Assembly: GCF_000626635.1 (NCBI RefSeq)
Contig: NZ_CP007451.1
Location: 3,233,501 to 3,297,500, forward strand
DNA from: Draconibacterium orientale
GTDB taxonomy: Bacteria; Bacteroidota; Bacteroidia; Bacteroidales; Prolixibacteraceae
Direction of reading: 5' to 3'
DNA length: 64,000 nt
Positions 1-64,000 of this stretch are shown here, one piece after another. The notes beneath the pieces are model-generated. The model did not search any database. It saw nothing but the letters and a program-made list of their open reading frames with translations, and was not told the DNA's origin. Within the stretch, counting starts at the first letter, position 1. Every line of letters begins with the position of its first letter. A program made the position numbers and the translations under genes.

Positions 1-91
1 CGTATGATTTGCAATTAAACAACGCAGAATAATACCGTTTTGTTTACTAACAGGTAAGTTATAGTAATGGGGGATAGGAAGAAAAGGGGGG

Positions 92-847
92 CTAGATTCT
101 CACAATACAAGAATCGGGGAGCCATCCCTGGTTACCGTCGGCCAGTTTTATTTCGGTCCAGCTGTCGAGCTGATCGGTAATTTCCAGTTTTAATCCTTCG
201 TAAATCAGGAACAGGTCGGTGCCGGTTTCGCTGGGCGAACTTTTTACCGTAACACGCGGGCAGAAAACGATGGCGGTGTTCCGGTTATTGATTCTGGCTT
301 TTTGCTGTGCTGCGTGAGAGACCGCAAAACCTGACAAAAGCACTGCGAAAATGCCCACCCAAAACGACAGGCGTTTTACGGCAACCGTTTTGCTGAAGAA
401 AAAAGCACCGAGCAGCAACAGGAACAATACAAAGGACGCAATGCTGATGGTTGCCCAGGTATCGGCCGGGTATTTATTGATTACCGAATTTTTCCAGCGC
501 AGGAAAAACGGTTTTGGCAATTCCTCTATTTGAGTTACCACATACTGGTTGGCTACCTGAAGGTTAAAAGCAATGTCTTCGTCGTGCGGAGCCAGTACTT
601 TGGCACGTTCGTAATTTAAAATGGCATTGTTAATGTCGCCGGTTTTAAAATAGGCATTTCCCAGGTTGAAATAGACTTTAGCCGATTCTTCGCCGGTAGC
701 TAAAATCTGCTCGTAGGCAGAAACGGCCTGTTGGTATTCTTCGGTGGTGTAATAAGCGTTTGCTTTCTCCCAAAGTTGCTCATTTGTTTCCTGTGCGAAA
801 CTAAAAAACGGAGCTATAAGTAGTATGAATATTAGTATCCTTTTCAT
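92..847 (-). CDS. batE: BatE, TPR and SH3-like aerotolerance protein
   Basis: Last gene of the Bat cluster. The product has an N-terminal signal peptide ending near FSFAQ, TPR repeats over roughly residues 20-105 (YFNLGNAYFKTGDINNA is typical), two membrane segments at about residues 130-185, and a C-terminal bacterial SH3-like domain (residues about 195-250, ending GNQGWLPDSCIVRI). I chose the start at 847 because it directly precedes the hydrophobic signal sequence and lies just after the BatD stop; an ATG at 874 would overlap batD by 23 bp. Bat proteins are linked to oxygen tolerance in Bacteroides fragilis (family knowledge); the molecular role is not settled. Confidence 0.9.
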   Translation of the reverse strand: MKRILIFILLIAPFFSFAQETNEQLWEKANAYYTTEEYQQAVSAYEQILATGEESAKVYFNLGNAYFKTGDINNAILNYERAKVLAPHDEDIAFNLQVANQYVVTQIEELPKPFFLRWKNSVINKYPADTWATISIASFVLFLLLLGAFFFSKTVAVKRLSFWVGIFAVLLSGFAVSHAAQQKARINNRNTAIVFCPRVTVKSSPSETGTDLFLIYEGLKLEITDQLDSWTEIKLADGNQGWLPDSCIVRI

Positions 848-851
848 TGTT

Positions 852-2678
852 CTAGCGTTTAATTTGTTTTTCAAAACGGCTCATTGTGGTCTCAGCCTTC
901 TTATACAAATCATGGCGTGCTTCTGATCCACCAGCCGGAGCATATCTTGCAAATTCGCATTGGTCAACCACTTCCTCAAAGTCTTTAATTACTTCCTCGG
1001 CAACATTTCTGTCCTGCAGTTTTGCCACTGCGTTTTCGCGGTTCAGGTCGGCAACCGGAATTCCCAGTTTGTCGCTCAAATAGCCCCAGAAAGCTTTTAA
1101 AATTGCTTCGTGGAAAGCTTCGTTGTTGTTGTGTTTCATATAACCGGCAGCTGCTTTCAGTCGTTTAACAGCAACGCGGTTGGCCTTTTTATTTCGTACC
1201 AGTGCAATGTTGGCATTTTCGCGGGCTTTTTTGCGGTACACAAAATACAGTACAACAAACAGCAGCGCACTAATCAGGTAGATCAGATAAAAGATGGTAC
1301 TTCCGTAGAAGGTGTGTCCTTTTACCTGTAACATCGGTTTGCCTGATTTAATGAAGCGGATATCCTGTCCGATCAATTGCAAGTCTTCTTTACGGCGCGA
1401 GCTGATAACGGTGGTCGATTGCTCTTCGGTTCCTTTTTCAACGTGCAGCTTGTAAGCCTGAGTCGATTTGGTTTCGTATTTTCCTGTAGCTGGGTTGAAA
1501 TACGCAAATCTGATCGGTGGAATTTCATAGTCGCCCTCAAAACGTGGCTGGAAAAGGTACTCAATGGTTTTATTTCCCGAAACGCCATTATCGTTGGCCT
1601 GTACATTGTCGGTTGCACGCGGGTCGTACACTTCAAAATCACTTGGCAGTTCCAGTTCAGGCGAACGAACCAGTCGGATATTTCCGTTACCCGATATTTT
1701 CATCGTTAGTGTAACCGCGTCGTTGGTGGTAACATTGGTACTGCTAATCTCCGACGAAACATTAAAGTTACCCACTCCGCCCATAAAATTGGCCGGTTCG
1801 GTTGGCAGGTCTTTTACATTCACCGAAACGGCATCGCTGGTAACGCGTGCTCGTACTGTACGGTAATTGTCAAAGAAATCATCGAAGAAACTGCGTGCTT
1901 TTACCCGCTCACGAATCAACAGTGCCATACTGAATGGCTCGATTGTTAATCGTCCGTTTTGCTGCGGGAAAAGGATGGTCTTTTTCAATGTGCCAACCTG
2001 GTAAATTTTATCGTTGTACACCTCGCGGGTGAAGTTTATCTGCTGCGGAATATCAATGTCCTGGGTGTAAAAACCTTCGTAAGTGGGCAGGTTTACTTCA
2101 TCAAAACCATGCACCGGAACATTCGGATTTACATACAATTTAACGGTGGCAATAATTTGCTCTCCGCGGTAAACGTTTCGTTTGCTTAAATCAACACGAA
2201 CAAACAGGTTGTCTTTGTCGAGCTCCACATTTTGCGATGCGCCTTGTTGTGGTTGTGTAGCGCCTCCCTGCGACTGCCTGGGTTGTGCCTGTGCCTTTAC
2301 CACCTGAATAGACAGCTTATTGGATTCAAAAACCTTTCCGTTTACTTCTATCGATCCCGGACGAATTTCGAAAGTTCCTTCTGTTTTGGCACGCAAAATA
2401 TAGGTGTACGAAAACGTTACCTCGGAAGTTGTTTTCCCGTTGATGGTTTGAATACTGGTTGATTGACTGGTACTCGGCCCCATTAAAATCTGGAAATTGT
2501 CGCTTAATCCCGGAGGAAGCTGCAAATTTGTTCCCCTGTCGTTAATTTGAAAGCTAAGCCTGAATTGTTGTCGCATTTCAACGGCGCTTGGTGCCGACAT
2601 GGTAAAACGGGTTTGTTCGGCCCGGGCTGCAACCGCCGCGCAAAAAAGAAAAATATATATTATCAGTTTTTTCATCAT
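852..2678 (-). CDS. batD: BatD, large periplasmic oxygen-tolerance protein
   Basis: About 608 residues: signal peptide (MMKKLIIYIFLFCAAVAARA), a long periplasmic beta-rich region with the repeated BatD signature (LFVRVDLSKRNVYRGEQI), one membrane helix near residue 475 (STIFYLIYLISALLFVVLYF), and a cytoplasmic helical tail. Start taken at the MM just before the signal peptide; a longer frame opens at 2714 but adds a non-signal-like N-terminus. It sits between batC and batE on the same strand, as in other Bacteroidetes. Role inferred from the cluster: part of a membrane complex with BatA/BatB and the MoxR ATPase. Confidence 0.9.
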   Translation of the reverse strand: MMKKLIIYIFLFCAAVAARAEQTRFTMSAPSAVEMRQQFRLSFQINDRGTNLQLPPGLSDNFQILMGPSTSQSTSIQTINGKTTSEVTFSYTYILRAKTEGTFEIRPGSIEVNGKVFESNKLSIQVVKAQAQPRQSQGGATQPQQGASQNVELDKDNLFVRVDLSKRNVYRGEQIIATVKLYVNPNVPVHGFDEVNLPTYEGFYTQDIDIPQQINFTREVYNDKIYQVGTLKKTILFPQQNGRLTIEPFSMALLIRERVKARSFFDDFFDNYRTVRARVTSDAVSVNVKDLPTEPANFMGGVGNFNVSSEISSTNVTTNDAVTLTMKISGNGNIRLVRSPELELPSDFEVYDPRATDNVQANDNGVSGNKTIEYLFQPRFEGDYEIPPIRFAYFNPATGKYETKSTQAYKLHVEKGTEEQSTTVISSRRKEDLQLIGQDIRFIKSGKPMLQVKGHTFYGSTIFYLIYLISALLFVVLYFVYRKKARENANIALVRNKKANRVAVKRLKAAAGYMKHNNNEAFHEAILKAFWGYLSDKLGIPVADLNRENAVAKLQDRNVAEEVIKDFEEVVDQCEFARYAPAGGSEARHDLYKKAETTMSRFEKQIKR

Positions 2679-2768
2679 TGTATCAAAGCCTACAAAATTA
2701 TTGTTTTTGTTCAATTGCTTCTTTTTGTATCCGATTAATCCTTAATCTTTAATCCTTAATCGTTTCCC

Positions 2769-3596
2769 CTACCATTCTTTTTCCGATCGCGTACGTTTGG
2801 CTTTGGCAGCTTTCGCTTTTTTTACCTTATCCTGAATGTCGCGTTCGTCGTTTTGTAAAGCCTGCAACAGTTGCTCAGCATCCTGTTTCGAAATTTTGTT
2901 TTGCTGAGGTTGTTGCTGTTGCTGGTCTTTATTTTGGTCTTTGTTCTGATTTTGGTCCTGATCCTGTTTGTTTTGATCTTTATTCTGGTCCTGCTGATCC
3001 TTGTTCTGATCTTTGTTTTTGTCCTGGTTATCTTTATTCTGATCGTTTTTATCCTTGTTTTGATCTTTGTTCTGGTCCTTATTTTGGTCTTTATTCTGAT
3101 CCTGGTTTTGATCTTTATTTTGCTGCTGTTGCTGCTCTTTTTTCTTTTTCAGCATTTGCGCATAAGCCAGGTTGTATTTTGTTTCCAGATCATCGGGATT
3201 TTCACGCAGAGCCTTTTTATACGATTCGATACTTTCATCCAGTTTCTCCTGCATCAGCTGCGTATTTCCCAGGTTGTGGTTAACACGGGCACGCTCTGCA
3301 GGTTCTTCCATCTTTTCTGCCAATTCTGAGAATTTACCTTCGGCATCTTCAAATTTTTGTTGTTTATACAAAGCATCTGCCAGGTTGTAATTCCATTTCA
3401 AATCTTCAGGACGTTTTTCCAACGCCTTCCGGTATTCGGTTTCTGCATTACTAAATTTAACGGAATCAATTTTCATGGTATCGCGCACGGCTTCCATAAA
3501 AAGTTTATTTCCGTTGCGTACAAATTTCCGTTCGTTTTGCCCGAAAACAGTTACCGAAAAAACTATAAATAATGATAATATGATTGTCTTTTTCAT
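2769..3596 (-). CDS. batC: BatC, TPR protein with a Q/N/K/D-rich tail
   Basis: 275 residues with signal peptide (cleavage after VFGQ), about three TPR repeats (residues 45-150), a tract made almost only of Gln, Asn, Lys and Asp (residues about 155-233), and a Lys/Arg-rich end. It starts 11 bp after the batB stop, so it is translated from the same operon. The TPR part is the conserved BatC portion; the low-complexity tract is probably a disordered periplasmic linker of variable length. A 152-residue open frame on the opposite strand (2871-3329) is an artefact of this repeat. Confidence 0.88.
   Translation of the reverse strand: MKKTIILSLFIVFSVTVFGQNERKFVRNGNKLFMEAVRDTMKIDSVKFSNAETEYRKALEKRPEDLKWNYNLADALYKQQKFEDAEGKFSELAEKMEEPAERARVNHNLGNTQLMQEKLDESIESYKKALRENPDDLETKYNLAYAQMLKKKKEQQQQQNKDQNQDQNKDQNKDQNKDQNKDKNDQNKDNQDKNKDQNKDQQDQNKDQNKQDQDQNQNKDQNKDQQQQQPQQNKISKQDAEQLLQALQNDERDIQDKVKKAKAAKAKRTRSEKEW
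2898..3134. repeat. Low-complexity tract inside batC
   Basis: About 237 bp of imperfect short repeats encoding NKDQ-type units (for example QNKDQNKDQ). The unit length is about 9-15 bp with frequent interruptions. Such tracts change length easily by slippage, so copy number may differ between strains and be mis-assembled from short reads. Confidence 0.8.
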
Positions 3597-3607
3597 CTCT
3601 CCTCCTT

Positions 3608-4639
3608 CTATCCAAACAATTTTATCCGCTTCAAATACTTGTTTTTGCGTTCAAGTATTACAAATTCCAGCAAGAGCAAAAACAATCCCACGGCAAAGAA
3701 ATACTGGAACTGGTCGTCGTATTCCGAAAAAGTACGCGTTTCCATTTCCTGTTTCTCCATTTTATTTATTTCATCGAACAGGGCATTTAACCCCACTTGT
3801 GCATTATTGGCACGCACATAAATGCCTCCACCGGTAGCAGCAATTTGCTCCAGCATTTGTTCATTCAATTTTGTTACCACCACATTTCCGTCGCGGTCTT
3901 TCAAATAATCGGTTTGTCCGTTCCGCAGCACCGGAATTGGCGATCCTGACGGTAAACCCATTCCAATAGTGTGTACAATGGCACCTTCATCCAACGCAGC
4001 CTTTGCTGATGCCAGTGCGTCATCTTCATGGTTTTCACCGTCGGTGATAATTATAATCGCTTTGTTGGCCTCGCCGTTTGGCGTAAACGATTTTCGAGCC
4101 AGATCGATGGCCGCTCCAATGGCGGTTCCCTGTTTTGGCACGATTTGCGTATTCACCGAATTCAAAAACAGTTTCGCCGAATTGTAATCGGTAGTAATTG
4201 GCAGCTGCGTGTATGCATCGCCGGCAAAAACGATCAAGCCGATCTTGTCGTCTTTCAAACGATCAACCAGTCGAGAAATGGCACGTTTTGCACGTTCCAA
4301 ACGGTTGGGCTGAATATCTTCGGCCATCATACTGTTCGACACGTCGAGCGCGATCATCAACTCAACACCTTCGCGTTTTTCGGTTTTTAATTTCGATCCG
4401 AACTGCGGACGGGCAATTCCAACAATAAAGAATGCCAGCGCCAACATTAAAATGATAAACTTAACAACAGGTCGGTTGCCTGAGCTGTAAGGCATCAGCT
4501 GCCCCAGAATTTCCTGCTGCCCAAACTTTTTTAAAGCACGTCGGCGCGAAATGCGCGACCAGACAAAAAACAATGCCAGCAGCGGAATTAGTAATAATCC
4601 CCATAAGTATTCGATATTTGCAAACCTAAACATTTCCAT
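3608..4639 (-). CDS. batB: BatB, von Willebrand factor A membrane protein
   Basis: 343 residues. Two N-terminal membrane helices (residues about 10-27 and 58-75), a vWA domain with an intact metal-ion-dependent adhesion site (ALDVSNSM, then ITDGENHEDD) and a C-terminal helix (YFFAVGLFLLLLEFVIL). The neighbouring gene batA is a paralogue. The usual family start matches the second methionine (MFRFANIEYLWG, position 4633). It begins 12 bp after batA. The vWA domain is predicted to face the periplasm and bind partners through Mg2+. Confidence 0.92.
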   Translation of the reverse strand: MEMFRFANIEYLWGLLLIPLLALFFVWSRISRRRALKKFGQQEILGQLMPYSSGNRPVVKFIILMLALAFFIVGIARPQFGSKLKTEKREGVELMIALDVSNSMMAEDIQPNRLERAKRAISRLVDRLKDDKIGLIVFAGDAYTQLPITTDYNSAKLFLNSVNTQIVPKQGTAIGAAIDLARKSFTPNGEANKAIIIITDGENHEDDALASAKAALDEGAIVHTIGMGLPSGSPIPVLRNGQTDYLKDRDGNVVVTKLNEQMLEQIAATGGGIYVRANNAQVGLNALFDEINKMEKQEMETRTFSEYDDQFQYFFAVGLFLLLLEFVILERKNKYLKRIKLFG

Positions 4640-4651
4640 TCTTCTATCTTT

Positions 4652-5647
4652 TTATGGGATACTTCTGAATATGGTTAAACGCAGGAATAAACTCACAATC
4701 AAAAACAGTGCCCCAAGCAGGGCAAACGGCATAAATTCTTCCGATTTGCGGCTGAATTCGCGCACTTCAATTTTTGACTTTTCCAACGCGTCAATTTCTT
4801 TGTAAATCTCTTCCAGCTTGGTGTTGCTGGTTGCCCGGAAATATTTTCCGTCGGTAAGCGACGATATTTCCTGCAAGGTTTCTTCGTCAATTTTTACCGG
4901 CATGTCGCGCAACTGGACGCCAAATTGAGTTTGCACAGGGTAGGGCGCTGTTCCGATACTTCCCACTCCAACCGTATAAACACGAATGCCAAAAGTTTTG
5001 GCAATTTCGGCAGCTGTAACCGGGGCAACTTCTCCACGGTTGTTTTCACCGTCGGTTAACAGAATTACCACGCGGCTGATGGCTTCGCTGTCTTTCAGAC
5101 GGGCCACCGAAGTTGCCAGTCCGTTTCCAATAGCTGTACCGTCTTCAATCATACCGCTTTCAATATCTTTAAACAGGTTGAGCAATACGGCGCGGTCGGT
5201 AGTTAGCGGACATTGCGTAAATGCTTCGCCGGCAAAAACCACGAGTCCCATGCGGTCGTATTCGCGCCCCGAAATAAATTCCATGGCCACATTTTTTGCC
5301 GCTTCCAGGCGGTCGGGCTGAAAATCCTGCGCCAACATCGAGCTTGAAATATCAAGCGCAATTACAATGTCGATACCTTCTGTTTCGCTCTTTTCCCAGT
5401 TTCTTGACGATTGCGGACGAGCCAGCACTACCACAAAAAAACTGATGGCGATAAGCAGGCACACAAACACCAGATGGCGCAAATAATGCCGGATCGTTTT
5501 TGGGGCTTTTATTACCGAAGCGGTGGATGAAACCTGGATGCTTGCGGTATTTTTTTTCTGCCTGAAAATATACCACACCACCATGGGAATTAATACCCAC
5601 AGGATGTGAAATAGCTCAGGGTTTTTAAATGTCAATCCTTCAAACAT
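4652..5647 (-). CDS. batA: BatA, von Willebrand factor A membrane protein
   Basis: 331 residues with two N-terminal helices, a vWA domain with the DxSxS metal site (ALDISSSM), the conserved threonine region (EDGTAIGNGLA) and LLTDGENN, and a C-terminal helix. Paralogue of the next gene, batB, as is standard for this cluster. It starts 6 bp after the upstream membrane-protein gene, which indicates translational coupling. Confidence 0.92.
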   Translation of the reverse strand: MFEGLTFKNPELFHILWVLIPMVVWYIFRQKKNTASIQVSSTASVIKAPKTIRHYLRHLVFVCLLIAISFFVVVLARPQSSRNWEKSETEGIDIVIALDISSSMLAQDFQPDRLEAAKNVAMEFISGREYDRMGLVVFAGEAFTQCPLTTDRAVLLNLFKDIESGMIEDGTAIGNGLATSVARLKDSEAISRVVILLTDGENNRGEVAPVTAAEIAKTFGIRVYTVGVGSIGTAPYPVQTQFGVQLRDMPVKIDEETLQEISSLTDGKYFRATSNTKLEEIYKEIDALEKSKIEVREFSRKSEEFMPFALLGALFLIVSLFLRLTIFRSIP

Positions 5648-5653
5648 CTCTTT

Positions 5654-6658
5654 TTATTTTATCTCAACTTCTTCAATGTTTTCATCATTATCTCCTTTGT
5701 CAGCGTCTTTGCTGTCAGCCTTTTTCTGTTCCTCTTTTTTCGTGTCGTTCACAAAGAAATAGGCGTTTACCAGCGACAGGTTATCGTCGTCGGGCAGTGG
5801 CTGATATTTGGCAAACTTTACCAAATCGGCTAATTGTAATAACTGCGTCAGGTTCGAGAAATGTTTCTCGTTAATTAAGCTTTTCTGCACCCTGAAACTT
5901 TCAATGGTTTCGTCGGTGGTTTGCTCCAAGGCCCGAATACCAAAACGGTCTTCAATGTATTCGCGCAGCGTGTCGGTAAGCTCGCTGTAATATTGTTTGG
6001 TTTTGCCTTGCTGCCAAACTTTTTCCGTTTTAATACGGTCCAGCTCACGCAATGCAATAATGTGCGCCGGCTCTTTTGGTTTTGCCGGACGTGCAAATAT
6101 CGGCTTGTTATTTTTCTTCCGCTTAATTGAATATAACAGGAAGAATATAATCGCTCCGATAAGAATTACTCCCAAAATGTAAGGCGTAACTTCCTTTAAC
6201 GTCAGCGGTGCATCGTAGGGCATTTTTATGTCGGTTGGCCCTTTGGTGGTGTCGATCTCCATGGTGTAAACATTCAGCGTAACACCGTTGCTGGGAATGG
6301 AATCAATGGTTCCGTCCACATCGATTTTAAACCAGTAAGGCGGAATGCGGTAACTTCCACTGTCGAAACTGGTAATGGTGTAGGCCTGAATTTGTTTCAT
6401 CAGCTTCTCATCATCCAGCTCAAAAGTATCGACACCCGAACGGCTGATCACTTCAATCAGACTGTTAATCGTATCCGGAACCGCCGGAAACTGTACGTTT
6501 ACATCTTTCGGATGATCTATTTCCAGGAAAAGTTTTACCTGGTCGCCAATCAGAATATTTGCAGAATCGAGGCTGGCAGTGGCTTTTATGCGCTGTGCCT
6601 GCGTTGTTCCTGCAAATAAAAACAGGGTAATAAACAACAGCATAACTCCGGTGTTCAT
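5654..6658 (-). CDS. Bat-cluster membrane protein, BatD-like N-terminal domain
   Basis: Signal peptide (MNTGVMLLFITLFLFAGTTQAQ), a periplasmic beta-rich domain resembling one BatD repeat, a single membrane helix (VTPYILGVILIGAIIFFLLYSI) and a cytoplasmic helical domain ending in an acidic tail. The frame stays open to an ATG at 6772, but those extra 38 codons are translated from a structured repeat (CHPERIRPDHSIG), so I use the ATG at 6658, right before the signal peptide. It lies between the DUF58 gene and batA, the standard place of this otherwise uncharacterised component. Confidence 0.82.
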   Translation of the reverse strand: MNTGVMLLFITLFLFAGTTQAQRIKATASLDSANILIGDQVKLFLEIDHPKDVNVQFPAVPDTINSLIEVISRSGVDTFELDDEKLMKQIQAYTITSFDSGSYRIPPYWFKIDVDGTIDSIPSNGVTLNVYTMEIDTTKGPTDIKMPYDAPLTLKEVTPYILGVILIGAIIFFLLYSIKRKKNNKPIFARPAKPKEPAHIIALRELDRIKTEKVWQQGKTKQYYSELTDTLREYIEDRFGIRALEQTTDETIESFRVQKSLINEKHFSNLTQLLQLADLVKFAKYQPLPDDDNLSLVNAYFFVNDTKKEEQKKADSKDADKGDNDENIEEVEIK

Positions 6659-6660
6659 CA

Positions 6661-6731
6661 CCCTTCGACTCCCGATGCTATGATCGGGACGGATTCGCTC
6701 AGGATGACAGTCACAGTGAGCGGAGTCGAAC
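6661..6731. repeat. Structured dispersed-type repeat in the Bat operon
   Basis: About 70 bp closed by a perfect 9-bp inverted repeat (TTCGACTCC at 6664-6672, GGAGTCGAA at 6722-6730). Inside are two further hairpins: CCCGAT/ATCGGG and GCTCA/TGAGC. It looks like the short palindromic elements with a GCTCAGGATGACA core that recur between genes in many Bacteroidetes. It ends 2 bp before the start codon of the following gene, so it forms that gene's untranslated leader. Confidence 0.7.
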
Positions 6732-6778
6732 TGTGCTTTGTTACTCTTTAAAATATCTTTTTTCAATTGCATGCTTCT

Positions 6779-7657
6779 CTATTTTAATGCCCGTCTTTTA
6801 AAAAGGGTCATTAACGATTTTACATAGTCTTCGTTGGTATTTATCGATACATAATCAACACCACTTTTTTTGAACATCACATCCAGCCGGCCCATGTGTT
6901 TTATCCACCAGTCGGCATAAAGTTTACGTGTTTTACTCGAACTGCTGTCTACCCAAACGTAGTTGCCTTTTTCAGCATCTTTAAGTTTTATCATCCCGAT
7001 AGATGGCAGTTCTGTTTCGCGTTTGTCGTATATGTTCAGCGCTACCATGTCGTGCTTGTTGTTGGCGATAGAAAGTGCCATTTCCAGGTCTTTGTTATCG
7101 TCCATAAAGTCGGAAATAATAAAAGCCGTACAGCGCTTTTTAATGGCGTTGGTCATGTAGCGAACAGCCTCGGTAATGTCGGTGCCGTTACTTTCCGGGT
7201 GAAATTCGATCAATTCGCGGATAATACGCAAAATGTGACTTTTCCCTTTTTTGGGCGGAATGAATTTCTCGATTTTATCCGAAAAGAAGATCACTCCGAT
7301 TTTATCGTTGTTTTGAATAGCCGAAAACGAAAGCACTGCAGACAGTTCTGTAATCACATTTTTCTTCAGCTTCTCAAACGAACCAAATTCGCGCGAGCCA
7401 CTCACATCAATCAGCAGCATCACAGTGAGTTCGCGTTCCTCTTCAAATATTTTCACGTAAGGATGACTGTAGCGGGCGGTAACGTTCCAGTCGATGTTAC
7501 GAATATCGTCGCCAAACTGGTATTCGCGTACCTCCGAGAATGCCATACCGCGCCCTTTAAAAGCACTGTGGTACTCGCCGGCAAAAATATTGCGCGACAA
7601 ACCACGTGTTTTTATCTCAATCTTCCGTACTTTTTTTAATAAATCAGTTGTTTCCAT
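6779..7657 (-). CDS. DUF58 domain protein (vWA-like)
   Basis: 292 residues, with the DUF58 signature FGDDIRNIDWNVTARY near residue 50 followed by a vWA-like core (MLLIDVSGSREFG). No signal peptide; predicted cytoplasmic. DUF58 genes are almost always next to a MoxR AAA ATPase, as here, and are thought to act with it on vWA-domain partners such as BatA/BatB. The metal site is partly kept (DVSGS). Confidence 0.9.
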   Translation of the reverse strand: METTDLLKKVRKIEIKTRGLSRNIFAGEYHSAFKGRGMAFSEVREYQFGDDIRNIDWNVTARYSHPYVKIFEEERELTVMLLIDVSGSREFGSFEKLKKNVITELSAVLSFSAIQNNDKIGVIFFSDKIEKFIPPKKGKSHILRIIRELIEFHPESNGTDITEAVRYMTNAIKKRCTAFIISDFMDDNKDLEMALSIANNKHDMVALNIYDKRETELPSIGMIKLKDAEKGNYVWVDSSSSKTRKLYADWWIKHMGRLDVMFKKSGVDYVSINTNEDYVKSLMTLFKRRALK

Positions 7658-7663
7658 AATTAG

Positions 7664-7697
7664 AGTTCAAAGTTTAACGTTCAGTGTTCAAAGTTGT
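7664..7697. repeat. Short direct repeat GTTCAAAGTT
   Basis: Two copies of GTTCAAAGTT (7665-7674 and 7686-7695) in the 81-bp gap between moxR and the DUF58 gene. Tandem motifs of this type are common filler between Bacteroidetes genes. No promoter or terminator is evident in the gap, so the operon probably reads through. Confidence 0.5.
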
Positions 7698-7738
7698 GTT
7701 TGAACAGCTGTAAACTGCCACTGTTAACTGTGACTCGA

Positions 7739-8734
7739 CTATGGTACTTCTACCTGGTTCAATATATCGGTAATAATTTCTTCCTGTGTAATGTTATTGG
7801 CCTCAGCTTCGTAACTCAGCCCGATACGGTGGCGCAACACATCAGGACAAACGGCACGCACATCTTCAGGAATTACATACCCACGGCGCTTAATAAAAGC
7901 AAAAGCTTTTGCTGCCTGCGCCAAACTGATTCCTGCCCTTGGCGATGCTCCGTAAGCGATCATATCGGCATATTTTTCCAGTTTATATTCTTCCGGTTCG
8001 CGTGTGGCAAAAACAATGTCAACAATGTATTTCTGAATTTTTTCATCCATGTACACATCTTTTACCACGTTACGTGCTTTCATAATGTCTTCCGGTTTCA
8101 GAATGGTTGTTGTTTCAGGGAATTGGGCCAAAAGGTTCTGATTGATAATCTGACGTTCTTCCTCTTTTTTCGGGTAGTTGATTACCACTTTCAGCATAAA
8201 ACGATCGACTTGCGCTTCAGGCAGCGGGTAAGTACCTTCCTGTTCAATCGGGTTTTGCGTTGCCATAACCAGGAATGGCTCGTCCAGTTTAAAGGTTTCG
8301 TCGCCAATGGTAATCTGACGTTCCTGCATGGCTTCGAGCAATGCCGATTGCACTTTTGCCGGTGCACGGTTAATCTCGTCAGCCAATACAAAGTTGGCAA
8401 AGATTGGTCCCTTTTTTATGCTGAACTCTTCCTTTTTCTGGCTGTAAATCATTGTTCCCAGAACGTCGGCAGGCAGCAAGTCGGGCGTAAACTGAATACG
8501 CGAAAATTTAGCACTGATGGTTTGCGACAAGGATTTTATGGCAAGCGTTTTTGCCAATCCCGGAACACCTTCCAGCAAAATATGCCCATTGGAAAGTAAG
8601 CCAATCAGCAAACTTTCAACCAGGTGTTTTTGTCCAACAATCACCTTGTTCATTTCCATGGAAATCATATCCACAAACGAACTCTCTCTCTGTATTCTCT
8701 CGTTCAATTCTTTGATATCAACTGCTTGATTCAT
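7739..8734 (-). CDS. MoxR-family AAA ATPase
   Basis: About 331 residues. AAA core with Walker A (EGVPGLAKT), Walker B (VLADEIN) and sensor region (MATQNPIEQEGTYPLPEAQVDRF), all diagnostic of MoxR. The start is placed at MNQAVDIKELNERI (8734), which matches the usual N-terminus of the family, rather than at 8773, which adds 13 residues. It is the first gene of the Bat operon. MoxR ATPases act as chaperones that remodel or insert cofactors with vWA partners (family knowledge). Confidence 0.92.
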   Translation of the reverse strand: MNQAVDIKELNERIQRESSFVDMISMEMNKVIVGQKHLVESLLIGLLSNGHILLEGVPGLAKTLAIKSLSQTISAKFSRIQFTPDLLPADVLGTMIYSQKKEEFSIKKGPIFANFVLADEINRAPAKVQSALLEAMQERQITIGDETFKLDEPFLVMATQNPIEQEGTYPLPEAQVDRFMLKVVINYPKKEEERQIINQNLLAQFPETTTILKPEDIMKARNVVKDVYMDEKIQKYIVDIVFATREPEEYKLEKYADMIAYGASPRAGISLAQAAKAFAFIKRRGYVIPEDVRAVCPDVLRHRIGLSYEAEANNITQEEIITDILNQVEVP

Positions 8735-9141
8735 ATCTTTTATAAATTTATTTGCTAATTTTTTCGAAGGCACGAATTTAAAGCATTATGCTATTTATTT
8801 CCCTATTCTTTTGTTAAAAAAAATTAAGTAATTGCGAAACGAATTATGATGTTAACAAAGAATAACAGCTTATTAGGATTTTGTTAAGAAATTATGCACT
8901 GGTTCCGGGATTTTAAATGAAATGAATTTGGTAGAGCATAGTCTTATAAGCTACAACCTGGTTTTTGCGAAGATGTACAAAAGTGGTAATTTTCTGATGT
9001 GGAGTTTAGTGTTAAAAATAATTAAACAAGTTGCAGTATAATCTGTTGTGGTGTACATATTACAAATTGTGTTTATATATTGGTTCCCTGTTTTGTTGGC
9101 GGCGAATATATGCTAATGTTAATTCATGAATTGAAGAAATA
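8735..9141. other. Intergenic region between moxR and an unknown gene
   Basis: About 400 bp of AT-rich DNA between divergent genes. It should hold the promoter of the Bat operon (minus strand) and that of the gene at 9142 (plus strand). I do not see an exact TAnnTTTG element for either; TATATTGG near 9076 is one mismatch away. No open frame, tRNA or strong hairpin is visible. Confidence 0.5.
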
Positions 9142-10098
9142 GTGTTGAAATCAATCGTTATTATAATCGTACTTCTCATGTTTGCCAACACCTGTTTTTC
9201 GCAAAGCAGTTTAAATGGCAACGAATCTTATTTTGAAAAGAGTCATATACTGATTCAGCATATAAATGATATTGATTTGCTTTTTTCCGGCAAATCAAAC
9301 GATGTGGCATTTACTTCATCGTTTTTGATAAAAGCCTTTATCAATCAAAAAACAGAGAAGAAGCGCTTGCTTTCGTTTGGAATAAGAACTGACCTTTATA
9401 CACAACGGGAATATAGCCAGCGTTTCGATGAAAATGGCCGGTATTACAGAGGCGAATCGTTTGTAGAGATTAGTGCGGTGGAGTTTTCCTGGGTGAAATT
9501 TTTGTCGAATAACCTGGCCATTCAATTGTCGGGCGGTCCCGGTATTTTAAACAAGAAAAAACCAATTCCCGGATTGGCTTTGTGGATTCAGGGAGGAAAT
9601 GATGGTGCCGGTGGAATTCACAAAATCATTGATAGTTTTGGGAAGCAACATGGGCAGATTATTGAAGGACGAGACGTGTTGACCCATTTTATGTATTTTA
9701 ACCCCGCGGTGAGTTATTACCTCAATGTATTTCCAAAATCAGGCTATACGCCACATACTCTGGTAAGTGAAATAGGCGTTAATTTAAGCGATCAGTTTGC
9801 CGGTAACTGGTTTTTCTTCGAAAATGACCTTACCCTGCATCTTTTTCGGTTTCCGCTTTCACAAAGGTTGTTTTCGTTTGATTTAACAGGCGCGGGAGAT
9901 TTTCGTTTGCATCGGTCAGGGGTAAAATCAGACATCCGCGTAGGAACAGCAATTTCGTGGGGAAGGGCTACATTTGGATACGAACTTACAAAGCAGTATG
10001 GAAAGGCGAATGTGGAATGGGTTGATTATTACGATGACGATGATTTGTACCGGATTTACTTCAGAGTTCGGCTGGAAAAGCAAAAAGGGAATTATTGA
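9142..10098 (+). CDS. Secreted protein of unknown function
   Basis: 318 residues with a clear signal peptide (IVIIIVLLMFANTCFSQ). The rest is rich in aromatic residues and alternating polar/hydrophobic stretches, suggesting a beta-structured outer-membrane or periplasmic protein, and the C-terminal part could be a beta-barrel. The start is GTG at 9142, with TTG next to it; no ATG fits the signal peptide. I do not recognise the family. It stands alone, divergent from the Bat operon. Confidence 0.7.
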   Translation: MLKSIVIIIVLLMFANTCFSQSSLNGNESYFEKSHILIQHINDIDLLFSGKSNDVAFTSSFLIKAFINQKTEKKRLLSFGIRTDLYTQREYSQRFDENGRYYRGESFVEISAVEFSWVKFLSNNLAIQLSGGPGILNKKKPIPGLALWIQGGNDGAGGIHKIIDSFGKQHGQIIEGRDVLTHFMYFNPAVSYYLNVFPKSGYTPHTLVSEIGVNLSDQFAGNWFFFENDLTLHLFRFPLSQRLFSFDLTGAGDFRLHRSGVKSDIRVGTAISWGRATFGYELTKQYGKANVEWVDYYDDDDLYRIYFRVRLEKQKGNY

Positions 10099-10269
10099 CA
10101 AACAGGCGCTTATGGAGTAGTATTGGTGTTGAAGGTTCAGGGTGTTCAGTCCCGGTTTGGGAATTTCATCATAACTAACAGTTGATAGTTTGTAAAAGTA
10201 AGCTACAATTTAAGGTGAAGATGTCTTATTTTGTAGTTTTATACCGACGCAAAACAACTTTATAATTCT

Positions 10270-10656
10270 ATGGATGCAGAGAAATTTAAATATGAATACA
10301 AAGATTGTATTGTATTTAAGTCCTATTTTGGTTTAATAACCGTTAACGATGTGAAAGAATCCTGGCTGTATGCTATTGAGAAGGATACATTTCCGGCAGA
10401 AACTATTGGGTTTGTACTTGATTACAGGGCAGCTCATTTTGATATAGAGCCGGGGCAGCATGTCGAAATTCCTGAATTTTACCAACAAAATCCCAATGTT
10501 TTTGGAAATAAAAGAATTGCCATTGTTACTGTAAATCCTGAAGATATAGTATATCCCATGTTAATTCGTATTTGCGACCGAGGTTACGAATCGCGGCCGT
10601 TTAGTACGATGGAGGCTGCAATTCGATGGGTTTTAGAAAAGAAGCAGGGTTTATGA
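10270..10656 (+). CDS. Small cytoplasmic protein, STAS/SpoIIAA-like fold suspected
   Basis: 128 residues without signal peptide or membrane segment. The alternating strands and helices and the phrases IVFKSYFGLITVNDV, IGFVLDYRAAHFDI and FSTMEAAIRWVLE resemble the SpoIIAA-like proteins widespread in Bacteroidetes. The function is unknown. It is transcribed alone and ends at a strong shared terminator. Confidence 0.72.
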   Translation: MDAEKFKYEYKDCIVFKSYFGLITVNDVKESWLYAIEKDTFPAETIGFVLDYRAAHFDIEPGQHVEIPEFYQQNPNVFGNKRIAIVTVNPEDIVYPMLIRICDRGYESRPFSTMEAAIRWVLEKKQGL

Positions 10657-10682
10657 AGTTTGCTTCCCGAAAGCAATCAACT

Positions 10683-10717
10683 AAAAACGTCGCCCAAAAT
10701 CTTTGAGCGACGTTTTT
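10683..10717. terminator. Bidirectional terminator
   Basis: Perfect 11-bp stem AAAAACGTCGC (10683-10693) with GCGACGTTTTT (10707-10717), loop of 13 nt, A-run on one side and T-run on the other. It lies between two convergent genes (10270 plus strand, hsp20 minus strand) and can serve both. Confidence 0.9.
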
Positions 10718-10725
10718 ATTACTCC

Positions 10726-11166
10726 TTACGAAATTTTAATCTGTCTTTCAGGTTGAGGTTTTACCTCATCGCGTTTTGGCAGTATAATATGTAAAATTCC
10801 ATTGTCGTATTTGGCTGAAATCTTTTCGCCAACTACTGCATTTTCGGCAACGGTGAACGAACGTTGAAACGATTGGTAACTGAACTCTTTGCGTGTATAG
10901 TTCTCATTTTTTTCTTCTTTTTCGTTTTTCTTTTCCGAAGAAATGGTGAGCACGTTGTTTTTAAAGTTCACGTTAAAATCGTTTTTGCTCATTCCCGGAG
11001 CTGCAACCTCGATAACAAAATCATCGTCGGTTTCTTTTACGTTTACTGCCGGTAACGAAGTGTTTGTGCTCGAAAAGTTCGAGTGATCCCAATCCATCAA
11101 TTCATTGTTGAAAAACCTGTCAAAGACTGATGGAAAATACGGTTCGTTTCTTCTTGCTAATTTCAT
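10726..11166 (-). CDS. Hsp20 small heat-shock protein
   Basis: 146 residues from the chosen start. N-terminal segment MKLARRNEPYFPSVFDRFF, then an alpha-crystallin domain (residues about 35-140) with VAAPGMSKNDFNV and ILHIILPKRDE. The start at 11166 is supported by a strong ribosome binding site, AAAGGAGG, 8 nt upstream; the longer frame from 11211 would put this site inside the gene. It works as an ATP-independent holdase for unfolding proteins. No heat-shock operator was recognised upstream. Confidence 0.93.
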   Translation of the reverse strand: MKLARRNEPYFPSVFDRFFNNELMDWDHSNFSSTNTSLPAVNVKETDDDFVIEVAAPGMSKNDFNVNFKNNVLTISSEKKNEKEEKNENYTRKEFSYQSFQRSFTVAENAVVGEKISAKYDNGILHIILPKRDEVKPQPERQIKIS

Positions 11167-11660
11167 GACTTTATCCTCCTTTAACTTTTGGTTAAACAAT
11201 TCATTGAACATGCTGAAAAGAAAAAATCAAATGCCATACCATCTTTGATTTTGTGAAAATATTTCAGTGCTAAGCTGTCTGGTTGTCAGTTGGTTTGGTG
11301 CGTGTTTTGAATGTGATTGGAAGTCAGTAATTTGTAAAATGTCAAAATTTCAGTTTAGGGCCTTTATTGTTAAACAACATCTTTATCACTCTTGGTTTTA
11401 ATGAATTAATGTTTTAATTTTATTAAATAAACCTGACGCCCCATTTAAAGGGCCGCCAAATTAAAACAAACAATGAATAGTTTTAACTCCATAAATTGTT
11501 AAGTATAACGAGTAACAGCGGATGCTTTGGAGGATTAAAACCTGCTTTTAAAACAGCTAAAATTGCATTAGAAACTAAGGGATAGGATTGAAAAAGTTAA
11601 TGAACACTTTCAAAAACTTTTAGGCTTCGTTCTGAAGTCGTGTGTTTGGGGTTAACTGGG
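11167..11660. other. Intergenic region, possible small RNA upstream of an orphan terminator
   Basis: About 600 bp lie between hsp20 (leftward) and truA (rightward). A strong plus-strand terminator at 11661 has no gene before it, because hsp20 is read the other way. The sequence from about 11420 to 11660 has no convincing open frame. A plus-strand small RNA ending at the terminator is the simplest explanation, but I find no exact TAnnTTTG promoter for it. The hsp20 promoter must also lie here. Confidence 0.4.
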
Positions 11661-11697
11661 GCCGCCTCTCTGAAAAAGAGAGGCGGCTATTTTTTTG
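11661..11697 (+). terminator. Orphan intrinsic terminator
   Basis: Perfect 10-bp GC-rich stem GCCGCCTCTC (11661-11670) with GAGAGGCGGC (11678-11687), 7-nt loop, followed by TATTTTTTT. It reads rightward and lies about 70 bp before truA, with no protein gene upstream on the same strand. Confidence 0.85.
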
Positions 11698-11764
11698 CCG
11701 GTACTTTGGTTAATCTGTGCTTTCAACTTTTTCTGTAATTTTACCCCCAGATAAAACGAGAAAA

Positions 11765-12523
11765 ATGCCACAACGTTATTTTTTACAACTTAGTTACAAG
11801 GGAACCAATTACCATGGTTGGCAAATTCAGCCTAATGCTGTTTCTGTTCAGGAGGTGATGGAAGACGCACTATCAAAAATCCTGCGCGAAAAAATAGCTG
11901 TTGTTGGTGCCGGACGAACCGATACCGGTGTGCATGCCTCGTTTTTTATTCTGCATTTTGATACCCAAAATAGTATTCCCGAAAATCTGGACATCGTTTA
12001 TAAACTCAATAGTTTTTTACCATCCGATATTGCTGTGCAAAAAGTGTGGCCGGTTGATGAGGAAGCACATGCCCGGTTTAGTGCATTATCACGAACCTAT
12101 CATTATTTTATTTCTACCGAAAAAAATCCGTTTGCAACCGAAACGAGCCACAAATACCTGAAACCACTCGATGTGGACAAAATGAACCAGGCAGCATTAA
12201 GGCTTTTTAATTACACCGATTTTACCAGTTTCAGTCGCCTGCATACCGATGTAAAAACCAACAACTGCAAAATTATGCACGCCGAATGGACGAAAAATGG
12301 CGAACAATTAAAATTTACAATTAAAGCCGATCGGTTTTTACGCAATATGGTGCGTGCTATTGTAGGAACGCTGTTGGAAGTGGGGAAGAGCAAACTCAGT
12401 ATCGAACAGTTTTGTGAGATCATTGAAAAGCAGGATCGGGGGGCAGCAGGAGCATCAGCGCCGGCGCAGGGGCTATTTTTGGTGGATATTGAATACCCCA
12501 AAAAACTTATGAGTGAATGTTGA
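11765..12523 (+). CDS. truA: tRNA pseudouridine(38-40) synthase TruA
   Basis: 252 residues. Catalytic aspartate in the family motif [11 protein letters not shown]; other conserved parts are [18 protein letters not shown] at the N-terminus and [18 protein letters not shown] near the C-terminus. The ATG at 11765 gives the normal TruA N-terminus; the frame extends to 11717 without support. It converts uridines 38-40 of the tRNA anticodon arm to pseudouridine. It is transcribed alone. Confidence 0.95.
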
Positions 12524-12571
12524 AATAGTTTCAAAATGTTTATTTTTTAAACAACTGTTTGTGTTCTGCAT

Positions 12572-12600
12572 TTTGTACTCTTTAAAATTATTTATCTTTG
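12572..12600 (+). promoter_or_regulatory. Promoter of B12 riboswitch transcript 1
   Basis: TTTG (12572-12575), 17 bp, TATCTTTG (12593-12600), matching the Bacteroidetes -33/-7 pattern. The predicted start of transcription is about 12606, just before the riboswitch. Confidence 0.65.
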
Positions 12601-12605
12601 TGCGC

Positions 12606-12770
12606 GTTGGTTACGCACAATTGCGTTTAGGGAATCCGGTGTAAATCCGGAACTGTACCCGCAGCTGTAAATTCAGAAAATGATCATTTCTCACGCCACT
12701 GTCGGTTCAGCCAATGACGGGAAGGCAATGATCAAAGGGAATAAGTCAGAAGACCTGCCAGCAAATGGAT
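12606..12770 (+). promoter_or_regulatory. Cobalamin (AdoCbl) riboswitch 1
   Basis: Carries the conserved B12-aptamer blocks in order: AATCCGGTGTAAATCCGGAA, CTGTACCCGCAGCTGTAA, and near the 3' end GTCAGAAGACCTGCCAGC. It lies upstream of the BtuF-BtuC-BtuD genes and should repress them when cobalamin is plentiful. No clear terminator follows, so control is probably at translation. Confidence 0.95.
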
Positions 12771-12846
12771 GAACGAACTTCGGGAACAAAGTTTCGGGAA
12801 TCAATCTATTGATTTCTGCACCTGATTTCCTGTTAATTTTAAACGG

Positions 12847-13652
12847 ATGAAGATTAAAATTCTCGTGGTATTGCTGCTTGCCGGTTTTTCGGTGTTTGCA
12901 CAGGATGTTAAACGCGTGATTTCGCTGGCACCGTCGATTACCGAAAATATTTACCTGGTTGGCGGAAAAGATAAACTTGTGGGATGTACGAGTTATTGCA
13001 TGTTGGCCTTAAATGATGGAATTGAAGAAATTGGTTCAACGGTTGATGTAAATGTGGAGAGGATTTTCGCTTTGAAACCTGACATGGTACTAACTATGAA
13101 ATTGACCAAAGCGCAGGATATTGCTACTCTTGAAAAACTGGGATTACGTGTTGAGGTGTTGGAAACGCCGCGTACTTTCGATGAAATTTGTGCCCAAACA
13201 CAACAAATCGCCGAGCTTATCGGATGCGAAGATCAATCGACAGAAGTAGTTGCAAAAGCCCGTAAAACGGTGGCCGAAATTCAGGCGAAATCGAAGCAGC
13301 TGCCTCCTTCAAAAATATTTTCCAGATTGGCGCCAATCCCGTATTTTCGGTGCTGGACAATACCTACATGAACGATTTTATGCTGTTGTGTAATGCAACA
13401 AATATTGCCTCCGGGTTAAAACACGGAACTTTAACCCGCGAAAGTGTATTGCTAAAAAATCCGGATGTGATAATCATTGCCGAAATGGGCGGTTTTGGCA
13501 AGGAAGAACGAAAGGTTTGGAATACTTACGAAGGAATGGAGGCCGTAAATAACAACAAGGTTTTTCTGATTTCTTCGGAAACAGCCTGTAGCCCAACACC
13601 GGCAAACTTTGCAAGTGCACTGAAAGATGTTTACCGTTTTATAAGCGAGTAA
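12847..13652 (+). pseudogene. btuF: BtuF-like corrinoid-binding protein, frameshifted
   Basis: Two frames together make one periplasmic binding protein of about 268 residues: signal peptide (MKIKILVVLLLAGFSVFAQ), VISLAPSITENIYLVGG, then after the shift QIGANPVFSVLDNTYMNDF. The reading frame changes at the T-run 13318-13321: adding one T gives ATA TTT TTC CAG and restores the whole family sequence. The C-terminal half starts in the other frame near 13320. It could be a sequencing error, a true null mutation, or less likely programmed slippage. The flanking btuC and btuD are intact. Substrate: cobalamin/cobinamide, from the riboswitch and neighbours. Confidence 0.85.
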
Positions 13653-13671
13653 ATCCAAAAGTTAGAGACGA

Positions 13672-14682
13672 ATGAACAGCAAATATTTAAAATGGATACT
13701 TTTTTTAGCCGCACTTTTGGTGTTGTTGCTGGTGTCTGTTTTGTTGTCGTTATCGGCCGGTGAAATAAAAGTTTCGCTGATGCAACTGCCACAAATTTTG
13801 TCGGATAAAGGCAGCATCGAATACACTGTTCTAGCAAAAATCCGTATTCCCCGAATATTGATGGCCATTGGTGTTGGCGGCGCTTTAAGCCTGTCGGGAG
13901 TGGTGTTGCAGGGTATATACCGAAACCCGCTGGTTGAGCCCTACACGCTGGGAATTTCCGGTGGTGCGGCTTTGGGAGTGGCCATTGCCATTGTTTTTGG
14001 GCTGAATACTCTGAGCTTCTTTTCGCTTCCGGCATTTGGCTTTTTGGGGGCGCTTGTTACGCTCATTGTTGTGTATCTGTTAAGTATAAAACGTGGCGGA
14101 TTAAGTATCAACAGTATGTTATTGATTGGCGTAATGGTAAGTTTTGTGTCTTCTTCGGCCATGATGTTTCTGATGTCGATTTCTACCGCCGAAAACCTGC
14201 ATAACATTGTTTTCTGGGTGATGGGATCGCTGGATGAGTCGAACAATTCTCTGATTGCCATTGCATTCTATTCATCGCTGGCCGGACTGGTAATTTCGTA
14301 CTTTTTTGCACAAACGCTGAACGCACTTCGCCTGGGTGAAGTAAAAGCACGGCACTTGGGAATAAACACCGGCGTAGCAATAAAACTGCTGTTTTTTGTG
14401 GCGTCGTTACTCACCGGAATTGCCGTTTCGGTAGCCGGAGTTATCGGTTTTGTTGGTTTGGTTATTCCGCACTTAATCCGATTGATTATCGGCAACGATT
14501 ACCGTGTCCTTTTGGCCGGTTCGTTTATGGGAGGAGCCATTTTTCTGATACTTTCCGATACCATTGCCCGAACCATTATTTCGCCAAATGAACTGCCGAT
14601 TGGCGTAATAACCGGTTTTATTGGGGGATTGGTTTTCATTATTGTGTTGAGTCGCTCCAAATCACATTTCAAACTGAATTAG
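13672..14682 (+). CDS. btuC: Corrinoid ABC transporter permease BtuC
   Basis: 336 residues of the FecCD/BtuC permease family, about ten membrane helices. Diagnostic segments are RIPRILMAIGVGGALSLSG, NPLVEPYTLGISGGAALG and GVIGFVGLVIPHLIRLI. It lies 19 bp after the binding-protein gene and 1 bp before the ATPase gene, in the operon behind riboswitch 1. It imports cobalamin or cobinamide across the inner membrane. Confidence 0.93.
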   Translation: MNSKYLKWILFLAALLVLLLVSVLLSLSAGEIKVSLMQLPQILSDKGSIEYTVLAKIRIPRILMAIGVGGALSLSGVVLQGIYRNPLVEPYTLGISGGAALGVAIAIVFGLNTLSFFSLPAFGFLGALVTLIVVYLLSIKRGGLSINSMLLIGVMVSFVSSSAMMFLMSISTAENLHNIVFWVMGSLDESNNSLIAIAFYSSLAGLVISYFFAQTLNALRLGEVKARHLGINTGVAIKLLFFVASLLTGIAVSVAGVIGFVGLVIPHLIRLIIGNDYRVLLAGSFMGGAIFLILSDTIARTIISPNELPIGVITGFIGGLVFIIVLSRSKSHFKLN

Positions 14683-14683
14683 C

Positions 14684-15484
14684 ATGGAGCAGTTTTTTCA
14701 AATATCAAATTTTTCGTGCGGATATCCGGGAAAGTTCATTCTCCAGGATATCGATTTTTCAGTGGCAAAAGGTGACATTGTGGGGATTATCGGTCCAAAC
14801 GGTTCGGGAAAAACTACTTTGTTTCGTGGAATTTCAGGAGAGCTTCCTCCGCTGAAAGGTAAAATGGAGCTGAAGGGGTTGGATACGCGAAAAATGAATC
14901 TGAAGCAGCGTGCTCAAAATATTGCCATTGTTACGCAGAATATTGAAATAGGCAGCATGACTGTGGAGGAATATGTGTTGATGGGCCGCATTCCGTATCA
15001 CAAACAATTTCAGTTTTTCGAGACCAAAGAGGATTTTGCCATTGCCGAAAAATACATGAAGCTTACGGGCGTTGACAAACTGAAAGGAAAATACATGAAT
15101 GCCTTGAGTGGTGGCGAGCAACAGCTTGCAGGAATTGCCCGTGCATTAACACAAGAACCCGATTTACTTCTGCTCGACGAGCCAACTTCGCATTTGGATA
15201 TCACGCACCAGGTTCAAACACTGAATCTCATTCGCCGCTTGAGTTGCGAACTGGGATTAACGGTTCTTATGATCATTCACGACCTGAACCTGGCCGGAGA
15301 ATATTGCGATTCGTTGATTATGATGCAGGAAGGCCATATTCGTAAAAAAGGCCTGCCGGTAGAGGTGCTTAATTATGCAGATATTGAAGCCGTTTACGAA
15401 ACCGTTGTAGTGGTGCGTACCAATCCCATCTCAAATAAACCGGTGGTATTTTTGGTGTCGGAGGAGGTGATCAAAAAAAGTTAA
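14684..15484 (+). CDS. btuD: Corrinoid ABC transporter ATP-binding protein BtuD
   Basis: 266 residues. Walker A GPNGSGKTT, signature LSGGEQQLAGIARAL, Walker B LLLLDEPTSHLD, and switch histidine in MIIHDLNLA. Typical FecE/BtuD-type ATPase. It starts 1 bp after btuC stops. Paired with BtuC and the BtuF-like protein. Confidence 0.93.
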   Translation: MEQFFQISNFSCGYPGKFILQDIDFSVAKGDIVGIIGPNGSGKTTLFRGISGELPPLKGKMELKGLDTRKMNLKQRAQNIAIVTQNIEIGSMTVEEYVLMGRIPYHKQFQFFETKEDFAIAEKYMKLTGVDKLKGKYMNALSGGEQQLAGIARALTQEPDLLLLDEPTSHLDITHQVQTLNLIRRLSCELGLTVLMIIHDLNLAGEYCDSLIMMQEGHIRKKGLPVEVLNYADIEAVYETVVVVRTNPISNKPVVFLVSEEVIKKS

Positions 15485-15495
15485 AGCGATACCTG

Positions 15496-15526
15496 GTGAT
15501 GCTCTCACTCGAAGTGAGAGTATCAC
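15496..15526. terminator. Hairpin after btuD, weak terminator
   Basis: 14-bp inverted repeat (15496-15509 with 15513-15526) with a 3-nt loop and one G-T pair, 11 bp after the btuD stop. There is no proper T-run after it, so it may only stabilise the 3' end or act with other factors. Confidence 0.45.
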
Positions 15527-15726
15527 TAATTTGTAGTTTAACTTCCCTAATAAAACAATTCGGAATTAGCTTTTCAAGAGTCTGCTAAATCATTCTTAAT
15601 GCACAATTAAGTTTTGTTGCGTTCGCTTAAGGCTTTCATATTAGCGATTTAGGAGTGCTATTAATAAGTAGAGGTATTTTCCTGCGTATCTTTTTCAATA
15701 ATATCATGCTTGTTAAAAAATGTGAC

Positions 15727-15734
15727 TATCTTTG
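15727..15734 (+). promoter_or_regulatory. Predicted -7 element for riboswitch transcript 2
   Basis: TATCTTTG, an exact TAnnTTTG match about 15 bp upstream of the second B12 riboswitch. No TTTG at the ideal distance, so only the -7 box is supported. Confidence 0.5.
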
Positions 15735-15741
15735 TCGGTGA

Positions 15742-15935
15742 ATTTAGGTTCTTAAAATTTCTGTATCAGAAATAAGATGAAAAGGGAATCCGGTGAAAAA
15801 CCGGAGCTGTACCCGCAGCTGTAAGTCCTATCCGTCGGTTGACGGATCGTGTTATTGAACCATAAGCCACTTTCTGAGGGATCGGGAGGGAAGGCATCAA
15901 TAACCGGGATGAGCCAGAAGACCTGCCATAAATTC
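15742..15935 (+). promoter_or_regulatory. Cobalamin (AdoCbl) riboswitch 2
   Basis: Conserved blocks GGGAATCCGGTGAAAAACCG, CTGTACCCGCAGCTGTAA and GAGCCAGAAGACCTGCC are all present (15784-15928). It controls the BtuB-like receptor and downstream B12 genes. Independent of riboswitch 1, which is 3.1 kb upstream; the variable arms of the two differ, so this is not a recent duplication. Confidence 0.95.
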
Positions 15936-16025
15936 AATAGTAAATAATTAAGCTTCGGGATAAAAGCTTGAGAAATATCATCCGTATTTTTCACTGATTT
16001 ATCCAAAGCTCCTTAAGTGTTTAGA

Positions 16026-17960
16026 ATGAGGAGGTTTGTAGTTTTTGGAATCGTATTGTGGGCGCTGGCTCAAAATGTAGCGGCGCAGCAGCCCTTTACC
16101 GTGTTCGACACCGTGCAGGTAGAAGAAGTAGTGAGTTATGGAAAGCTTCAGAAATACCAGTCGGGAGCAAAAATCGAACTCATTAGTGCCACGCAGTTTT
16201 CGCTGGCGCAGGATGGAAACCTGGAGCAATTGCTCTCGCGCAGTTTACCCATCGCCTTTAAAACCAATGCAGGTGGTTTGGCCACTATTCGTATTCGTGG
16301 ATCGGCACCCGATCATACCAGTTTAAATTTTGGCGGCATAAATATTAACTCGCTCACGCTGGGCCACTCCAATGTAAATAACGTTCCCATTTATCTTTTC
16401 GATAATATTGGAGTGCAGTTTGGTAGTGCCAGTTCGGTAAACGGTTCGGGAAGTATTGGAGGAGCCATTCATTTAGGCCTGCAAAACCACTGGACCAATG
16501 GTTTTAAGGCGGAAGCCCGTATTGCAAACGGATCGTTTGGAGAGCAGCTTTACGGTACAAAACTGTTTTGGGGAAACGGCAGGTTTGAAGCAGTGACCCG
16601 TGCTTTTTATTATTCGAAAACAAACGATTTTAAATTTACAAACCCCAACTACCGCGATTTTGAAAACGATATTTTTGAAATTGAGGATACGCAGCACAAT
16701 GCCAATATTAAAAATATGGGATTACTACAGGAGCTGAATTATAAGTTCAACAAAGACGAGTTCTTCATTTTTAATGTTTGGGTAGAAAATGACTGGCATC
16801 TGGTTCAGCAAAACATGCAAACAAACCTGAGTAATCCCGATTTGCGCGAAGAGTACAACGATGATCATGTGCGTATTTGGGCAGGTTATAAAAACCGCAA
16901 AAATCCCTTCAAATTCGAGATTAACGGTGGATATGTTTATGACAATGCCGTTAGCGACGAAAATACTTCCGACACCATTTCAACCCAACGCATAATTGGC
17001 GAGGCATTTATCGAACACGATTTTTCGCCCAATGCCAGCTACAAAGCCGGAGCAAAAACTACCCGTATTTATCCCTCGGTTTATGCCTATTCCAAGTCGT
17101 TGAAACACGAGGACCGGGTAGATTTGTATGCTTCGTACTATCAACGTTTTTTTAGCCGTTTAACCGCAACACTGAATTTGCGTTACGGTTATGTAACCGA
17201 TTTCGATGTGCCTTTCACGCCGTCGTTTGGACTGAACTACCTGGCGCTTTCAAAAGAAAAGTATGTGCTTCGGTTTACCGGAAATGTTGCACGTAGTTAT
17301 CGTGTCCCGACCTTTAACGACCGCTTTTGGGTGCCCGGTGGAAATCCAGATCTGAATCCCGAAAAAGGAATGAGTTACGAATTTGGATCGAAGTGGAGCT
17401 ACTGTGTTGGAGACGTTTCAGGGAATGTAAAACTGAATGCTTTCCTGATGAATGTTGACGACTGGATTTTGTGGAAAAACGGTGGTTCGTACTGGTACGC
17501 CGCGAATGTTGAAAATGTACAAAGTAAAGGACTGGAGTTTATGACCGATTGGAATTATACCCTTTGGGGATTGAAAGCCAATTCGGGACTGAACTATACT
17601 TACACTTCGGCAGAAAGAAAAAAGTCGCAGAATAATACCAATGCGCTGAACCGTCAGTTGGAGTATGTTCCGCTGCATGCCGGTAATTTTTTCACAACGG
17701 TAGCTTATAACAAATTCGATTTTACAATTGACGGAAGTTACACCGACGAGCAATTTACCGACGAGGAGCAGAAAAATATTCTCGATGCTTATGTTCTGAT
17801 GAATGTGGCTGTTGGTTACAACTGGAAAATCGACAGCCAGAATCAAATTCGAATAAACGGAATGATCAACAATGTGCTGGATACCAATTACCAGTCGAGT
17901 TGGGGCTATGCCATGCCCGGCATTGCTTACCGATTAAGTATTACGTATAAATTCAAATAA
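16026..17960 (+). CDS. btuB: BtuB-like TonB-dependent corrinoid receptor
   Basis: About 644 residues. Signal peptide (MRRFVVFGIVLWALAQNVAA), a probable TonB box near the mature N-terminus (VEEVVSYG), a plug domain (IRIRGSAPDHTSLNFGGI, GSGSIGGAIHLG) and a 22-stranded-type barrel ending with aromatic-rich strands (GIAYRLSITYKFK). The ATG at 16026 is preferred over an upstream GTG at 16017. Position directly after a B12 riboswitch and before a BtuG-like gene identifies the substrate as cobalamin/cobinamide. Confidence 0.9.
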   Translation: MRRFVVFGIVLWALAQNVAAQQPFTVFDTVQVEEVVSYGKLQKYQSGAKIELISATQFSLAQDGNLEQLLSRSLPIAFKTNAGGLATIRIRGSAPDHTSLNFGGININSLTLGHSNVNNVPIYLFDNIGVQFGSASSVNGSGSIGGAIHLGLQNHWTNGFKAEARIANGSFGEQLYGTKLFWGNGRFEAVTRAFYYSKTNDFKFTNPNYRDFENDIFEIEDTQHNANIKNMGLLQELNYKFNKDEFFIFNVWVENDWHLVQQNMQTNLSNPDLREEYNDDHVRIWAGYKNRKNPFKFEINGGYVYDNAVSDENTSDTISTQRIIGEAFIEHDFSPNASYKAGAKTTRIYPSVYAYSKSLKHEDRVDLYASYYQRFFSRLTATLNLRYGYVTDFDVPFTPSFGLNYLALSKEKYVLRFTGNVARSYRVPTFNDRFWVPGGNPDLNPEKGMSYEFGSKWSYCVGDVSGNVKLNAFLMNVDDWILWKNGGSYWYAANVENVQSKGLEFMTDWNYTLWGLKANSGLNYTYTSAERKKSQNNTNALNRQLEYVPLHAGNFFTTVAYNKFDFTIDGSYTDEQFTDEEQKNILDAYVLMNVAVGYNWKIDSQNQIRINGMINNVLDTNYQSSWGYAMPGIAYRLSITYKFK

Positions 17961-17977
17961 AAAACAAACTACAAAAA

Positions 17978-19288
17978 ATGAAAAACCGATTTAAAATTTT
18001 GACACTTTTGGCGGTGTTGGCACTTGCCTTTACTGCTTGCGATGACGATGAAAGTTTAGATATAACGCTAGGCTTTTCTTTCTCACCTGAAGAAAATATT
18101 CAGGTTGGAGATACCGTTTATTTTACAAACAATTCGGTGTCGAATATGGATGTTGTTTACACCTGGGATATGGGAGATGGAACAACATTAAATGATGAAT
18201 CAGTAGAGCATGTTTATGCCGAGCCAGGTGTTTATGATGTAACTTTAAGTGTGGAGGATGGGCAATCCGAAAAATATGTTAGACAACAAATCAATGTTGA
18301 CGCATCTTTGGCCTTCATTGTTAACGCCGGAAGCTGGTCGGGAGATAAATCGACCATAACGGCTTACAATAAATATACTGATGAGGTAGTGAACAGCTAT
18401 TACAGTTCTGTGAATGGATTGGACATCACTTCAAATATTCAATTTGCCTACAACTACAACGGCAAAATTTATATGACGGGGAATACTGCCGATCAGATTT
18501 TTTGGGTTGATGCAAAAACCTTTGAACAAACGGAAAATGGGATTACCGATCAGATTGTAGGCCCCCGTAACTGTCAGGCACTTGGCGATTACCTGTATGT
18601 TTCTTGTTGGGGTGGAGCAGTTTACGCCGATCCTACACTCTCGTACATAGCAAAAGTAGATTTAACTGCCGGAGAAGTTGTGAGTACAATTCCTGTGCAT
18701 TATGGCCCCGAAGGTTTGGCTATTGCCGGAAACAAATTGTATGCTGCATTAAATTATACAAATCAGGTGGCAGTGATCGACCTGGACACAGATGAGGTTT
18801 CATACATCGATCTTCCTGAAGGCAACATTCCATCGTATTTTGAAAAGGATGATCAGGATAACTTGTATATCAATCTGGGAGTTGCATACGGCAATGAAAC
18901 CACACAAACAGGTATCGGCTACATTAATACTTCTACTGATGAATTTGAAGCGAAATATGATTTGGAAGGAGTTAGCAGCATGAACTATGTTGATGTTTTT
19001 GAGTTTAATGATGACTTCTCAAAATTGTATATCGTAACTACCGGTGGCTACGGAATGCCTGGTGGAGTATCTGTATTTGATGTGGCTTCAAAAAGTTTCG
19101 AAGCCGAAAAATTCATCGATGGAGTGAATGGATTAAATGGTTTGGGTTACTACGACGATAAACTGTTTTGTTTCTTCTCAGACAATGTAACCTCAAATGG
19201 TTCAGTGGTAACCTACTCACCTGATGGAACAGAATTGAAAGTGTTTGAAACAGGTATTGCACCATTCATGTTGCTTGATGTTGAATAA
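17978..19288 (+). CDS. btuG: BtuG-like surface lipoprotein, PKD plus beta-propeller
   Basis: 436 residues. Lipoprotein signal with lipobox FTAC, followed by acidic DDDE, the pattern that sends Bacteroidetes lipoproteins to the cell surface. Residues about 30-108 form a PKD domain (TYVWDMGDGT-like, here YTWDMGDGTTLNDES); the rest is a YncE-like seven-bladed beta-propeller. Bacteroides BtuG is a propeller lipoprotein that binds B12 with very high affinity and caps BtuB (established). The extra N-terminal PKD domain differs from the simplest BtuG. 17 bp after btuB. Confidence 0.75.
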   Translation: MKNRFKILTLLAVLALAFTACDDDESLDITLGFSFSPEENIQVGDTVYFTNNSVSNMDVVYTWDMGDGTTLNDESVEHVYAEPGVYDVTLSVEDGQSEKYVRQQINVDASLAFIVNAGSWSGDKSTITAYNKYTDEVVNSYYSSVNGLDITSNIQFAYNYNGKIYMTGNTADQIFWVDAKTFEQTENGITDQIVGPRNCQALGDYLYVSCWGGAVYADPTLSYIAKVDLTAGEVVSTIPVHYGPEGLAIAGNKLYAALNYTNQVAVIDLDTDEVSYIDLPEGNIPSYFEKDDQDNLYINLGVAYGNETTQTGIGYINTSTDEFEAKYDLEGVSSMNYVDVFEFNDDFSKLYIVTTGGYGMPGGVSVFDVASKSFEAEKFIDGVNGLNGLGYYDDKLFCFFSDNVTSNGSVVTYSPDGTELKVFETGIAPFMLLDVE

Positions 19289-19291
19289 GCG

Positions 19292-19684
19292 ATGAACAAA
19301 CTAAAAATATTTTGCCTTTATCTGCTGCTGGCTTGCTTTTTCGGATTATCGGCTTTTGCCGGCAACAGAGATAAGGTTACTGTTGAAATAGATTTTGGAT
19401 CGTTGAATCATCCAAAACTGAAAATCGAGACAAATTGGAAAGAAGGGCTTTCGGCTTTGGAAGCCCTCCAGTTTGTTGCGGAGGTAAAAACACACCCGGT
19501 GGGGCAATATGTTTTTGTCGATGAAATTGATGGTATAAAAGGTGAGCCGAACAAAAGTGTTTGGTACTACAAAATAAATGGCGAGCCGGCCAAAAAGATT
19601 GCTATCAACCAGCCCCTTGAAAGTGGTGATAAAATAACATGGATTTATAAACAGGATGTTTGTAGTCCGAAAGAAGACAAATAG
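19292..19684 (+). CDS. DUF4430 (transcobalamin C-terminal-like) secreted protein
   Basis: 130 residues: signal peptide ending at SAFAG, then one DUF4430 domain (KIETNWKEGLSALEALQFVA ... SVWYYKINGEPAKKIAI ... GDKITWIYK). This domain resembles the C-terminal beta domain of animal transcobalamin and intrinsic factor. It starts 3 bp after the BtuG-like gene, in a riboswitch-controlled operon, so a corrinoid-binding or receptor-assisting role at the outer membrane or periplasm is likely (inference). Confidence 0.75.
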   Translation: MNKLKIFCLYLLLACFFGLSAFAGNRDKVTVEIDFGSLNHPKLKIETNWKEGLSALEALQFVAEVKTHPVGQYVFVDEIDGIKGEPNKSVWYYKINGEPAKKIAINQPLESGDKITWIYKQDVCSPKEDK

Positions 19685-19750
19685 CTATAGGAATAATTAT
19701 AGCAGTTTCTTCCCTAAGTGCGGCACTCAAAGCACATGATAATGATTCTT

Positions 19751-19784
19751 ACCCCTGGTCGCGTACCTGGGGTTTGATTTTTTG
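19751..19784 (+). terminator. Terminator after the B12 uptake operon
   Basis: Stem ACCCCTGG (19751-19758) with CCTGGGGT (19766-19773), one T-T mismatch, 7-nt loop, followed by TTGATTTTTTG. It separates the uptake genes from cobU, though partial read-through is likely because cobU has no obvious promoter. Confidence 0.65.
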
Positions 19785-19810
19785 TAACTTTTGATATTCA
19801 ATTTTATAGA

Positions 19811-20383
19811 ATGGCACAAATAACATTTATAACAGGCGGCCAGCGCTCGGGGAAAAGCAGCTTTGCACAGAAACGTGCTGAAGAAAATTCGGATGCACCG
19901 GTGTATTTGGCAACCGCTCATATCTGGGACGAAGATTTTCATCGCCGGGTTAAACGCCATCAGTCCGATCGGGGCGAACAGTGGCAAACCATCGAGGAAG
20001 AGATTGAAATCAGTAAGCATGATTTGGCCGGAAAAACAGTGATGCTTGATTGTATTACGCTGTGGCTGACCAATATTTTTTACCGGAACAACAACGATGT
20101 TGATGCCAGCCTGGAATTAGCCAAGCGAGAGTGGGATAGATTTATCAAACAGGAGATGGAGCTTTTCGTGGTAAGCAACGAGCTGGGAATGGGCGTTCAT
20201 CCCGAAAACGAAATCGCCCGGAAATTTGCCGATCTGCAGGGCTGGATGAACCAGTACATTGCCAAATCGGCAAACGACGTATTTCTGATGGTTTCGGGAA
20301 TACCGGTACAGGTAAAAAGGCAAAAGGCAAAAAGTAGAAAGGTAAAAGTTGGGCGAAGCGAATTGAAAATCGGCCATAGCTAA
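19811..20383 (+). CDS. cobU: Adenosylcobinamide kinase / guanylyltransferase CobU
   Basis: 190 residues. P-loop TGGQRSGKSSFAQ, LATAHIWDEDFHRRVKRHQ, MLDCITLWLTN and VVSNELGMGVHPEN are the CobU motifs. It phosphorylates adenosylcobinamide and then adds GMP, activating it for lower-ligand attachment. The normal protein ends near VSGIPVQVK; the last 20 or so residues (rich in Lys/Arg) are translated from a short A/G-rich repeat (about 20310-20350) that has removed the original stop. Confidence 0.93.
   Translation: MAQITFITGGQRSGKSSFAQKRAEENSDAPVYLATAHIWDEDFHRRVKRHQSDRGEQWQTIEEEIEISKHDLAGKTVMLDCITLWLTNIFYRNNNDVDASLELAKREWDRFIKQEMELFVVSNELGMGVHPENEIARKFADLQGWMNQYIAKSANDVFLMVSGIPVQVKRQKAKSRKVKVGRSELKIGHS
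20310..20352. repeat. AAAAGGCAAAAAG-type repeat at the 3' end of cobU
   Basis: Short purine-rich units (GGTAAAAAGGCAAAAGGC, then AGAAAGGTAAAAG) that extend the cobU reading frame. Tracts of this type are frequent between Bacteroidetes genes. Confidence 0.5.
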
Positions 20384-20479
20384 ATCCCAACCGCAGTGTC
20401 GGCAACAAAAATTAAACTTCGAGTCTTCGTGTTTAAAAAAGAATGAATTTCGAATGCTGATTAACGAATTAAGATTTCA

Positions 20480-20572
20480 GAATGCTTTGCGTCTTTGCGC
20501 CTTTGCGGTTAAAATGTTTGTGTCTTTCTCTTTAAAAATTATATCTGCGCATATCCGCGCAATCTGCGAGAA
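20480..20572. repeat. Two dispersed-type repeats between cobU and cobT
   Basis: First GCGTCTTTGCGCCTTTGCGG (about 20489-20508), then a unit with ATCTGCGCATATCCGCGCAA and TCTGCGAG (20543-20570). Both belong to motif families that recur in intergenic DNA of many bacteria. The 206-bp gap holds no gene. Confidence 0.6.
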
Positions 20573-20589
20573 ATTAAAAAGCAATAACA

Positions 20590-21594
20590 ATGACATTAAA
20601 AGATCAGCTACAACACAAAATCGATAACAAAACCAAGCCGCTCGGATCGCTTGGAAGGCTTGAAAAACTGGCCCTGCAAATAGGCATGGTTCAAAACACA
20701 CTGTCGCCCAAAATTGAAAAACCGGCGCATCTGGTTTTTGCTGCCGACCATGGCCTGGTTGACGAAGGCATCAGCCCGTACCCCAAAGATGTAACCTGGC
20801 AAATGGTAATGAATTTTTGCGCCGGAGGTGCTTCCATCAACGTTTTTTGCCGGCAAAACGCAATGAATCTGAAAGTTTTTGATGTGGGTGTTGATTACGA
20901 TTTCCCGGCAGAACTACCCGTGATTAATGCCAAAGTGGCAAACGGAAGTCGTAACATGCGAAAAGAACCGGCCATGACCGCGGAGGAATGTCGCGCCGCG
21001 ATGGAAGTTGGTGTCAAAGCCGTTCGCGAAGAAGCGGCCAAAGGGTGTAATACCATCGGTTGTGGCGAAATGGGAATTGGAAACACCTCGCCTTCGTCGT
21101 TACTGATGCACAAATTTACCGGCCTTTCACTGGAAGATTGTACGGGTAGAGGCTCGGGCTTGAATGATGAGCAGGTCGATCGTAAAACCAGAATCCTACA
21201 AGAAATTGCCGCGAAATACAATCCCGGCACGCCTGAAGAAGTTTTAGCAACTTTCGGCGGTCTTGAAATTGCTGCCATGACGGGGGCTTACCTCGAAGCG
21301 AAGAGACAAAATATGCTTATCCTTATCGATGGTTTTATTGCCACGGCTGCTGTGCTTACGGCAATACAACTGGACCCGGCAGTAAAAGATAATTGTGTAT
21401 TTTGCCATGGTTCCGATGAAAAAGGACACGAGCTTATGTTGCAATACCTTGGAGCAAAACCGCTGCTGCAATTGGGAATGCGATTGGGCGAAGGAAGCGG
21501 AGCTGCTGTTGCGATGCCGCTGGTAAAATCGGCTGTAAATTTCCTCAACGAAATGAGCAGCATGGACGATGCCGGTGTTAGCAATAAAGATTAA
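20590..21594 (+). CDS. cobT: Nicotinate-nucleotide-dimethylbenzimidazole phosphoribosyltransferase CobT
   Basis: 334 residues. KTKPLGSLGRLEKLALQ at the N-terminus, VFAADHGLVDEGISPYP, GCGEMGIGNTSP and the C-terminal catalytic glutamate region FLNEMSSMDDAGVS. It makes alpha-ribazole phosphate, the activated lower ligand base for cobalamin. Middle member of the cobU-cobT-cobS-cobC set. Confidence 0.95.
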   Translation: MTLKDQLQHKIDNKTKPLGSLGRLEKLALQIGMVQNTLSPKIEKPAHLVFAADHGLVDEGISPYPKDVTWQMVMNFCAGGASINVFCRQNAMNLKVFDVGVDYDFPAELPVINAKVANGSRNMRKEPAMTAEECRAAMEVGVKAVREEAAKGCNTIGCGEMGIGNTSPSSLLMHKFTGLSLEDCTGRGSGLNDEQVDRKTRILQEIAAKYNPGTPEEVLATFGGLEIAAMTGAYLEAKRQNMLILIDGFIATAAVLTAIQLDPAVKDNCVFCHGSDEKGHELMLQYLGAKPLLQLGMRLGEGSGAAVAMPLVKSAVNFLNEMSSMDDAGVSNKD

Positions 21595-21658
21595 GTTTAC
21601 AAGTCAGAGTTTGAAATGGTTTTAGCTCTTTGCTCTCTGCGCATAGCTCTTTACAAAC

Positions 21659-22420
21659 ATGAAAAATGAAATAAAAATATTCCTCACAGCCCTGATGTTT
21701 TACACCCGAATTCCGGTGGGAAGCATCGAAGGATGGTCGGAGAAGATGCTGAACAAAGCAACGCGCTACTTTCCGGTAATCGGATGGATTGTTGGAGGGG
21801 TTGGGGCATTGGTTTATTTTGCTTTTGGCGCTGTATTGCCAGTTACGCTGGCAGTAGCCCTCAGTATGGTGGCCACAATTCTGTTAACCGGAGCATTTCA
21901 CGAGGATGGTTTTGCCGATTTCTGCGATGGTTTTGGAGGCGGCTACACACCCGAACGTATCCTGGAAATAATGAAAGACAGCCGGATTGGTACCTACGGA
22001 ACAGTAGGTATTTTATCGGTTCTGGCGATAAAATTTCTGGCCTTGTCGCATATCGATACAATGCGCATTCCTTTTATTTTAATTGCCGGTCATGCCTTAA
22101 GTCGCATTTTCCCGGTGCTGCTAATTTATTCTTCGGTTTACGCGCGCCTGGATGCAACAAGCAAAACCAAGCCCGTTGGTAAAGCCGATTCGTTATTTTC
22201 GTTGCTGTTGGCACTGGTTACGGGCGGATTGTCATTGCTGTTCCTTGCCTGGCAGGAAACTGTTTTGGTGATTGCGGTTTTGCTCATTGTAACCTTTTTC
22301 TTCAGGAATTATATCACACGCAAATTAGGCGGTTACACCGGCGATGTTTTGGGTGCCCTGCAGCAATTGTGCGAAGTGTTTTTTTATTTGTGTATTCTTG
22401 CTTATCAAAATCTGGGATGA
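21659..22420 (+). CDS. cobS: Adenosylcobinamide-GDP ribazoletransferase CobS
   Basis: 253 residues, about six membrane helices. Signature FHEDGFADFCDGFGGGYTPERILEIMKDSRIGTYG in parts: acidic metal site in HEDGFADFCDG and MKDSRIGTYG. It joins adenosylcobinamide-GDP and alpha-ribazole phosphate at the inner membrane. The stop overlaps the cobC start (ATGA at 22417-22420). Confidence 0.95.
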   Translation: MKNEIKIFLTALMFYTRIPVGSIEGWSEKMLNKATRYFPVIGWIVGGVGALVYFAFGAVLPVTLAVALSMVATILLTGAFHEDGFADFCDGFGGGYTPERILEIMKDSRIGTYGTVGILSVLAIKFLALSHIDTMRIPFILIAGHALSRIFPVLLIYSSVYARLDATSKTKPVGKADSLFSLLLALVTGGLSLLFLAWQETVLVIAVLLIVTFFFRNYITRKLGGYTGDVLGALQQLCEVFFYLCILAYQNLG

Positions 22421-22965
22421 AGATCTACACGATCCGACATAGCAGCGTAAATGTAAAACCCGGCATTTGTTATGGGCAAACCGATGTTGATGTGGCCGAA
22501 TCGTTTTACGAAGAGCAAAAACGTCTTTCACAGGAATTAGCGCAGGTGAGTTTTGATGCCGTGTGGTCGAGCCCCTTATTGCGTTGCCGGAAACTGGCTG
22601 AAAGTCTTTTTCCGAATAAGGCGATTCATTTTGATTCGCGACTTAAAGAATTGAATTTTGGCGACTGGGAAATGCTGCCCTGGGACGAAATATATGCTCA
22701 ACCGGAGGGAAAAGACTGGATGGACAATTACCAGATACTGCCAACCAAAAACGGCGAATCGTACCCTGAAATGGTGGCGCGTGTTTCGGCTATTTTCAAT
22801 GCAATTAAAAACGAAAATGCTGAAAACATTGCCATTGTTGCCCATGCCGGAGTAATCCGCATTTTAAAAAGTGTGATTGAGAACCGTCCAATTTCTGAAC
22901 TTTTTGAAAATTTTAAACCGGCTTATGCCAGCTGTACCGTCTTCGAAATTAATCAACATGACTAA
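22417..22965 (+). CDS. cobC: Alpha-ribazole phosphatase CobC (histidine phosphatase family)
   Basis: 182 residues. Catalytic histidine in TIRHSSV, with RH kept but the usual glycine replaced by serine; ELNFGDWEMLPWDEI and the second histidine in VAHAGVIRIL. The start at 22417 overlaps the cobS stop by the ATGA arrangement; an upstream frame start at 22369 lies inside cobS. It dephosphorylates the ribazole or cobalamin 5'-phosphate at the end of nucleotide-loop assembly. Confidence 0.9.
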   Translation: MKIYTIRHSSVNVKPGICYGQTDVDVAESFYEEQKRLSQELAQVSFDAVWSSPLLRCRKLAESLFPNKAIHFDSRLKELNFGDWEMLPWDEIYAQPEGKDWMDNYQILPTKNGESYPEMVARVSAIFNAIKNENAENIAIVAHAGVIRILKSVIENRPISELFENFKPAYASCTVFEINQHD

Positions 22966-22967
22966 AC

Positions 22968-23318
22968 CAAAAATATACGTCGGCTTATCAAAACCTCTAC
23001 TTCGTTGTTTCTCCCATTTTGGTTTTTTACGGATTGGCTAACCGGTCTCTTATAATTATTGATGATTGCTGGCTGCGAAACAGCAGCGTTAAACGAAAAC
23101 CAGGTCAGAACGGCAGTTTTGTAAACGTTGGCCGAAACCCATCGTGACGGAGTAATTGCTGCTTTGTTTTTTATTTCGTTGGAGGAGTGCCTGCTGTGCT
23201 TGCCTATAAAATGGCGAATACCCTCGATTCTGTGATCGGTCTGCTATTAAAAGTTTGTTTTATCAATATGGCAGTAACGCTTGTGTTTATCGGTGGTTTT
23301 GTGCTTTGGTTGGTATAA
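22968..23318 (+). pseudogene. cbiB: Decayed cbiB/cobD (cobinamide-phosphate synthase) relic
   Basis: No open frame, but reading across frames recovers the central CbiB signature. Frame of 23104: VRTAVL, stop, TLAETHRDGVIAALFF; preceded by IAGCETAALNENQ. Frame of 23178: VGGVPAVLAYKMANTLDSVIG. The intact enzyme has the same order (AE.xxDGV, GGxPG, YKxxNTLDSM). At least one in-frame stop (23122) and one frameshift (between 23166 and 23178) inactivate it; most of the N-terminal half is missing. After the NTLDS motif the frame runs on to a hydrophobic end at 23318 that I cannot assign. CbiB attaches aminopropanol to cobyric acid. Confidence 0.8.
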
Positions 23319-23321
23319 AAC

Positions 23322-23402
23322 AAAAAAGGACGGGTCAACACCCATCCTTTTCACTAACTAAACCAATAAAACTAATCAAACCTAAACTTATGAACTAAAC
23401 TT
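23322..23402 (-). ncRNA. Tandem small RNA, copy 1
   Basis: About 80 nt, read leftward. From the predicted start near 23402 the RNA carries a conserved U-rich stretch (GUUUAGGUUUGAUUAG, then UUUUAUUGGUUUAGUUAG) and ends in a hairpin GGAUGGGU-GUUG-ACCCGUCC followed by six U (plus positions 23328-23347, tail 23327-23322). The fourth pair is a U-G wobble in this strand but would be a C-A mismatch in the opposite one, which favours minus-strand transcription. No open frame of useful length. Function unknown. Confidence 0.75.
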
Positions 23403-23408
23403 GTATGA

Positions 23409-23453
23409 CAAATGTACAATGAAAATGTAAACAGGAAGTTATCTCAATGTTAA
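23409..23453 (-). promoter_or_regulatory. Promoter of RNA copy 1
   Basis: In the minus strand: TTAACAT (23447-23453), 5 bp, TAAC (23438-23441), 21 bp, TACATTTG (23409-23416). The last is an exact TAnnTTTG -7 box about 7 bp before the predicted RNA start. The two TAAC motifs are 11 bp apart, one helical turn. Confidence 0.7.
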
Positions 23454-23563
23454 AAAATGTGTTTTATAACATCTTTTTAATCTATCGATACTTAAGAAAA
23501 ATCTATTGGACGATTTTGGGGCGGTGTTGAATGTATTGCTAAATCTACAGTTTGGGGTAAAAT

Positions 23564-23645
23564 AAAAAAGGACAGGTCAACACCTATCCTTTTGTCTAAC
23601 TAAACCAATAAAACTAATCAAACCTAAACTTATGAACTAAAACTT
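23564..23645 (-). ncRNA. Tandem small RNA, copy 2
   Basis: Same organisation as copy 1. The hairpin is GGAUAGGU-GUUG-ACCUGUCC with a U-run. Compared with copy 1, one G-C pair has become A-U with both sides changed together, a compensatory change. The U-rich body is otherwise identical. About 242 bp after copy 1. Confidence 0.75.
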
Positions 23646-23651
23646 ATAGTA

Positions 23652-23696
23652 CAAATGTAAGTGCTTTCTTCGAAACAAAAGTTAATCGAATGTTAA
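23652..23696 (-). promoter_or_regulatory. Promoter of RNA copy 2
   Basis: TTAACAT, 5 bp, TAAC (23681-23684), 21 bp, TACATTTG (23652-23659) in the minus strand. Spacing is identical to copy 1 although the DNA between the boxes differs. Confidence 0.7.
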
Positions 23697-23833
23697 GTTG
23701 TGTAATATCGTATTGTTATTATTTATGAGCGATAAGTATCATCTATTGCAAACGTTTGCGGAATAAAATGTAAAAAAGACTTTGGAGATGTGTTTGAACT
23801 GACAAAAAGATATTGAGGTTTTGGTTTTGTGCA

Positions 23834-23916
23834 TAAAAAAAGGACGAGTCAACACTCATCCTTTTCACTAACTAAACCAATAAAACTAATCAAACCTAAA
23901 CTTATGAACTAAACTT
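23834..23916 (-). ncRNA. Tandem small RNA, copy 3
   Basis: Same body; hairpin GGAUGAGU-GUUG-ACUCGUCC, seven-U tail. The third-from-loop pair is A-U instead of G-C, another compensatory change at a different position from copy 2. Confidence 0.75.
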
Positions 23917-23922
23917 GTAGTA

Positions 23923-23967
23923 CAAATTTAAGGCGAATACGATGAACTAAGGTTAATGGGATGTTAA
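23923..23967 (-). promoter_or_regulatory. Promoter of RNA copy 3
   Basis: TTAACAT (23961-23967), 5 bp, TAAC (23952-23955), 21 bp, TAAATTTG (23923-23930) in the minus strand. The -7 box varies only at the two unconstrained positions. Confidence 0.7.
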
Positions 23968-24380
23968 AATGTGTGCACATAACATATTTTAACTTTATGA
24001 ATCATCAGTTAAATTGATGGGAATTGTATGTCCATGATCTCATCTGTCAGGATATCAGTGCTTAATGTCGGCTGTGGTCTGTGAAAACACTTGTAATGTC
24101 AGGTTTGTACGAAAGTGTTGGTGTTAACTCAGATGTTAATTACGTATTAAGAACAGGGAAGATATAGCGCTTTGTAATTTTTAACTTGCTTTTCGAGGAT
24201 GGGGTGCCCCCTTGATTGTGAATTGACTTGTGATGCTATCATCTTTCCGCAATTTCGGAATGTTGTACGTTCTCACAATATAATTTAAAGGAATCAGAAC
24301 TGAATTAAATATGTTTCACCGAAAGATGAGATGTCGGGAGTGGGGTAATTCAGGTGTTGTTGGAGATGGTTGGTATAACG
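23968..24380. other. Spacer between RNA copies 3 and 4
   Basis: About 410 bp without an open frame, RNA copy or recognisable repeat. The other copies are 242-270 bp apart, but copies 3 and 4 are 547 bp apart, so a copy could have been lost here; no remnant of the U-rich core is visible. Confidence 0.4.
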
Positions 24381-24464
24381 AAAAAAAGGACGGGTCAACA
24401 CCCATCCTTTTCACTAACTAAACCAATAAAACTAATCAAACCTAAACTTATGAACTAAAACTTA
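24381..24464 (-). ncRNA. Tandem small RNA, copy 4
   Basis: Same body; hairpin identical to copy 1 (GGAUGGGU-GUUG-ACCCGUCC) with seven U. The upstream DNA is also closer to copy 1 than to the others, suggesting that 1 and 4 share a recent ancestor. Confidence 0.75.
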
Positions 24465-24469
24465 TACTG

Positions 24470-24514
24470 CAAAGATAAGGTGCGTATGTAAACCGGAGGT
24501 TACCCGAATGTTAA
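24470..24514 (-). promoter_or_regulatory. Promoter of RNA copy 4
   Basis: TTAACAT (24508-24514), 5 bp, TAAC (24499-24502), 21 bp, TATCTTTG (24470-24477) in the minus strand. Confidence 0.7.
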
Positions 24515-24626
24515 AAAATGTGTTTTATAACATATTTTAAATCTATTCAAGCTTAGAGAAAATCTATCGGGTGAAACTATTGTGGAAGATGGCAGGGCGA
24601 GTGGGGATTGTTTTCGAATTAAGCTA

Positions 24627-24711
24627 TAAAAAAAGGATGAGTCAACGCTCATCCTTTCCACTAACTAAACCAATAAAACTAATCAAACCTAAACTTGTGA
24701 ACTAAAACTTA
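24627..24711 (-). ncRNA. Tandem small RNA, copy 5
   Basis: Same body; hairpin GGAUGAGC-GUUG-ACUCAUCC with seven U. The U-G wobble of the other copies is a U-A pair here, and the loop-closing pair is lost (C-A). The most diverged copy. Confidence 0.7.
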
Positions 24712-24716
24712 TGCTG

Positions 24717-24747
24717 CAAAGATATGCTGAAAAACATATTGCGGTTA
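24717..24747 (-). promoter_or_regulatory. Promoter of RNA copy 5
   Basis: TAAC (24744-24747), 19 bp, TATCTTTG (24717-24724) in the minus strand. The distal TTAACAT box is missing and the spacing is 2 bp shorter than in copies 1-4, so regulation may differ. Confidence 0.55.
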
Positions 24748-24833
24748 CGATATGAGTGAAGAATCGTTCGGAAAGGCATATTTTTTAACAAACGCTTAAG
24801 CTTTGGAAAAAATTTTAGAAACTAAGTATTAAA

Positions 24834-24862
24834 AAAGCCCGTTCCAGTTTGCAACGAGCTTT
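24834..24862 (-). terminator. Terminator of the floA operon
   Basis: Stem AAAGCCCGTT (24834-24843) with AACGAGCTTT (24853-24862), one mismatch, followed in the minus strand by a run of six T. Lies 22 bp after the floA stop. Confidence 0.8.
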
Positions 24863-24884
24863 AAAATTTTATTGTAGATAGGGT

Positions 24885-25871
24885 TTATTGATCTTCTGTA
24901 TTGCTTTTGTCTTCATCGGCAATCGACTCACGCATGGTAGTATCGGCCATTATGTTTTTGTATTTCATGTAATCCATAATTCCAAGGTTTCCACTGCGGA
25001 AGGCCTCCGAAATTGCCAGTGGTACCTGAACTTCAGCTTCAATAACCTTGGCTCTCATTTCTTGTGCTGTAGCCTTATTTTCCTGTTCCAGAGCAATTGC
25101 CATAGCACGGCGTTCTTCTGCTTTTGCCTGGGCAATGTTTTTGTCTGCCTCAGCCTGATCCATTTGAAGCACTGCTCCAATGTTTTTACCAATGTCGATG
25201 TCGGCAATATCAATTGATAATATTTCAAATGCTGTTCCAGCATCCAACCCTTTTTCAAGCACTACGCGCGAAATAAAATCAGGATTTTCCAACACCGCTT
25301 TGTGCGAATGCGATGATCCGATCGACGAAACAATTCCTTCACCTACGCGGGCGAGTACTGTTTCTTCTCCGGCTCCTCCAACCAATTGTTTAATGTTGGC
25401 CCGAACGGTTACCCTTGCTTTTGCAATGAGCTGAATACCGTCTTTCGAAACAGCAGTTACAGGCGGAGTATTAATTACTTTCGGATTCACCGACATTTGT
25501 ACAGCTTCAAAAACATCGCGACCTGCCAGGTCGATGGCGGTTGCCATATTAAAAGGTAGTTCGATGTTTGCCTTTGCTGCAGATACCAATGCATGAACAA
25601 CTCTCGCTACATGACCTCCGGCCAGGTAGTGGGCTTCCAAAGCATCGCGACTTAATTCAACATCGGCTTTTGCTCCTTCAATCATTGCGCGCACAATAAC
25701 TCCCGGAGGTACTTTCCGGAAACGCATTAAGAACAACTGTAACAACGAAATTCGTACGCCGGATACCAGCGCTGAAAACCATAATCCTATCGGGATAAAA
25801 TAGAGAATTATAAAAAGTAAAACGATGGCCCCAATGATTAATCCCCAGGCACCTACTGCATCTACTAACAT
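24885..25871 (-). CDS. floA: Flotillin-like protein FloA
   Basis: 328 residues. N-terminal membrane hairpin (residues about 10-50: [21 protein letters not shown]), then an SPFH-type domain ([56 protein letters not shown] in parts) and a coiled coil rich in Ala/Glu. FloA organises functional membrane microdomains. Its partner NfeD is encoded just upstream (2-bp gap), the usual pairing. Confidence 0.93.
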
Positions 25872-25873
25872 AT

Positions 25874-26344
25874 TTATTTTTTTATTGGTTCTACAATAAT
25901 TTTATTGGATTCAATTTTCAAAACTCTGATTTCGGTATTGTGGTCGATGAAAGCACCGGTTGATTGTGCTTCCACTATTTCGCCATTCACTTTTGCTTTT
26001 CCCATTGGTGCTAATCTGCCAATCGATTTGCCGGTTTCGCCCACAACAATTTTTTCCTTGTTTATAAGGTCTATTTTTCCATCGATGTTTTTTTGCAGGA
26101 TCATCTTTTTCCCAGTCCGCGATTTAAAGAAGTAGTAAATCATTGCCGGGGCAAGAATAAGAACTGCGGTTAGTGTAATGAAACCGGCAAGTATTCCGTA
26201 TTCGGCAAATGCCACATACACTGCTCCTCCTAAAAGAAGGAAACCGCCAATTCCGGCGATGGTAACTCCCGGAATCACTGCAAACTCGATGAGTAGAAGG
26301 AGCAGGCCCAGAAGAATTAGTAAAATAATAGCAAGAATGCTCAT
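25874..26344 (-). CDS. NfeD-like membrane protein
   Basis: 156 residues. Two to three membrane helices (residues about 3-75), then a C-terminal OB-fold domain ([21 protein letters not shown]). Short NfeD form, lacking the ClpP-like protease domain of the long form. Partner of FloA; 5 bp after clpS. Confidence 0.88.
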
Positions 26345-26349
26345 ATGTT

Positions 26350-26628
26350 TTAGTCAATAGTTGCGTTTAATTTGCGCTCGATCAGTGCCTCTTTCATTGG
26401 TTTTAATGCATCAAAAGCTCCTTTTTTAACATCGCATTTACCTTTGTAATGAACCAGCATTGTACATTGTGTAGCCTGCTCATATTCATGGTTGCAAATG
26501 TCAATCAAAGCATCGATAACATAATCGAATGTGTGCACATCGTCGTTATGCAAAGTCAGGAAATTTTCTTCAACAACTCCTTCTCTGAAATCACCTGTTG
26601 GGACTTTTTTTGTCTCTTTCTGCGTCAT
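26350..26628 (-). CDS. clpS: ClpS, adaptor of the ClpAP protease
   Basis: 92 residues. Conserved ClpS core: LHNDDVHTFDYVIDALIDI and MLVHYKGKCDVKKGAFDAL. It binds N-end-rule substrates and delivers them to ClpA. The start overlaps the stop of the preceding SPOR-domain gene by 4 bp (26625-26628). Confidence 0.92.
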   Translation of the reverse strand: MTQKETKKVPTGDFREGVVEENFLTLHNDDVHTFDYVIDALIDICNHEYEQATQCTMLVHYKGKCDVKKGAFDALKPMKEALIERKLNATID

Positions 26629-28072
26629 TTGTCGTTTTCAATTTCTTTAGCTTCACTCAAAGTTATTCTTTTTCCGTTAAAATACGGCACAACATAGGCA
26701 TCTTCTACGCCTTCTCTACGTACTTGTTCCTGCATTTTTACTGCATCGTTGTAGTTGGTAAGGTTTCCGGTGGTATAAACTACAATGCCTTTTTCGTCGG
26801 TGTAATTCTCAATTTTACGAATATAAGATAACTTATCGAATAATCGTTTTACATAGGCCGGTAATCCGCGGCTATAAGCGCCCAACTGAATTTTATAAAT
26901 CAATTCGTCTTTTGTTGTGTCGTCGGTATCACTGGTCGTTGTTCGGTTAACCGGCGCAATTGACGGTGCTACCAGGATGATCGAATCTGGTTTTTCATGA
27001 ACTAATTGCGAATTGTAGGCTGCTAAATAATCATCGGCCTGTTTTCTGAATTCCTGTATTTCTTCGAATGAAGCGCTCTGCCAGTACGCATTTTCTTCCT
27101 GCTGCGATTTTAGCAGCAATTCTTCTGCAGCTGCACGTAGCTGAAAAATGCTTGTTTCTTTGGCAAGAATTTGTTTTCCCAGCGTTTGTCGCTCGGTATA
27201 TGACGTTGTGGAGCCGTATTGTTTCCGCAGTTCGTCGGTGTTGCTGATCGTTTGCTCCAGCTCCTCTTGTTTGGCTGTTCCCTCGGCATATAAATTTAAA
27301 CCGCTTTTTGTTTTAAAGAATGTGGTGTCAGGATAAGTAATCTCCGCATTCACTCCAAAATTTATTGGCTCGGGTATAACCTCAGCTTCAGTTGGTTCTT
27401 CAATAATTTCCGGTTCAGGGATGATTGAATCGGCAATTGTTGAGTCGGGCAAAACCGAATCAGTGGCTGCAAAAATTTCTGTAGAATCCGAGATTTCAGC
27501 TGCGATCACCGTTTCCCCAATAACCGGGTTAAAGGATTCCGGTTCTGTTTCGCGGGGCACGGCTGCCGGCATCACATCTGTTGCTGCTGTTTCGGTTACT
27601 TCTTCAACTTCTTCAGTTTGCTCAAACGGATTTATTTTATCGCGGCATAGCTGCATTTTTTCGACAATACCAAGTTCCTGTGCAGTTGCATCGTCGGCTT
27701 TATTCCTGAATAAGGTATAATAATTTAAAGCCTCTACGAAACGATTTTTAGCGTGGTACTGAACAGCAATATAATAATTGGTTTTTACAGGTGCTTCTCC
27801 CAGGCTTCCGTTCAGTAAGTAAATGATTTCATTTGTTCCGTAATGTCCGTTTTCAGTACGGCAGGCACCATAATAGTAATTAACCATCAGGTGGTCGGGT
27901 TTTTCATTCAGCAACTTTTTCAGAATCACCTCGGCATCGCTAAAATTGCCTTCATCGTATAAACGAATGGCCTGCGAAAGCGAACTTTCCTGGCTGGCTC
28001 CAAAAACGCTGTCGGAAGCAAACAAAAAATAGAGAATATTGTTAGTAGTGCTAAAACCTTTCTAAAAATCAT
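26625..28072 (-). CDS. TPR and SPOR-domain periplasmic protein, frameshift in the signal peptide
   Basis: The long frame (to 28025) encodes TPR-like repeats (IRLYDEGNFSDAEVILKKLL), a long Glu/Ile/Pro-rich middle and a C-terminal SPOR domain (YKIQLGAYSRGLPAYVKRLF), which binds denuded peptidoglycan. It lacks a start and signal peptide. In another frame, just upstream, an ATG at 28072 encodes MIFRKVLALLTIFSIF. Adding one A to the A-run at 28024-28029 (one T in the coding strand) joins them to a perfect secretion signal ending DSVFGAS. A sequencing error or a real one-base loss; without the join the protein would not be exported. Confidence 0.78.
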
Positions 28073-28194
28073 ATGAAAATCAGTTCTGTTTTATGTTTGT
28101 AAAGCTACAAAAAATCAAATTTTTTCAGAGATTAAATTAAACTGAAGTAGCAGCTAAGATACAGAAATGAACTGAGATTTATCATTTATTAAAC

Positions 28195-28202
28195 TATATT
28201 TG
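28195..28202 (+). promoter_or_regulatory. Predicted -7 element of bcp-recA
   Basis: TATATTTG, exact TAnnTTTG, 23 bp before the bcp start codon. No TTTG box at 17-21 bp upstream. Confidence 0.5.
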
Positions 28203-28225
28203 TAAAATTGAATAATTCGTAAGAC

Positions 28226-28690
28226 ATGGCAAATTTAAAAGTTGGAGATAAGGCCCCGGATTTTGAAGGTAAAAATCAAAATGGAGAGAAGATCGCTCTT
28301 AAAGATTTTGCCGGAAAAAAGCTGATTCTTTATTTCTACCCAAAAGACAATACTCCCGGATGTACCGCTGAATCGTGCAATTTAAACGACAATTACGATG
28401 CGTGGCTGGAAAAAGGTTTTGATGTTGTGGGAGTAAGCCCCGACAGTGAAAAATCGCATCAGAAATTTATCGACAAATTTGGGTTTAAATTTAACCTGAT
28501 TGCCGATACCGAAAAAGAAATTCTGGAGGCCTATGGCGCCTGGGGATTGAAAAAAATGTATGGTAAAGAGTACATGGGCGTTTTACGAAAAACCTTTGTT
28601 ATTGACGAAGAGGGCGTAATCGCCGAAATTTTCGAAAAAGTAAATACAAAAGATCACACAAATCAGATTATTGAAACGTTAAATCTATAA
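28226..28690 (+). CDS. bcp: Thiol peroxidase Bcp (peroxiredoxin Q)
   Basis: 154 residues. Peroxidatic Cys46 and resolving Cys51 in TPGCTAESCNL, the atypical two-cysteine arrangement. It reduces hydroperoxides using thioredoxin. Followed by recA after 12 bp, so the two are probably co-transcribed, linking peroxide defence and DNA repair. Confidence 0.94.
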   Translation: MANLKVGDKAPDFEGKNQNGEKIALKDFAGKKLILYFYPKDNTPGCTAESCNLNDNYDAWLEKGFDVVGVSPDSEKSHQKFIDKFGFKFNLIADTEKEILEAYGAWGLKKMYGKEYMGVLRKTFVIDEEGVIAEIFEKVNTKDHTNQIIETLNL

Positions 28691-28702
28691 CCTATTCTGA
28701 AC

Positions 28703-29734
28703 ATGACAAAAGAGGAAAGAGCTCAAATGAATAAGGAAAAGCTGAAAGCGCTTCAGCTAACAATGGATAAAATTGAAAAGAGCTATGGTAAAGGCTCGAT
28801 AATGCGCATGGGCGACCAGGGCGAACAGGATATTCCTGCCATTTCATCCGGATCTATTGCACTTGACGTAGCTTTGGGGATTGGTGGTTTCCCGAAAGGC
28901 CGTGTAATCGAGATTTACGGTCCAGAATCGTCGGGTAAAACAACCCTGGCTATTCACGCTATTGCCGAAGCTCAAAAAGCCGGAGGAATTGCCGCAATTG
29001 TAGATGCCGAGCATGCTTTCGATCCGTACTACGCCCGTAAACTGGGTGTTGATATTGATGAACTTCTAATTTCGCAACCCGATAACGGTGAGCAGGCTTT
29101 GGAAATTACCGATAACCTGATTCGTTCGGGTGCGTTGGATATTGTGGTAATCGACTCGGTTGCTGCATTAACACCAAAAGCCGAGTTGGAAGGTGAAATG
29201 GGCGATTCAAAAATGGGACTTCAGGCACGTTTAATGTCGCAGGCACTGCGTAAGCTTACGGCCAACATCAACAAAACAAAAACCTGCTGTATTTTTATTA
29301 ACCAGTTGCGCGAGAAAATCGGTGTTATGTTCGGTAACCCTGAAACTACAACCGGTGGTAATGCACTTAAATTTTATGCATCGGTACGTTTGGATATTCG
29401 CCGCATTGGCCAGATTAAAGATGGCGACGAGGTGAATGGTAACCACGTACGTGTGAAAGTGGTGAAAAACAAGGTGGCACCACCATTCCGCAAAGCAGAG
29501 TTCGATATTATGTATGGCGAAGGAATTTCTAAATCGGGCGAAATCATCGATTTGGGCGTTCAATACAACATTATCAAAAAAAGCGGATCGTGGTTTAGTT
29601 ATGGCGAAACAAAATTAGGACAGGGACGTGAAACTGTACGTCAGTTGGTAATCGACAATCCCGAGCTTGCTCAGGAATTGGAGACGAAAATTATTGAAGC
29701 CATTACCGGAAAAGTAACCACCACAACAGAATAA
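28703..29734 (+). CDS. recA: Recombinase RecA
   Basis: 343 residues, normal length. Walker [10 protein letters not shown], Walker [10 protein letters not shown], loop L1/L2 regions ([36 protein letters not shown]). Catalyses strand exchange in homologous recombination. A second ATG lies at codon 9, and either could be used. Followed by a good terminator. Confidence 0.98.
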
Positions 29735-29758
29735 ATTATACTGATATAGGCAGAATAT

Positions 29759-29798
29759 AACGGGTGAATTGATTCTGTCGATTCATCCGTTTTTTTTA
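29759..29798 (+). terminator. Terminator after recA
   Basis: 11-bp stem AACGGGTGAAT (29759-29769) with ATTCATCCGTT (29781-29791), one G-T pair, followed by a T-run of eight. Confidence 0.9.
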
Positions 29799-29856
29799 TA
29801 AGGAAGGACTAAAATTGAAGTAGTTATTACAAATAATAATAGATAAAAAAAATCGT

Positions 29857-32277
29857 ATGAAAGTGTTAAAGTTTGGTGGAACATCCGTAGGTTCCGCCGC
29901 AAACATTAAACGTGTAAAAGACATTGTACTAAACCAGAACGACGATGTTGTTGTGGTTGTTTCGGCCTTTGGTGGCATAACCGATAAAATTCTGACGGCA
30001 GCGCACAATGCTGCCTCTGGTACAGGCGACTTTCATACGGAACTTACGGAAATCAGACAGCGACACGACGAAACAATCAATGAGCTTTTTAACGGTTCAG
30101 GATCGGTAAAAGAAAAGGTTGACGTGTTACTCGACGAACTGGAAAAATTGCTGACAGGTATAACTTTGGTGGGCGAATTAACATTGAAAACGCTCGACCG
30201 GATTGCCGGTTTGGGTGAGCGGATTTCGTCGCATATTGTTGCCGAATTTATTGGTTGCCCCAGAAAAGACTCGTCGGAATTTATTCAAACCGACAGTAAC
30301 TTTGGGAAAGCTGTAGTTGATTTTAGCGTGACCAACAGCAAAATCAAAGAAACTTTTACCGGTTTTAAAGGTATGGCAGTTGTGCCCGGATTTATCTCGA
30401 AAAATGCCAAAGGCGAATTTACAACGCTGGGCCGCGGTGGATCTGATTTTACTGCCGCAATTTTGGCTGCAGCACTCGATGTTGAAATTCTGGAAATATG
30501 GACTGATGTAAACGGTTTTATGACGGCCGATCCGCGCGTGATTCGCAAAGCTTACACCATTCCGGAGATTTCTTATTCAGAAGCCATGGAGCTTTCGCAT
30601 TTTGGTGCTAAAGTAATTTACCCGCCAACCATTTTGCCGGTTTACCAAAAAGGAATTCCTATCCAGATAAAAAATACGTTCGATCCGGAAAACCCGGGAA
30701 CCAAAATTGTAAAAGGCGTAAAAAATGGTTTCGACCGTCCGATTAAAGGTATTTCATCTATTTCCGGAATTACGCTCGTTACTTTGCAGGGTATTGGAAT
30801 GGTGGGAGTTACCGGTATTTCGATGCGTTTGTTTACCGCGTTGGCAAAAGTAAATGTAAATGTGATTTTGATTTCGCAGGCATCATCGGAAAATTCAATC
30901 AGTGTGGCCATTGAAGAAAAAGCACTGGATGTGGCCGAAGCTGCCATTCGCGAAGAATTTGAAAAGGAAATTGCCGCCGGGCAGGTGAGTAAAATAGATC
31001 TGGAAAGCAGCGTTTCGGTGGTTGCAATTGTTGGCGAGAACATGAAACACACCACCGGTATTGCCGGAAAACTGTTCTCTACGATGGGAAAAAGCGGGGT
31101 GAATATAATTGCCATCGCGCAAGGAGCGTCGGAATTGAATATTTCGTGGGTAGTAAAAAACGATGACTTGCGAAAAACCTTAAATGTGGTGCACGAATCG
31201 TTCTTCCTGTCGGAGAATGTGGAGCTGAATATTTTCCTGATGGGAATCGGAACCGTTGGAGGAAACCTGCTTAAGCAGATCAAACAACAACAGCAGCGCC
31301 TGTTAAAAGAAAACCATTTACGCTTAAAGTTAACCGGGATTGCCAACTCAAAAAAAATGCTCTTTAACCGCGATGGAATCGAAATCGAATCCTTTAAAGA
31401 GCAGTTGGATGCTTCGGAAAAAACATCGTCGTTGCAGGGTTTTGTTGATGGGATTAAGGAAATGAATATTTACAATTCAGTGTTTGTGGATTGTACGGCC
31501 AACGACGCGGTTGCGGATCTTTACAAAGAAATTTTAAGCTCGAACGTTTCCATTGTTACGGCCAATAAAGTAGCCGCATCATCGGAATACGATAATTATG
31601 CCGAACTGAAAAAAATCGCCAAAAAGAAAGGGATTAAATTTCTTTTCGAAACCAATGTTGGCGCAGGTTTGCCAATTATCAATACGCTGAACGATTTGGT
31701 AAATTCGGGAGATAAAGTATTACGGATTGAAGCCGTTCTTTCCGGCACGCTCAACTATATTTTTAATACCATTTCAGCTGAAATCCCATTGAGCAAAACC
31801 ATAAAAATGGCGAAGGAAGAAGGTTATTCAGAGCCCGATCCGCGTGTGGATTTAAGTGGTGTTGACGTAGCCCGTAAAATTCTGATTCTTGCGCGCGAGT
31901 CGGGTTATCGTATTGAAATGGAGGATATTTCGATCAACCGATTTGTACCCGAAGAATTATTTGCCGGTACGCTTGAAGAATTTTGGGCCGGTGTTCCAAA
32001 GTTGGATGCCAGATTTGAAACCGAGCGTCAGCGCCTGGAAGCCGAAAATAAGAAATGGCGTTTTGTGGCGAAGTTCGAGAACGGTAAAGCCGAAGCCGGT
32101 TTGCAGGAAGTAGATGCTACGCATCCGTTTTACGACCTGGAAGGAAGCAATAACCTGGTAATGTACACCACCGAACGTTATCACGAATTTCCGATGCTGA
32201 TAAAAGGCTATGGTGCCGGTGCTTCGGTAACCGCTGCCGGTGTATTTGCCGATTTAATAAAAGTGTCGAATATTTAG
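29857..32277 (+). CDS. thrA: Bifunctional aspartate kinase / homoserine dehydrogenase
   Basis: 806 residues. N-terminal aspartokinase (KFGGTSVGSAANI; GRGGSDFTAAILAAALD), two ACT regulatory domains (about residues 310-460), then homoserine dehydrogenase starting near residue 460 (MGIGTVGGNLLKQI; NVGAGLPIINTLNDL; SGTLNYIFN). First and third steps from aspartate to threonine/methionine. Feedback control by threonine is expected from the ACT domains. First gene of the threonine operon. Confidence 0.97.
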   Translation: MKVLKFGGTSVGSAANIKRVKDIVLNQNDDVVVVVSAFGGITDKILTAAHNAASGTGDFHTELTEIRQRHDETINELFNGSGSVKEKVDVLLDELEKLLTGITLVGELTLKTLDRIAGLGERISSHIVAEFIGCPRKDSSEFIQTDSNFGKAVVDFSVTNSKIKETFTGFKGMAVVPGFISKNAKGEFTTLGRGGSDFTAAILAAALDVEILEIWTDVNGFMTADPRVIRKAYTIPEISYSEAMELSHFGAKVIYPPTILPVYQKGIPIQIKNTFDPENPGTKIVKGVKNGFDRPIKGISSISGITLVTLQGIGMVGVTGISMRLFTALAKVNVNVILISQASSENSISVAIEEKALDVAEAAIREEFEKEIAAGQVSKIDLESSVSVVAIVGENMKHTTGIAGKLFSTMGKSGVNIIAIAQGASELNISWVVKNDDLRKTLNVVHESFFLSENVELNIFLMGIGTVGGNLLKQIKQQQQRLLKENHLRLKLTGIANSKKMLFNRDGIEIESFKEQLDASEKTSSLQGFVDGIKEMNIYNSVFVDCTANDAVADLYKEILSSNVSIVTANKVAASSEYDNYAELKKIAKKKGIKFLFETNVGAGLPIINTLNDLVNSGDKVLRIEAVLSGTLNYIFNTISAEIPLSKTIKMAKEEGYSEPDPRVDLSGVDVARKILILARESGYRIEMEDISINRFVPEELFAGTLEEFWAGVPKLDARFETERQRLEAENKKWRFVAKFENGKAEAGLQEVDATHPFYDLEGSNNLVMYTTERYHEFPMLIKGYGAGASVTAAGVFADLIKVSNI

Positions 32278-32313
32278 AACAAAGTTGCTGCTAAAAACAT
32301 ACTTATAAATAAA

Positions 32314-32371
32314 CAGTGCAAAAAAACGTTGAAGACCGGTTGCCTACTGCTGTCACCGTGCACTGGTCTTC
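32314..32371 (+). promoter_or_regulatory. Possible alternating hairpins in the leader of the apgM-like gene
   Basis: In the 113-bp gap after thrA two exclusive pairings are possible. One is GAAGACCGGT (32331-32340) with ACTGGTCTTC (32362-32371). The other is CAGTGCA (32314-32320) with TGCACTG (32359-32365). They share 32362-32365. Could be an RNA switch or simple chance; no T-run follows. Confidence 0.35.
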
Positions 32372-32390
32372 CTTATATTTTCTGAACAAC

Positions 32391-33596
32391 ATGAAGCATA
32401 TTATAATCCTTGGCGATGGCATGTCCGACGAGCCACTCGCTGCCTATGGCGGGAAAACTCCGCTGCAAATGGCAAATAAACCACATATCGATTGGCTGGC
32501 AAAAAACGGCCAGTCGGGCTTATTAAAAACCGTACCCGAAAGTATGCATCCGGGCAGCGAAATTGCCAATATGGCCGTATTGGGCTACGATGTTGAAAAG
32601 GTTTTTGAAGGCAGGGGAGTGTTGGAAGCGGCCAGTATGGGTGTTGAATTGCAACCCGGAGATTTGGGTATGCGTTGCAACCTGATTTGTGTGGAAGATG
32701 AGAAAATTAAAAACCACTCGGCCGGACACATTTCAAATGAAGAAGCCGAAGAACTGATCCGTTTTTTGGACGAGAAACTCGGAACGGATAAAATTAAATT
32801 CTACCCAGGCGTTTCGTATCGTCATTTATTGGTGATTAAAGGTGGGGTAAAAGATTTTGCCTGCACACCACCGCACGATGTGCCCGGAACTCCATTTGCC
32901 GGTTGTTTGCCAAAAGCCAAAACTGAAGCAGCACGAAAAACAGCTGATTTAGTTACCGATCTGATTTTAAAATCACAGGAATTATTAAAAGATCATCCGG
33001 TAAACCAGAAGCGTAGAGCAGCCGGGAAAGATCCGGGTAACTCTGTTTGGCCCTGGTCGCCGGGCTACAAGCCGGCTATGCCAACATTAAAGGAACTATT
33101 TGGTGTTGAGAATTCGGCGGTGATTTCGGCGGTTGATCTCATTCACGGAATTGGTGTTTATGCCGGAATGAAAGTGATTCATGTTGAGGGTGCAACCGGT
33201 TTGTACGATACCAATTACGAAGGAAAAGCACAGGCCGCAATTGACGCATTGAAAGAAAACGATTTTGTATATCTGCACATCGAAGCCAGTGACGAAGCCG
33301 GACATGAAGGCGATGTGGAGCTGAAAACAAAAACCATAGAATACCTCGATCAGCGTGTGGTAAAATACATTCTGGAAGAAACGACTAAAATGGAAGAGGA
33401 TGTGGCAATTGCTATTTTGCCCGATCATCCAACGCCGTGTGCCCTAAAAACGCATACCCGCGATGCCGTTCCGTTTACCATTTATAAACCGGGGGCAGAA
33501 GCCGATGCGGTGGAAGTTTACGATGAGTTCGATCCACGCAACGGCGTTTTTGGAACTTTGCAAGGCGATGAATTTATTCGTGCATTTTTGAAATAG
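32391..33596 (+). CDS. ApgM-family phosphotransferase, proposed homoserine kinase
   Basis: 401 residues. Metal-dependent alkaline phosphatase superfamily, archaeal-type phosphoglycerate mutase family: IILGDGMSDEP with the metal-binding Asp, EIANMAVLGYD, and IAILPDHPTPC near the end. Start at 32391 gives the family N-terminus MKHIIILGDGM; the frame from 32316 is unsupported. In Bacteroidetes and others this subfamily replaces ThrB in the threonine operon and has been proposed as an alternative homoserine kinase. No ThrB of the GHMP family lies in the operon here. A glycolytic mutase role is the alternative. Confidence 0.85.
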   Translation: MKHIIILGDGMSDEPLAAYGGKTPLQMANKPHIDWLAKNGQSGLLKTVPESMHPGSEIANMAVLGYDVEKVFEGRGVLEAASMGVELQPGDLGMRCNLICVEDEKIKNHSAGHISNEEAEELIRFLDEKLGTDKIKFYPGVSYRHLLVIKGGVKDFACTPPHDVPGTPFAGCLPKAKTEAARKTADLVTDLILKSQELLKDHPVNQKRRAAGKDPGNSVWPWSPGYKPAMPTLKELFGVENSAVISAVDLIHGIGVYAGMKVIHVEGATGLYDTNYEGKAQAAIDALKENDFVYLHIEASDEAGHEGDVELKTKTIEYLDQRVVKYILEETTKMEEDVAIAILPDHPTPCALKTHTRDAVPFTIYKPGAEADAVEVYDEFDPRNGVFGTLQGDEFIRAFLK

Positions 33597-33699
33597 ATTC
33601 CATCCGGGGATCAAGCGGTGTTAAATTTATGATATCTGTCATATTTTGATAGTGTGGAGAATCTTGACTTCATCTCAAAATTCTATTTTTGTTCTTGCA

Positions 33700-35007
33700 A
33701 TGCAATATTATAGTACAAATAAAAATACTTCTGATGTTTCTTTGAAAGAAGCAGTTGTAAAAGGATTGGCGGCCGATAACGGATTGTTTATGCCCGAGCG
33801 AATTGAAAAATTCGATCCTGCTTTTTTTGACGAAATCCAAAATTTGTCGTTTCAGGAAATCGCCTTTGAAGTAGCAAAGAAATTCTTTGGCGAAGATATT
33901 GAAGATACAAAATTGAAGGAGATCGTTTACGATACCTTGCAATTTGATTGTCCGGTTATAAAGGTTACCGATTCTATTTATTCGCTGGAGCTGTTTCATG
34001 GGCCAACGCTGGCGTTTAAAGATGTTGGTGCACGTTTTATGGCGCGTTTGCTCAATCATTTTTTGGGAAAACAAGAGAAGCTGGTAAACGTATTGGTGGC
34101 CACATCGGGCGATACCGGAAGTGCTGTAGCCAATGGTTTTCTGGGCGTTGAGGGCATTCATGTGTATGTGCTTTATCCGAAAGGAAAAGTAAGCGATATT
34201 CAGGAATCGCAGTTTACAACATTGGGGCAGAACATTACAGCGCTGGAAATTGACGGAACTTTTGACGATTGTCAGCATTTGGTAAAAACGGCTTTCCTCG
34301 ACGAGGAGCTGAATAGAAAACTGGTGTTAACATCGGCAAACTCTATAAATGTTGCCCGTTTTCTTCCGCAGGCGTTTTATTATTTTAATGCCTATGCCCG
34401 TCTGAAAGAAGCCGGAAAATTAGATAATAAAGAGTTAGTAGTTTCAGTGCCCAGCGGGAACTTTGGAAACCTGACCGCGGGATTGATCGCATCAGAAATG
34501 GGATTGCCGGTAAAACAGTTTATTGCCGCCAACAACGAAAACGATGTGGTTTTTCAGTACCTCAAAAGCGGAGAATACAAACCACGCCCATCGGTTGAAA
34601 CCATTGCCAACGCTATGGATGTTGGGGCACCGAGTAACTTTGCCCGTATTCTCGATTTGTACAAAAACGAGCACTTCTTGATTGCCGAAAAGATTAAAGG
34701 TTACCGCTATTCTGATGAAGAAATCAGAGAGGTGATTTTAAAAGTGTACAACGAGCGCAACTATTTATGCGACCCACACGGGGCTTGTGGATGCCAGTCG
34801 TTAAGCGAGTATTTATCGGAAAACGAAATTGGTGTTTTTTTGGAAACCGCACATCCGGTAAAGTTCACCGAAACGGTAGAGAAAGTGATTGGAAAAGGCA
34901 AAGTAGAATTGCCGGAAAAGCTTGCTGTTTTCATGAAAGGTGAGAAAAAAAATGAACAAATGACTTGTTCATTCGAAGATTTTAAGACTTATCTTTTAAA
35001 TCGCTAG
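33700..35007 (+). CDS. thrC: Threonine synthase
   Basis: 435 residues. PLP-binding lysine in GPTLAFKDVGARF; other motifs VATSGDTGSAVANGF and VPSGNFGNLTAG. Makes threonine from O-phosphohomoserine. The ATG at 33700 gives the usual start (MQYYSTNKNTSDVSL); an earlier ATG at 33646 adds an unlikely N-terminus. TATTTTTG (33684-33691) right before the start could be a -7 box for a very short leader, besides read-through from thrA. Confidence 0.96.
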   Translation: MQYYSTNKNTSDVSLKEAVVKGLAADNGLFMPERIEKFDPAFFDEIQNLSFQEIAFEVAKKFFGEDIEDTKLKEIVYDTLQFDCPVIKVTDSIYSLELFHGPTLAFKDVGARFMARLLNHFLGKQEKLVNVLVATSGDTGSAVANGFLGVEGIHVYVLYPKGKVSDIQESQFTTLGQNITALEIDGTFDDCQHLVKTAFLDEELNRKLVLTSANSINVARFLPQAFYYFNAYARLKEAGKLDNKELVVSVPSGNFGNLTAGLIASEMGLPVKQFIAANNENDVVFQYLKSGEYKPRPSVETIANAMDVGAPSNFARILDLYKNEHFLIAEKIKGYRYSDEEIREVILKVYNERNYLCDPHGACGCQSLSEYLSENEIGVFLETAHPVKFTETVEKVIGKGKVELPEKLAVFMKGEKKNEQMTCSFEDFKTYLLNR

Positions 35008-35178
35008 CATTAGAAGGGACCAAAATGAACTGTTAACCAATTTTGATGTTTTTTTAGTGTGATTATAGATATTATGGATAAATTATTAAATTTAGCGTAT
35101 TACTTTTAGCCCCATGAAGTAATATAAGTTAAAAGAGTACTATGCTCTAAAGAAAGTTAATGTTAACAAGATTAATAT

Positions 35179-36045
35179 ATGAGACAACTAAAAATTACCA
35201 AACAGGTTACTAACCGCGACACCCTCTCGCTGGACAAGTATCTGCACGAAATTGGAAAGGTAGAGTTGTTGTCGGCCGAAAAAGAAGTGGAGTTGGCCAA
35301 ACGCATAAAAAAAGGTGACCGTGAAGCTTTGGAAACGCTGATAAAAGCAAACCTGAGGTTTGTAGTTTCGGTTTCGAAACAATACCAAAACCAGGGGCTA
35401 AGTCTGCCCGACCTGATTAACGAAGGAAATTTAGGATTGATAAAAGCTGCGGAGCGATTTGATGAAACCCGCGGATTTAAATTTATTTCGTATGCTGTTT
35501 GGTGGATCCGCCAATCAATTCTTCAGGCCTTGGCCGAGCAATCGAGAATTGTGCGTTTGCCTTTAAACAAAATTGGCTCGATTAACAAAATCAACAAAGC
35601 ATTTAACAAGCTGGAACAGGAATTCCAGCGCGAACCTACCGTTGACGAAGTTGCCGAGTTAATGGAATCAAAACCGGATTTGATTGAGGATTCTATGAAT
35701 TTTTCAAGCACTCATGTATCAATGGATGCGCCGCTTCGTGAAGAGGAGGCAAATAGTTTGTACGATGTAATGCTAAACGAAGATTCACCGGATCCTGACG
35801 GCGAGCTGATGGATAATTCACTTCGTAAAGAAATTGAACGATCATTGTCTACACTTGGAGAACGTGAGGCTGAAATTCTGCGGTATTACTTCGGGTTGAA
35901 AGGATATCAACCACATACGCTGGAAGAAATTGGTGATGTTTTTGGATTAACACGTGAGCGCGTTCGACAGATTAAAGAAAAAGCAATTAAAAAACTAAAA
36001 AATCAATACCGAAACAGGTTGCTAAAATCATACCTGGGTAAATAA
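35179..36045 (+). CDS. rpoD: Primary RNA polymerase sigma factor (sigma-ABfr type)
   Basis: 288 residues, the short primary sigma typical of Bacteroidetes. Region 1.2 ([23 protein letters not shown]), region 2 ([42 protein letters not shown]), region 3, and region 4 with helix-turn-helix ([23 protein letters not shown]). It lacks region 1.1. It recognises the -33 TTTG / -7 TAnnTTTG promoters noted in this window. The rpe gene follows by 9 bp. Confidence 0.96.
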
Positions 36046-36054
36046 ACTACATTT

Positions 36055-36705
36055 ATGAGAGCTTTGATAGCACCCTCCATTCTGTCAGCTGACTTTAACA
36101 ATCTTGGAAAAGATATCGAGATGATCAATCAAAGTGAGGCTGATTATATTCATTTTGATGTGATGGATGGCGTGTTTGTGCCGAATATTTCATTCGGAAT
36201 TCCTGTAATAGAACATGTAAATAAAATTGCCCAAAAACCGCTCGATGTGCATTTGATGATTGTTGATCCGGATAAATTCATCGAGCCTTTTGTTGAGGCA
36301 GGCGCATCAATTATTACGGTGCATTACGAGGCTTGTCGTCATTTACACCGTACGGTTCAGTTAATAAAATCGTTTGGTGCCAGTGCCAGCGTTTGTTTAA
36401 ATCCACATACGCCGGTAGCCGTTTTAGAGGATATTATCGGCGAGCTGGACATGGTGTTGCTGATGTCGGTAAATCCGGGTTTTGGTGGGCAGAAATTCAT
36501 TGAAAATACTTACAGGAAGGTGGCACAATTGCGTAAAATGATTGATGACGCAAACTCGGATTGTAAGATTGAAATTGATGGTGGCGTAAACTACGAAACA
36601 GGCAAAAAGCTGCTCGATAAAGGAGCCGATGTGCTTGTTGCCGGAAGTTTTGTTTTTAGTGCCGAAAATCCAAAAGAAATTATTTCAGGATTAAAATCAT
36701 TGTGA
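36055..36705 (+). CDS. rpe: Ribulose-phosphate 3-epimerase
   Basis: 216 residues, TIM barrel. APSILSADFNNLGKDI, HFDVMDGVFVPNISFG, VNPGFGGQKF and EIDGGVN are the family motifs including the metal-binding His and Asp. Interconverts ribulose 5-phosphate and xylulose 5-phosphate in the pentose phosphate pathway. Ends 9 bp inside the convergent Cys-rich gene. Confidence 0.97.
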   Translation: MRALIAPSILSADFNNLGKDIEMINQSEADYIHFDVMDGVFVPNISFGIPVIEHVNKIAQKPLDVHLMIVDPDKFIEPFVEAGASIITVHYEACRHLHRTVQLIKSFGASASVCLNPHTPVAVLEDIIGELDMVLLMSVNPGFGGQKFIENTYRKVAQLRKMIDDANSDCKIEIDGGVNYETGKKLLDKGADVLVAGSFVFSAENPKEIISGLKSL

Positions 36706-36948
36706 TGAGCGCACGACGTTGTCGTTGCACTCTTCAATATTCTTTTCAATAACCTTTCGTGGTAAGTCGCGCAAAGCACAGTCGCCCGCAGCGCAGTCGG
36801 AGCAGTTGTGTACCATGGTAATTTTATCCTTTTTAAAATCGGTTGTTTTCGTTTTTTTTGCCGGTTTAAAAAAACGACGGTACATTTTTAATCCTGCCCA
36901 AAAAACGGCAGCAGCAATAATCAGGTATGTCAGAATTTCCTGGATCAT
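36697..36948 (-). CDS. FeoB-associated Cys-rich membrane protein
   Basis: 83 residues. One N-terminal helix (ILTYLIIAAAVFWAGLKMY), then a basic stretch and a cysteine cluster (CSDCAAGDCALRDL). This architecture and its position 1 bp after feoAB match the FeoB-associated family. Its role in ferrous iron uptake is unknown; metal binding by the cysteines is likely. Confidence 0.85.
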   Translation of the reverse strand: MIQEILTYLIIAAAVFWAGLKMYRRFFKPAKKTKTTDFKKDKITMVHNCSDCAAGDCALRDLPRKVIEKNIEECNDNVVRSSQ

Positions 36949-36949
36949 A

Positions 36950-39412
36950 TTACATGAATAACATTCCGATATTGTAGGTTACAAACGCTGCTATCCATGC
37001 CAGTGCGGTGGTGTAAAATACCGAGAAGGCTGCCCATTTCCACGAACCTGATTCGTTTTTAATGGTTGCCACAACCCCAATACATGGGAAATACAACAGA
37101 ATAAAAATAATAAATGCCAGTGCGGCAGGTGTGGTAAATACAGCCTGTCCTTTATGCTTTCCTATCTGGTGAACTTCGTTTTGTAATTTTTGTTGCAGGT
37201 TGATGGTCGTTTCGCCATCTTGTGTTTGGTAAAGAACTCCCATGGTACTCACTACAATTTCTTTTGCCGGCAGACCGGCGACAATGGCAATACTCATTTT
37301 CCAGTCGAAACCAAGCGGACTCATTATTGGTTGAATAAATTTGCCTGTTCGCCCGATATAAGAGTTGATCAAACGATCGGATTCCATGGCATGATTTACT
37401 TCTGCTATGCGTTCTTCTTTTTGCGTTTCCGGTATTTCCGAATTTATTATCTGCTCAATTTGTTGTTCAAAACCGGCTGTATTCTTTGTTTTTCGCGGGA
37501 AATACTCCAGTGCCCAAATAATAATTACTCCCAACAAAATAATGGTCCCGATTTTTTTCAGGTAATGTTGCGTTTTGTCCCACATATGGTACACCACATT
37601 TCGGAATGTTGGCAGCCGATAGGTGGGGAGCTCCATTACAAACGGTGTTTCTTTATTCTTAAAAACCGTTTTGTTGAGCACCTGCGCTGTAATAAACGCA
37701 AAGAGAATTCCAACGGCATAAATTCCTATTAAAACCCATGCCTCGTATTTCTGGAAAAAGGCCGAAATAATAAGTATGTAAACCGGTAGCCGTGCACTGC
37801 ACGACATAAACGGAATGATAAGCATGGTAAGAATGCGGTCGCCACGATTTCGCATGGACCGTGTTGCCAGAATGGCCGGGACATTGCATCCAAATCCCAT
37901 AATCATTGGTATAAATGAACGGCCGTGCAAGCCAAAGCGGTGCATAATATTATCCATAATAAAAGCAGCACGAGCCATGTATCCCGAGCCTTCGAGCAAG
38001 GATATAAAAAAGAACAGAATCAGGATGTTGGGCAAAAATATCACTACACTTCCGGCGCCACCAATAATTCCGTCAACCAACAGGTCGTTCAGCATTCCAT
38101 CGGGGATTATGTTGCCCACAAAATTGCCCAATGCCACTACTCCGGCATCAATCCAGTCCATGGGGTAAGCTCCCAGTTTAAAAGTAGTCCAGAAGATAAA
38201 AAACAAAAGTGCCGTAAAAATCGGAAATCCCAGGTAGCGGTTCGTTAGCACACTATCAATTTTTTCCGATTGCGTTTTCTTTTCCTTTTGTTTGTTGCTG
38301 TAAGTTTCGCGTAAAGCACCGGCAATAAAACTGTACTTGGCATTGGCAATAACCGTTTCGCTATCGTCGTTTTCCAATTGTTCTATTTTCTTTATTTCTT
38401 TCAGGGTAACTTCTTGTATTTCGTCGAAATTGGAGTATTTCGAAAGCAGTTCGATTACCTGGTTGTCTTTTTCAATCAGTTTAATGGCCAGAAAACGCGA
38501 TGAAATCTTATCGGTAATCGGTTTGTCTTCTTTAATTTTCTGACGAATGGTGCGTATCGACTGTTCTAGTTCCTTTCCGTAATTGATATGGATATGGCGC
38601 GAAAAGTTGTCGCGGCCCTCAAAAACTTCGATAACTTTTTCAATTAACGAATCAAGCCCTAATCCTTTTGAACTAACCGTGGGGATAAGCGGAATTCCAA
38701 CCAGTTTCGATAACTCTTCCTTGTCCAGTTTTAGCTTGTTCTTTTCCAGCTCGTCGAACATATTCAGGGCCATAATAACCCGCAAATCCATGTCGATCAA
38801 TTGTGTAGTAAGAAACAGGCTTCGTTCCAGGTTGGTCGAATCAAGTACATTAATTACAATGTCAGGCGTTTGTTCGTAGATAAACTTCCTTACAAATATT
38901 TCTTCTTTTGAATAGGCTGTTAAACTGTAGGTGCCGGGCAGGTCGTAAAAGTTGAACGTATAATCGCCGTTTTTAAAAGTGGCTTTATGAATGTCAACCG
39001 TTACGCCGCTGTAATTGCCAACTTTTTCTTTCGAGCCGGAAATAAAATTAAACAACGTGGTTTTTCCGCAATTGGGGTTGCCTACCAATGCAATATTGAT
39101 TGTTTTGGTACGCACCGAATTGTCGATAAGATCTATGTTCCTGTCGATGGTACCTTCGAAATTGTTGGTTGATGTTTTTTTGAACTCGGAGGCTGGAATA
39201 ACCTCAATCCGATCGGCTTCCGATTTCCGTAGCGTAATATTATAGTTCAGAATTTTGTATTCACTGGGACCTTTAAACGGAGAATTTTTAATGGCCCGAA
39301 CTTCGTTGCCACGGATAAATCCCATTTCAGTAATCCTCTTCCGGAACGAACCATGACCTAAAACTTTGGTGATTACCACCGGCTCATTATTTCTTGCTTC
39401 GCTTAATTTCAC
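36950..39412 (-). CDS. feoB: FeoA-FeoB fusion, ferrous iron transporter
   Basis: 820 residues. Residues 1-75 are a FeoA SH3-like domain (RKRITEMGFIRGNEV). The GTPase domain follows: G1 GNPNCGKTTL at 111-120, G3 DLPGTYSL, G4 NMFDELEKN. Then come eight or more helices with the Gate motifs and conserved cysteines (MGFGCNVPAILATR; MSCSARLPVYI). Imports Fe2+ across the inner membrane; the GTPase controls opening. FeoA-FeoB fusions are known in Bacteroidetes. Confidence 0.95.
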   Translation of the reverse strand: MKLSEARNNEPVVITKVLGHGSFRKRITEMGFIRGNEVRAIKNSPFKGPSEYKILNYNITLRKSEADRIEVIPASEFKKTSTNNFEGTIDRNIDLIDNSVRTKTINIALVGNPNCGKTTLFNFISGSKEKVGNYSGVTVDIHKATFKNGDYTFNFYDLPGTYSLTAYSKEEIFVRKFIYEQTPDIVINVLDSTNLERSLFLTTQLIDMDLRVIMALNMFDELEKNKLKLDKEELSKLVGIPLIPTVSSKGLGLDSLIEKVIEVFEGRDNFSRHIHINYGKELEQSIRTIRQKIKEDKPITDKISSRFLAIKLIEKDNQVIELLSKYSNFDEIQEVTLKEIKKIEQLENDDSETVIANAKYSFIAGALRETYSNKQKEKKTQSEKIDSVLTNRYLGFPIFTALLFFIFWTTFKLGAYPMDWIDAGVVALGNFVGNIIPDGMLNDLLVDGIIGGAGSVVIFLPNILILFFFISLLEGSGYMARAAFIMDNIMHRFGLHGRSFIPMIMGFGCNVPAILATRSMRNRGDRILTMLIIPFMSCSARLPVYILIISAFFQKYEAWVLIGIYAVGILFAFITAQVLNKTVFKNKETPFVMELPTYRLPTFRNVVYHMWDKTQHYLKKIGTIILLGVIIIWALEYFPRKTKNTAGFEQQIEQIINSEIPETQKEERIAEVNHAMESDRLINSYIGRTGKFIQPIMSPLGFDWKMSIAIVAGLPAKEIVVSTMGVLYQTQDGETTINLQQKLQNEVHQIGKHKGQAVFTTPAALAFIIFILLYFPCIGVVATIKNESGSWKWAAFSVFYTTALAWIAAFVTYNIGMLFM

Positions 39413-39456
39413 TCTCCCCCTGCTTTCTGTATTTAAATTAAATAAAAATAAGCCTA

Positions 39457-39499
39457 CAAATATATTTAAATTCCGATGATAAAAAATAAAATATATTTG
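39457..39499. promoter_or_regulatory. Divergent promoters in an inverted repeat
   Basis: An 11-bp perfect inverted repeat, CAAATATATTT (39457-39467) and AAATATATTTG (39489-39499), with a 21-bp spacer. Each arm contains an exact TATATTTG -7 box pointing outwards: minus strand to feoAB, plus strand to the gene at 39553. No recognisable TTTG -33 box in either direction. The symmetry might also bind an iron-responsive regulator, but no Fur consensus is seen. Confidence 0.5.
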
Positions 39500-39552
39500 T
39501 TCTTTACATAGTTACAACAAGTCACTACTTTTGTTCGAACGAAGGAGGTTAA

Positions 39553-40305
39553 ATGGAGGAAGATAAATTTTATAATAATATTCAGAAAGCATTGGACGAT
39601 TTGCCCGAAAACTTTAGTATTCTGGAGGAACAGATAGATGTTGGCATTCAGATGGAATACTTTGAATTTGCCCGACTATTGAAGGACAGGGACACATCGG
39701 AAGAATGTTTTGAGGCGAGAGAAGAACTTTTTGACAAGGACGTTGACGAAGAACGCAAAAAGGAGATACTTACAGCTATAGCGGTGTACGACGATGTGAA
39801 AGCATACCGTACGCTTGAGAAGTTTGTTGAAGAGACTGAGGGCGACCTGAAGCAATGGGGAACGCTTGCTTTGCAGGAGAGCAGGATGCTGATGCATAGT
39901 TCGTTACTCGATGAGCAACAGGTGTTTATATCGACCGGGCTGGGCGGAAAAGGCAAAAAACTGCGGTATTTTGTGGTGTTTCTTTCGGTTAACGAAAACG
40001 AAATGTTAACAGAAACGCAACAAAAGCTTCTTAAAGATGAGTTAATATTCGAGCTTAACAAGCAGGAAGGTGTATTTGAATCGATGGACTTTATGGAAGG
40101 TTTTTCATCGGCTCTGGTAATGTTGCCGATTACCGCCGAAATCAAAGATACATTTCAGAATGTAATCAACGAGTGCAATCAGTACGGTGGTTTTTTACGC
40201 GAAGATATGGTAATTACCAATGTTAAGATTTTGTCGCGTAGCGAGATTATACAATTAATTCATCAAAAGGAAAATAAGAATAACAATGAGTTGGAAAACG
40301 AATAA
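39553..40305 (+). CDS. Conserved cytoplasmic protein of unknown function
   Basis: 250 residues, no signal peptide or membrane helix. The N-terminal half is helical and acidic (DDLPENFSILEEQIDVGIQMEYFEFARLL), reminiscent of HEAT-like repeats; the second half is a mixed alpha/beta domain (LRYFVVFLSVNENEML). I do not recognise the family. The stop lies 20 bp inside the next gene, so the two are translationally coupled and probably work together. Confidence 0.75.
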   Translation: MEEDKFYNNIQKALDDLPENFSILEEQIDVGIQMEYFEFARLLKDRDTSEECFEAREELFDKDVDEERKKEILTAIAVYDDVKAYRTLEKFVEETEGDLKQWGTLALQESRMLMHSSLLDEQQVFISTGLGGKGKKLRYFVVFLSVNENEMLTETQQKLLKDELIFELNKQEGVFESMDFMEGFSSALVMLPITAEIKDTFQNVINECNQYGGFLREDMVITNVKILSRSEIIQLIHQKENKNNNELENE

Positions 40306-40588
40306 GATAAATGTGGCAATTCAGGTGCTTCCTGAAGCCGACGGAAAAATAAAATACGAGTTGGTTGACAAAGCAATTGAAACCATTCAGAAATCGGGAT
40401 ACCGTTACCAGGTGTGCCCGTTTGAAACAGTAGTAGAGTGTGAATTTAATGAATTTCCGGCGTTGCTGGAGCGAATTCATGAGGCCTGTGGCGAAGCAGG
40501 AACACAACGAATGATCACCAATATGAAGCTTCAGGTAAATTTTGAAAAAAATGTGGCCATTGAAGATAAAATGGAAAAATACGCGTAA
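40286..40588 (+). CDS. MTH1187/YqgV-family thiamine-binding-like protein
   Basis: 100 residues. Ferredoxin-like fold family (formerly DUF77): VAIQVLPEADGKIKYELVDKAIETIQKSG, then FETVVECEFNEF and CGEAGTQRMITNMKL. Relatives bind thiamine. Overlaps the upstream unknown gene by 20 bp. Biological role not established. Confidence 0.82.
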   Translation: MSWKTNKINVAIQVLPEADGKIKYELVDKAIETIQKSGYRYQVCPFETVVECEFNEFPALLERIHEACGEAGTQRMITNMKLQVNFEKNVAIEDKMEKYA

Positions 40589-40675
40589 TTATTTTGCTGT
40601 TAGGCGGTTGAATGCTTCGGCAGAAAAGCAGGCGAAAATGAATTGTAATTTATTTCAATAAAATTTCTGCACAGA

Positions 40676-40706
40676 TTTGTATTTATACAAATAAGCGCTA
40701 TATTTG
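40676..40706 (+). promoter_or_regulatory. Consensus promoter of tRNA-Arg
   Basis: TTTG (40676-40679), exactly 19 bp, TATATTTG (40699-40706). This is a perfect match to the Bacteroidetes -33/-7 consensus and starts transcription about 20 bp before the tRNA. Confidence 0.85.
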
Positions 40707-40732
40707 CACCGCTTTAAAAGCAAAAACGTTCT

Positions 40733-40806
40733 GGACCTGTAGCTTAATTGGATAGAGCACCTGACTACGGATCAGGAGGTTAGGGGTTCGAGTCCCTTCA
40801 GGTTCA
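40733..40806 (+). tRNA. tRNA-Arg (ACG)
   Basis: 74 nt. Acceptor GGACCTG pairs with CAGGTTC; D-arm with AGCTTAATTGGATAGAGC; anticodon stem CCTGA/TCAGG with loop CTACGGA (anticodon ACG); T-arm AGGGGTTCGAGTCCCTT. No CCA is encoded. The discriminator base is A at 40806. Confidence 0.97.
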
Positions 40807-40811
40807 CTTGG

Positions 40812-40848
40812 AAAAAAGGAGTTGCAAGAAATTGCAACTCCTTTTTTA
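40812..40848 (+). terminator. Terminator after tRNA-Arg
   Basis: Perfect 16-bp stem AAAAAAGGAGTTGCAA (40812-40827) with TTGCAACTCCTTTTTT, GAAA loop. Works in both directions. Confidence 0.93.
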
Positions 40849-41496
40849 TTTTAGGTGAATTAGATGTAAAACAAATTGACGTTAATCTTTATGGGATCAG
40901 TTCTAAAACCTGGGGGATTTGATATTTTAAAGGATTAGTTTAAAAATACGGTGGATTACTTATTTGTACGAGCTACATGAAATTCAGTAAAATTATACCG
41001 ATTTAACAACAAAGTGTCGCATTTTTTCATTTCATTCAGAACACTCCGGCGTTGTAGTATCGGCATTAACCATTGTAATTCGGGCAACAGTATAAGATAT
41101 GCATTACCCCTCACCCTTCTATGTTGTAATCCAAATTTTATTTTTAGCATTTTGCTCATTATTAGCTATTTGTATTTCTTCAAAATAATACCTTCGGGCA
41201 ATACAGAGCCAGCAGGTTTTCCTCTCCTGGTTAAATCCTTAGCGGGTTCGATGCCCGCTAAGGATTTAAAGTAACCTTCGGTATAAAATTTCGCCGTTGG
41301 TTACCCCTCCTGGTTTTCCAAATCCGGTCTATAAAAACACCCTTCTATTAACGGACACCTAAAAACGGGCCGCATACCTGTGTTCAATTTATTATAGATA
41401 AGAGCCGCAGCCTCTCGGAAACAGACACCTTACGGGCTGCAAGGGCAAAGTAACGGTCTCTTTATCATTGAAGTGTTTTTAGCACCAGTCTGGATT
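40849..41496. other. Non-coding left flank of the IS110 element
   Basis: About 650 bp without a convincing gene. A 67-codon open frame at 40956-41159 (minus) has no start context or recognisable content. Notable is a 14-bp perfect hairpin at 41233-41267 whose apex GCGGGTTCGATGCCCGC looks like a tRNA T-arm. Somewhere after about 41270 the left end of the IS must lie, but no boundary is visible. Confidence 0.5.
41233..41267. repeat. Long perfect hairpin with T-arm-like apex
   Basis: AAATCCTTAGCGGG (41233-41246) pairs without mismatch with CCCGCTAAGGATTT (41254-41267); loop TTCGATG. Not followed by a T-run in either direction. Flanked by two copies of a CTCCTGGTT motif (41224-41232 and 41307-41315). 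Confidence 0.7.
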
Positions 41497-42576
41497 TTAC
41501 TGTACAACTGAATGCACATATTCTTTTTCATTTTTCATTACATATCTTATCCTGTTCAGTAATTTCTTTGCAATTTTTATAATTGCCTTGTTGGGCTTCA
41601 TTCTTTTACAAAGTTCTAAGTAACACTGTGCCAAAGCCGGATCGTTCCGTGAAGCTATCCAGGCGGCTTCTATAATTATGCCTCTAAGTGGCTTGTTTGA
41701 ACGAGAAGTAATCTTTCCTGTTTTATCATTCTCTCCTGATGTATTTGTTCTGGGCACGAGCCCAACAAATGAACACAATTTATCAAGGTTCTTGAACCGT
41801 AAAATCGTTTCAAGTTCTGAAAGCAGGGTAACTGCTACTATCAAGCCTATACCAGGAATACTCCTGAGTAGCTTGATCTTAAAACCATACATCACTTCTT
41901 TCTCCAGCTCTCTTAACTTACGGTTTATTTTTAACAGCTCTGCCCTTAAATGTTTTACTGTTGCCAATGTGCTTTGTAAAACCATACCTCCATAAGGAGT
42001 AGACTGTTGTACCTCTTCGAGCCATTGGGTAAATTTCCCGGACCAGTATGTGGAAGCCTGGGCCAGGGGGCCGGGAATCGCAATACCAAAACAATGAAGA
42101 TGTGATTTTATCCGGCTTTTATGTCTTGATATTTCTTTTACCAATGTTTTACGGTAACGTACCAGCGACCTTAGTTCTTCTGTTTCTTTATCAGGGACAT
42201 GAATACCGGTGAGTTCCCCGTTCTTTAATGAACGGGCTATCTTACGACTATCGCGACGATCTTCTTTTTGTTTGCGTTCTTTATCTGTAGTCGGAATATC
42301 GGCTGGATTGACTACAATACTTTTTATACCATACTTCTCTAAATTTCGGTGAGCGCTGAATCCACAGAAACCAGCTTCATAAGCAGATAAATAATTACCC
42401 CCGGGAAAAGTACGTTGAAGGTAAGTATACAAAGTCCCTGCATCAGGATTTTGTGATATCGTCTTGGTTAAACTATTTTCAGTCATTACCGTTACTGTCC
42501 AATTTTTTAAATGGGCATCGATTCCTATATAAATGTTTTGTCCCTGAAAACTAATTATTTTAACTTTCCCTTGCAT
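41497..42576 (-). CDS. IS110-family transposase (DEDD recombinase)
   Basis: 359 residues. N-terminal RuvC-like domain with the acidic residues in YIGIDAHLKNW, LSAYEAGFCGF, VVNPADIP and EDRRDSRKIA (D-E-D-D). C-terminal transposase domain (LLRSIPGIGLIVAVTLLSEL; LCSFVGLVPRTNTSG) with the catalytic serine region. Full length with no frameshift, so the element may be active. Confidence 0.95.
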   Translation of the reverse strand: MQGKVKIISFQGQNIYIGIDAHLKNWTVTVMTENSLTKTISQNPDAGTLYTYLQRTFPGGNYLSAYEAGFCGFSAHRNLEKYGIKSIVVNPADIPTTDKERKQKEDRRDSRKIARSLKNGELTGIHVPDKETEELRSLVRYRKTLVKEISRHKSRIKSHLHCFGIAIPGPLAQASTYWSGKFTQWLEEVQQSTPYGGMVLQSTLATVKHLRAELLKINRKLRELEKEVMYGFKIKLLRSIPGIGLIVAVTLLSELETILRFKNLDKLCSFVGLVPRTNTSGENDKTGKITSRSNKPLRGIIIEAAWIASRNDPALAQCYLELCKRMKPNKAIIKIAKKLLNRIRYVMKNEKEYVHSVVQ

Positions 42577-42662
42577 AAGTGTTCATCTTTTTTTGTTTCG
42601 CAAAAACTAATTTACAAAACTTGGATGCTTATGCACTTTTACAAACATACAGCCTTTCGGGA

Positions 42663-42804
42663 GCTCCCCTCACGAGGAGAGCCTGTTGTTAGGAAACTGT
42701 AATAGCAGCACCAAATCCTCTTCCGGTTACTAAAAAACTGTTTTCCCTTTATAAGGGAAAATGTCGACAGTTAAGCTTGGGAAATCCCGTACTTTACGTC
42801 GGGA
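42663..42804 (-). ncRNA. Candidate bridge RNA region of the IS110 element
   Basis: Non-coding DNA upstream of the transposase start with at least three hairpins. (a) 42663-42670 with 42675-42682; read as minus-strand RNA its one mismatch becomes a U-G pair. (b) TTTTCCCTT (42741-42749) with AAGGGAAAA (42753-42761), extended by AACTG/CAGTT. (c) CCCG (42786-42789) with CGGG (42800-42803). IS110 elements make a bridge RNA from the DNA next to the transposase that pairs with target and donor (established for IS621). Extent and loops here are inference. Confidence 0.45.
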
Positions 42805-42850
42805 ACAAAAGGGTAGAAAGAGTTATGAAGTCCTATTAATTCCATATATT

Positions 42851-43083
42851 GACTTCCTTATGAGTTCATTTATCGTTAAAAAGTGAAAATGACAAAATTT
42901 ATGCTCCCCCAGAAATTTCATGTGACCCAAATTGATCTAAAAATATTGGATCACCTATAATTCATAAATTTTGTTTTACATTACGAAATAAACTTATTTC
43001 TAGTAAGCATTATCTGCCTTAGTGTTAAGGTAATTAGTGCAGGCCAACGATAGGGATGATTGCCAATCTCAGAAAATAGCATA
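42851..43083. other. Spacer between the IS and the sialic acid operon
   Basis: About 230 bp, AT-rich, no gene. An open frame at 42981-43172 (minus) overlaps the operon terminator and is not believable. Confidence 0.5.
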
Positions 43084-43149
43084 AAAAAACCTGAATGAGG
43101 TAGTCTCCTGAAGCCTTTCTTGCTTCTGAATTCCCCATTCAGGTTTTTT
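43084..43149 (-). terminator. Terminator of the sialic acid operon
   Basis: 14-bp perfect outer stem AAAAAACCTGAATG (43084-43097) with CATTCAGGTTTTTT (43136-43149). The 38-nt interior forms a second small hairpin (CAGAAGC/GCTTC type). Lies 40 bp after the last gene; the minus strand ends in a T-run. Confidence 0.75.
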
Positions 43150-43188
43150 AAGTGAATTATTTCGTCGGTCAAAAAAAACAGTAGCAGT

Positions 43189-44451
43189 CTAATCGTTTTC
43201 CTTATTGGCTGTGGTTGGTTTTAATACCAGGAGCTGCAAAATAACTGCGGCTGCAACCGGAATGGCCAACATAGCCATGTCGCGGCCCAGGTTGCCCGAA
43301 TCGGTTGATTTACCAAGCAATTCGGTAACAAACGCACCTGCAAATACCCCGGTAAGGTTCATCAGTCCGTAGCCCGCGGCACGATGGCGTGGCGAAACAA
43401 ACTGACAAAGAATGGGCATATTGTTGGCATCGAACATTCCAAAACCAATTCCGAACAAAACGCCACCACCAATAATGCCGGCAAATCCTTGTCCCATGCC
43501 AAGCAAGAGCAAGGCCGGAATCATCAGCGAAAGTCCGATAGCGCCGGTATAAATGCGCCCGCGCACGTTAAAACCAATCCAGCGGTCGGCCAAAATACCT
43601 CCCGATATTACCCCGATAAACGACGAGGCAGCAATGGTAATGGTGGCCAGCGGTCCGGCTTTTGCCATGTCCATGCCCAGGCTTTCGGAGAATAAGGTTG
43701 GAAGCCAGTTTTTTGTTGCCCACCCCGGGAAACTTGGCGCTGCAAAATAAAAGAGAATCACCCAAAAACTGATGGTTCCGAGCAGCATGCCTAAACTTTT
43801 GGTGATGGATGAAAAACCACCGCTTTTAACAGCTGATGTTTCTTTTGTTGCCGGCGCACTGGCAAAGCGATCTTTTTTCTCGCGCAGGAAAAAAACAAGC
43901 ACAAGACTGTAAGCAATACCAATCAACCCAAAGGAATGGAACGCGGTTTGCCACGAAAACTCGTGCGCCACGGTAGCACCAAAGCCACCAACTGCCTGCC
44001 CCAAATACAAACCGGTCATGTGAATACCAATGGCCAGCGAGCGGGTGCGTCCTTCGTGGTAGTCGGCAATAAGTGCCAGTGCTGCAGGAATATAAAGTGC
44101 TTCGCTAATGCCCATAATGGCGCGCAAAACATACAACACCTGGAAATTACTGGAGTAGCCCATCGACAGGGTTACGCCCGACCAAACGGCCAGACTGCCA
44201 ACAATCAGCCACTTGCGATTCACGCGGTCGGCAATAATGCCGGCCACCGGGCTCATCAATCCGTAAATCCACAGGAATACTGCCATCAGGCGGCCAAAAT
44301 TCTCGGCCGTTTCCAGTTCCTGAATGTCGATCATCATCGATACTTTCATGGTTGAAAGCATCTGACGATCCATATAGTTCAATAAAGCTACTACCCACAA
44401 CAGGCCTACAACTACCCAGGGATAATATGATTTTTCTTTGATTTGATTCAT
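43189..44451 (-). CDS. nanT: MFS transporter, NanT-type sialic acid permease
   Basis: 420 residues, twelve membrane helices. MFS signature LNYMDRQMLSTMKVSMM near the N-terminus and ADRVNRKWLIVGS. Anion:cation symporter-like subfamily. Last gene of the sialic acid operon, so the likely substrate is N-acetylneuraminate released at the outer membrane; a hexuronate or other sugar acid cannot be excluded from sequence. It is the only inner-membrane transporter in the cluster. Confidence 0.85.
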   Translation of the reverse strand: MNQIKEKSYYPWVVVGLLWVVALLNYMDRQMLSTMKVSMMIDIQELETAENFGRLMAVFLWIYGLMSPVAGIIADRVNRKWLIVGSLAVWSGVTLSMGYSSNFQVLYVLRAIMGISEALYIPAALALIADYHEGRTRSLAIGIHMTGLYLGQAVGGFGATVAHEFSWQTAFHSFGLIGIAYSLVLVFFLREKKDRFASAPATKETSAVKSGGFSSITKSLGMLLGTISFWVILFYFAAPSFPGWATKNWLPTLFSESLGMDMAKAGPLATITIAASSFIGVISGGILADRWIGFNVRGRIYTGAIGLSLMIPALLLLGMGQGFAGIIGGGVLFGIGFGMFDANNMPILCQFVSPRHRAAGYGLMNLTGVFAGAFVTELLGKSTDSGNLGRDMAMLAIPVAAAVILQLLVLKPTTANKEND

Positions 44452-44751
44452 TTTAATTCGTTTTGATTTATTTTCTAGTCAATGGTTAAAACCCTGCAAT
44501 TTTATTGCAGCTACTCTAGTTTCTGTAAATTTCCATTTTAAAAGGAAGTAGATTTGAGTACAGAGATTTGAGTATTGAGAAACTTGTTCGTGTCTGTATT
44601 CTTCTCGCACTACTCATTACTTTATACTCATATCCTATTCTTTGTTCATTTTTAATTTCATTCAATTCTAAACCTATGTCTTTTCAGGGCATAGTGGTTT
44701 ATTTTCCTTTGCTGTCTGTTTTTCAGCTTTCATCAGGTAAAAAAACTGGTA
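44452..44751. other. 300-bp gap inside the sialic acid operon
   Basis: No gene. It contains short direct repeats (GATTTGAGTA twice, 44551-44560 and 44566-44575) and a small hairpin CTGCAAT/ATTGCAG (44494-44510). It looks like intergenic filler; a separate promoter for nanT cannot be excluded, but no exact TAnnTTTG on the minus strand is obvious. Confidence 0.45.
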
Positions 44752-45519
44752 TTATTCATACATGTCATTTAAATCAGCCGATGAAAGTTCTGCGATAAAC
44801 TTTGCAATCTTCTTCGTTACATCTTTATAAAATTGTTCGCCTTTTTCGGCACTGGCTTGCTTCGGGTTTCCAACGCCGGTACTTTCCGTAATTGAAGTCC
44901 ATTCCCGTTGAGCCCACGCCCAACGTTTCTTTAAACCTTCCGTTTTGAATGTTTTTGAAGCCCCGTCTCCGGCTATTTCTATTGGTAAAACCAAGTCAGG
45001 TTGGATGTGCATCATTACACTTGTTTCCAGTTCCCCTGCGTGATCTCCCGGTTCGGCAAAATACGCTTCTGCGTTAAAAGCTTTCCACCAGTCAATCGTA
45101 CAAATAAAAACCTCCGGGTGAGTTACCGATAGCTCTCTGATCATTGGTGTAAAAATATTACCTCCGTGGCTATTAACAATAATCAGCTTTTTAATACCAT
45201 GGCGCATAAGGTTTTCAACCATGTCCTTAAGGATAAGCATTTGCGTAGATGGCATCATGTTTAAACACAATTTCAAATCCAGCTGCCCGGTATTAACGCC
45301 CCAGGGTACTGCGGGAAGAACAACCGATCTGGCACCTTCCTCCCAGGCAAGCCGGGCGCTTTCCAAAGCAACTGCGTCCGACTCGTAAACGTCGGTTGCA
45401 TAAGGCAAATGGTAATTGTGAGGTTCAATAGCACCCCAGGGAAGAATAGCTACATCGTATGTTTCATCCTTCACATCGGCCCAACAGCTCGCTGCTAAAT
45501 TATACGTCTGTTTACTCAT
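44752..45519 (-). CDS. Creatininase-family amidohydrolase of unknown substrate
   Basis: 255 residues. Metal-binding motifs of the creatininase fold: WGAIEPHNYHLPYATDVYES (with HN where HG is usual), VNSHGGN and DHAGELETS. No signal peptide. The family opens cyclic amides (creatinine, formamide derivatives). It lies in the sialic acid operon, 6 bp after the epimerase gene. Its substrate is unknown; a lactam or other cyclic form of a sialic acid or amino sugar would fit the context (inference). Confidence 0.85.
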   Translation of the reverse strand: MSKQTYNLAASCWADVKDETYDVAILPWGAIEPHNYHLPYATDVYESDAVALESARLAWEEGARSVVLPAVPWGVNTGQLDLKLCLNMMPSTQMLILKDMVENLMRHGIKKLIIVNSHGGNIFTPMIRELSVTHPEVFICTIDWWKAFNAEAYFAEPGDHAGELETSVMMHIQPDLVLPIEIAGDGASKTFKTEGLKKRWAWAQREWTSITESTGVGNPKQASAEKGEQFYKDVTKKIAKFIAELSSADLNDMYE

Positions 45520-45525
45520 GCTTTT

Positions 45526-46695
45526 TTATTTTTCATTCAGTTTCTCCAGCGTTTTCCACACCTGGAACATGCCACGTGGTACATGGAAACAACCTTTCCA
45601 TTTCCCGCCTTTTAAGGGCAGCAACACTTCTCCCTGACGATTCAGGTAGCCATACCATTCGCCGTATTCTGCGTCGGCAAAATGCGCCCACGAATAGTCG
45701 TGTACTTTTTCAAACCAGGCCAAACATTCTTCGTTTCCGGTAAGCGCATAGCCTTTAATCAGCGTAATTAATGTTTCGATGTGTACCCACCAGAGTTTCT
45801 GGTCCCATTCAAGCTGTTGCGGCGGATTTCCTTTTATGTCGAGGAAATAGAAAATACCGCCGAATTTTTCGTCCCAGCCGTATTTCAGCGTTCGCAATGC
45901 AATGTCAACCGCTTTTTGTGCCAGCTCCGGCCTTTTCAAGCGTTCCGACAAGTCCATGATAAACCACATGGCTTCGATGGCATGCCCCGGATTTAACAGG
46001 CGTCCTTCAAACGAATCGGAAAAACTTCCATCGGGATTTACATTTTCCAGAATCAGTCCCGAATCGGGCTGGTAGAACACCTCCATCACCTCGTGCAACA
46101 CTTTCTCCACAGTGCTGTTTACCAATTCGGGGTCCAGCAAATGCTCGATTTCAAGCGCCAGGTTACACAAAATCATGGGCAGCGAAAATCCTTTTAATGG
46201 GCGGGTGCCGGGCACCAGTTTATTGTAGTCGCCTTTGGGGTTGTCGCTTCGTTTTAAAATATTCTGAAAGGTATCTTTTGAGATCGCAGCAAACTCGTCG
46301 TTTCCGGTGGCTTTGCTCAGCTGTCCAAAAGCCATTGTTGCAAAACAATCGGAAAAAATATTGTAAGGCTGCACCAGCGGTTTTCCTTCGCGGGTAAGCG
46401 AAAAATACCAGTTCAGCTTGCCGTCGTGGCCGTATTTCTGCAGAAATTCAGCACCATCAAGCGCAATCTGTAACCATTCCGGTTTTTGCTCTACTTCGTT
46501 GTATAATTTGGCAAACATCCATACCTGGCGGGCTTGCAGCCAAATAAATTTATCGGTATCAAACACTTCACCGTCGCGTTTCAGGCAGGTGAAATAACCG
46601 CCAAATTCTTTGTCGAGCGAATTGTTCTCCCAAAAGGGAACTACTTTGTTCAGCAGCTCGTTCTTATATTGTTCTGATAAAATTTTAAAATCCAT
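45526..46695 (-). CDS. N-acylglucosamine 2-epimerase (ManNAc/GlcNAc)
   Basis: 389 residues, (alpha/alpha)6-barrel of the AGE/RenBP family: WLQARQVWMFAKLYNEVE, LNPGHAIEAMWFIMDL and KLWWVHIETLITLIKGY. It converts N-acetylmannosamine, the product of NanA, to N-acetylglucosamine, bypassing the kinase NanK before epimerisation. This is the route described for Bacteroides fragilis (nanLET). Confidence 0.9.
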   Translation of the reverse strand: MDFKILSEQYKNELLNKVVPFWENNSLDKEFGGYFTCLKRDGEVFDTDKFIWLQARQVWMFAKLYNEVEQKPEWLQIALDGAEFLQKYGHDGKLNWYFSLTREGKPLVQPYNIFSDCFATMAFGQLSKATGNDEFAAISKDTFQNILKRSDNPKGDYNKLVPGTRPLKGFSLPMILCNLALEIEHLLDPELVNSTVEKVLHEVMEVFYQPDSGLILENVNPDGSFSDSFEGRLLNPGHAIEAMWFIMDLSERLKRPELAQKAVDIALRTLKYGWDEKFGGIFYFLDIKGNPPQQLEWDQKLWWVHIETLITLIKGYALTGNEECLAWFEKVHDYSWAHFADAEYGEWYGYLNRQGEVLLPLKGGKWKGCFHVPRGMFQVWKTLEKLNEK

Positions 46696-46719
46696 CTCTT
46701 TCCGTTTAAACCATTATTT

Positions 46720-47937
46720 CTATTTGTTAACCGAAATTTCGGCGAAAGTAACTTTCGGAGTGCGCACACCCGGGCGGATTTCTCCGTTCGGAATAAATAT
46801 CCGGTTCCCCGATTTTACCGTCAGGGTAGTTACCTGTGCCGGGAAGGGCAATGTGGCAGTCTCCCGGCATTCGTTGCTAAGCGTATTGTATAAAAATACT
46901 TGCTTGCTAAATCCCGGATGGCTTTCCAGGTGCTTAATTTTCCGGCTGTTGATTTCCGCTTTTTCACCGGGCGTTTCGGCTGCAGCAACAGCGTTGAGAA
47001 AGGCCTCGGTTTTGTTGAACAGTGTTCCATTATCGCCGCCAAAAAGCAGGATGTGATTTTCCCCCACAGCAGCGCCTGTTCCGGCGGCTAGAGTTACCGG
47101 GTTATTCTTATCCTGAGCGATATCGCCAACCTGCTCCCATACTTTTTTAGCAGGTGAATATTTCAGCACCGAACTAAAAAATGTGCTGAGCTCGCCCTCT
47201 CTGTTGCGGCCTCCCAAAACGTAAATACAATCTTCGTTTCCGTCGTTCTGACTTACTACCACGGCATTGGATAATGGGCCGGGCATGTCGGGAAGTGCTT
47301 CCCATTGGAAATCAGCTTTGGCCACATCGGCGCAATACAACGACGAGATATTCCCATCTTTTCCTGAGCCTCCAGCCACATAAACCACCGATCCTATAGT
47401 TGCCGCGCCGCCATTTGAAACGGCTACGGGAAAATCGGGCAGGCTGCTGATTTGCACTTCGCCCTGATCGAACTTCAGTTTTAAAACATCGGAAACAGGC
47501 CCGTTCACGTTTTCGCCACCAATGCAAATAACAGCGTCATTCACCGACACACAGGCTGAATAAGCCAACGGCTGCGGAAGTTTGTTATCGGCCACCTGCC
47601 ATGCCGCATCCTTTTCGTTCAGGTTAAAAACGAAAATATCGTTGTAATAGGTTTTTGTTCCTCCCTGCCACGGAAAGGAATCCGGGAAATTGGAACCTCC
47701 GGCAACAATCAACATCCCGGAAGATACACCGGCCAAAGCACCTGCAAGCCCTTTTTGTTCCTGCTGCCCGGTGGCCGGTGGTATATCTGGCAAACTTCCC
47801 CAATTGATTTTCATTGTTGTATTTTTTTCGCCGGGAGAGCATTGTAAAATAATACCTCCCAGCATGAGTAATAAAATCAGGTTTACTTTTCGCTTAAAGG
47901 GTGCTGAAAAGTTCCTGCATTTGTAATTTCTGAACAT
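46720..47937 (-). CDS. nanM: NanM-like kelch protein, sialic acid mutarotase, lipoprotein
   Basis: About 405 residues. Lipoprotein-type signal (LILLLMLGGIILQC), then six kelch repeats (SGMLIVAGGSNFP; AVICIGGENVNG; CIYVLGGRNREG). NanM converts alpha- to beta-N-acetylneuraminate after sialidase action. The start at MFRNYKCRN (47937) overlaps nanA by 44 bp; an upstream start at 47964 overlaps by 71 bp. Cys lipidation would anchor it to a membrane facing the periplasm. Confidence 0.87.
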   Translation of the reverse strand: MFRNYKCRNFSAPFKRKVNLILLLMLGGIILQCSPGEKNTTMKINWGSLPDIPPATGQQEQKGLAGALAGVSSGMLIVAGGSNFPDSFPWQGGTKTYYNDIFVFNLNEKDAAWQVADNKLPQPLAYSACVSVNDAVICIGGENVNGPVSDVLKLKFDQGEVQISSLPDFPVAVSNGGAATIGSVVYVAGGSGKDGNISSLYCADVAKADFQWEALPDMPGPLSNAVVVSQNDGNEDCIYVLGGRNREGELSTFFSSVLKYSPAKKVWEQVGDIAQDKNNPVTLAAGTGAAVGENHILLFGGDNGTLFNKTEAFLNAVAAAETPGEKAEINSRKIKHLESHPGFSKQVFLYNTLSNECRETATLPFPAQVTTLTVKSGNRIFIPNGEIRPGVRTPKVTFAEISVNK

Positions 47938-48823
47938 CTTTTTCAAACGCTTTGTATGCTTCATTGCTCATATTTTTAATCGGCAAACGGAATTCGCCGC
48001 ATTCAAAACCAATGTAACGCATGTAGGCTTTTCCGGTTGCAATACCACCGTATTTGCCCAACAGGCGAATCATGTCGATCGACAATTGTTGCAACTGACG
48101 TGCTTTGTCCAGGTCGCCCTTGTCGAAAGCATCAATAAGCTGGTAATACAATGGTGCTGCGTAGTTAAAGGTACTTCCAACACCGGCGCGTGCTCCCAAT
48201 ACCAATGCCGACAGCAGGTTTTCGTCGCGTCCCCACAGCATATCGTATTTACCATTTTTAAAGTTCATACAGCTCTGGAAATCCATAAAATCTTCGTGTG
48301 TGTACTTAATTCCAACTAAGTTAGGAATCATTGAATCGGCTTCCTGTACAAAGTCGAACATCGACACATTACAGCCTGTTAACACCGGAATGTGGTAAAA
48401 ATACACCGGCATATTGGGTACGGCTTCGGCAACTTTTGCGCAAAACTCGGCCAACTGACCGGCAGCTCCCGGTTTAAAATAATACGGTGCCAGCAAAGCA
48501 ATGGCATCAATACCTGCCTCGGCCGAATGTTGTGCATTCTCGATACACTCCTGGTACGATGTGCCACCAACCAGGTTAATGGTTTTAAGCTGTTTTTTAT
48601 CCGACGTTGCTTTTACCCACGCTTCGGTAGTTTTCATTTTTTCTTTCTGGCTCAGGGCAACACCTTCGCCCGTAGAACCGTTTATAAATGCGCCAACTAC
48701 CTTGTTTTTGTCCAACAATTCGGCATAGGCCGAAATTTTTTCATACACTACTTCTCCGCTTTTGTCCATTGGTGTAAACGGAGCAGCTACTAAGCCTTCG
48801 AATTTACTAATTGTTATACTCAT
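47894..48823 (-). CDS. nanA: N-acetylneuraminate lyase
   Basis: 309 residues, DapA-type TIM barrel. Pyruvate-binding GSTGEG, tyrosine in VYFYHIPVLTG and Schiff-base lysine in GIKYTHED. Splits sialic acid to ManNAc and pyruvate in the cytoplasm. The 3' end overlaps nanM. Confidence 0.94.
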   Translation of the reverse strand: MSITISKFEGLVAAPFTPMDKSGEVVYEKISAYAELLDKNKVVGAFINGSTGEGVALSQKEKMKTTEAWVKATSDKKQLKTINLVGGTSYQECIENAQHSAEAGIDAIALLAPYYFKPGAAGQLAEFCAKVAEAVPNMPVYFYHIPVLTGCNVSMFDFVQEADSMIPNLVGIKYTHEDFMDFQSCMNFKNGKYDMLWGRDENLLSALVLGARAGVGSTFNYAAPLYYQLIDAFDKGDLDKARQLQQLSIDMIRLLGKYGGIATGKAYMRYIGFECGEFRLPIKNMSNEAYKAFEKDVQKLQMQELFSTL

Positions 48824-48863
48824 AATTATTGTCTTTTATTTTATTACTAACCAATTTCATGGT

Positions 48864-49538
48864 CTATAAATGTCTTTTTATTGTTTTTGCCCAAACCCGG
48901 TAGCCTTCGCCTTTCAGGTGCAATCCGTCGTTGGTATAAATCGGATTCATCCAGTTGTTGCTGTCGTTTTTAAATGCCGCGAACAAATCCACAAAGCGAA
49001 CATTGTTTTCGGCGCTCCAGTCTTTCAGGTGTTTGTTAATCCAGATTATCTCCTCAGTTTTTGAACAATGCCCGGCAAATTTCCCGAATTCGGGATTTAC
49101 AGGTAAAATGCTCTGCAGGTAAAGCTGTGTTTTTGGCGAATCGGTTTTAATCTGCTCCGCAATTCTGCAGATGTTGTTAAAAACGGTGTCTTTCGAAATT
49201 CCCCTTGCCAGGTCGTTTATACCGATTAACAGAAACACTTTTGTCGGTTTCGACTTGGTTACTTCATTCAAACGAAACAACACTCCTTCGGTGACATCGC
49301 CGCTAATGCCGCGGTTTTTTATTCTTTTATTCTGAAAAAGCTCGGCCCATTCGCTACCGTCTGTTATGCTGTTTCCCAGAAAAATGATTTCTTTTTTGGT
49401 ATTTGGAAGACTTTCAAACAGCGTTCGCCGCTGTTCGTAATACGTCGATTGAAATGCCTTTTTTGTTTCCTGTGCCTTTACTTGAGGTAAGAAACAAAAG
49501 GCAAAAAAGATGATTGTTATGACTTTCAGGTTTGGCAT
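48864..49538 (-). CDS. SGNH/GDSL hydrolase, probable sialate O-acetylesterase
   Basis: 224 residues. Signal peptide (VITIIFFAFCFLPQVKAQ). SGNH blocks: FLGNSITDGSEW (Ser), RGISGDV, LIGINDLARG (Asn) and NDGLHLKGEGYRVWA (Asp/His). The start at 49538 follows the stop of the upstream esterase gene by 1 bp. Likely removes O-acetyl groups from sialic acids or glycans in the periplasm. Confidence 0.85.
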   Translation of the reverse strand: MPNLKVITIIFFAFCFLPQVKAQETKKAFQSTYYEQRRTLFESLPNTKKEIIFLGNSITDGSEWAELFQNKRIKNRGISGDVTEGVLFRLNEVTKSKPTKVFLLIGINDLARGISKDTVFNNICRIAEQIKTDSPKTQLYLQSILPVNPEFGKFAGHCSKTEEIIWINKHLKDWSAENNVRFVDLFAAFKNDSNNWMNPIYTNDGLHLKGEGYRVWAKTIKRHL

Positions 49539-49539
49539 A

Positions 49540-51681
49540 TTATTTTGTTTTAGTGGGGCACGAATCCGGGCATTCAACGCAAAAAGTTGAGGCCGGCCAG
49601 CCGTTTTCGTTTACCAGGTTGCCCCTGGAAAAAGGTTTCCAGCCGTAACGAACCTGTTCTATTATTTTATCTTTTGAATCGATAATGATTTTATTGTCTT
49701 TCAGCGTTGCCACAACCGGATGAAAAAGACCATCTGTTCCGGCCACTTCAAGCTCGCGAAGCGCTTCACCATCCGAAGTTTTTAACTGCGCTGCCTGCGA
49801 AAATGAAAGTATTACTTTTCCATTTTCCTGCGTTACCGTGCTGATTTGCGGGCCACCATCCGGAACGTCTTGCATCCCATAATTGCGCGATAAAGCCAGG
49901 TTGGCAAAACGTTCGCCAATTTCGATTTTATGCTTCGGATGCACATCCAGCGAATCGCCCAAATCGCTCGTTACCACCATCGCTGTGTTGGGAATAGTAA
50001 GCGCCAGCTCCCGTTGTGTTTCGCGGAAATATGGCCACGACGGACGGTTGATACTTGATAACTGTGCAAAATAGAAAGGCATTTCTGCATCGTTAAACGC
50101 CGAGCGCCACGATTTTACCAGCGCCGAAAAAGCATGCCTGAAATGTTCAGCATTGTGGGCATTCGACTCGCCCTGGTACCAGATGACTCCGGCCACCGGA
50201 ATTCCTTGCACGAATGACATACCGGCTTCGTATATGTATGCCGGCTCGTAGGGATGACGCTGCAGTTTGTTTTCGGCCAGTGCAATGTTGGTAGCTGCCC
50301 GCTCGCGGCACCAGCCCTGTATAAAATCGTTGTGTTTCCAGTTGTTCAGTACATCCACCATGTACGGGTCGAACTCCAGCGTTTTGAGGTCGGTAAACGC
50401 TTCGGCCGGTGCGCCTCCAACGCTGAGTTGTATCAGTCCAACCGGAACATCCAGTTTTTCATTCAACAGTCGGCCAAACGTATAGCCAATTGCCGAGAAT
50501 GTGGCTGCATCACCGGAATTGCTGCGCTTCCATTCGCCATCAAAAAAATCAAGTTGATTTACTTTTACCAGCGTGGTAGAGTCCCAGTTTTTATTATCGG
50601 TACGGGCAAGGTCTTTTAACTTGTAGAGGCGAAGATTGGTAAAGTCTGCCGCATTGTCAATCAGCGTTGAAGCATCGTTCGCCTGCTGCATCTGGAATTC
50701 CATGTTCGACTGTCCGGCACAAACCCACACTTCGCCCACTAAAATATCGTTAAACGTAATGGATTCCTCAGAATCGGAAGTTACTTTCAGCTCGTAAGGT
50801 CCCCCGGCAGCAACGGCATCAAAAGTTACCGACCATTCGCCATGTTCGTTGGCGGTAAACGTTCTTTTTTGCCCGGCAAAAGTCAGCGTAAGTTTGGTTC
50901 CGCTGTTGGCTTTTCCGAACACCGGAATGGGCTGCTTTTGCTGCAGTACCATGTGGTTCATAAAAACCGGCGCCAGGCTCAATCCGCCAAAATCGCCCGT
51001 AATATTTTCGTAAACGGTTTGCGCTAAAATTCCGGCTCCTTCCACATTTGGGTGAAGGGCATCGGGAAATAACTCGGGGCGGCCGTACAACGCCGGGTGC
51101 AAATCGATTAAACCCGTTTTGCTGTTTTTTGCCACTTGTTCGATGGCATCCTGAATTTGCCAGAACCAGTCGCGGGTGCCGGATTTAAAACGCGGGTGCG
51201 TATTAAAAATAGGAGTCATTTTGCAAACGAACACCTGTGGATTGCTGGAATTGTGCGTGCGAAACGAATCGATCAGCGCCATATAATCCGGCACAAACTC
51301 ATCGCGGTAATTGGGCCAGTTCCGCGGGTCGGTATCGTTCAAACCAAGATGAATAATGATAATGTCGGCATCAAATTTCAGGGCCTCGGGATACTCGGGC
51401 ATTTCCATATACGGACGGTGCCCTTTGGTTAAAAGCGTGGCTCCGCTGTGCCCGAAGTTTTGCACCTCGTAAGCATCGCCCAACAAACGCTGTAACTGCG
51501 AGGGATACGAATCGCGCTCTGGATTTTTCAGCAAATAGCCGCGTGTTACTGAATTCCCCACACAGGCTACTTTTATTTTCTTTTCTACATTTTGGTGTGA
51601 TGAAATAGCATCCGCATTTCGGCCGATACCCGTCAGGAGCATCGCCAAAATAACCAACAGTACTATTTTTTGTAATTTCAT
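49540..51681 (-). CDS. Two-domain sialate O-acetylesterase (SGNH + SASA)
   Basis: 713 residues. Signal peptide, then a GDSL/SGNH domain (CVGNSVTRGYL; HLGLNDTDPRN; PDALHPNVEG; residues about 35-225), then a sialate-acetylesterase domain (residues about 235-710) with the catalytic serine in CAGQSNMEFQM and VIWYQGESNA. Two separate esterase centres in one chain. Removes O-acetyl groups that block sialidase and lyase. A third esterase gene follows directly. Confidence 0.92.
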   Translation of the reverse strand: MKLQKIVLLVILAMLLTGIGRNADAISSHQNVEKKIKVACVGNSVTRGYLLKNPERDSYPSQLQRLLGDAYEVQNFGHSGATLLTKGHRPYMEMPEYPEALKFDADIIIIHLGLNDTDPRNWPNYRDEFVPDYMALIDSFRTHNSSNPQVFVCKMTPIFNTHPRFKSGTRDWFWQIQDAIEQVAKNSKTGLIDLHPALYGRPELFPDALHPNVEGAGILAQTVYENITGDFGGLSLAPVFMNHMVLQQKQPIPVFGKANSGTKLTLTFAGQKRTFTANEHGEWSVTFDAVAAGGPYELKVTSDSEESITFNDILVGEVWVCAGQSNMEFQMQQANDASTLIDNAADFTNLRLYKLKDLARTDNKNWDSTTLVKVNQLDFFDGEWKRSNSGDAATFSAIGYTFGRLLNEKLDVPVGLIQLSVGGAPAEAFTDLKTLEFDPYMVDVLNNWKHNDFIQGWCRERAATNIALAENKLQRHPYEPAYIYEAGMSFVQGIPVAGVIWYQGESNAHNAEHFRHAFSALVKSWRSAFNDAEMPFYFAQLSSINRPSWPYFRETQRELALTIPNTAMVVTSDLGDSLDVHPKHKIEIGERFANLALSRNYGMQDVPDGGPQISTVTQENGKVILSFSQAAQLKTSDGEALRELEVAGTDGLFHPVVATLKDNKIIIDSKDKIIEQVRYGWKPFSRGNLVNENGWPASTFCVECPDSCPTKTK

Positions 51682-51693
51682 TTGCTGAATTGT

Positions 51694-53658
51694 TTATTTT
51701 ATTTCAGCTGAAAACTTCAGGCCTTCAACTTCTTTTATGGTTCCATTATCATCCTGCACGGGCACAAAAGTGAACATACGTTTCCATGTATCTTTTTTCA
51801 CCGGAATTTTGAGCAGCACTTTGTTCCAACCTTTTTTCAGGTGAATGGAAGCCGGCTTTCTGAAAAAGTAATTTTCGTCGGTGAATGGAATTTCTTCGGT
51901 GTTGCTGGCCAGTCCCGGTTTATTCCATTTTGGCGCGGCAATCAGTTCGCCATTCAGCCAGGCTTTCGGATGGGTATTGTGCCATTCGCCATTTTGCGGA
52001 AACGGGCCTCCCCGGCGGCCTGCCGAGCGCGACCAGTCGTGAAATCCGATCCAGGCTCCAACCGTTTGCTCCTGTGGCGACCAAATTTGGGTGTACGCGT
52101 AATAGGTTCCCTCTTCCCGGGGGAAATATGACGGATAGCCAAAGTAGTGTGTCAATTGAATGGTGCCGCCAACAAAAGGCCCCTGCCAGGTGTAAGTGGC
52201 CGTATCAATTTGGTACGTTTCCTGCAAGGTATCTTCCACCGAAAACGCAGCATTAATATCGCCACCATTCGCTATCGGCCCCAGCACCTTCCACTTCGTG
52301 TTTGTTTGTTTCACATAAGGGAAAGGTTTGCCAGCGAAATATTTATCGCGGTGTTCGATCAACCGCTCTTCAAATGCACTGAATTCATTGAATAATTCAC
52401 TTCCTTTTTCCGGCAGTATAGCCAGATAGTTCTCGCCAAAATCGGTTTTCTGGCCGGTCCACGAAGTTTCGGCGTAGGTAACAATTCCCGGATACACCGG
52501 ATTTTGCACCAGAATGTCGTAAGCCTCGTTTACGTTGTTGTCGTTCCAGCAACAGAAAATGCCTCCCATTCGCAGCGAATCGCCGTGGGCAGCGCCGTTA
52601 ATGTGGTCGAAGTACAACTGAGTGATGCCCGACAGTGGATCGAGATGGTTGACATAGTTTAAGCGGCAATCGATATAACGGTGCCCCGGTTTCGGATGCC
52701 CGTTCGACGACCACAATTGCGTAATGGAAACCGAATCTCCTTCGATATGCTGCCCCGGACGCCAAACAATGAGTTCGCGGCCATGGTGTTGCGTTACCCG
52801 CTCAAGCAGCGCCGGCAAAAGCGTTGGCGCCGGTCTTTCGTAGTCGTGCCATACCTCATCGGTTCCCAAATGAATGTAAGGCATAACCTCTGCCGGAGCC
52901 AGGCTGCACAATTCGTCAACCAGGTTGATTAAAACCGGCTGTACATGCGGATCGCTCATGGTTTCAAAGCCCATTGCTTTGCGGAAAGCAGCACTGTGCC
53001 CGGGAATGTCGAACTCGGGAATGAGCGTAATTTTTCGTTCCTGACAGTAAGCCACCAGTTCTTTAAAATCTTCCTGAGTGTAGAATTTTCCTTTTTCACG
53101 TGTCATACTTTCCGCCGCGTTCAACTGCGGATAGATTTTGCTCTCCAGACGCCAACCCGGATTTTCGGTCATGTGAAAATGAAACACGTTATACTTGTAG
53201 GCTGCCAATACATCGATTTGCTCTTTCAGCATATCCAAGGGCTGGAAATTCCGGCCCACATCCTGCATAAAACCACGAATGCGAAAAGCCGGCCAGTCAA
53301 TAATGGCACAGCCTTTCAGATAACGTTTTCCATTTTTTTCGAAAACCAGCTGTTTTACAGTTTGCAGGCCGCGGTAAATTCCGGTTTCGCTTGTGGCTTC
53401 CAGAATCACCGAATCGGCTGAAACGCTTAATCGATAAGCCTCGTTATTATTCAGTTGAACTTCGGGGATTTCGGGAACAATGCGCTGCACAAAACACTGG
53501 CTGCTGTCGGCCAGGTTAAACTGTTGCGTGCGCCATTCCACTTGTTGTGGCATGGGGATTAAAGCAGGAGTAAAATCATTTTTACTCCTGCATGAAAAGA
53601 GTATTCCAACAACTAATAGAATTGTAAGGTATGGGTAATATTTTCGGTTTAAGTTCAT
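51694..53658 (-). CDS. Beta-N-acetylhexosaminidase, GH20 lipoprotein
   Basis: 654 residues. Lipoprotein signal (LLVVGILFSC), GH20b N-terminal domain, then the GH20 barrel: DVGRNFQPLDMLKEQIDVLA, FDIPGHSAAF and catalytic Asp-Glu pair in HLGTDEVWHD. Removes terminal GlcNAc/GalNAc from glycans after sialic acid is taken off. Positioned between the sialidase and the esterase. Confidence 0.93.
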   Translation of the reverse strand: MNLNRKYYPYLTILLVVGILFSCRSKNDFTPALIPMPQQVEWRTQQFNLADSSQCFVQRIVPEIPEVQLNNNEAYRLSVSADSVILEATSETGIYRGLQTVKQLVFEKNGKRYLKGCAIIDWPAFRIRGFMQDVGRNFQPLDMLKEQIDVLAAYKYNVFHFHMTENPGWRLESKIYPQLNAAESMTREKGKFYTQEDFKELVAYCQERKITLIPEFDIPGHSAAFRKAMGFETMSDPHVQPVLINLVDELCSLAPAEVMPYIHLGTDEVWHDYERPAPTLLPALLERVTQHHGRELIVWRPGQHIEGDSVSITQLWSSNGHPKPGHRYIDCRLNYVNHLDPLSGITQLYFDHINGAAHGDSLRMGGIFCCWNDNNVNEAYDILVQNPVYPGIVTYAETSWTGQKTDFGENYLAILPEKGSELFNEFSAFEERLIEHRDKYFAGKPFPYVKQTNTKWKVLGPIANGGDINAAFSVEDTLQETYQIDTATYTWQGPFVGGTIQLTHYFGYPSYFPREEGTYYAYTQIWSPQEQTVGAWIGFHDWSRSAGRRGGPFPQNGEWHNTHPKAWLNGELIAAPKWNKPGLASNTEEIPFTDENYFFRKPASIHLKKGWNKVLLKIPVKKDTWKRMFTFVPVQDDNGTIKEVEGLKFSAEIK

Positions 53659-53673
53659 TGAGGCATTAACTTT

Positions 53674-55305
53674 TTATTGTTGTAAAATATCCGCAACAGG
53701 AATGCTCTGAAAATAAAGTTCTTTTACCCCTTCATACAGAATCCCAACGGTTTCGTCATCAATCATAGTCATGCACGAATAGCCAAAGCCACCGGCTTCG
53801 TTAAGTTCTACCTGAGCGGCTTCGGGCCAGGTGATTCCTTCATCGAGGCTGGCTTTTATGGTCATGTTGGTACGATGATTTTTGTTATTTGGGTTTGAAA
53901 AGAACAGCACTCGTTTGTCTGCTCCATCGAAGGTTAAATCAGTAGCAATCAAACTGGCCATACAATTCGGTTCCTGCAGTGCCGAATTCGACGAAGGATG
54001 GATCTCCCAGGTTTTACCAAGGTCTTTTGTAATGGCAACGGCACGACCGTTTGTTTCCGATTTATCTTTTCGGTTGCGGTCGTCGCGCATGTTCAGCATC
54101 AGGCTGCCATCGCTTAATTCTACCACCTGTGCTTCGGTCGTATTTGTTTTGGCACCTGTTCCAATGGTCCATGTTTCGCCGCCGTCTTTGCTGTATATCA
54201 GTGTAGAATGTGGCGTGTAAGGGCCGCCATCAATTGCTTTTTCGTCCAGTTCGGCTTTAAACTGTGCCGGGAACACCAGGGTTCCGTCTGCCAGTGTAAT
54301 TCCTTTTCCGGGGCCTTGCAGCAGGTACTGCCACGCCGGGTCTTTAATTTGTTCGGTAATATTAATTGGCTCCGACCAGGTTAATCCGTCGTCGGTACTT
54401 TTTACCAGCATAAACTGGCCGGTTTCCTCGGGCGACATTCCGGGTTTTGAAGCCCACCAGCCCATTTGACTTTTGTCGAATCCGTTCATCCAAACTGCGG
54501 CTACCCAAATGGTGTGGTTTACAGGATCGTACAACACGCTGGGATCGCCAATGCCATTTAACTCCTGCGGCAAACCGCCCCATTCGCCCATATCCATAAT
54601 TACTTTCATGGGTTCCCAGGTTTGTCCGCCATCGGTACTTCGGCTCATACCTATATCAATGTCTTCCTGTAAATCTTTGCTGTTGTTGTAGCGGTTATCG
54701 TAAACGGCAATCAGCGTTCCTTTGTCGGTTGTAACTAATCCGGGAATGCGGTAAGTGTCGCAATTGTCCTGACCGGCAGCGCGTACCACCTTTGCGGGAC
54801 GGAAAGCAAAAGGCTGCTCAACGTCGATGGCCAGGCGTTCGTTGCCCAATGTTAAAATGGCTTTTTCAACTGAAAAATGCTGTGTTAATACGGCATCATC
54901 TTTCACCTGAAACTGAATAGCCAGGGTATGGTTTCCGGAGGTAAGTACTGCATCGCCTTCAAGTACTATTTCATTACCGGCAAGAAGAAAGTCTGTTGCA
55001 TAATTTGTAGTTATGGTGTCGTTGCTAAAAGCAGCAGTCCATTTCGCACTAAGTGATTTCAGCATTTCAGCGTTACTGCCTTCGGTAAGTACGAGGGTAA
55101 TGTTTTTAAGGTTGAAAGTAATGCCCTGCTCAATGCCGAGATTTAGTTGAAAAACTTCGGGATTTTCGCGGTCCAAAAATAGCGGAACTCTTTTTTGACT
55201 GACAGAAGCGTTGGTTGCGCCTTCTATTTCGTTCTGGATTTTTGGGGTACATCCGGAGATGTACATTCCGCATACGGCTAGTAGAATAAGCAGGTAATTT
55301 TTCAT
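53674..55305 (-). CDS. nanH: Sialidase, GH33
   Basis: 543 residues. Lipoprotein-type signal (ILLAVCGMYISGC); N-terminal carbohydrate-binding-like domain (residues about 35-165); catalytic six-bladed propeller with the FRIP motif YRIP at 185-188 and Asp boxes (STDGGQTW, STDDGLTW, SKDGGETW, TKDLGKTW, SLDEGITW). Start at 55305 (MKNYLLILLA), not 55350. Releases sialic acid from host or dietary glycans at the cell surface or periplasm. Confidence 0.96.
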   Translation of the reverse strand: MKNYLLILLAVCGMYISGCTPKIQNEIEGATNASVSQKRVPLFLDRENPEVFQLNLGIEQGITFNLKNITLVLTEGSNAEMLKSLSAKWTAAFSNDTITTNYATDFLLAGNEIVLEGDAVLTSGNHTLAIQFQVKDDAVLTQHFSVEKAILTLGNERLAIDVEQPFAFRPAKVVRAAGQDNCDTYRIPGLVTTDKGTLIAVYDNRYNNSKDLQEDIDIGMSRSTDGGQTWEPMKVIMDMGEWGGLPQELNGIGDPSVLYDPVNHTIWVAAVWMNGFDKSQMGWWASKPGMSPEETGQFMLVKSTDDGLTWSEPINITEQIKDPAWQYLLQGPGKGITLADGTLVFPAQFKAELDEKAIDGGPYTPHSTLIYSKDGGETWTIGTGAKTNTTEAQVVELSDGSLMLNMRDDRNRKDKSETNGRAVAITKDLGKTWEIHPSSNSALQEPNCMASLIATDLTFDGADKRVLFFSNPNNKNHRTNMTIKASLDEGITWPEAAQVELNEAGGFGYSCMTMIDDETVGILYEGVKELYFQSIPVADILQQ

Positions 55306-55522
55306 TTTGTTAAATTGTTTGATTTCAAAGGTAAAAGATGAAACTCGCACTAAAAAAATTATCCTCGCGGATGAAATATGTTTGATATGCTTGTTGCATC
55401 TTAATTTATTTATTGTTGAGCAATTATAAAGACTAATCGGTAATTATCGAAATCTAAGGTCAGGGGCATCATTGCCCCTGACCGGATTTCATAACTAAAC
55501 TAAATCTATGCGAAAATGCTAT
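55306..55522. other. Gap between susD and the sialidase gene
   Basis: About 217 bp including GGGGCATCATTGCCCC (about 55462-55477), a GC-rich palindrome (stem GGGGCA/TGCCCC) that could attenuate transcription after the susCD genes; T-run absent. Confidence 0.45.
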
Positions 55523-57007
55523 TTAATAACCACTTGTTTGTGTTAATTCCGAGTCGTTTGCAAGCATACTTTCTGAAATCGAATAATATATCTTATAAGC
55601 TTCAGAAGCATCAAGAGAAGCTACTTCGTTGAAAACATAAGATTCTCCGGCTCTTACAAGGTCCCACCATCTTTTACCTTCGCCAATAAACTCTTTGTAG
55701 CGTTCGTCGAGAATAGCCTGTGCATTTTGTTCCTGCGAACCATTTGTAAACTCGTGACCTGCAAAGTTATCGCCATAGGCACGGGCTCTTACGGCATTAA
55801 CTTCTGCTGATGGATCTTCACCAAGATTATTTTTGGCTTCGGCCAGCAGAAGCAATACATCGGCATATCGATATACCGGTACATTGTTGTAGCTCTCGCG
55901 TGTACCATCATCACCAATAATACCCAGGAATTTTTTCATGATTGAGCCCTGATAATTTGGATCACCGGCCTGGAAAGGCACATGTGTGTTTCCATCGTCG
56001 TAAATACGGATAAAAGTATTGCGTCGTTGATCTTGCGGATCATCTAAAAGAAGCAAGGTTTTTTCCGATGCGCCGTAACGGCTTAATCCATTCACTACAA
56101 AATCACTCATTGAATTACTGTTTTCATCAAATAAAGGAGCCAAATCTACGGCTCGGGTAGTAAAGTAATTTCCATAGAAATTTCCTGCCTGATCCTTCTG
56201 ATAATCAATGGTGAATATAAACTCAGCGTTGTTCTCATTCTCTTGTCCCCAAAGATTACTGTAGTCAACAAGGTCGAAACCATCAATTTGCTGAAGGGCT
56301 GTTTTAGCTGCAGTAAAATCGGCATTACCTCCACCAAGAACTTTACCTGACCAGATATAGGCATCGCCTTTAAGCGCTAGCGTTGCTGCTTTCGACCAGT
56401 AGGTTTGTTTACCCAGCCACAAGCTGTTATCGCTGCCAAAGTATTCCAGCGATTTTTCGATATCGCTTTTAACTTGTTGCATAACCTCTGTTTTTGGCGA
56501 GCGTGGTTTTTTCAATGCCAAAAGATCAACCTCCAAAAGTGGTTCAGTGTTAATGGGTACATCGCCCCAGGCTTTTAACATTGTATAGTAAATCTGAGCA
56601 CGTAATCCATAAACCTGACCTAACATGTGGTTTAGTTCTGCTTCATTACTAAATTCTACATTCGGAGCACTTTGAATGAAATCGTTGATGTAATGCAACA
56701 AACCATAAAAATTTGCCCAGTTGCCAAAGTAAACCAGTGTAGAACTAATGTTGTTTGCCATCAAATCAACATCACTTGGCGAGTTGGCAAAAGTATTTCC
56801 TCCCCATATATCAGAACGAACTTCGCCCATTTGCCATTGCGTATAGGTATAATTCCGGTAATTGGCGTAAATACCTACATGTGCAGCTTTTACTGCTTCT
56901 TCTGTATCCCAAAATCCATTATAAGTTAAATCACTCTCCGGTTTCATGTCCAGGTCGCAGGACATCAGGAATACAATTGATATAAATAATAGAATATATT
57001 TCTTCAT
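55523..57007 (-). CDS. SusD-like glycan-binding lipoprotein
   Basis: 494 residues. Lipobox MSC, then SusD/RagB fold with TPR-like helices (NGFWDTEEAVKAAHVGIYANYR near the N-terminus; LNHMLGQVYGLRAQIYYTMLKAWGDVP; YADVLLLLAEAKNNLGEDPSAEVNAVRARAYG in parts). Forms the lid of the SusC barrel. The context says sialic acid or sialoglycan ligand (comparable to NanU). 12 bp after susC. Confidence 0.95.
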   Translation of the reverse strand: MKKYILLFISIVFLMSCDLDMKPESDLTYNGFWDTEEAVKAAHVGIYANYRNYTYTQWQMGEVRSDIWGGNTFANSPSDVDLMANNISSTLVYFGNWANFYGLLHYINDFIQSAPNVEFSNEAELNHMLGQVYGLRAQIYYTMLKAWGDVPINTEPLLEVDLLALKKPRSPKTEVMQQVKSDIEKSLEYFGSDNSLWLGKQTYWSKAATLALKGDAYIWSGKVLGGGNADFTAAKTALQQIDGFDLVDYSNLWGQENENNAEFIFTIDYQKDQAGNFYGNYFTTRAVDLAPLFDENSNSMSDFVVNGLSRYGASEKTLLLLDDPQDQRRNTFIRIYDDGNTHVPFQAGDPNYQGSIMKKFLGIIGDDGTRESYNNVPVYRYADVLLLLAEAKNNLGEDPSAEVNAVRARAYGDNFAGHEFTNGSQEQNAQAILDERYKEFIGEGKRWWDLVRAGESYVFNEVASLDASEAYKIYYSISESMLANDSELTQTSGY

Positions 57008-57019
57008 AATTGTAATTTC

Positions 57020-60000
57020 TTAAAATGTTACATTCAAACCAAGCGTATAAGTTCGCGGAAGAGGGAATCTTCCACTATCGATACCCGATGATGATTCTTC
57101 AGGAGTACTACCTGAGAATCCGTTAAAGTAGGCTAAATTCGAGCCACTTACGTAAAGTCGGACATTTTGAAAAACATTGTTTGCAATTTTTCCGTCAAGA
57201 TCATAACTCAATGTTACTTCGCGTAATGCCAGGTAATCGCCTTTTTCCCACATGCGGGAGCTACTGCTGGTCATCGATCCCTGGTCGCCACCTGCTGCCA
57301 TGTGGTTTCTTTGGCGGTCAACCAAAGTAAAGATAGGTACATTTGATGTTGGGTTTTCCGGTGTCCACGAATCAGCAATTTCTGCCGGTCCGTTTTGGTT
57401 ACCCTGTGTTTGTGCAATACCTTTTACCCGGCGACCATTGATGATATAATGACCGATGGCAAAGTCGGATTTCATAAACAGGCTAAAATTCTTGTAATTC
57501 AGTTCGGTTGTTAAACCACCAGTAAAATCAGGAGTTCTGCGTCCGATAACAACACGATCAAGATAGTTGATTACATTATCACCATTCAAATCTTTCCAAC
57601 GTGTATCTCCCAGGAAGCGAGTGTCTTTTTGGGTGGCAAACTCAACTACTCTTCCGGCATCCGCATCAATGTCGGCCTGAGTCTGGTAAACGCCATCAAA
57701 TACATAGGCAGTAATTACGTCGTAACCAACTCTTTCACCTTCCTGCAATCCGCCAACGTATTTTGTACCACCCGTTTTAGGATCGTAAATTTCGGTACCG
57801 CCCTGACGGTTCTTTTCAACCCCATTTTCAGGAAGCGATTTTGCATAGTTTTTAACCGAATAGTAAGTTAAGCCAACATTCCATTTAAAATCGTTAGTTT
57901 TAATCACATCAGCATTAACCTGCAATTCCAACCCTTTGTTTTGAAGCGTACCGTTGTTGGTTGTAATTGATGAGAAACCTGTCCATAATGGCAAAGTAAG
58001 TCCGGCAAGTTTGTCTTTAACATCGCGAATAAAATAATCGGCAATTACAGTAACCCTGTCGTTGTAGAAACCAACATCAACACCCATGTTAAAAGTGGTT
58101 GAACGTTCCCATTTCAAATCGAGAAGTGGAAGATTTGTGTTGGCATAACCCGATTGGGTATCGTAAATGGCCGTTTTAGCATAAGTACCGAATACTCCAA
58201 AATTGCTTAATACGTCGATGTTTCCATTTACACCGTAGCTTAAACGAGGTTTAATTTTACTAACAACATCTTTAATTTTTGAGGTAGCGAAGAAGTCTTC
58301 GTTGTGAATGTTCCATCCTGCCGATACCCCGGGGAAGAAATCATATTTGTTATTTCCCAAACGTGATGTTCCATCATTTCGGAACGTAAAACCAAGTAAG
58401 TATTTGTAATCGAAATCATAATTAACCTGGCCGAAAACAGAAGCAATCTCATATCCGGTTTTGTACGAATAAGGTACACCGTTTGCTTCAGAACCAACAT
58501 TCATGGTATAAATAAGGTCGGTTGGTGAAAGGCGTGTAGCTGCACTGAATGTAAAGTATTTTTCCTTAAAGTATTCAGTACCAACCAGCGCAGTAATATT
58601 ATGCGAATTAAACGACTTCTTGTAATTTAATAAGGCAGTAACCTGGTCGCGCAGCGTGCGTGTGTGCGATGCCGATGCACTTCTTTCGGTGCGTAAACTA
58701 CCCGAATTCAGATAAGCCTTATTAAAAGATTCGTTTGAATTATTTACCGAGAAATGGCTTCCGCGAACAGTTAAACTAAAATCATTCAGAAATTTATAAT
58801 CAAATTGAACTGATCCTGTAAGTCTTTCTTCCAGGTTATTTCTGATGAACTTATCCTGGTAATACAGAGGGTTCCCAAATCCGAGATATGTTCCAGGTTG
58901 GTATTCTGTTGACAAACTTCCGTCAGGATTATTATTATATATTCTTGAAGTTGGAGCTAAACCTGCTGTACGTTGGAACAGGTTATAATCGCTGTCATAA
59001 GGAAGATCTCTTTTTGAATGAGAATAGATTAAATTTGATGAAACTTTTAGGTTATCCGTTATTTTGTATGAAGCATTAAAAGTTCCGGAAACACGTTCAA
59101 AAGAAGATCCATACACAAGACCATTATCATCCATATAACCAAGTCCCAAATAATAGGTGCCTTTATCATTACCACCATCGAATGACAAACTGTAATCCTG
59201 AGAATAACTATCCTGATAGAATAATTCATTCATCTGGTTATCCATAAAAATCAGTTGAGTTCCCGGATTAATAGGATCTTCAATGGATTGCCATCCTTCA
59301 TAATTTAATAGATACCTGTTTTCATCGGTGAGAACCATTGTGGTATAAATGGAATTAGTGGTGTTATTACCTGTAGCGGCAGCATGGCCACCGGTTAGGA
59401 ACACATCTAACCAATTGTACCCCATCACTTCCTGCGCAGCACGAACACCCAGACGATTGAACTTCACGTAATCGGCTGCATTCAAATATTCCATAGGATC
59501 TTCACGACGTTGATTTGAAGTAAATTTTGCCCTGAAGTTGATATTCGATTTTCCAACTTTACCTTTTTTAGTGGTAACCAAAATTACTCCGTTTGCAGCA
59601 CGCGCACCATAAATGGCGGTTGACGCAGCATCTTTAAGTACCTCCATCGATTCAATATCGTCGGAGTTTAATGCATAGAAAGAACCGGGAACGCCGTCAA
59701 TTAAGATAAGCGGACTTCCGGTGCCGTCGAAACTAGTACCACCACGAACAACAAGACTTGGAGTTGATCCCGGTTGCCCGGTAGTTTGCGTAACTTTAAG
59801 TCCTGCAATTGTTCCTTGTAGCGCAGTGGCTGCATTTGAGCGCGGTACACTTTCCAGCACCTTTGTGTCGAGCTTGGCAATTGATGTCGTCATCTCAGCG
59901 CGGGATTGAGTAGAGTATCCCGTTACAACAACTTCATCTAATGCTGTTGTTTCTGTTTCAAGTACAACAGTTAAGAATTGTCTGCCGGCAACCTGAACGG

Positions 60001-60292
60001 ATTGAGATGTAAACCCAATCATTGAAAACATCAATTCTGATTCGTCAGAAGGAACTTCAATGCTAAATTCTCCATCGATGTCGGTTATTGTTCCTGTTGT
60101 AGTTCCAACCAGAACAATGGAAACACCTGGCAATAATTCGCCATTGTCAGCGGTTACTTTTCCTGTAACGGTTTGAGTTTGTGCAAAACTTTGCATTTGA
60201 ATAAATGCTAAGCACAGCATTGCAAGAAAAATTCCCTTAGAATTAAAGAGCCATCTTTTCATCTTAAGCCCTCTCTTTGTCAATTTTCTCAT
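57020..60292 (-). CDS. SusC-like TonB-dependent transporter
   Basis: 1090 residues. Signal peptide, carboxypeptidase-like regulatory domain (VTGKVTADNGELLPGVSIVL), TonB box-like segment (LDEVVVTGYS), plug (SPLILIDGVPGSFYALN; IYGARAANGVILVTTKKG) and a large barrel ending in LGLNVTF. The start could also be MKRWLFNSKG (60262), after a GAGAGGG stretch. With SusD imports sialic acid or sialylated oligosaccharides (comparable to NanO). First gene of the operon. Confidence 0.96.
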   Translation of the reverse strand: MRKLTKRGLKMKRWLFNSKGIFLAMLCLAFIQMQSFAQTQTVTGKVTADNGELLPGVSIVLVGTTTGTITDIDGEFSIEVPSDESELMFSMIGFTSQSVQVAGRQFLTVVLETETTALDEVVVTGYSTQSRAEMTTSIAKLDTKVLESVPRSNAATALQGTIAGLKVTQTTGQPGSTPSLVVRGGTSFDGTGSPLILIDGVPGSFYALNSDDIESMEVLKDAASTAIYGARAANGVILVTTKKGKVGKSNINFRAKFTSNQRREDPMEYLNAADYVKFNRLGVRAAQEVMGYNWLDVFLTGGHAAATGNNTTNSIYTTMVLTDENRYLLNYEGWQSIEDPINPGTQLIFMDNQMNELFYQDSYSQDYSLSFDGGNDKGTYYLGLGYMDDNGLVYGSSFERVSGTFNASYKITDNLKVSSNLIYSHSKRDLPYDSDYNLFQRTAGLAPTSRIYNNNPDGSLSTEYQPGTYLGFGNPLYYQDKFIRNNLEERLTGSVQFDYKFLNDFSLTVRGSHFSVNNSNESFNKAYLNSGSLRTERSASASHTRTLRDQVTALLNYKKSFNSHNITALVGTEYFKEKYFTFSAATRLSPTDLIYTMNVGSEANGVPYSYKTGYEIASVFGQVNYDFDYKYLLGFTFRNDGTSRLGNNKYDFFPGVSAGWNIHNEDFFATSKIKDVVSKIKPRLSYGVNGNIDVLSNFGVFGTYAKTAIYDTQSGYANTNLPLLDLKWERSTTFNMGVDVGFYNDRVTVIADYFIRDVKDKLAGLTLPLWTGFSSITTNNGTLQNKGLELQVNADVIKTNDFKWNVGLTYYSVKNYAKSLPENGVEKNRQGGTEIYDPKTGGTKYVGGLQEGERVGYDVITAYVFDGVYQTQADIDADAGRVVEFATQKDTRFLGDTRWKDLNGDNVINYLDRVVIGRRTPDFTGGLTTELNYKNFSLFMKSDFAIGHYIINGRRVKGIAQTQGNQNGPAEIADSWTPENPTSNVPIFTLVDRQRNHMAAGGDQGSMTSSSSRMWEKGDYLALREVTLSYDLDGKIANNVFQNVRLYVSGSNLAYFNGFSGSTPEESSSGIDSGRFPLPRTYTLGLNVTF

Positions 60293-60414
60293 AAGTGATT
60301 GTTTTAAATGTTTGATTCATATTTTGTTATCATCACTTAGTCTGCCGGGGCAGAACCTTGTCCGAATAACACATTTTTAATATTTATTTTTTTCACAGAA
60401 CGATTTTAAATGCT

Positions 60415-60429
60415 TTATGTATGACATAA
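60415..60429. promoter_or_regulatory. Putative operator of the GntR regulator
   Basis: Perfect inverted repeat TTATGT-ATG-ACATAA, 15 bp, extended by matching bases outside (TGC/GCA). FadR-subfamily regulators bind short palindromes with GT and AC half-site centres. It lies just downstream of the susC -7 box, over the predicted start of transcription, ideal for repression. Confidence 0.65.
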
Positions 60430-60435
60430 TGCAGG

Positions 60436-60465
60436 CAAATATATATTTTTGTTTTAAATTTCAAA
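60436..60465 (-). promoter_or_regulatory. Promoter of the sialic acid operon
   Basis: Minus strand: TTTG (60462-60465), 18 bp, TATATTTG (60436-60443), close to the ideal 19-bp spacing. Start of transcription near 60429, giving a leader of about 137 nt before susC. Confidence 0.75.
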
Positions 60466-60517
60466 AGGTTTTACAACATTTGTATGTTTTTAATTTTTAT
60501 AGTGTTATAATTACAAT

Positions 60518-61225
60518 ATGGCAGAAAATAACTTGATAAATCAGATAAAGACAGTTGATAACAGCAGTCTGGTTGATCGTGTGGAAATGCAGTTGATGGA
60601 GATTTTTGTTAACCGGGGATTGAAAACCGGAGATATGATTCCCAAAGAAATGGAATTAGCCAATGCGATGGGGGTAAGCCGAACGGTGATACGCGAGTCG
60701 TTAACACGGCTGAAGACAATGGGCCTGGTAGATTCTATTAAACACAAAGGAACAGTGTTAACAAGCCCAAACCTTGCACAAGTTTTGCAAAAATCGATGA
60801 TTCCCAAAATTCTTGATGACGAAACGCTTAAGAATATATTTGAGATTCGATTGATTCTAGAGATAGGAATGGCGGACTCTATTTTTAGAAATATTACTGA
60901 TAAAGATATCCGGGAGCTGGAGAATATTACAAACTCTGAACCGGAATCAACACGTGAAGTGTTATTTGATATCGACCACGAAGTTAAATTTCATGGTAAG
61001 CTGTACCAAATAACAAATAATTACACCTTAATGAATTTTCAAACGATTTTGCTGCCTGCTTTTAATTATGTTTACGATAGTGGGTTGATAAACCGACCGC
61101 TAAAAAAGAAAAAACACGTTTCACATAAACAGTTGGTTGAAGTACTAAAAACCGGAAGCCCAAAAAAATTCAGAGAAGGTATGCGGAAGCATTTGGATAA
61201 TCACTTTGATAGGTTATTTGAATAA
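60518..61225 (+). CDS. GntR-family (FadR/FCD) regulator, NanR-like
   Basis: 235 residues. Winged helix (residues about 20-85: GDMIPKEMELANAMGVSRTVIRESL) and C-terminal FCD ligand domain with metal-binding residues (DIDHEVKFHGKLYQITNN ... RKHLDNHFDRL). Divergent from the sialic acid operon, with a likely operator between them. The ligand is probably a sialic acid catabolite (inference from context). Confidence 0.88.
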   Translation: MAENNLINQIKTVDNSSLVDRVEMQLMEIFVNRGLKTGDMIPKEMELANAMGVSRTVIRESLTRLKTMGLVDSIKHKGTVLTSPNLAQVLQKSMIPKILDDETLKNIFEIRLILEIGMADSIFRNITDKDIRELENITNSEPESTREVLFDIDHEVKFHGKLYQITNNYTLMNFQTILLPAFNYVYDSGLINRPLKKKKHVSHKQLVEVLKTGSPKKFREGMRKHLDNHFDRLFE

Positions 61226-61234
61226 ATAAATCTA

Positions 61235-61600
61235 TTGAATTTAGCGATTTTGAATGTATATACAAAATGCCTAATTCAATTGTTTTATTTCGAAAGGGAA
61301 ATTATGAGTTTAAATATTGCTTAAGGAAATTGCCGTATGGCCGTCGCCAATTTTTCGCGTCAATCGCATCAAATCCATTACAAGCTGAAAATCGGTTTTA
61401 TTGCCGATCGAAGATTTGATTATTTCCAACTCTAAATCAAACTCAGTATCAGAAATTTTGTTGTAAACGTTAATGTGTTTTTGCTCTAATCCGGTTTTAT
61501 AAGCTTCCAGGTCTTGTAGCCATAAATGGTTATCCATTTTCTGGGCGAGAACCTGAAAAGCGAAAGCAGTTACGATTAAAGTTACCAGTATATTTTTCAT
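61235..61600 (-). pseudogene. Truncated S41-peptidase-like N-terminal relic
   Basis: An open frame of 96 codons (61310-61600) with a signal peptide (VTAFAFQVLAQ) and a segment typical of the N-terminus of Bacteroidetes S41 peptidases (LEQKHINVYNKIS ... LMRLTRKIGDGHTAI). It stops right after DGHT. The same frame continues past the stop with FPFEIKQLN-like residues, then another stop, and the protease domain is absent. So this is a broken gene, not a complete small protein. It overlaps the acetyltransferase stop by 4 bp. Confidence 0.7.
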
Positions 61601-62232
61601 TTGTTTAACAGTTTACTAAGTTCGTCAATATTAGTTCCGCCAAGGATTTGCACCGATTGAGTAATTTTTTCAATATCCCAGTTCCACCACTTGAGTTTCA
61701 GTAACATTTCAATTTGTTCTTCCGAAAAACGTTTACGAATTGGCCTGGCAGGATTTCCTCCAACAATGGTGTAAGGTTCAACATTTTTTGTTACGGTTGA
61801 ATTTGTTGCAATAATTGCCCCGTCGCCGATTTTTACTCCAGGCATTATTGTTGAATTGCTTCCAATCCAAACATCGTTGCCAATTTCGGTGTCGCCTTTA
61901 TACGGAAATGTTTTTCCTTCCATTGCATTTGCCCAATCTTTTCCGAATATGGAAAACGGGTAAGTAGAAATAGCGTCTGTAAGGTGGTTTCCGCCATTCA
62001 TAATAAATTTGGCGCCGGATGCAATCATACAAAACTTGCCGATGATAAGTTTGTCGCCCACAAAATCGAAATGGTATTTCACATTTTTTTCAAAGTTGTT
62101 TACATCTTCAAAATCGTCGTAATAGGTATAATCGCCCACAATAATATTCGGATTTTTGATGATGTTTTTCAGGAAACACAAGCGATTGTAGTGGGCGAGT
62201 GGAAATGTTTTGTTTTTATCCGGGATATTCAT
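61597..62232 (-). CDS. Vat/CatB-like hexapeptide acetyltransferase
   Basis: 211 residues of the xenobiotic acetyltransferase family with left-handed beta-helix repeats (IGKFCMIASGAKFIMNGGNHLTDAISTYPF in parts; IGNDVWIGSNSTIMPGVKIGDGAIIATNS; VGGNPARPIRKRF). The catalytic histidine is in GGNHLTD. Relatives inactivate streptogramin A or chloramphenicol; chromosomal homologues are common and their natural substrates often unknown. Start at 62232 (MNIPDKNKTF) is preferred to 62283. Confidence 0.88.
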   Translation of the reverse strand: MNIPDKNKTFPLAHYNRLCFLKNIIKNPNIIVGDYTYYDDFEDVNNFEKNVKYHFDFVGDKLIIGKFCMIASGAKFIMNGGNHLTDAISTYPFSIFGKDWANAMEGKTFPYKGDTEIGNDVWIGSNSTIMPGVKIGDGAIIATNSTVTKNVEPYTIVGGNPARPIRKRFSEEQIEMLLKLKWWNWDIEKITQSVQILGGTNIDELSKLLNK

Positions 62233-62258
62233 AGTTGATGATTTTAAAGTTGAGGCAT

Positions 62259-63108
62259 CTACCTGACTGAAACATAAAAGCAATCAATAAGTTTATGTGT
62301 GCCAAATTTTGGAGCAACCATGTTGAACCCCATGGCGGTTAGGAAAAACTCGACAGGGCCGTAAGTTTTTTGTGAGAAAAAGATACGCATACAGCGAATA
62401 CCAGCTTTTCGTAAGATATCGGGGAGGTGCACGATTTTAATCTTTTTCCCGCTGGCATGTAAAGCCATTTCGGCAATTTGGTTGTGCGAATAGATTTCAG
62501 GGCCACCAACTTCTAGTTCTGTTTTGTTTGCTTTTATGGCATTGAAACACACTTTTGCAAGATCGGCACCGTGTATTGGGTTTAGTTTTTTATTACCGTC
62601 TCCAAAAAGGTAAACGCAGCCTTTTTTTTGCCATGTTCAGAAAGTCTTTCATATCCGAGAAAAATCCTGTGGGCCGGATAATGGTATAGTCAATTCCCGA
62701 ATTTTTAAGCTCGTCAACAAATCGTTCCTTTGCTTCACAAATTTTCAGTTGCCGCATATTTTGTCCGTTCAGAACCGATATATAAATGAATTTCCTTACA
62801 CCTGATTTTATTGCTTCAGTTAACAGGTTTTTGTTTGCCTGGTAGTCAACATTCATATAGGTAAGTCCATCTTTCTGGCGTGTTATTCCCACTGTTGAAA
62901 TAACCGTATCAACTTCACTAAGCAACCCTTTTAACGATTCAGGCTGCGTAAATTCTGCTTTTACTTTCTGTAAGTACTCACTATTAAAAGCGGCCAGTTT
63001 TTCGGTGTTTCGTGCCAGTGCAATTCCTTCGGTATTTGATTCGATTAATTGCTCAACCAGAAATTTGCCCAAATATCCGGTAGCGCCGGCTATGGCTATT
63101 TTCTTCAT
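62259..63108 (-). pseudogene. NAD(P)-binding (NmrA/SDR-like) protein, frameshifted
   Basis: The 5' part (62593-63108) encodes IAIAGATGYLGKFLVEQL (Rossmann motif) and GVRKFIYISVLNG; the 3' part (62259-62590, another frame) continues with FGDGNKKLNPIHGADLAK. The frames join if one base is removed from the eight-T run at 62622-62629 (A-run in the coding strand). Probably one protein of about 282 residues. A homopolymer error or a real slip mutation; a run of eight could also vary between cells. Confidence 0.8.
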
Positions 63109-63125
63109 TTCTTTTGAGTGTTATT

Positions 63126-63926
63126 TTATAATTCATTTTTTAGAATGGTCTCGATAATCTTGTTTCGGGTTGTGCCGCTGTTATATATGTTGATGGCAGC
63201 TTTGGTTGTGCCTTCATTTAGAAGATGTACATCCTTTAAAGATCGGAATAATTTTTTTGCCCTTTTTCGTAATCGGTTTGCCGGGTAGAATTGATCATCT
63301 TCAGCAGTAAAAATGTACAATGGGGTTTGAATTTTCACGGCTTCAATTTCTGAAATTAAGGGGATTCGGAACATGTCCATAGTCAGCTTTTCTTTTCTGA
63401 GTATTCTGAATTTTATTACTGAAAAAAGCACTTTGGAAAAATACCTGAACCGACTGGGTTTAACGATTCCTGCCGGTGTAATTAAGAAGACCCGGGCAAT
63501 CCGTTTTTCGTCGAATGTTAGGGTTTTTAAAGCAATAAAACCACCAAACTCAATACCTGCCAAAACTGCATTATGTACATTTAAGCGTGATAAAATTTCG
63601 AACATCCATTCGCCATACGAGTCGTCTTCAAACTTCAATTGAAATTCTGTGCCCTGATTGGATCGTGGTGGAAAATCAATCCAATAAATCCGAAAATCAT
63701 TTGCCAGTTCTATGGTTATTGCCATTGTAAAAGAAATGACTGAATCAGTGCCGGCTGGAAGAACAAGCGCAGGTTTATTCGCTGAACCTGTTATAATAAT
63801 ATTCGTATCGCCGTAAGTGGTTTCAATTTGCATTAGCTCGTAACTAAAGGGCAGCTCGTCAAGCTTTTGCCTGTAATTTTCTGCTATTTTATTTTTTGCC
63901 TGCATGGTGCAAAAAGGTGCTTTCAT
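63126..63926 (-). CDS. Alpha/beta-hydrolase fold protein without the nucleophile serine
   Basis: 266 residues. ALVLPAGTDSVISF occupies the oxyanion-loop place and VLAGIEFGGFIALKTL the nucleophile elbow, but the expected GxSxG is GIEFG, with Glu126 instead of Ser. The acidic residue (FTAEDDQFYP) is present; the histidine position is not evident. Hence either a non-hydrolytic homologue or a decayed enzyme. The start at 63926 overlaps the stop of the preceding gene (TAATG). Confidence 0.8.
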   Translation of the reverse strand: MKAPFCTMQAKNKIAENYRQKLDELPFSYELMQIETTYGDTNIIITGSANKPALVLPAGTDSVISFTMAITIELANDFRIYWIDFPPRSNQGTEFQLKFEDDSYGEWMFEILSRLNVHNAVLAGIEFGGFIALKTLTFDEKRIARVFLITPAGIVKPSRFRYFSKVLFSVIKFRILRKEKLTMDMFRIPLISEIEAVKIQTPLYIFTAEDDQFYPANRLRKRAKKLFRSLKDVHLLNEGTTKAAINIYNSGTTRNKIIETILKNEL

Positions 63927-64000
63927 TACTTGTTTGTTCCGGAGAGATTCAACCGGGGAACAATGTCGCTGATGATTGTTTTCTGCATTTTATCGGTAGC
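63926..64000 (-). CDS. 3' end of a gene entering from the right edge
   Basis: Open minus-strand frame from the window edge to a TAA at 63926-63928, encoding ATDKMQKTIISDIVPRLNLS and GTNK. The stop overlaps the next start codon by the TAATG arrangement, which supports real translation. The product cannot be identified. Confidence 0.55.
   Translation of the reverse strand, partial: ATDKMQKTIISDIVPRLNLSGTNK

Follow-up and report, generated by a model that had tools for sequence, protein, structure and literature searches.

Tandem small RNA genes beside floA in Draconibacterium orientale: a candidate variant of the FopS-like RNAs, predicted to pair with SusC start regions

Five near-identical repeats separate the genes floA and cobC in the genome of Draconibacterium orientale, and they raise the question of whether they are genes and, if so, what their products might do. 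Within the window (the whole stretch of DNA that was analysed, 64,000 nucleotides) a repeat search returned a 118-nt family of five members at spacings of 242, 272, 546 and 247 bp. Read on the minus strand, each of the five has TAnnTTTG and a hairpin with six to seven U after it, and the aligned columns of the U-rich 5′ body are almost invariant. An earlier sequence-only reading had described just this (five minus-strand units 242–547 bp apart, TAnnTTTG at the same place, a near-invariant U-rich body, a hairpin with 6–7 U) and all five copies agree with it. Its unit of about 80 nt fits the RNA, at about 83–86 nt, but not the repeat, which is longer because conserved promoter boxes run ∼65 nt upstream of TAnnTTTG. 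That the units hold no reading frame was also borne out: no ORF of at least 80 aa lies between 22966 and 24884. In the following list the 5′ end of each RNA is set ∼4 nt past TAnnTTTG and the 3′ end at the U run, boundaries drawn from the sequence.

22369..22965, plus strand: cobC, alpha-ribazole phosphatase, convergent neighbour of the array (family model)
23322..23404, minus strand: small RNA copy 1, TAnnTTTG at 23409-23416 (boundaries from sequence)
23438..23453, minus strand: TTAAC direct repeat of copy 1, TTAACATTGAGATAAC, one half imperfect (sequence)
23458..23473, minus strand: Cur-like dyad of copy 1, 2 mismatches, 41 nt before TAnnTTTG
23564..23647, minus strand: small RNA copy 2, TAnnTTTG at 23652-23659; best Cur-like match has 4 mismatches, hence no site
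23681..23696, minus strand: TTAAC direct repeat of copy 2, exact (pattern search)
23835..23918, minus strand: small RNA copy 3, TAnnTTTG at 23923-23930; best Cur-like match has 6 mismatches, hence no site
23952..23967, minus strand: TTAAC direct repeat of copy 3, exact (pattern search)
24381..24465, minus strand: small RNA copy 4, TAnnTTTG at 24470-24477; supplied the tandem body for the pairing tests
24499..24514, minus strand: TTAAC direct repeat of copy 4, TTAACATTCGGGTAAC, one half imperfect (sequence)
24519..24534, minus strand: Cur-like dyad of copy 4, 1 mismatch, 41 nt before TAnnTTTG
24628..24712, minus strand: small RNA copy 5, TAnnTTTG at 24717-24724, without TTAAC repeat
24723..24738, minus strand: Cur-like dyad of copy 5, 2 mismatches, sharing 2 nt with the end of TAnnTTTG
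∼24831-24862, minus strand: terminator-like hairpin of floA (read in the sequence)
24885..25871, minus strand: floA, flotillin-like protein, upstream neighbour of the array on the same strand (family model)

Compared with 200 dinucleotide shuffles, copies 1–5 fold with z-scores of −3.3, −4.1, −2.4, −4.3 and −1.6: copy 5 is the weakest folder (equalled or exceeded by 13 of 200 shuffles) and the other four are clear. Folding gives the 5′ body weak and varying pairs, leaving it otherwise single-stranded ahead of a Rho-independent terminator. Across 25 diverse copies from several genera 97.9% of cells in the terminator stem are paired, a percentage that leans toward the structure because the structure was named from the terminator; slid versions of it, used as a control on the same copies, pair in 29.7–64.5% of cells. 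The compensatory changes that had been claimed for the stem recur in this larger set: both sides are altered in 7 of the 12 stem pairs, and the covariation score of 0.423 (shuffled mean 0.232) is matched by none of 500 shuffles. One pair is U-A in 16 copies and U-G in nine, the wobble possible only in minus-strand RNA to which the sequence-only reading had pointed, and the U-G and G-U wobbles of the stem would be mismatches if the other strand were transcribed. On sequence evidence, then, the units are best read as a strand-specific small RNA gene in several copies, with genes, strand, conservation and covariation of a putative small RNA all legible in the DNA.

Membership of a known Rfam family had been named as one finding that would refute the claim. 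At the gathering threshold no family was found for the array, the matches in the window being two cobalamin riboswitches and one tRNA. The riboswitches (12591-12776 and 15729-15945) precede a region for cobamide salvage, at the end of which stands cobC, next to the array. Scores for microRNA, snoRNA, sraA, L20-leader and other Rfam models were far under their cut-offs and are read as chance; a SCARNA7 match (E 0.0027) lies outside the RNA copies and on the other strand.

The description of the RNA as apparently undescribed stands insofar as it has no Rfam family and falls under the cut-off for FopS, but FopS is a published functional analogue and a distant look-alike. FopS is a small RNA of Bacteroides thetaiotaomicron (Rfam RF04319, BTncRNA_FopS) published in 2025 (PMC11697453); according to that paper it represses susC at its start, by experiment, it binds RbpB, and its induction by bile is ascribed to an unknown regulator, with no mention of BT4338 or Cur. 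A literature search found no paper naming both FopS and BT4338, and none on Draconibacterium sRNA or on Prolixibacteraceae small RNA together with SusC.

How close is the array to FopS? No array copy reaches the RF04319 gathering score of 56 bits, and the tandem copies go unmatched even at an E-value of 10. The genome (5.13 Mb, a single contig) holds a sixth, diverged copy with a partly different body at G000:C1:4139939-4140010, again preceded by TAnnTTTG; this gives 15.8 and 16.5 bits with the FopS model, the 16.5-bit alignment lying over the 5′ core. The best score of that model over the whole genome, 36.1 bits, is elsewhere (L301) and also under the 56-bit cut-off. In the reciprocal direction a covariance model of the array family (model R1, built from 25 copies, its E-values rough) finds at E 0.01 none of 25 over-cut-off FopS loci and three of four below-cut-off loci: L340 (4.9e-5), L338 and L339. 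L340 scores about 42 bits with both models.

Like FopS, the array RNA has several paralogous copies per genome (six here), a TAnnTTTG-type sigma-ABfr promoter, a single-stranded 5′ body with CAU near the 5′ end, a 3′ terminator and, in many copies, a Cur-like dyad upstream; a clear −33 TTTG was not seen in the tandem copies on reading the alignment. Pairing with the susC start region is shown for FopS and computed only for the array RNA. Unlike FopS, the array is floA-linked and tandem, and its RNA differs in sequence beyond the 5′ core. The array RNA thus works like FopS in its computable features, yet is not a member of FopS by the Rfam rule. A shared origin is plausible; convergence on the SusC leader would look alike.

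The L301 locus is a second tandem small RNA gene pair of the same genome (L301 1270-1350 and 1498-1566, at about 2892070-2892370 of G000:C1), with TTAAC boxes, TATTTTTG and a terminator; one member gives the 36.1 bits with the FopS model, and model R1 scores the pair at 36.3 and 28.9 bits. Over-cut-off FopS genes are themselves clustered in other Bacteroidales, at G157:C1:3141137-3141708 (three within ∼600 bp) and G065:C1:231216-232458.

Two further small RNAs of Bacteroidota bear comparison. GibS (RF04182) has the R1 seed in common with FopS and base-pairs close to start codons, according to the same paper (PMC11697453); pairing of this kind is predicted for the array RNA too, but GibS is there described as single-copy with a non-canonical promoter. 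Its model matches the sixth copy on the wrong strand only, at 18.4 bits with a cut-off of 115. Rfp18 of Flavobacterium psychrophilum is, like the array RNA, conserved within its genus, and is described as acting on secreted-protein messages (PMC9723704). By that same description, which is what sets it apart, Rfp18 is strongly structured and pairs with protease messages through its third stem-loop (PMC9723704).

Read as its reverse complement, the body looks like an mRNA leader followed by a start codon, and SusC genes were chosen as test targets because of the FopS precedent (PMC11697453). A SusC model exceeds its cut-off at 39 places in the genome; 30 loci were analysed, 29 with a usable ATG (L119, lacking one, was dropped), and nine further over-cut-off places lie outside the SusC set. 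One SusC gene occurs as two adjacent pieces on one strand, G000:C1:2684631-2687590 (model positions 2-663 and 665-981). Against positions −40..+20 of the 29 starts the 52-nt body has a mean predicted energy of −20.6 kcal/mol; 200 dinucleotide shuffles average −14.8, and even their minimum, −18.9, does not reach that value. For one of the SusC genes, starting near G000:C1:855066, the predicted energy is −30.1 kcal/mol. In 79% of the 29 the predicted duplex takes in the whole start codon, as compared with 30% on average for shuffles (5 of 200 reach 79%), and the reversed body gives −16.6 kcal/mol on the same leaders. The predicted duplexes are long, AU-rich and imperfect. The excess over shuffles along SusC genes is greatest at −40..+20 (5.9 kcal/mol) and 3.3 at −20..+40; the −20 region also beats all 24 shuffles, as do smaller excesses of 2.1 at −60 and 2.2 at −160..−100, where the body has −18.1 and the shuffles −15.9 kcal/mol over the 29 genes. 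From 0 on, within the coding region, no excess beats all 24.

Is this pairing particular to SusC? For 154 non-SusC genes (half of 307) the body gives −15.2 kcal/mol versus −14.7 for shuffles, 12 of 60 being as low, and SusC energies are below those of the 154 (Mann-Whitney p 2e-8); the body of the sixth copy shows the same pattern (p 4e-7). Over all genes, n = 312 in a 464-kb sample, 5 of 45 shuffles are as low as the tandem body and none of 45 as low as the sixth copy. Twelve SusC leaders from genomes of other families pair as well (−18.6 versus −15.4, 0 of 60 shuffles as low), which means that the body fits a general type of SusC leader and is not evidence of co-evolution. On the leaders of the 29, the FopS-like RNA of L301 gives −18.0 kcal/mol and a 40-nt FopS piece of another genome −15.0, both figures standing without shuffles of their own. 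In terms of the proposed search for complements of the body among leaders of the same genome, pairing is predicted at SusC starts (−20.6 versus −14.8), and genome-wide the core complement shows no excess (76 places, five of them self, versus a control of 69). The suggested role as an antisense regulator gains support from the predicted SusC pairing.

The RNA might instead act in trans mainly on secreted or envelope messages, or through an RRM protein such as RbpB, with SusC as one target class. The pairing predictions do slightly favour 53 secreted-protein-like genes without SusC (−16.9 versus −15.3; 1 of 60 shuffles as low); in relatives, weak blast matches (L083, L086, L087, L091, L092) place complements of the body, on our own reading, just before the start codons of other genes; and FopS binds RbpB (PMC11697453), while two RRM_1 genes are present in the genome of the array. 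SusC leaders nevertheless pair better than the secreted-like set (p 5e-4 and 7e-4) and better than other genes, and we consider this alternative unlikely.

If the RNAs act on SusC messages at the start codon, as we favour, what might control them? Upstream of the copies (7 of 146 pattern copies, lacking TAnnTTTG, left out) two features are conserved despite a varying spacer: a TTAAC direct repeat and a Cur-like dyad. The former has a period of 10-11 nt, which we take to be reminiscent of OmpR/PhoB-type sites. The exact repeat occurs in 18 of 40 tandem promoters, where its distance is always the same, and in 39 of 97 solo promoters, where 36 share one distance (maximum in 200 shuffles two in each case), unlike FopS promoters, where it is found in only 2 of 29 (shuffle maximum one). 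The exact pattern TTAACATNNNNTTAAC is present six times in the genome, two of these in the array, and twice as a reversed control.

Phosphate (PhoB) control through the TTAAC boxes was considered and set aside: a reading of the ORF lists at L007, L008 (which L009 adjoins) and L010 revealed no recognised phosphate gene, and the literature search found no paper on a Bacteroidetes small RNA with PhoB or a Pho box. At L008 an RNA-like stretch (2182-2252, 36.2 bits with model R1) directly follows a secreted-protein gene whose promoter has a TTAACATTCGGTTAAC box, and a TTAAC box or a Cur-like dyad accompanies the related genes for secreted proteins at L009 and L375; the L008 stretch is possibly a small RNA derived from a 3′ end.

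The dyad was sought with the published consensus of BT4338/Cur, a regulator of carbohydrate use, wwwTATGTTnTAnAACATAwww (PMC6989115, PMC3878776). With up to two mismatches this consensus is found in 45 of 77 same-genus tandem-type promoters that are related by descent; 39 of the dyads lie 41–42 nt before TAnnTTTG and six at −2 nt (maximum in 100 shuffles two). None of 20 solo-type promoters of the genus has such a site; matches with E above 1e-15, without TAnnTTTG, with a short flank or with identical upstream sequence are excluded from this set of 77 and 20. Of FopS or FopS-like promoters in other Bacteroidales genomes, 14 of 29 carry the dyad (maximum in 300 shuffles two), the set being one best locus per genome, 25 over and four below the cut-off, with L312 dropped as near a contig end. 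Here 13 of the 14 lie 6–10 nt before TAnnTTTG, unlike the array dyads, mostly at 41 nt; the offsets 41, about 8 and −2 differ by roughly whole helical turns.

Of the five window copies, 1, 4 and 5 carry the site (2, 1 and 2 mismatches) and 2 and 3 do not. With at most one mismatch the consensus occurs at nine places in the genome (reversed control one), copy 4 among them; one of the nine is upstream of a SusC gene, and nearby ORFs include, on reading, a GntR-like and a LacI-like regulator. The upstream dyads at copies 1, 4 and 5, like those at many FopS loci, thus resemble sites of the Cur/BT4338 regulon, but its known targets, as far as the accessible parts of the papers describe them, are protein genes (PMC6989115, PMC3878776). 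Both the SusC pairing and the Cur-like sites are predictions made with controls.

How widely is the array shared? The small RNA was matched in 24 of 25 same-genus genomes (G023 has no match), at least two tandem-type copies sharing a contig in 18 of the 25. Among 16 genomes of other families there was no copy and one weak match that is not a copy; the G036 match, 30 nt without a terminator, was not counted as one. A scan of GTDB genomes with a 21-base pattern gave at least 118 matching stretches; among the matches listed are Draconibacterium, Maribellus, Mariniphaga, Sunxiuqinia, Mangrovibacterium, Prolixibacter, Tangfeifania, Puteibacter and Gaoshiqia, together with other Prolixibacteraceae, Bacteroidales and Bacteroidia. 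The covariance-model search that had been suggested, run across Bacteroidales, matched 34 of 295 genomes at E 0.01. Those that do better than 1e-4 belong to the family of the array (G000, G019, G096, G291) and to one other (G261, G167); the remaining 28 genomes are suggestive at most, because E-values are rough and about three genomes are expected by chance. Judged from these matches, the small RNA is widespread in Prolixibacteraceae.

Contigs labelled as a Chitinophaga pinensis MAG (L205, L270) also carry it, possibly from a misnamed or mixed bin. In two relatives (L081 1925-1993, minus strand; L082 1977-2046, plus strand) copies of the body have a different terminator, follow another hairpin and have no TAnnTTTG close upstream.

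Near-identical, intergenic tandem repeats could also belong to a mobile or structural element or serve as spare terminators, with no regulatory RNA involved. This is very improbable: the upstream alignments and the 25-copy stem alignment show promoter boxes and stem pairs conserved while spacers vary, the array has no ORF of transposase size, and the place beside floA is kept across genera (floA is present at 17 of 20 same-genus loci examined and 9 of 19 further RNA-bearing loci, including Sunxiuqinia (L195) and UBA12447 (L227)). More improbable still are 3′-end fragments of the floA message, which the array follows directly on the same strand, or cis-acting leaders, since every copy comes with a promoter element and a terminator, a terminator-like hairpin follows floA itself, and no gene follows the RNAs because the other neighbour, cobC, is convergent.

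We therefore return to FopS-like RNAs that act in trans from a tandem array under Cur and TTAAC control and block translation of SusC-class messages at the start codon, a reading to which we give a probability of about 0.7; the figure reflects the two of five window copies without a Cur-like site and the pairing excess beyond the start region. Each unit would be an independent gene, its regulated TAnnTTTG promoter yielding an RNA that begins with a U-rich and largely unstructured body and ends in a Rho-independent terminator. In messages for SusC-class outer-membrane transporters, the leader and start codon are complementary to this body; the predicted pairing covers the ribosome entry site, and we propose that SusC translation would therefore be blocked. 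Several near-identical copies would provide dose. Because input could come both through a CRP dyad of Cur/BT4338 type (copies 1, 4 and 5) and through the TTAAC direct repeat (copies 1–4), the RNA would be raised in carbon limitation and by a second signal, and glycan importers would be turned down. Expression, repression, Cur binding and the direction of control are what we infer from these features. BT4338 is described as both activator and repressor under carbon limitation (PMC6989115), and activation of the array RNAs in carbon shortage would follow by analogy with its behaviour.

A larger extension is tentative, and we put it a little short of even odds: FopS and the array may belong together in a single group of small RNAs directed against SusC, spread across the order and serving as a second arm of the Cur carbon regulon, in which Cur raises the RNAs when carbon is short, SusC translation is shut and tandem copy number sets the strength.

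The array itself is probably a new tandem form of the anti-SusC small RNAs, linked to floA, and its possible tie to the carbon master regulator can be tested. If this is true, control of glycan importers by small RNA would extend from gut Bacteroides to Prolixibacteraceae, with a different RNA and in tandem, and Cur/BT4338, by way of its DNA site, would be a candidate for the regulator of FopS.
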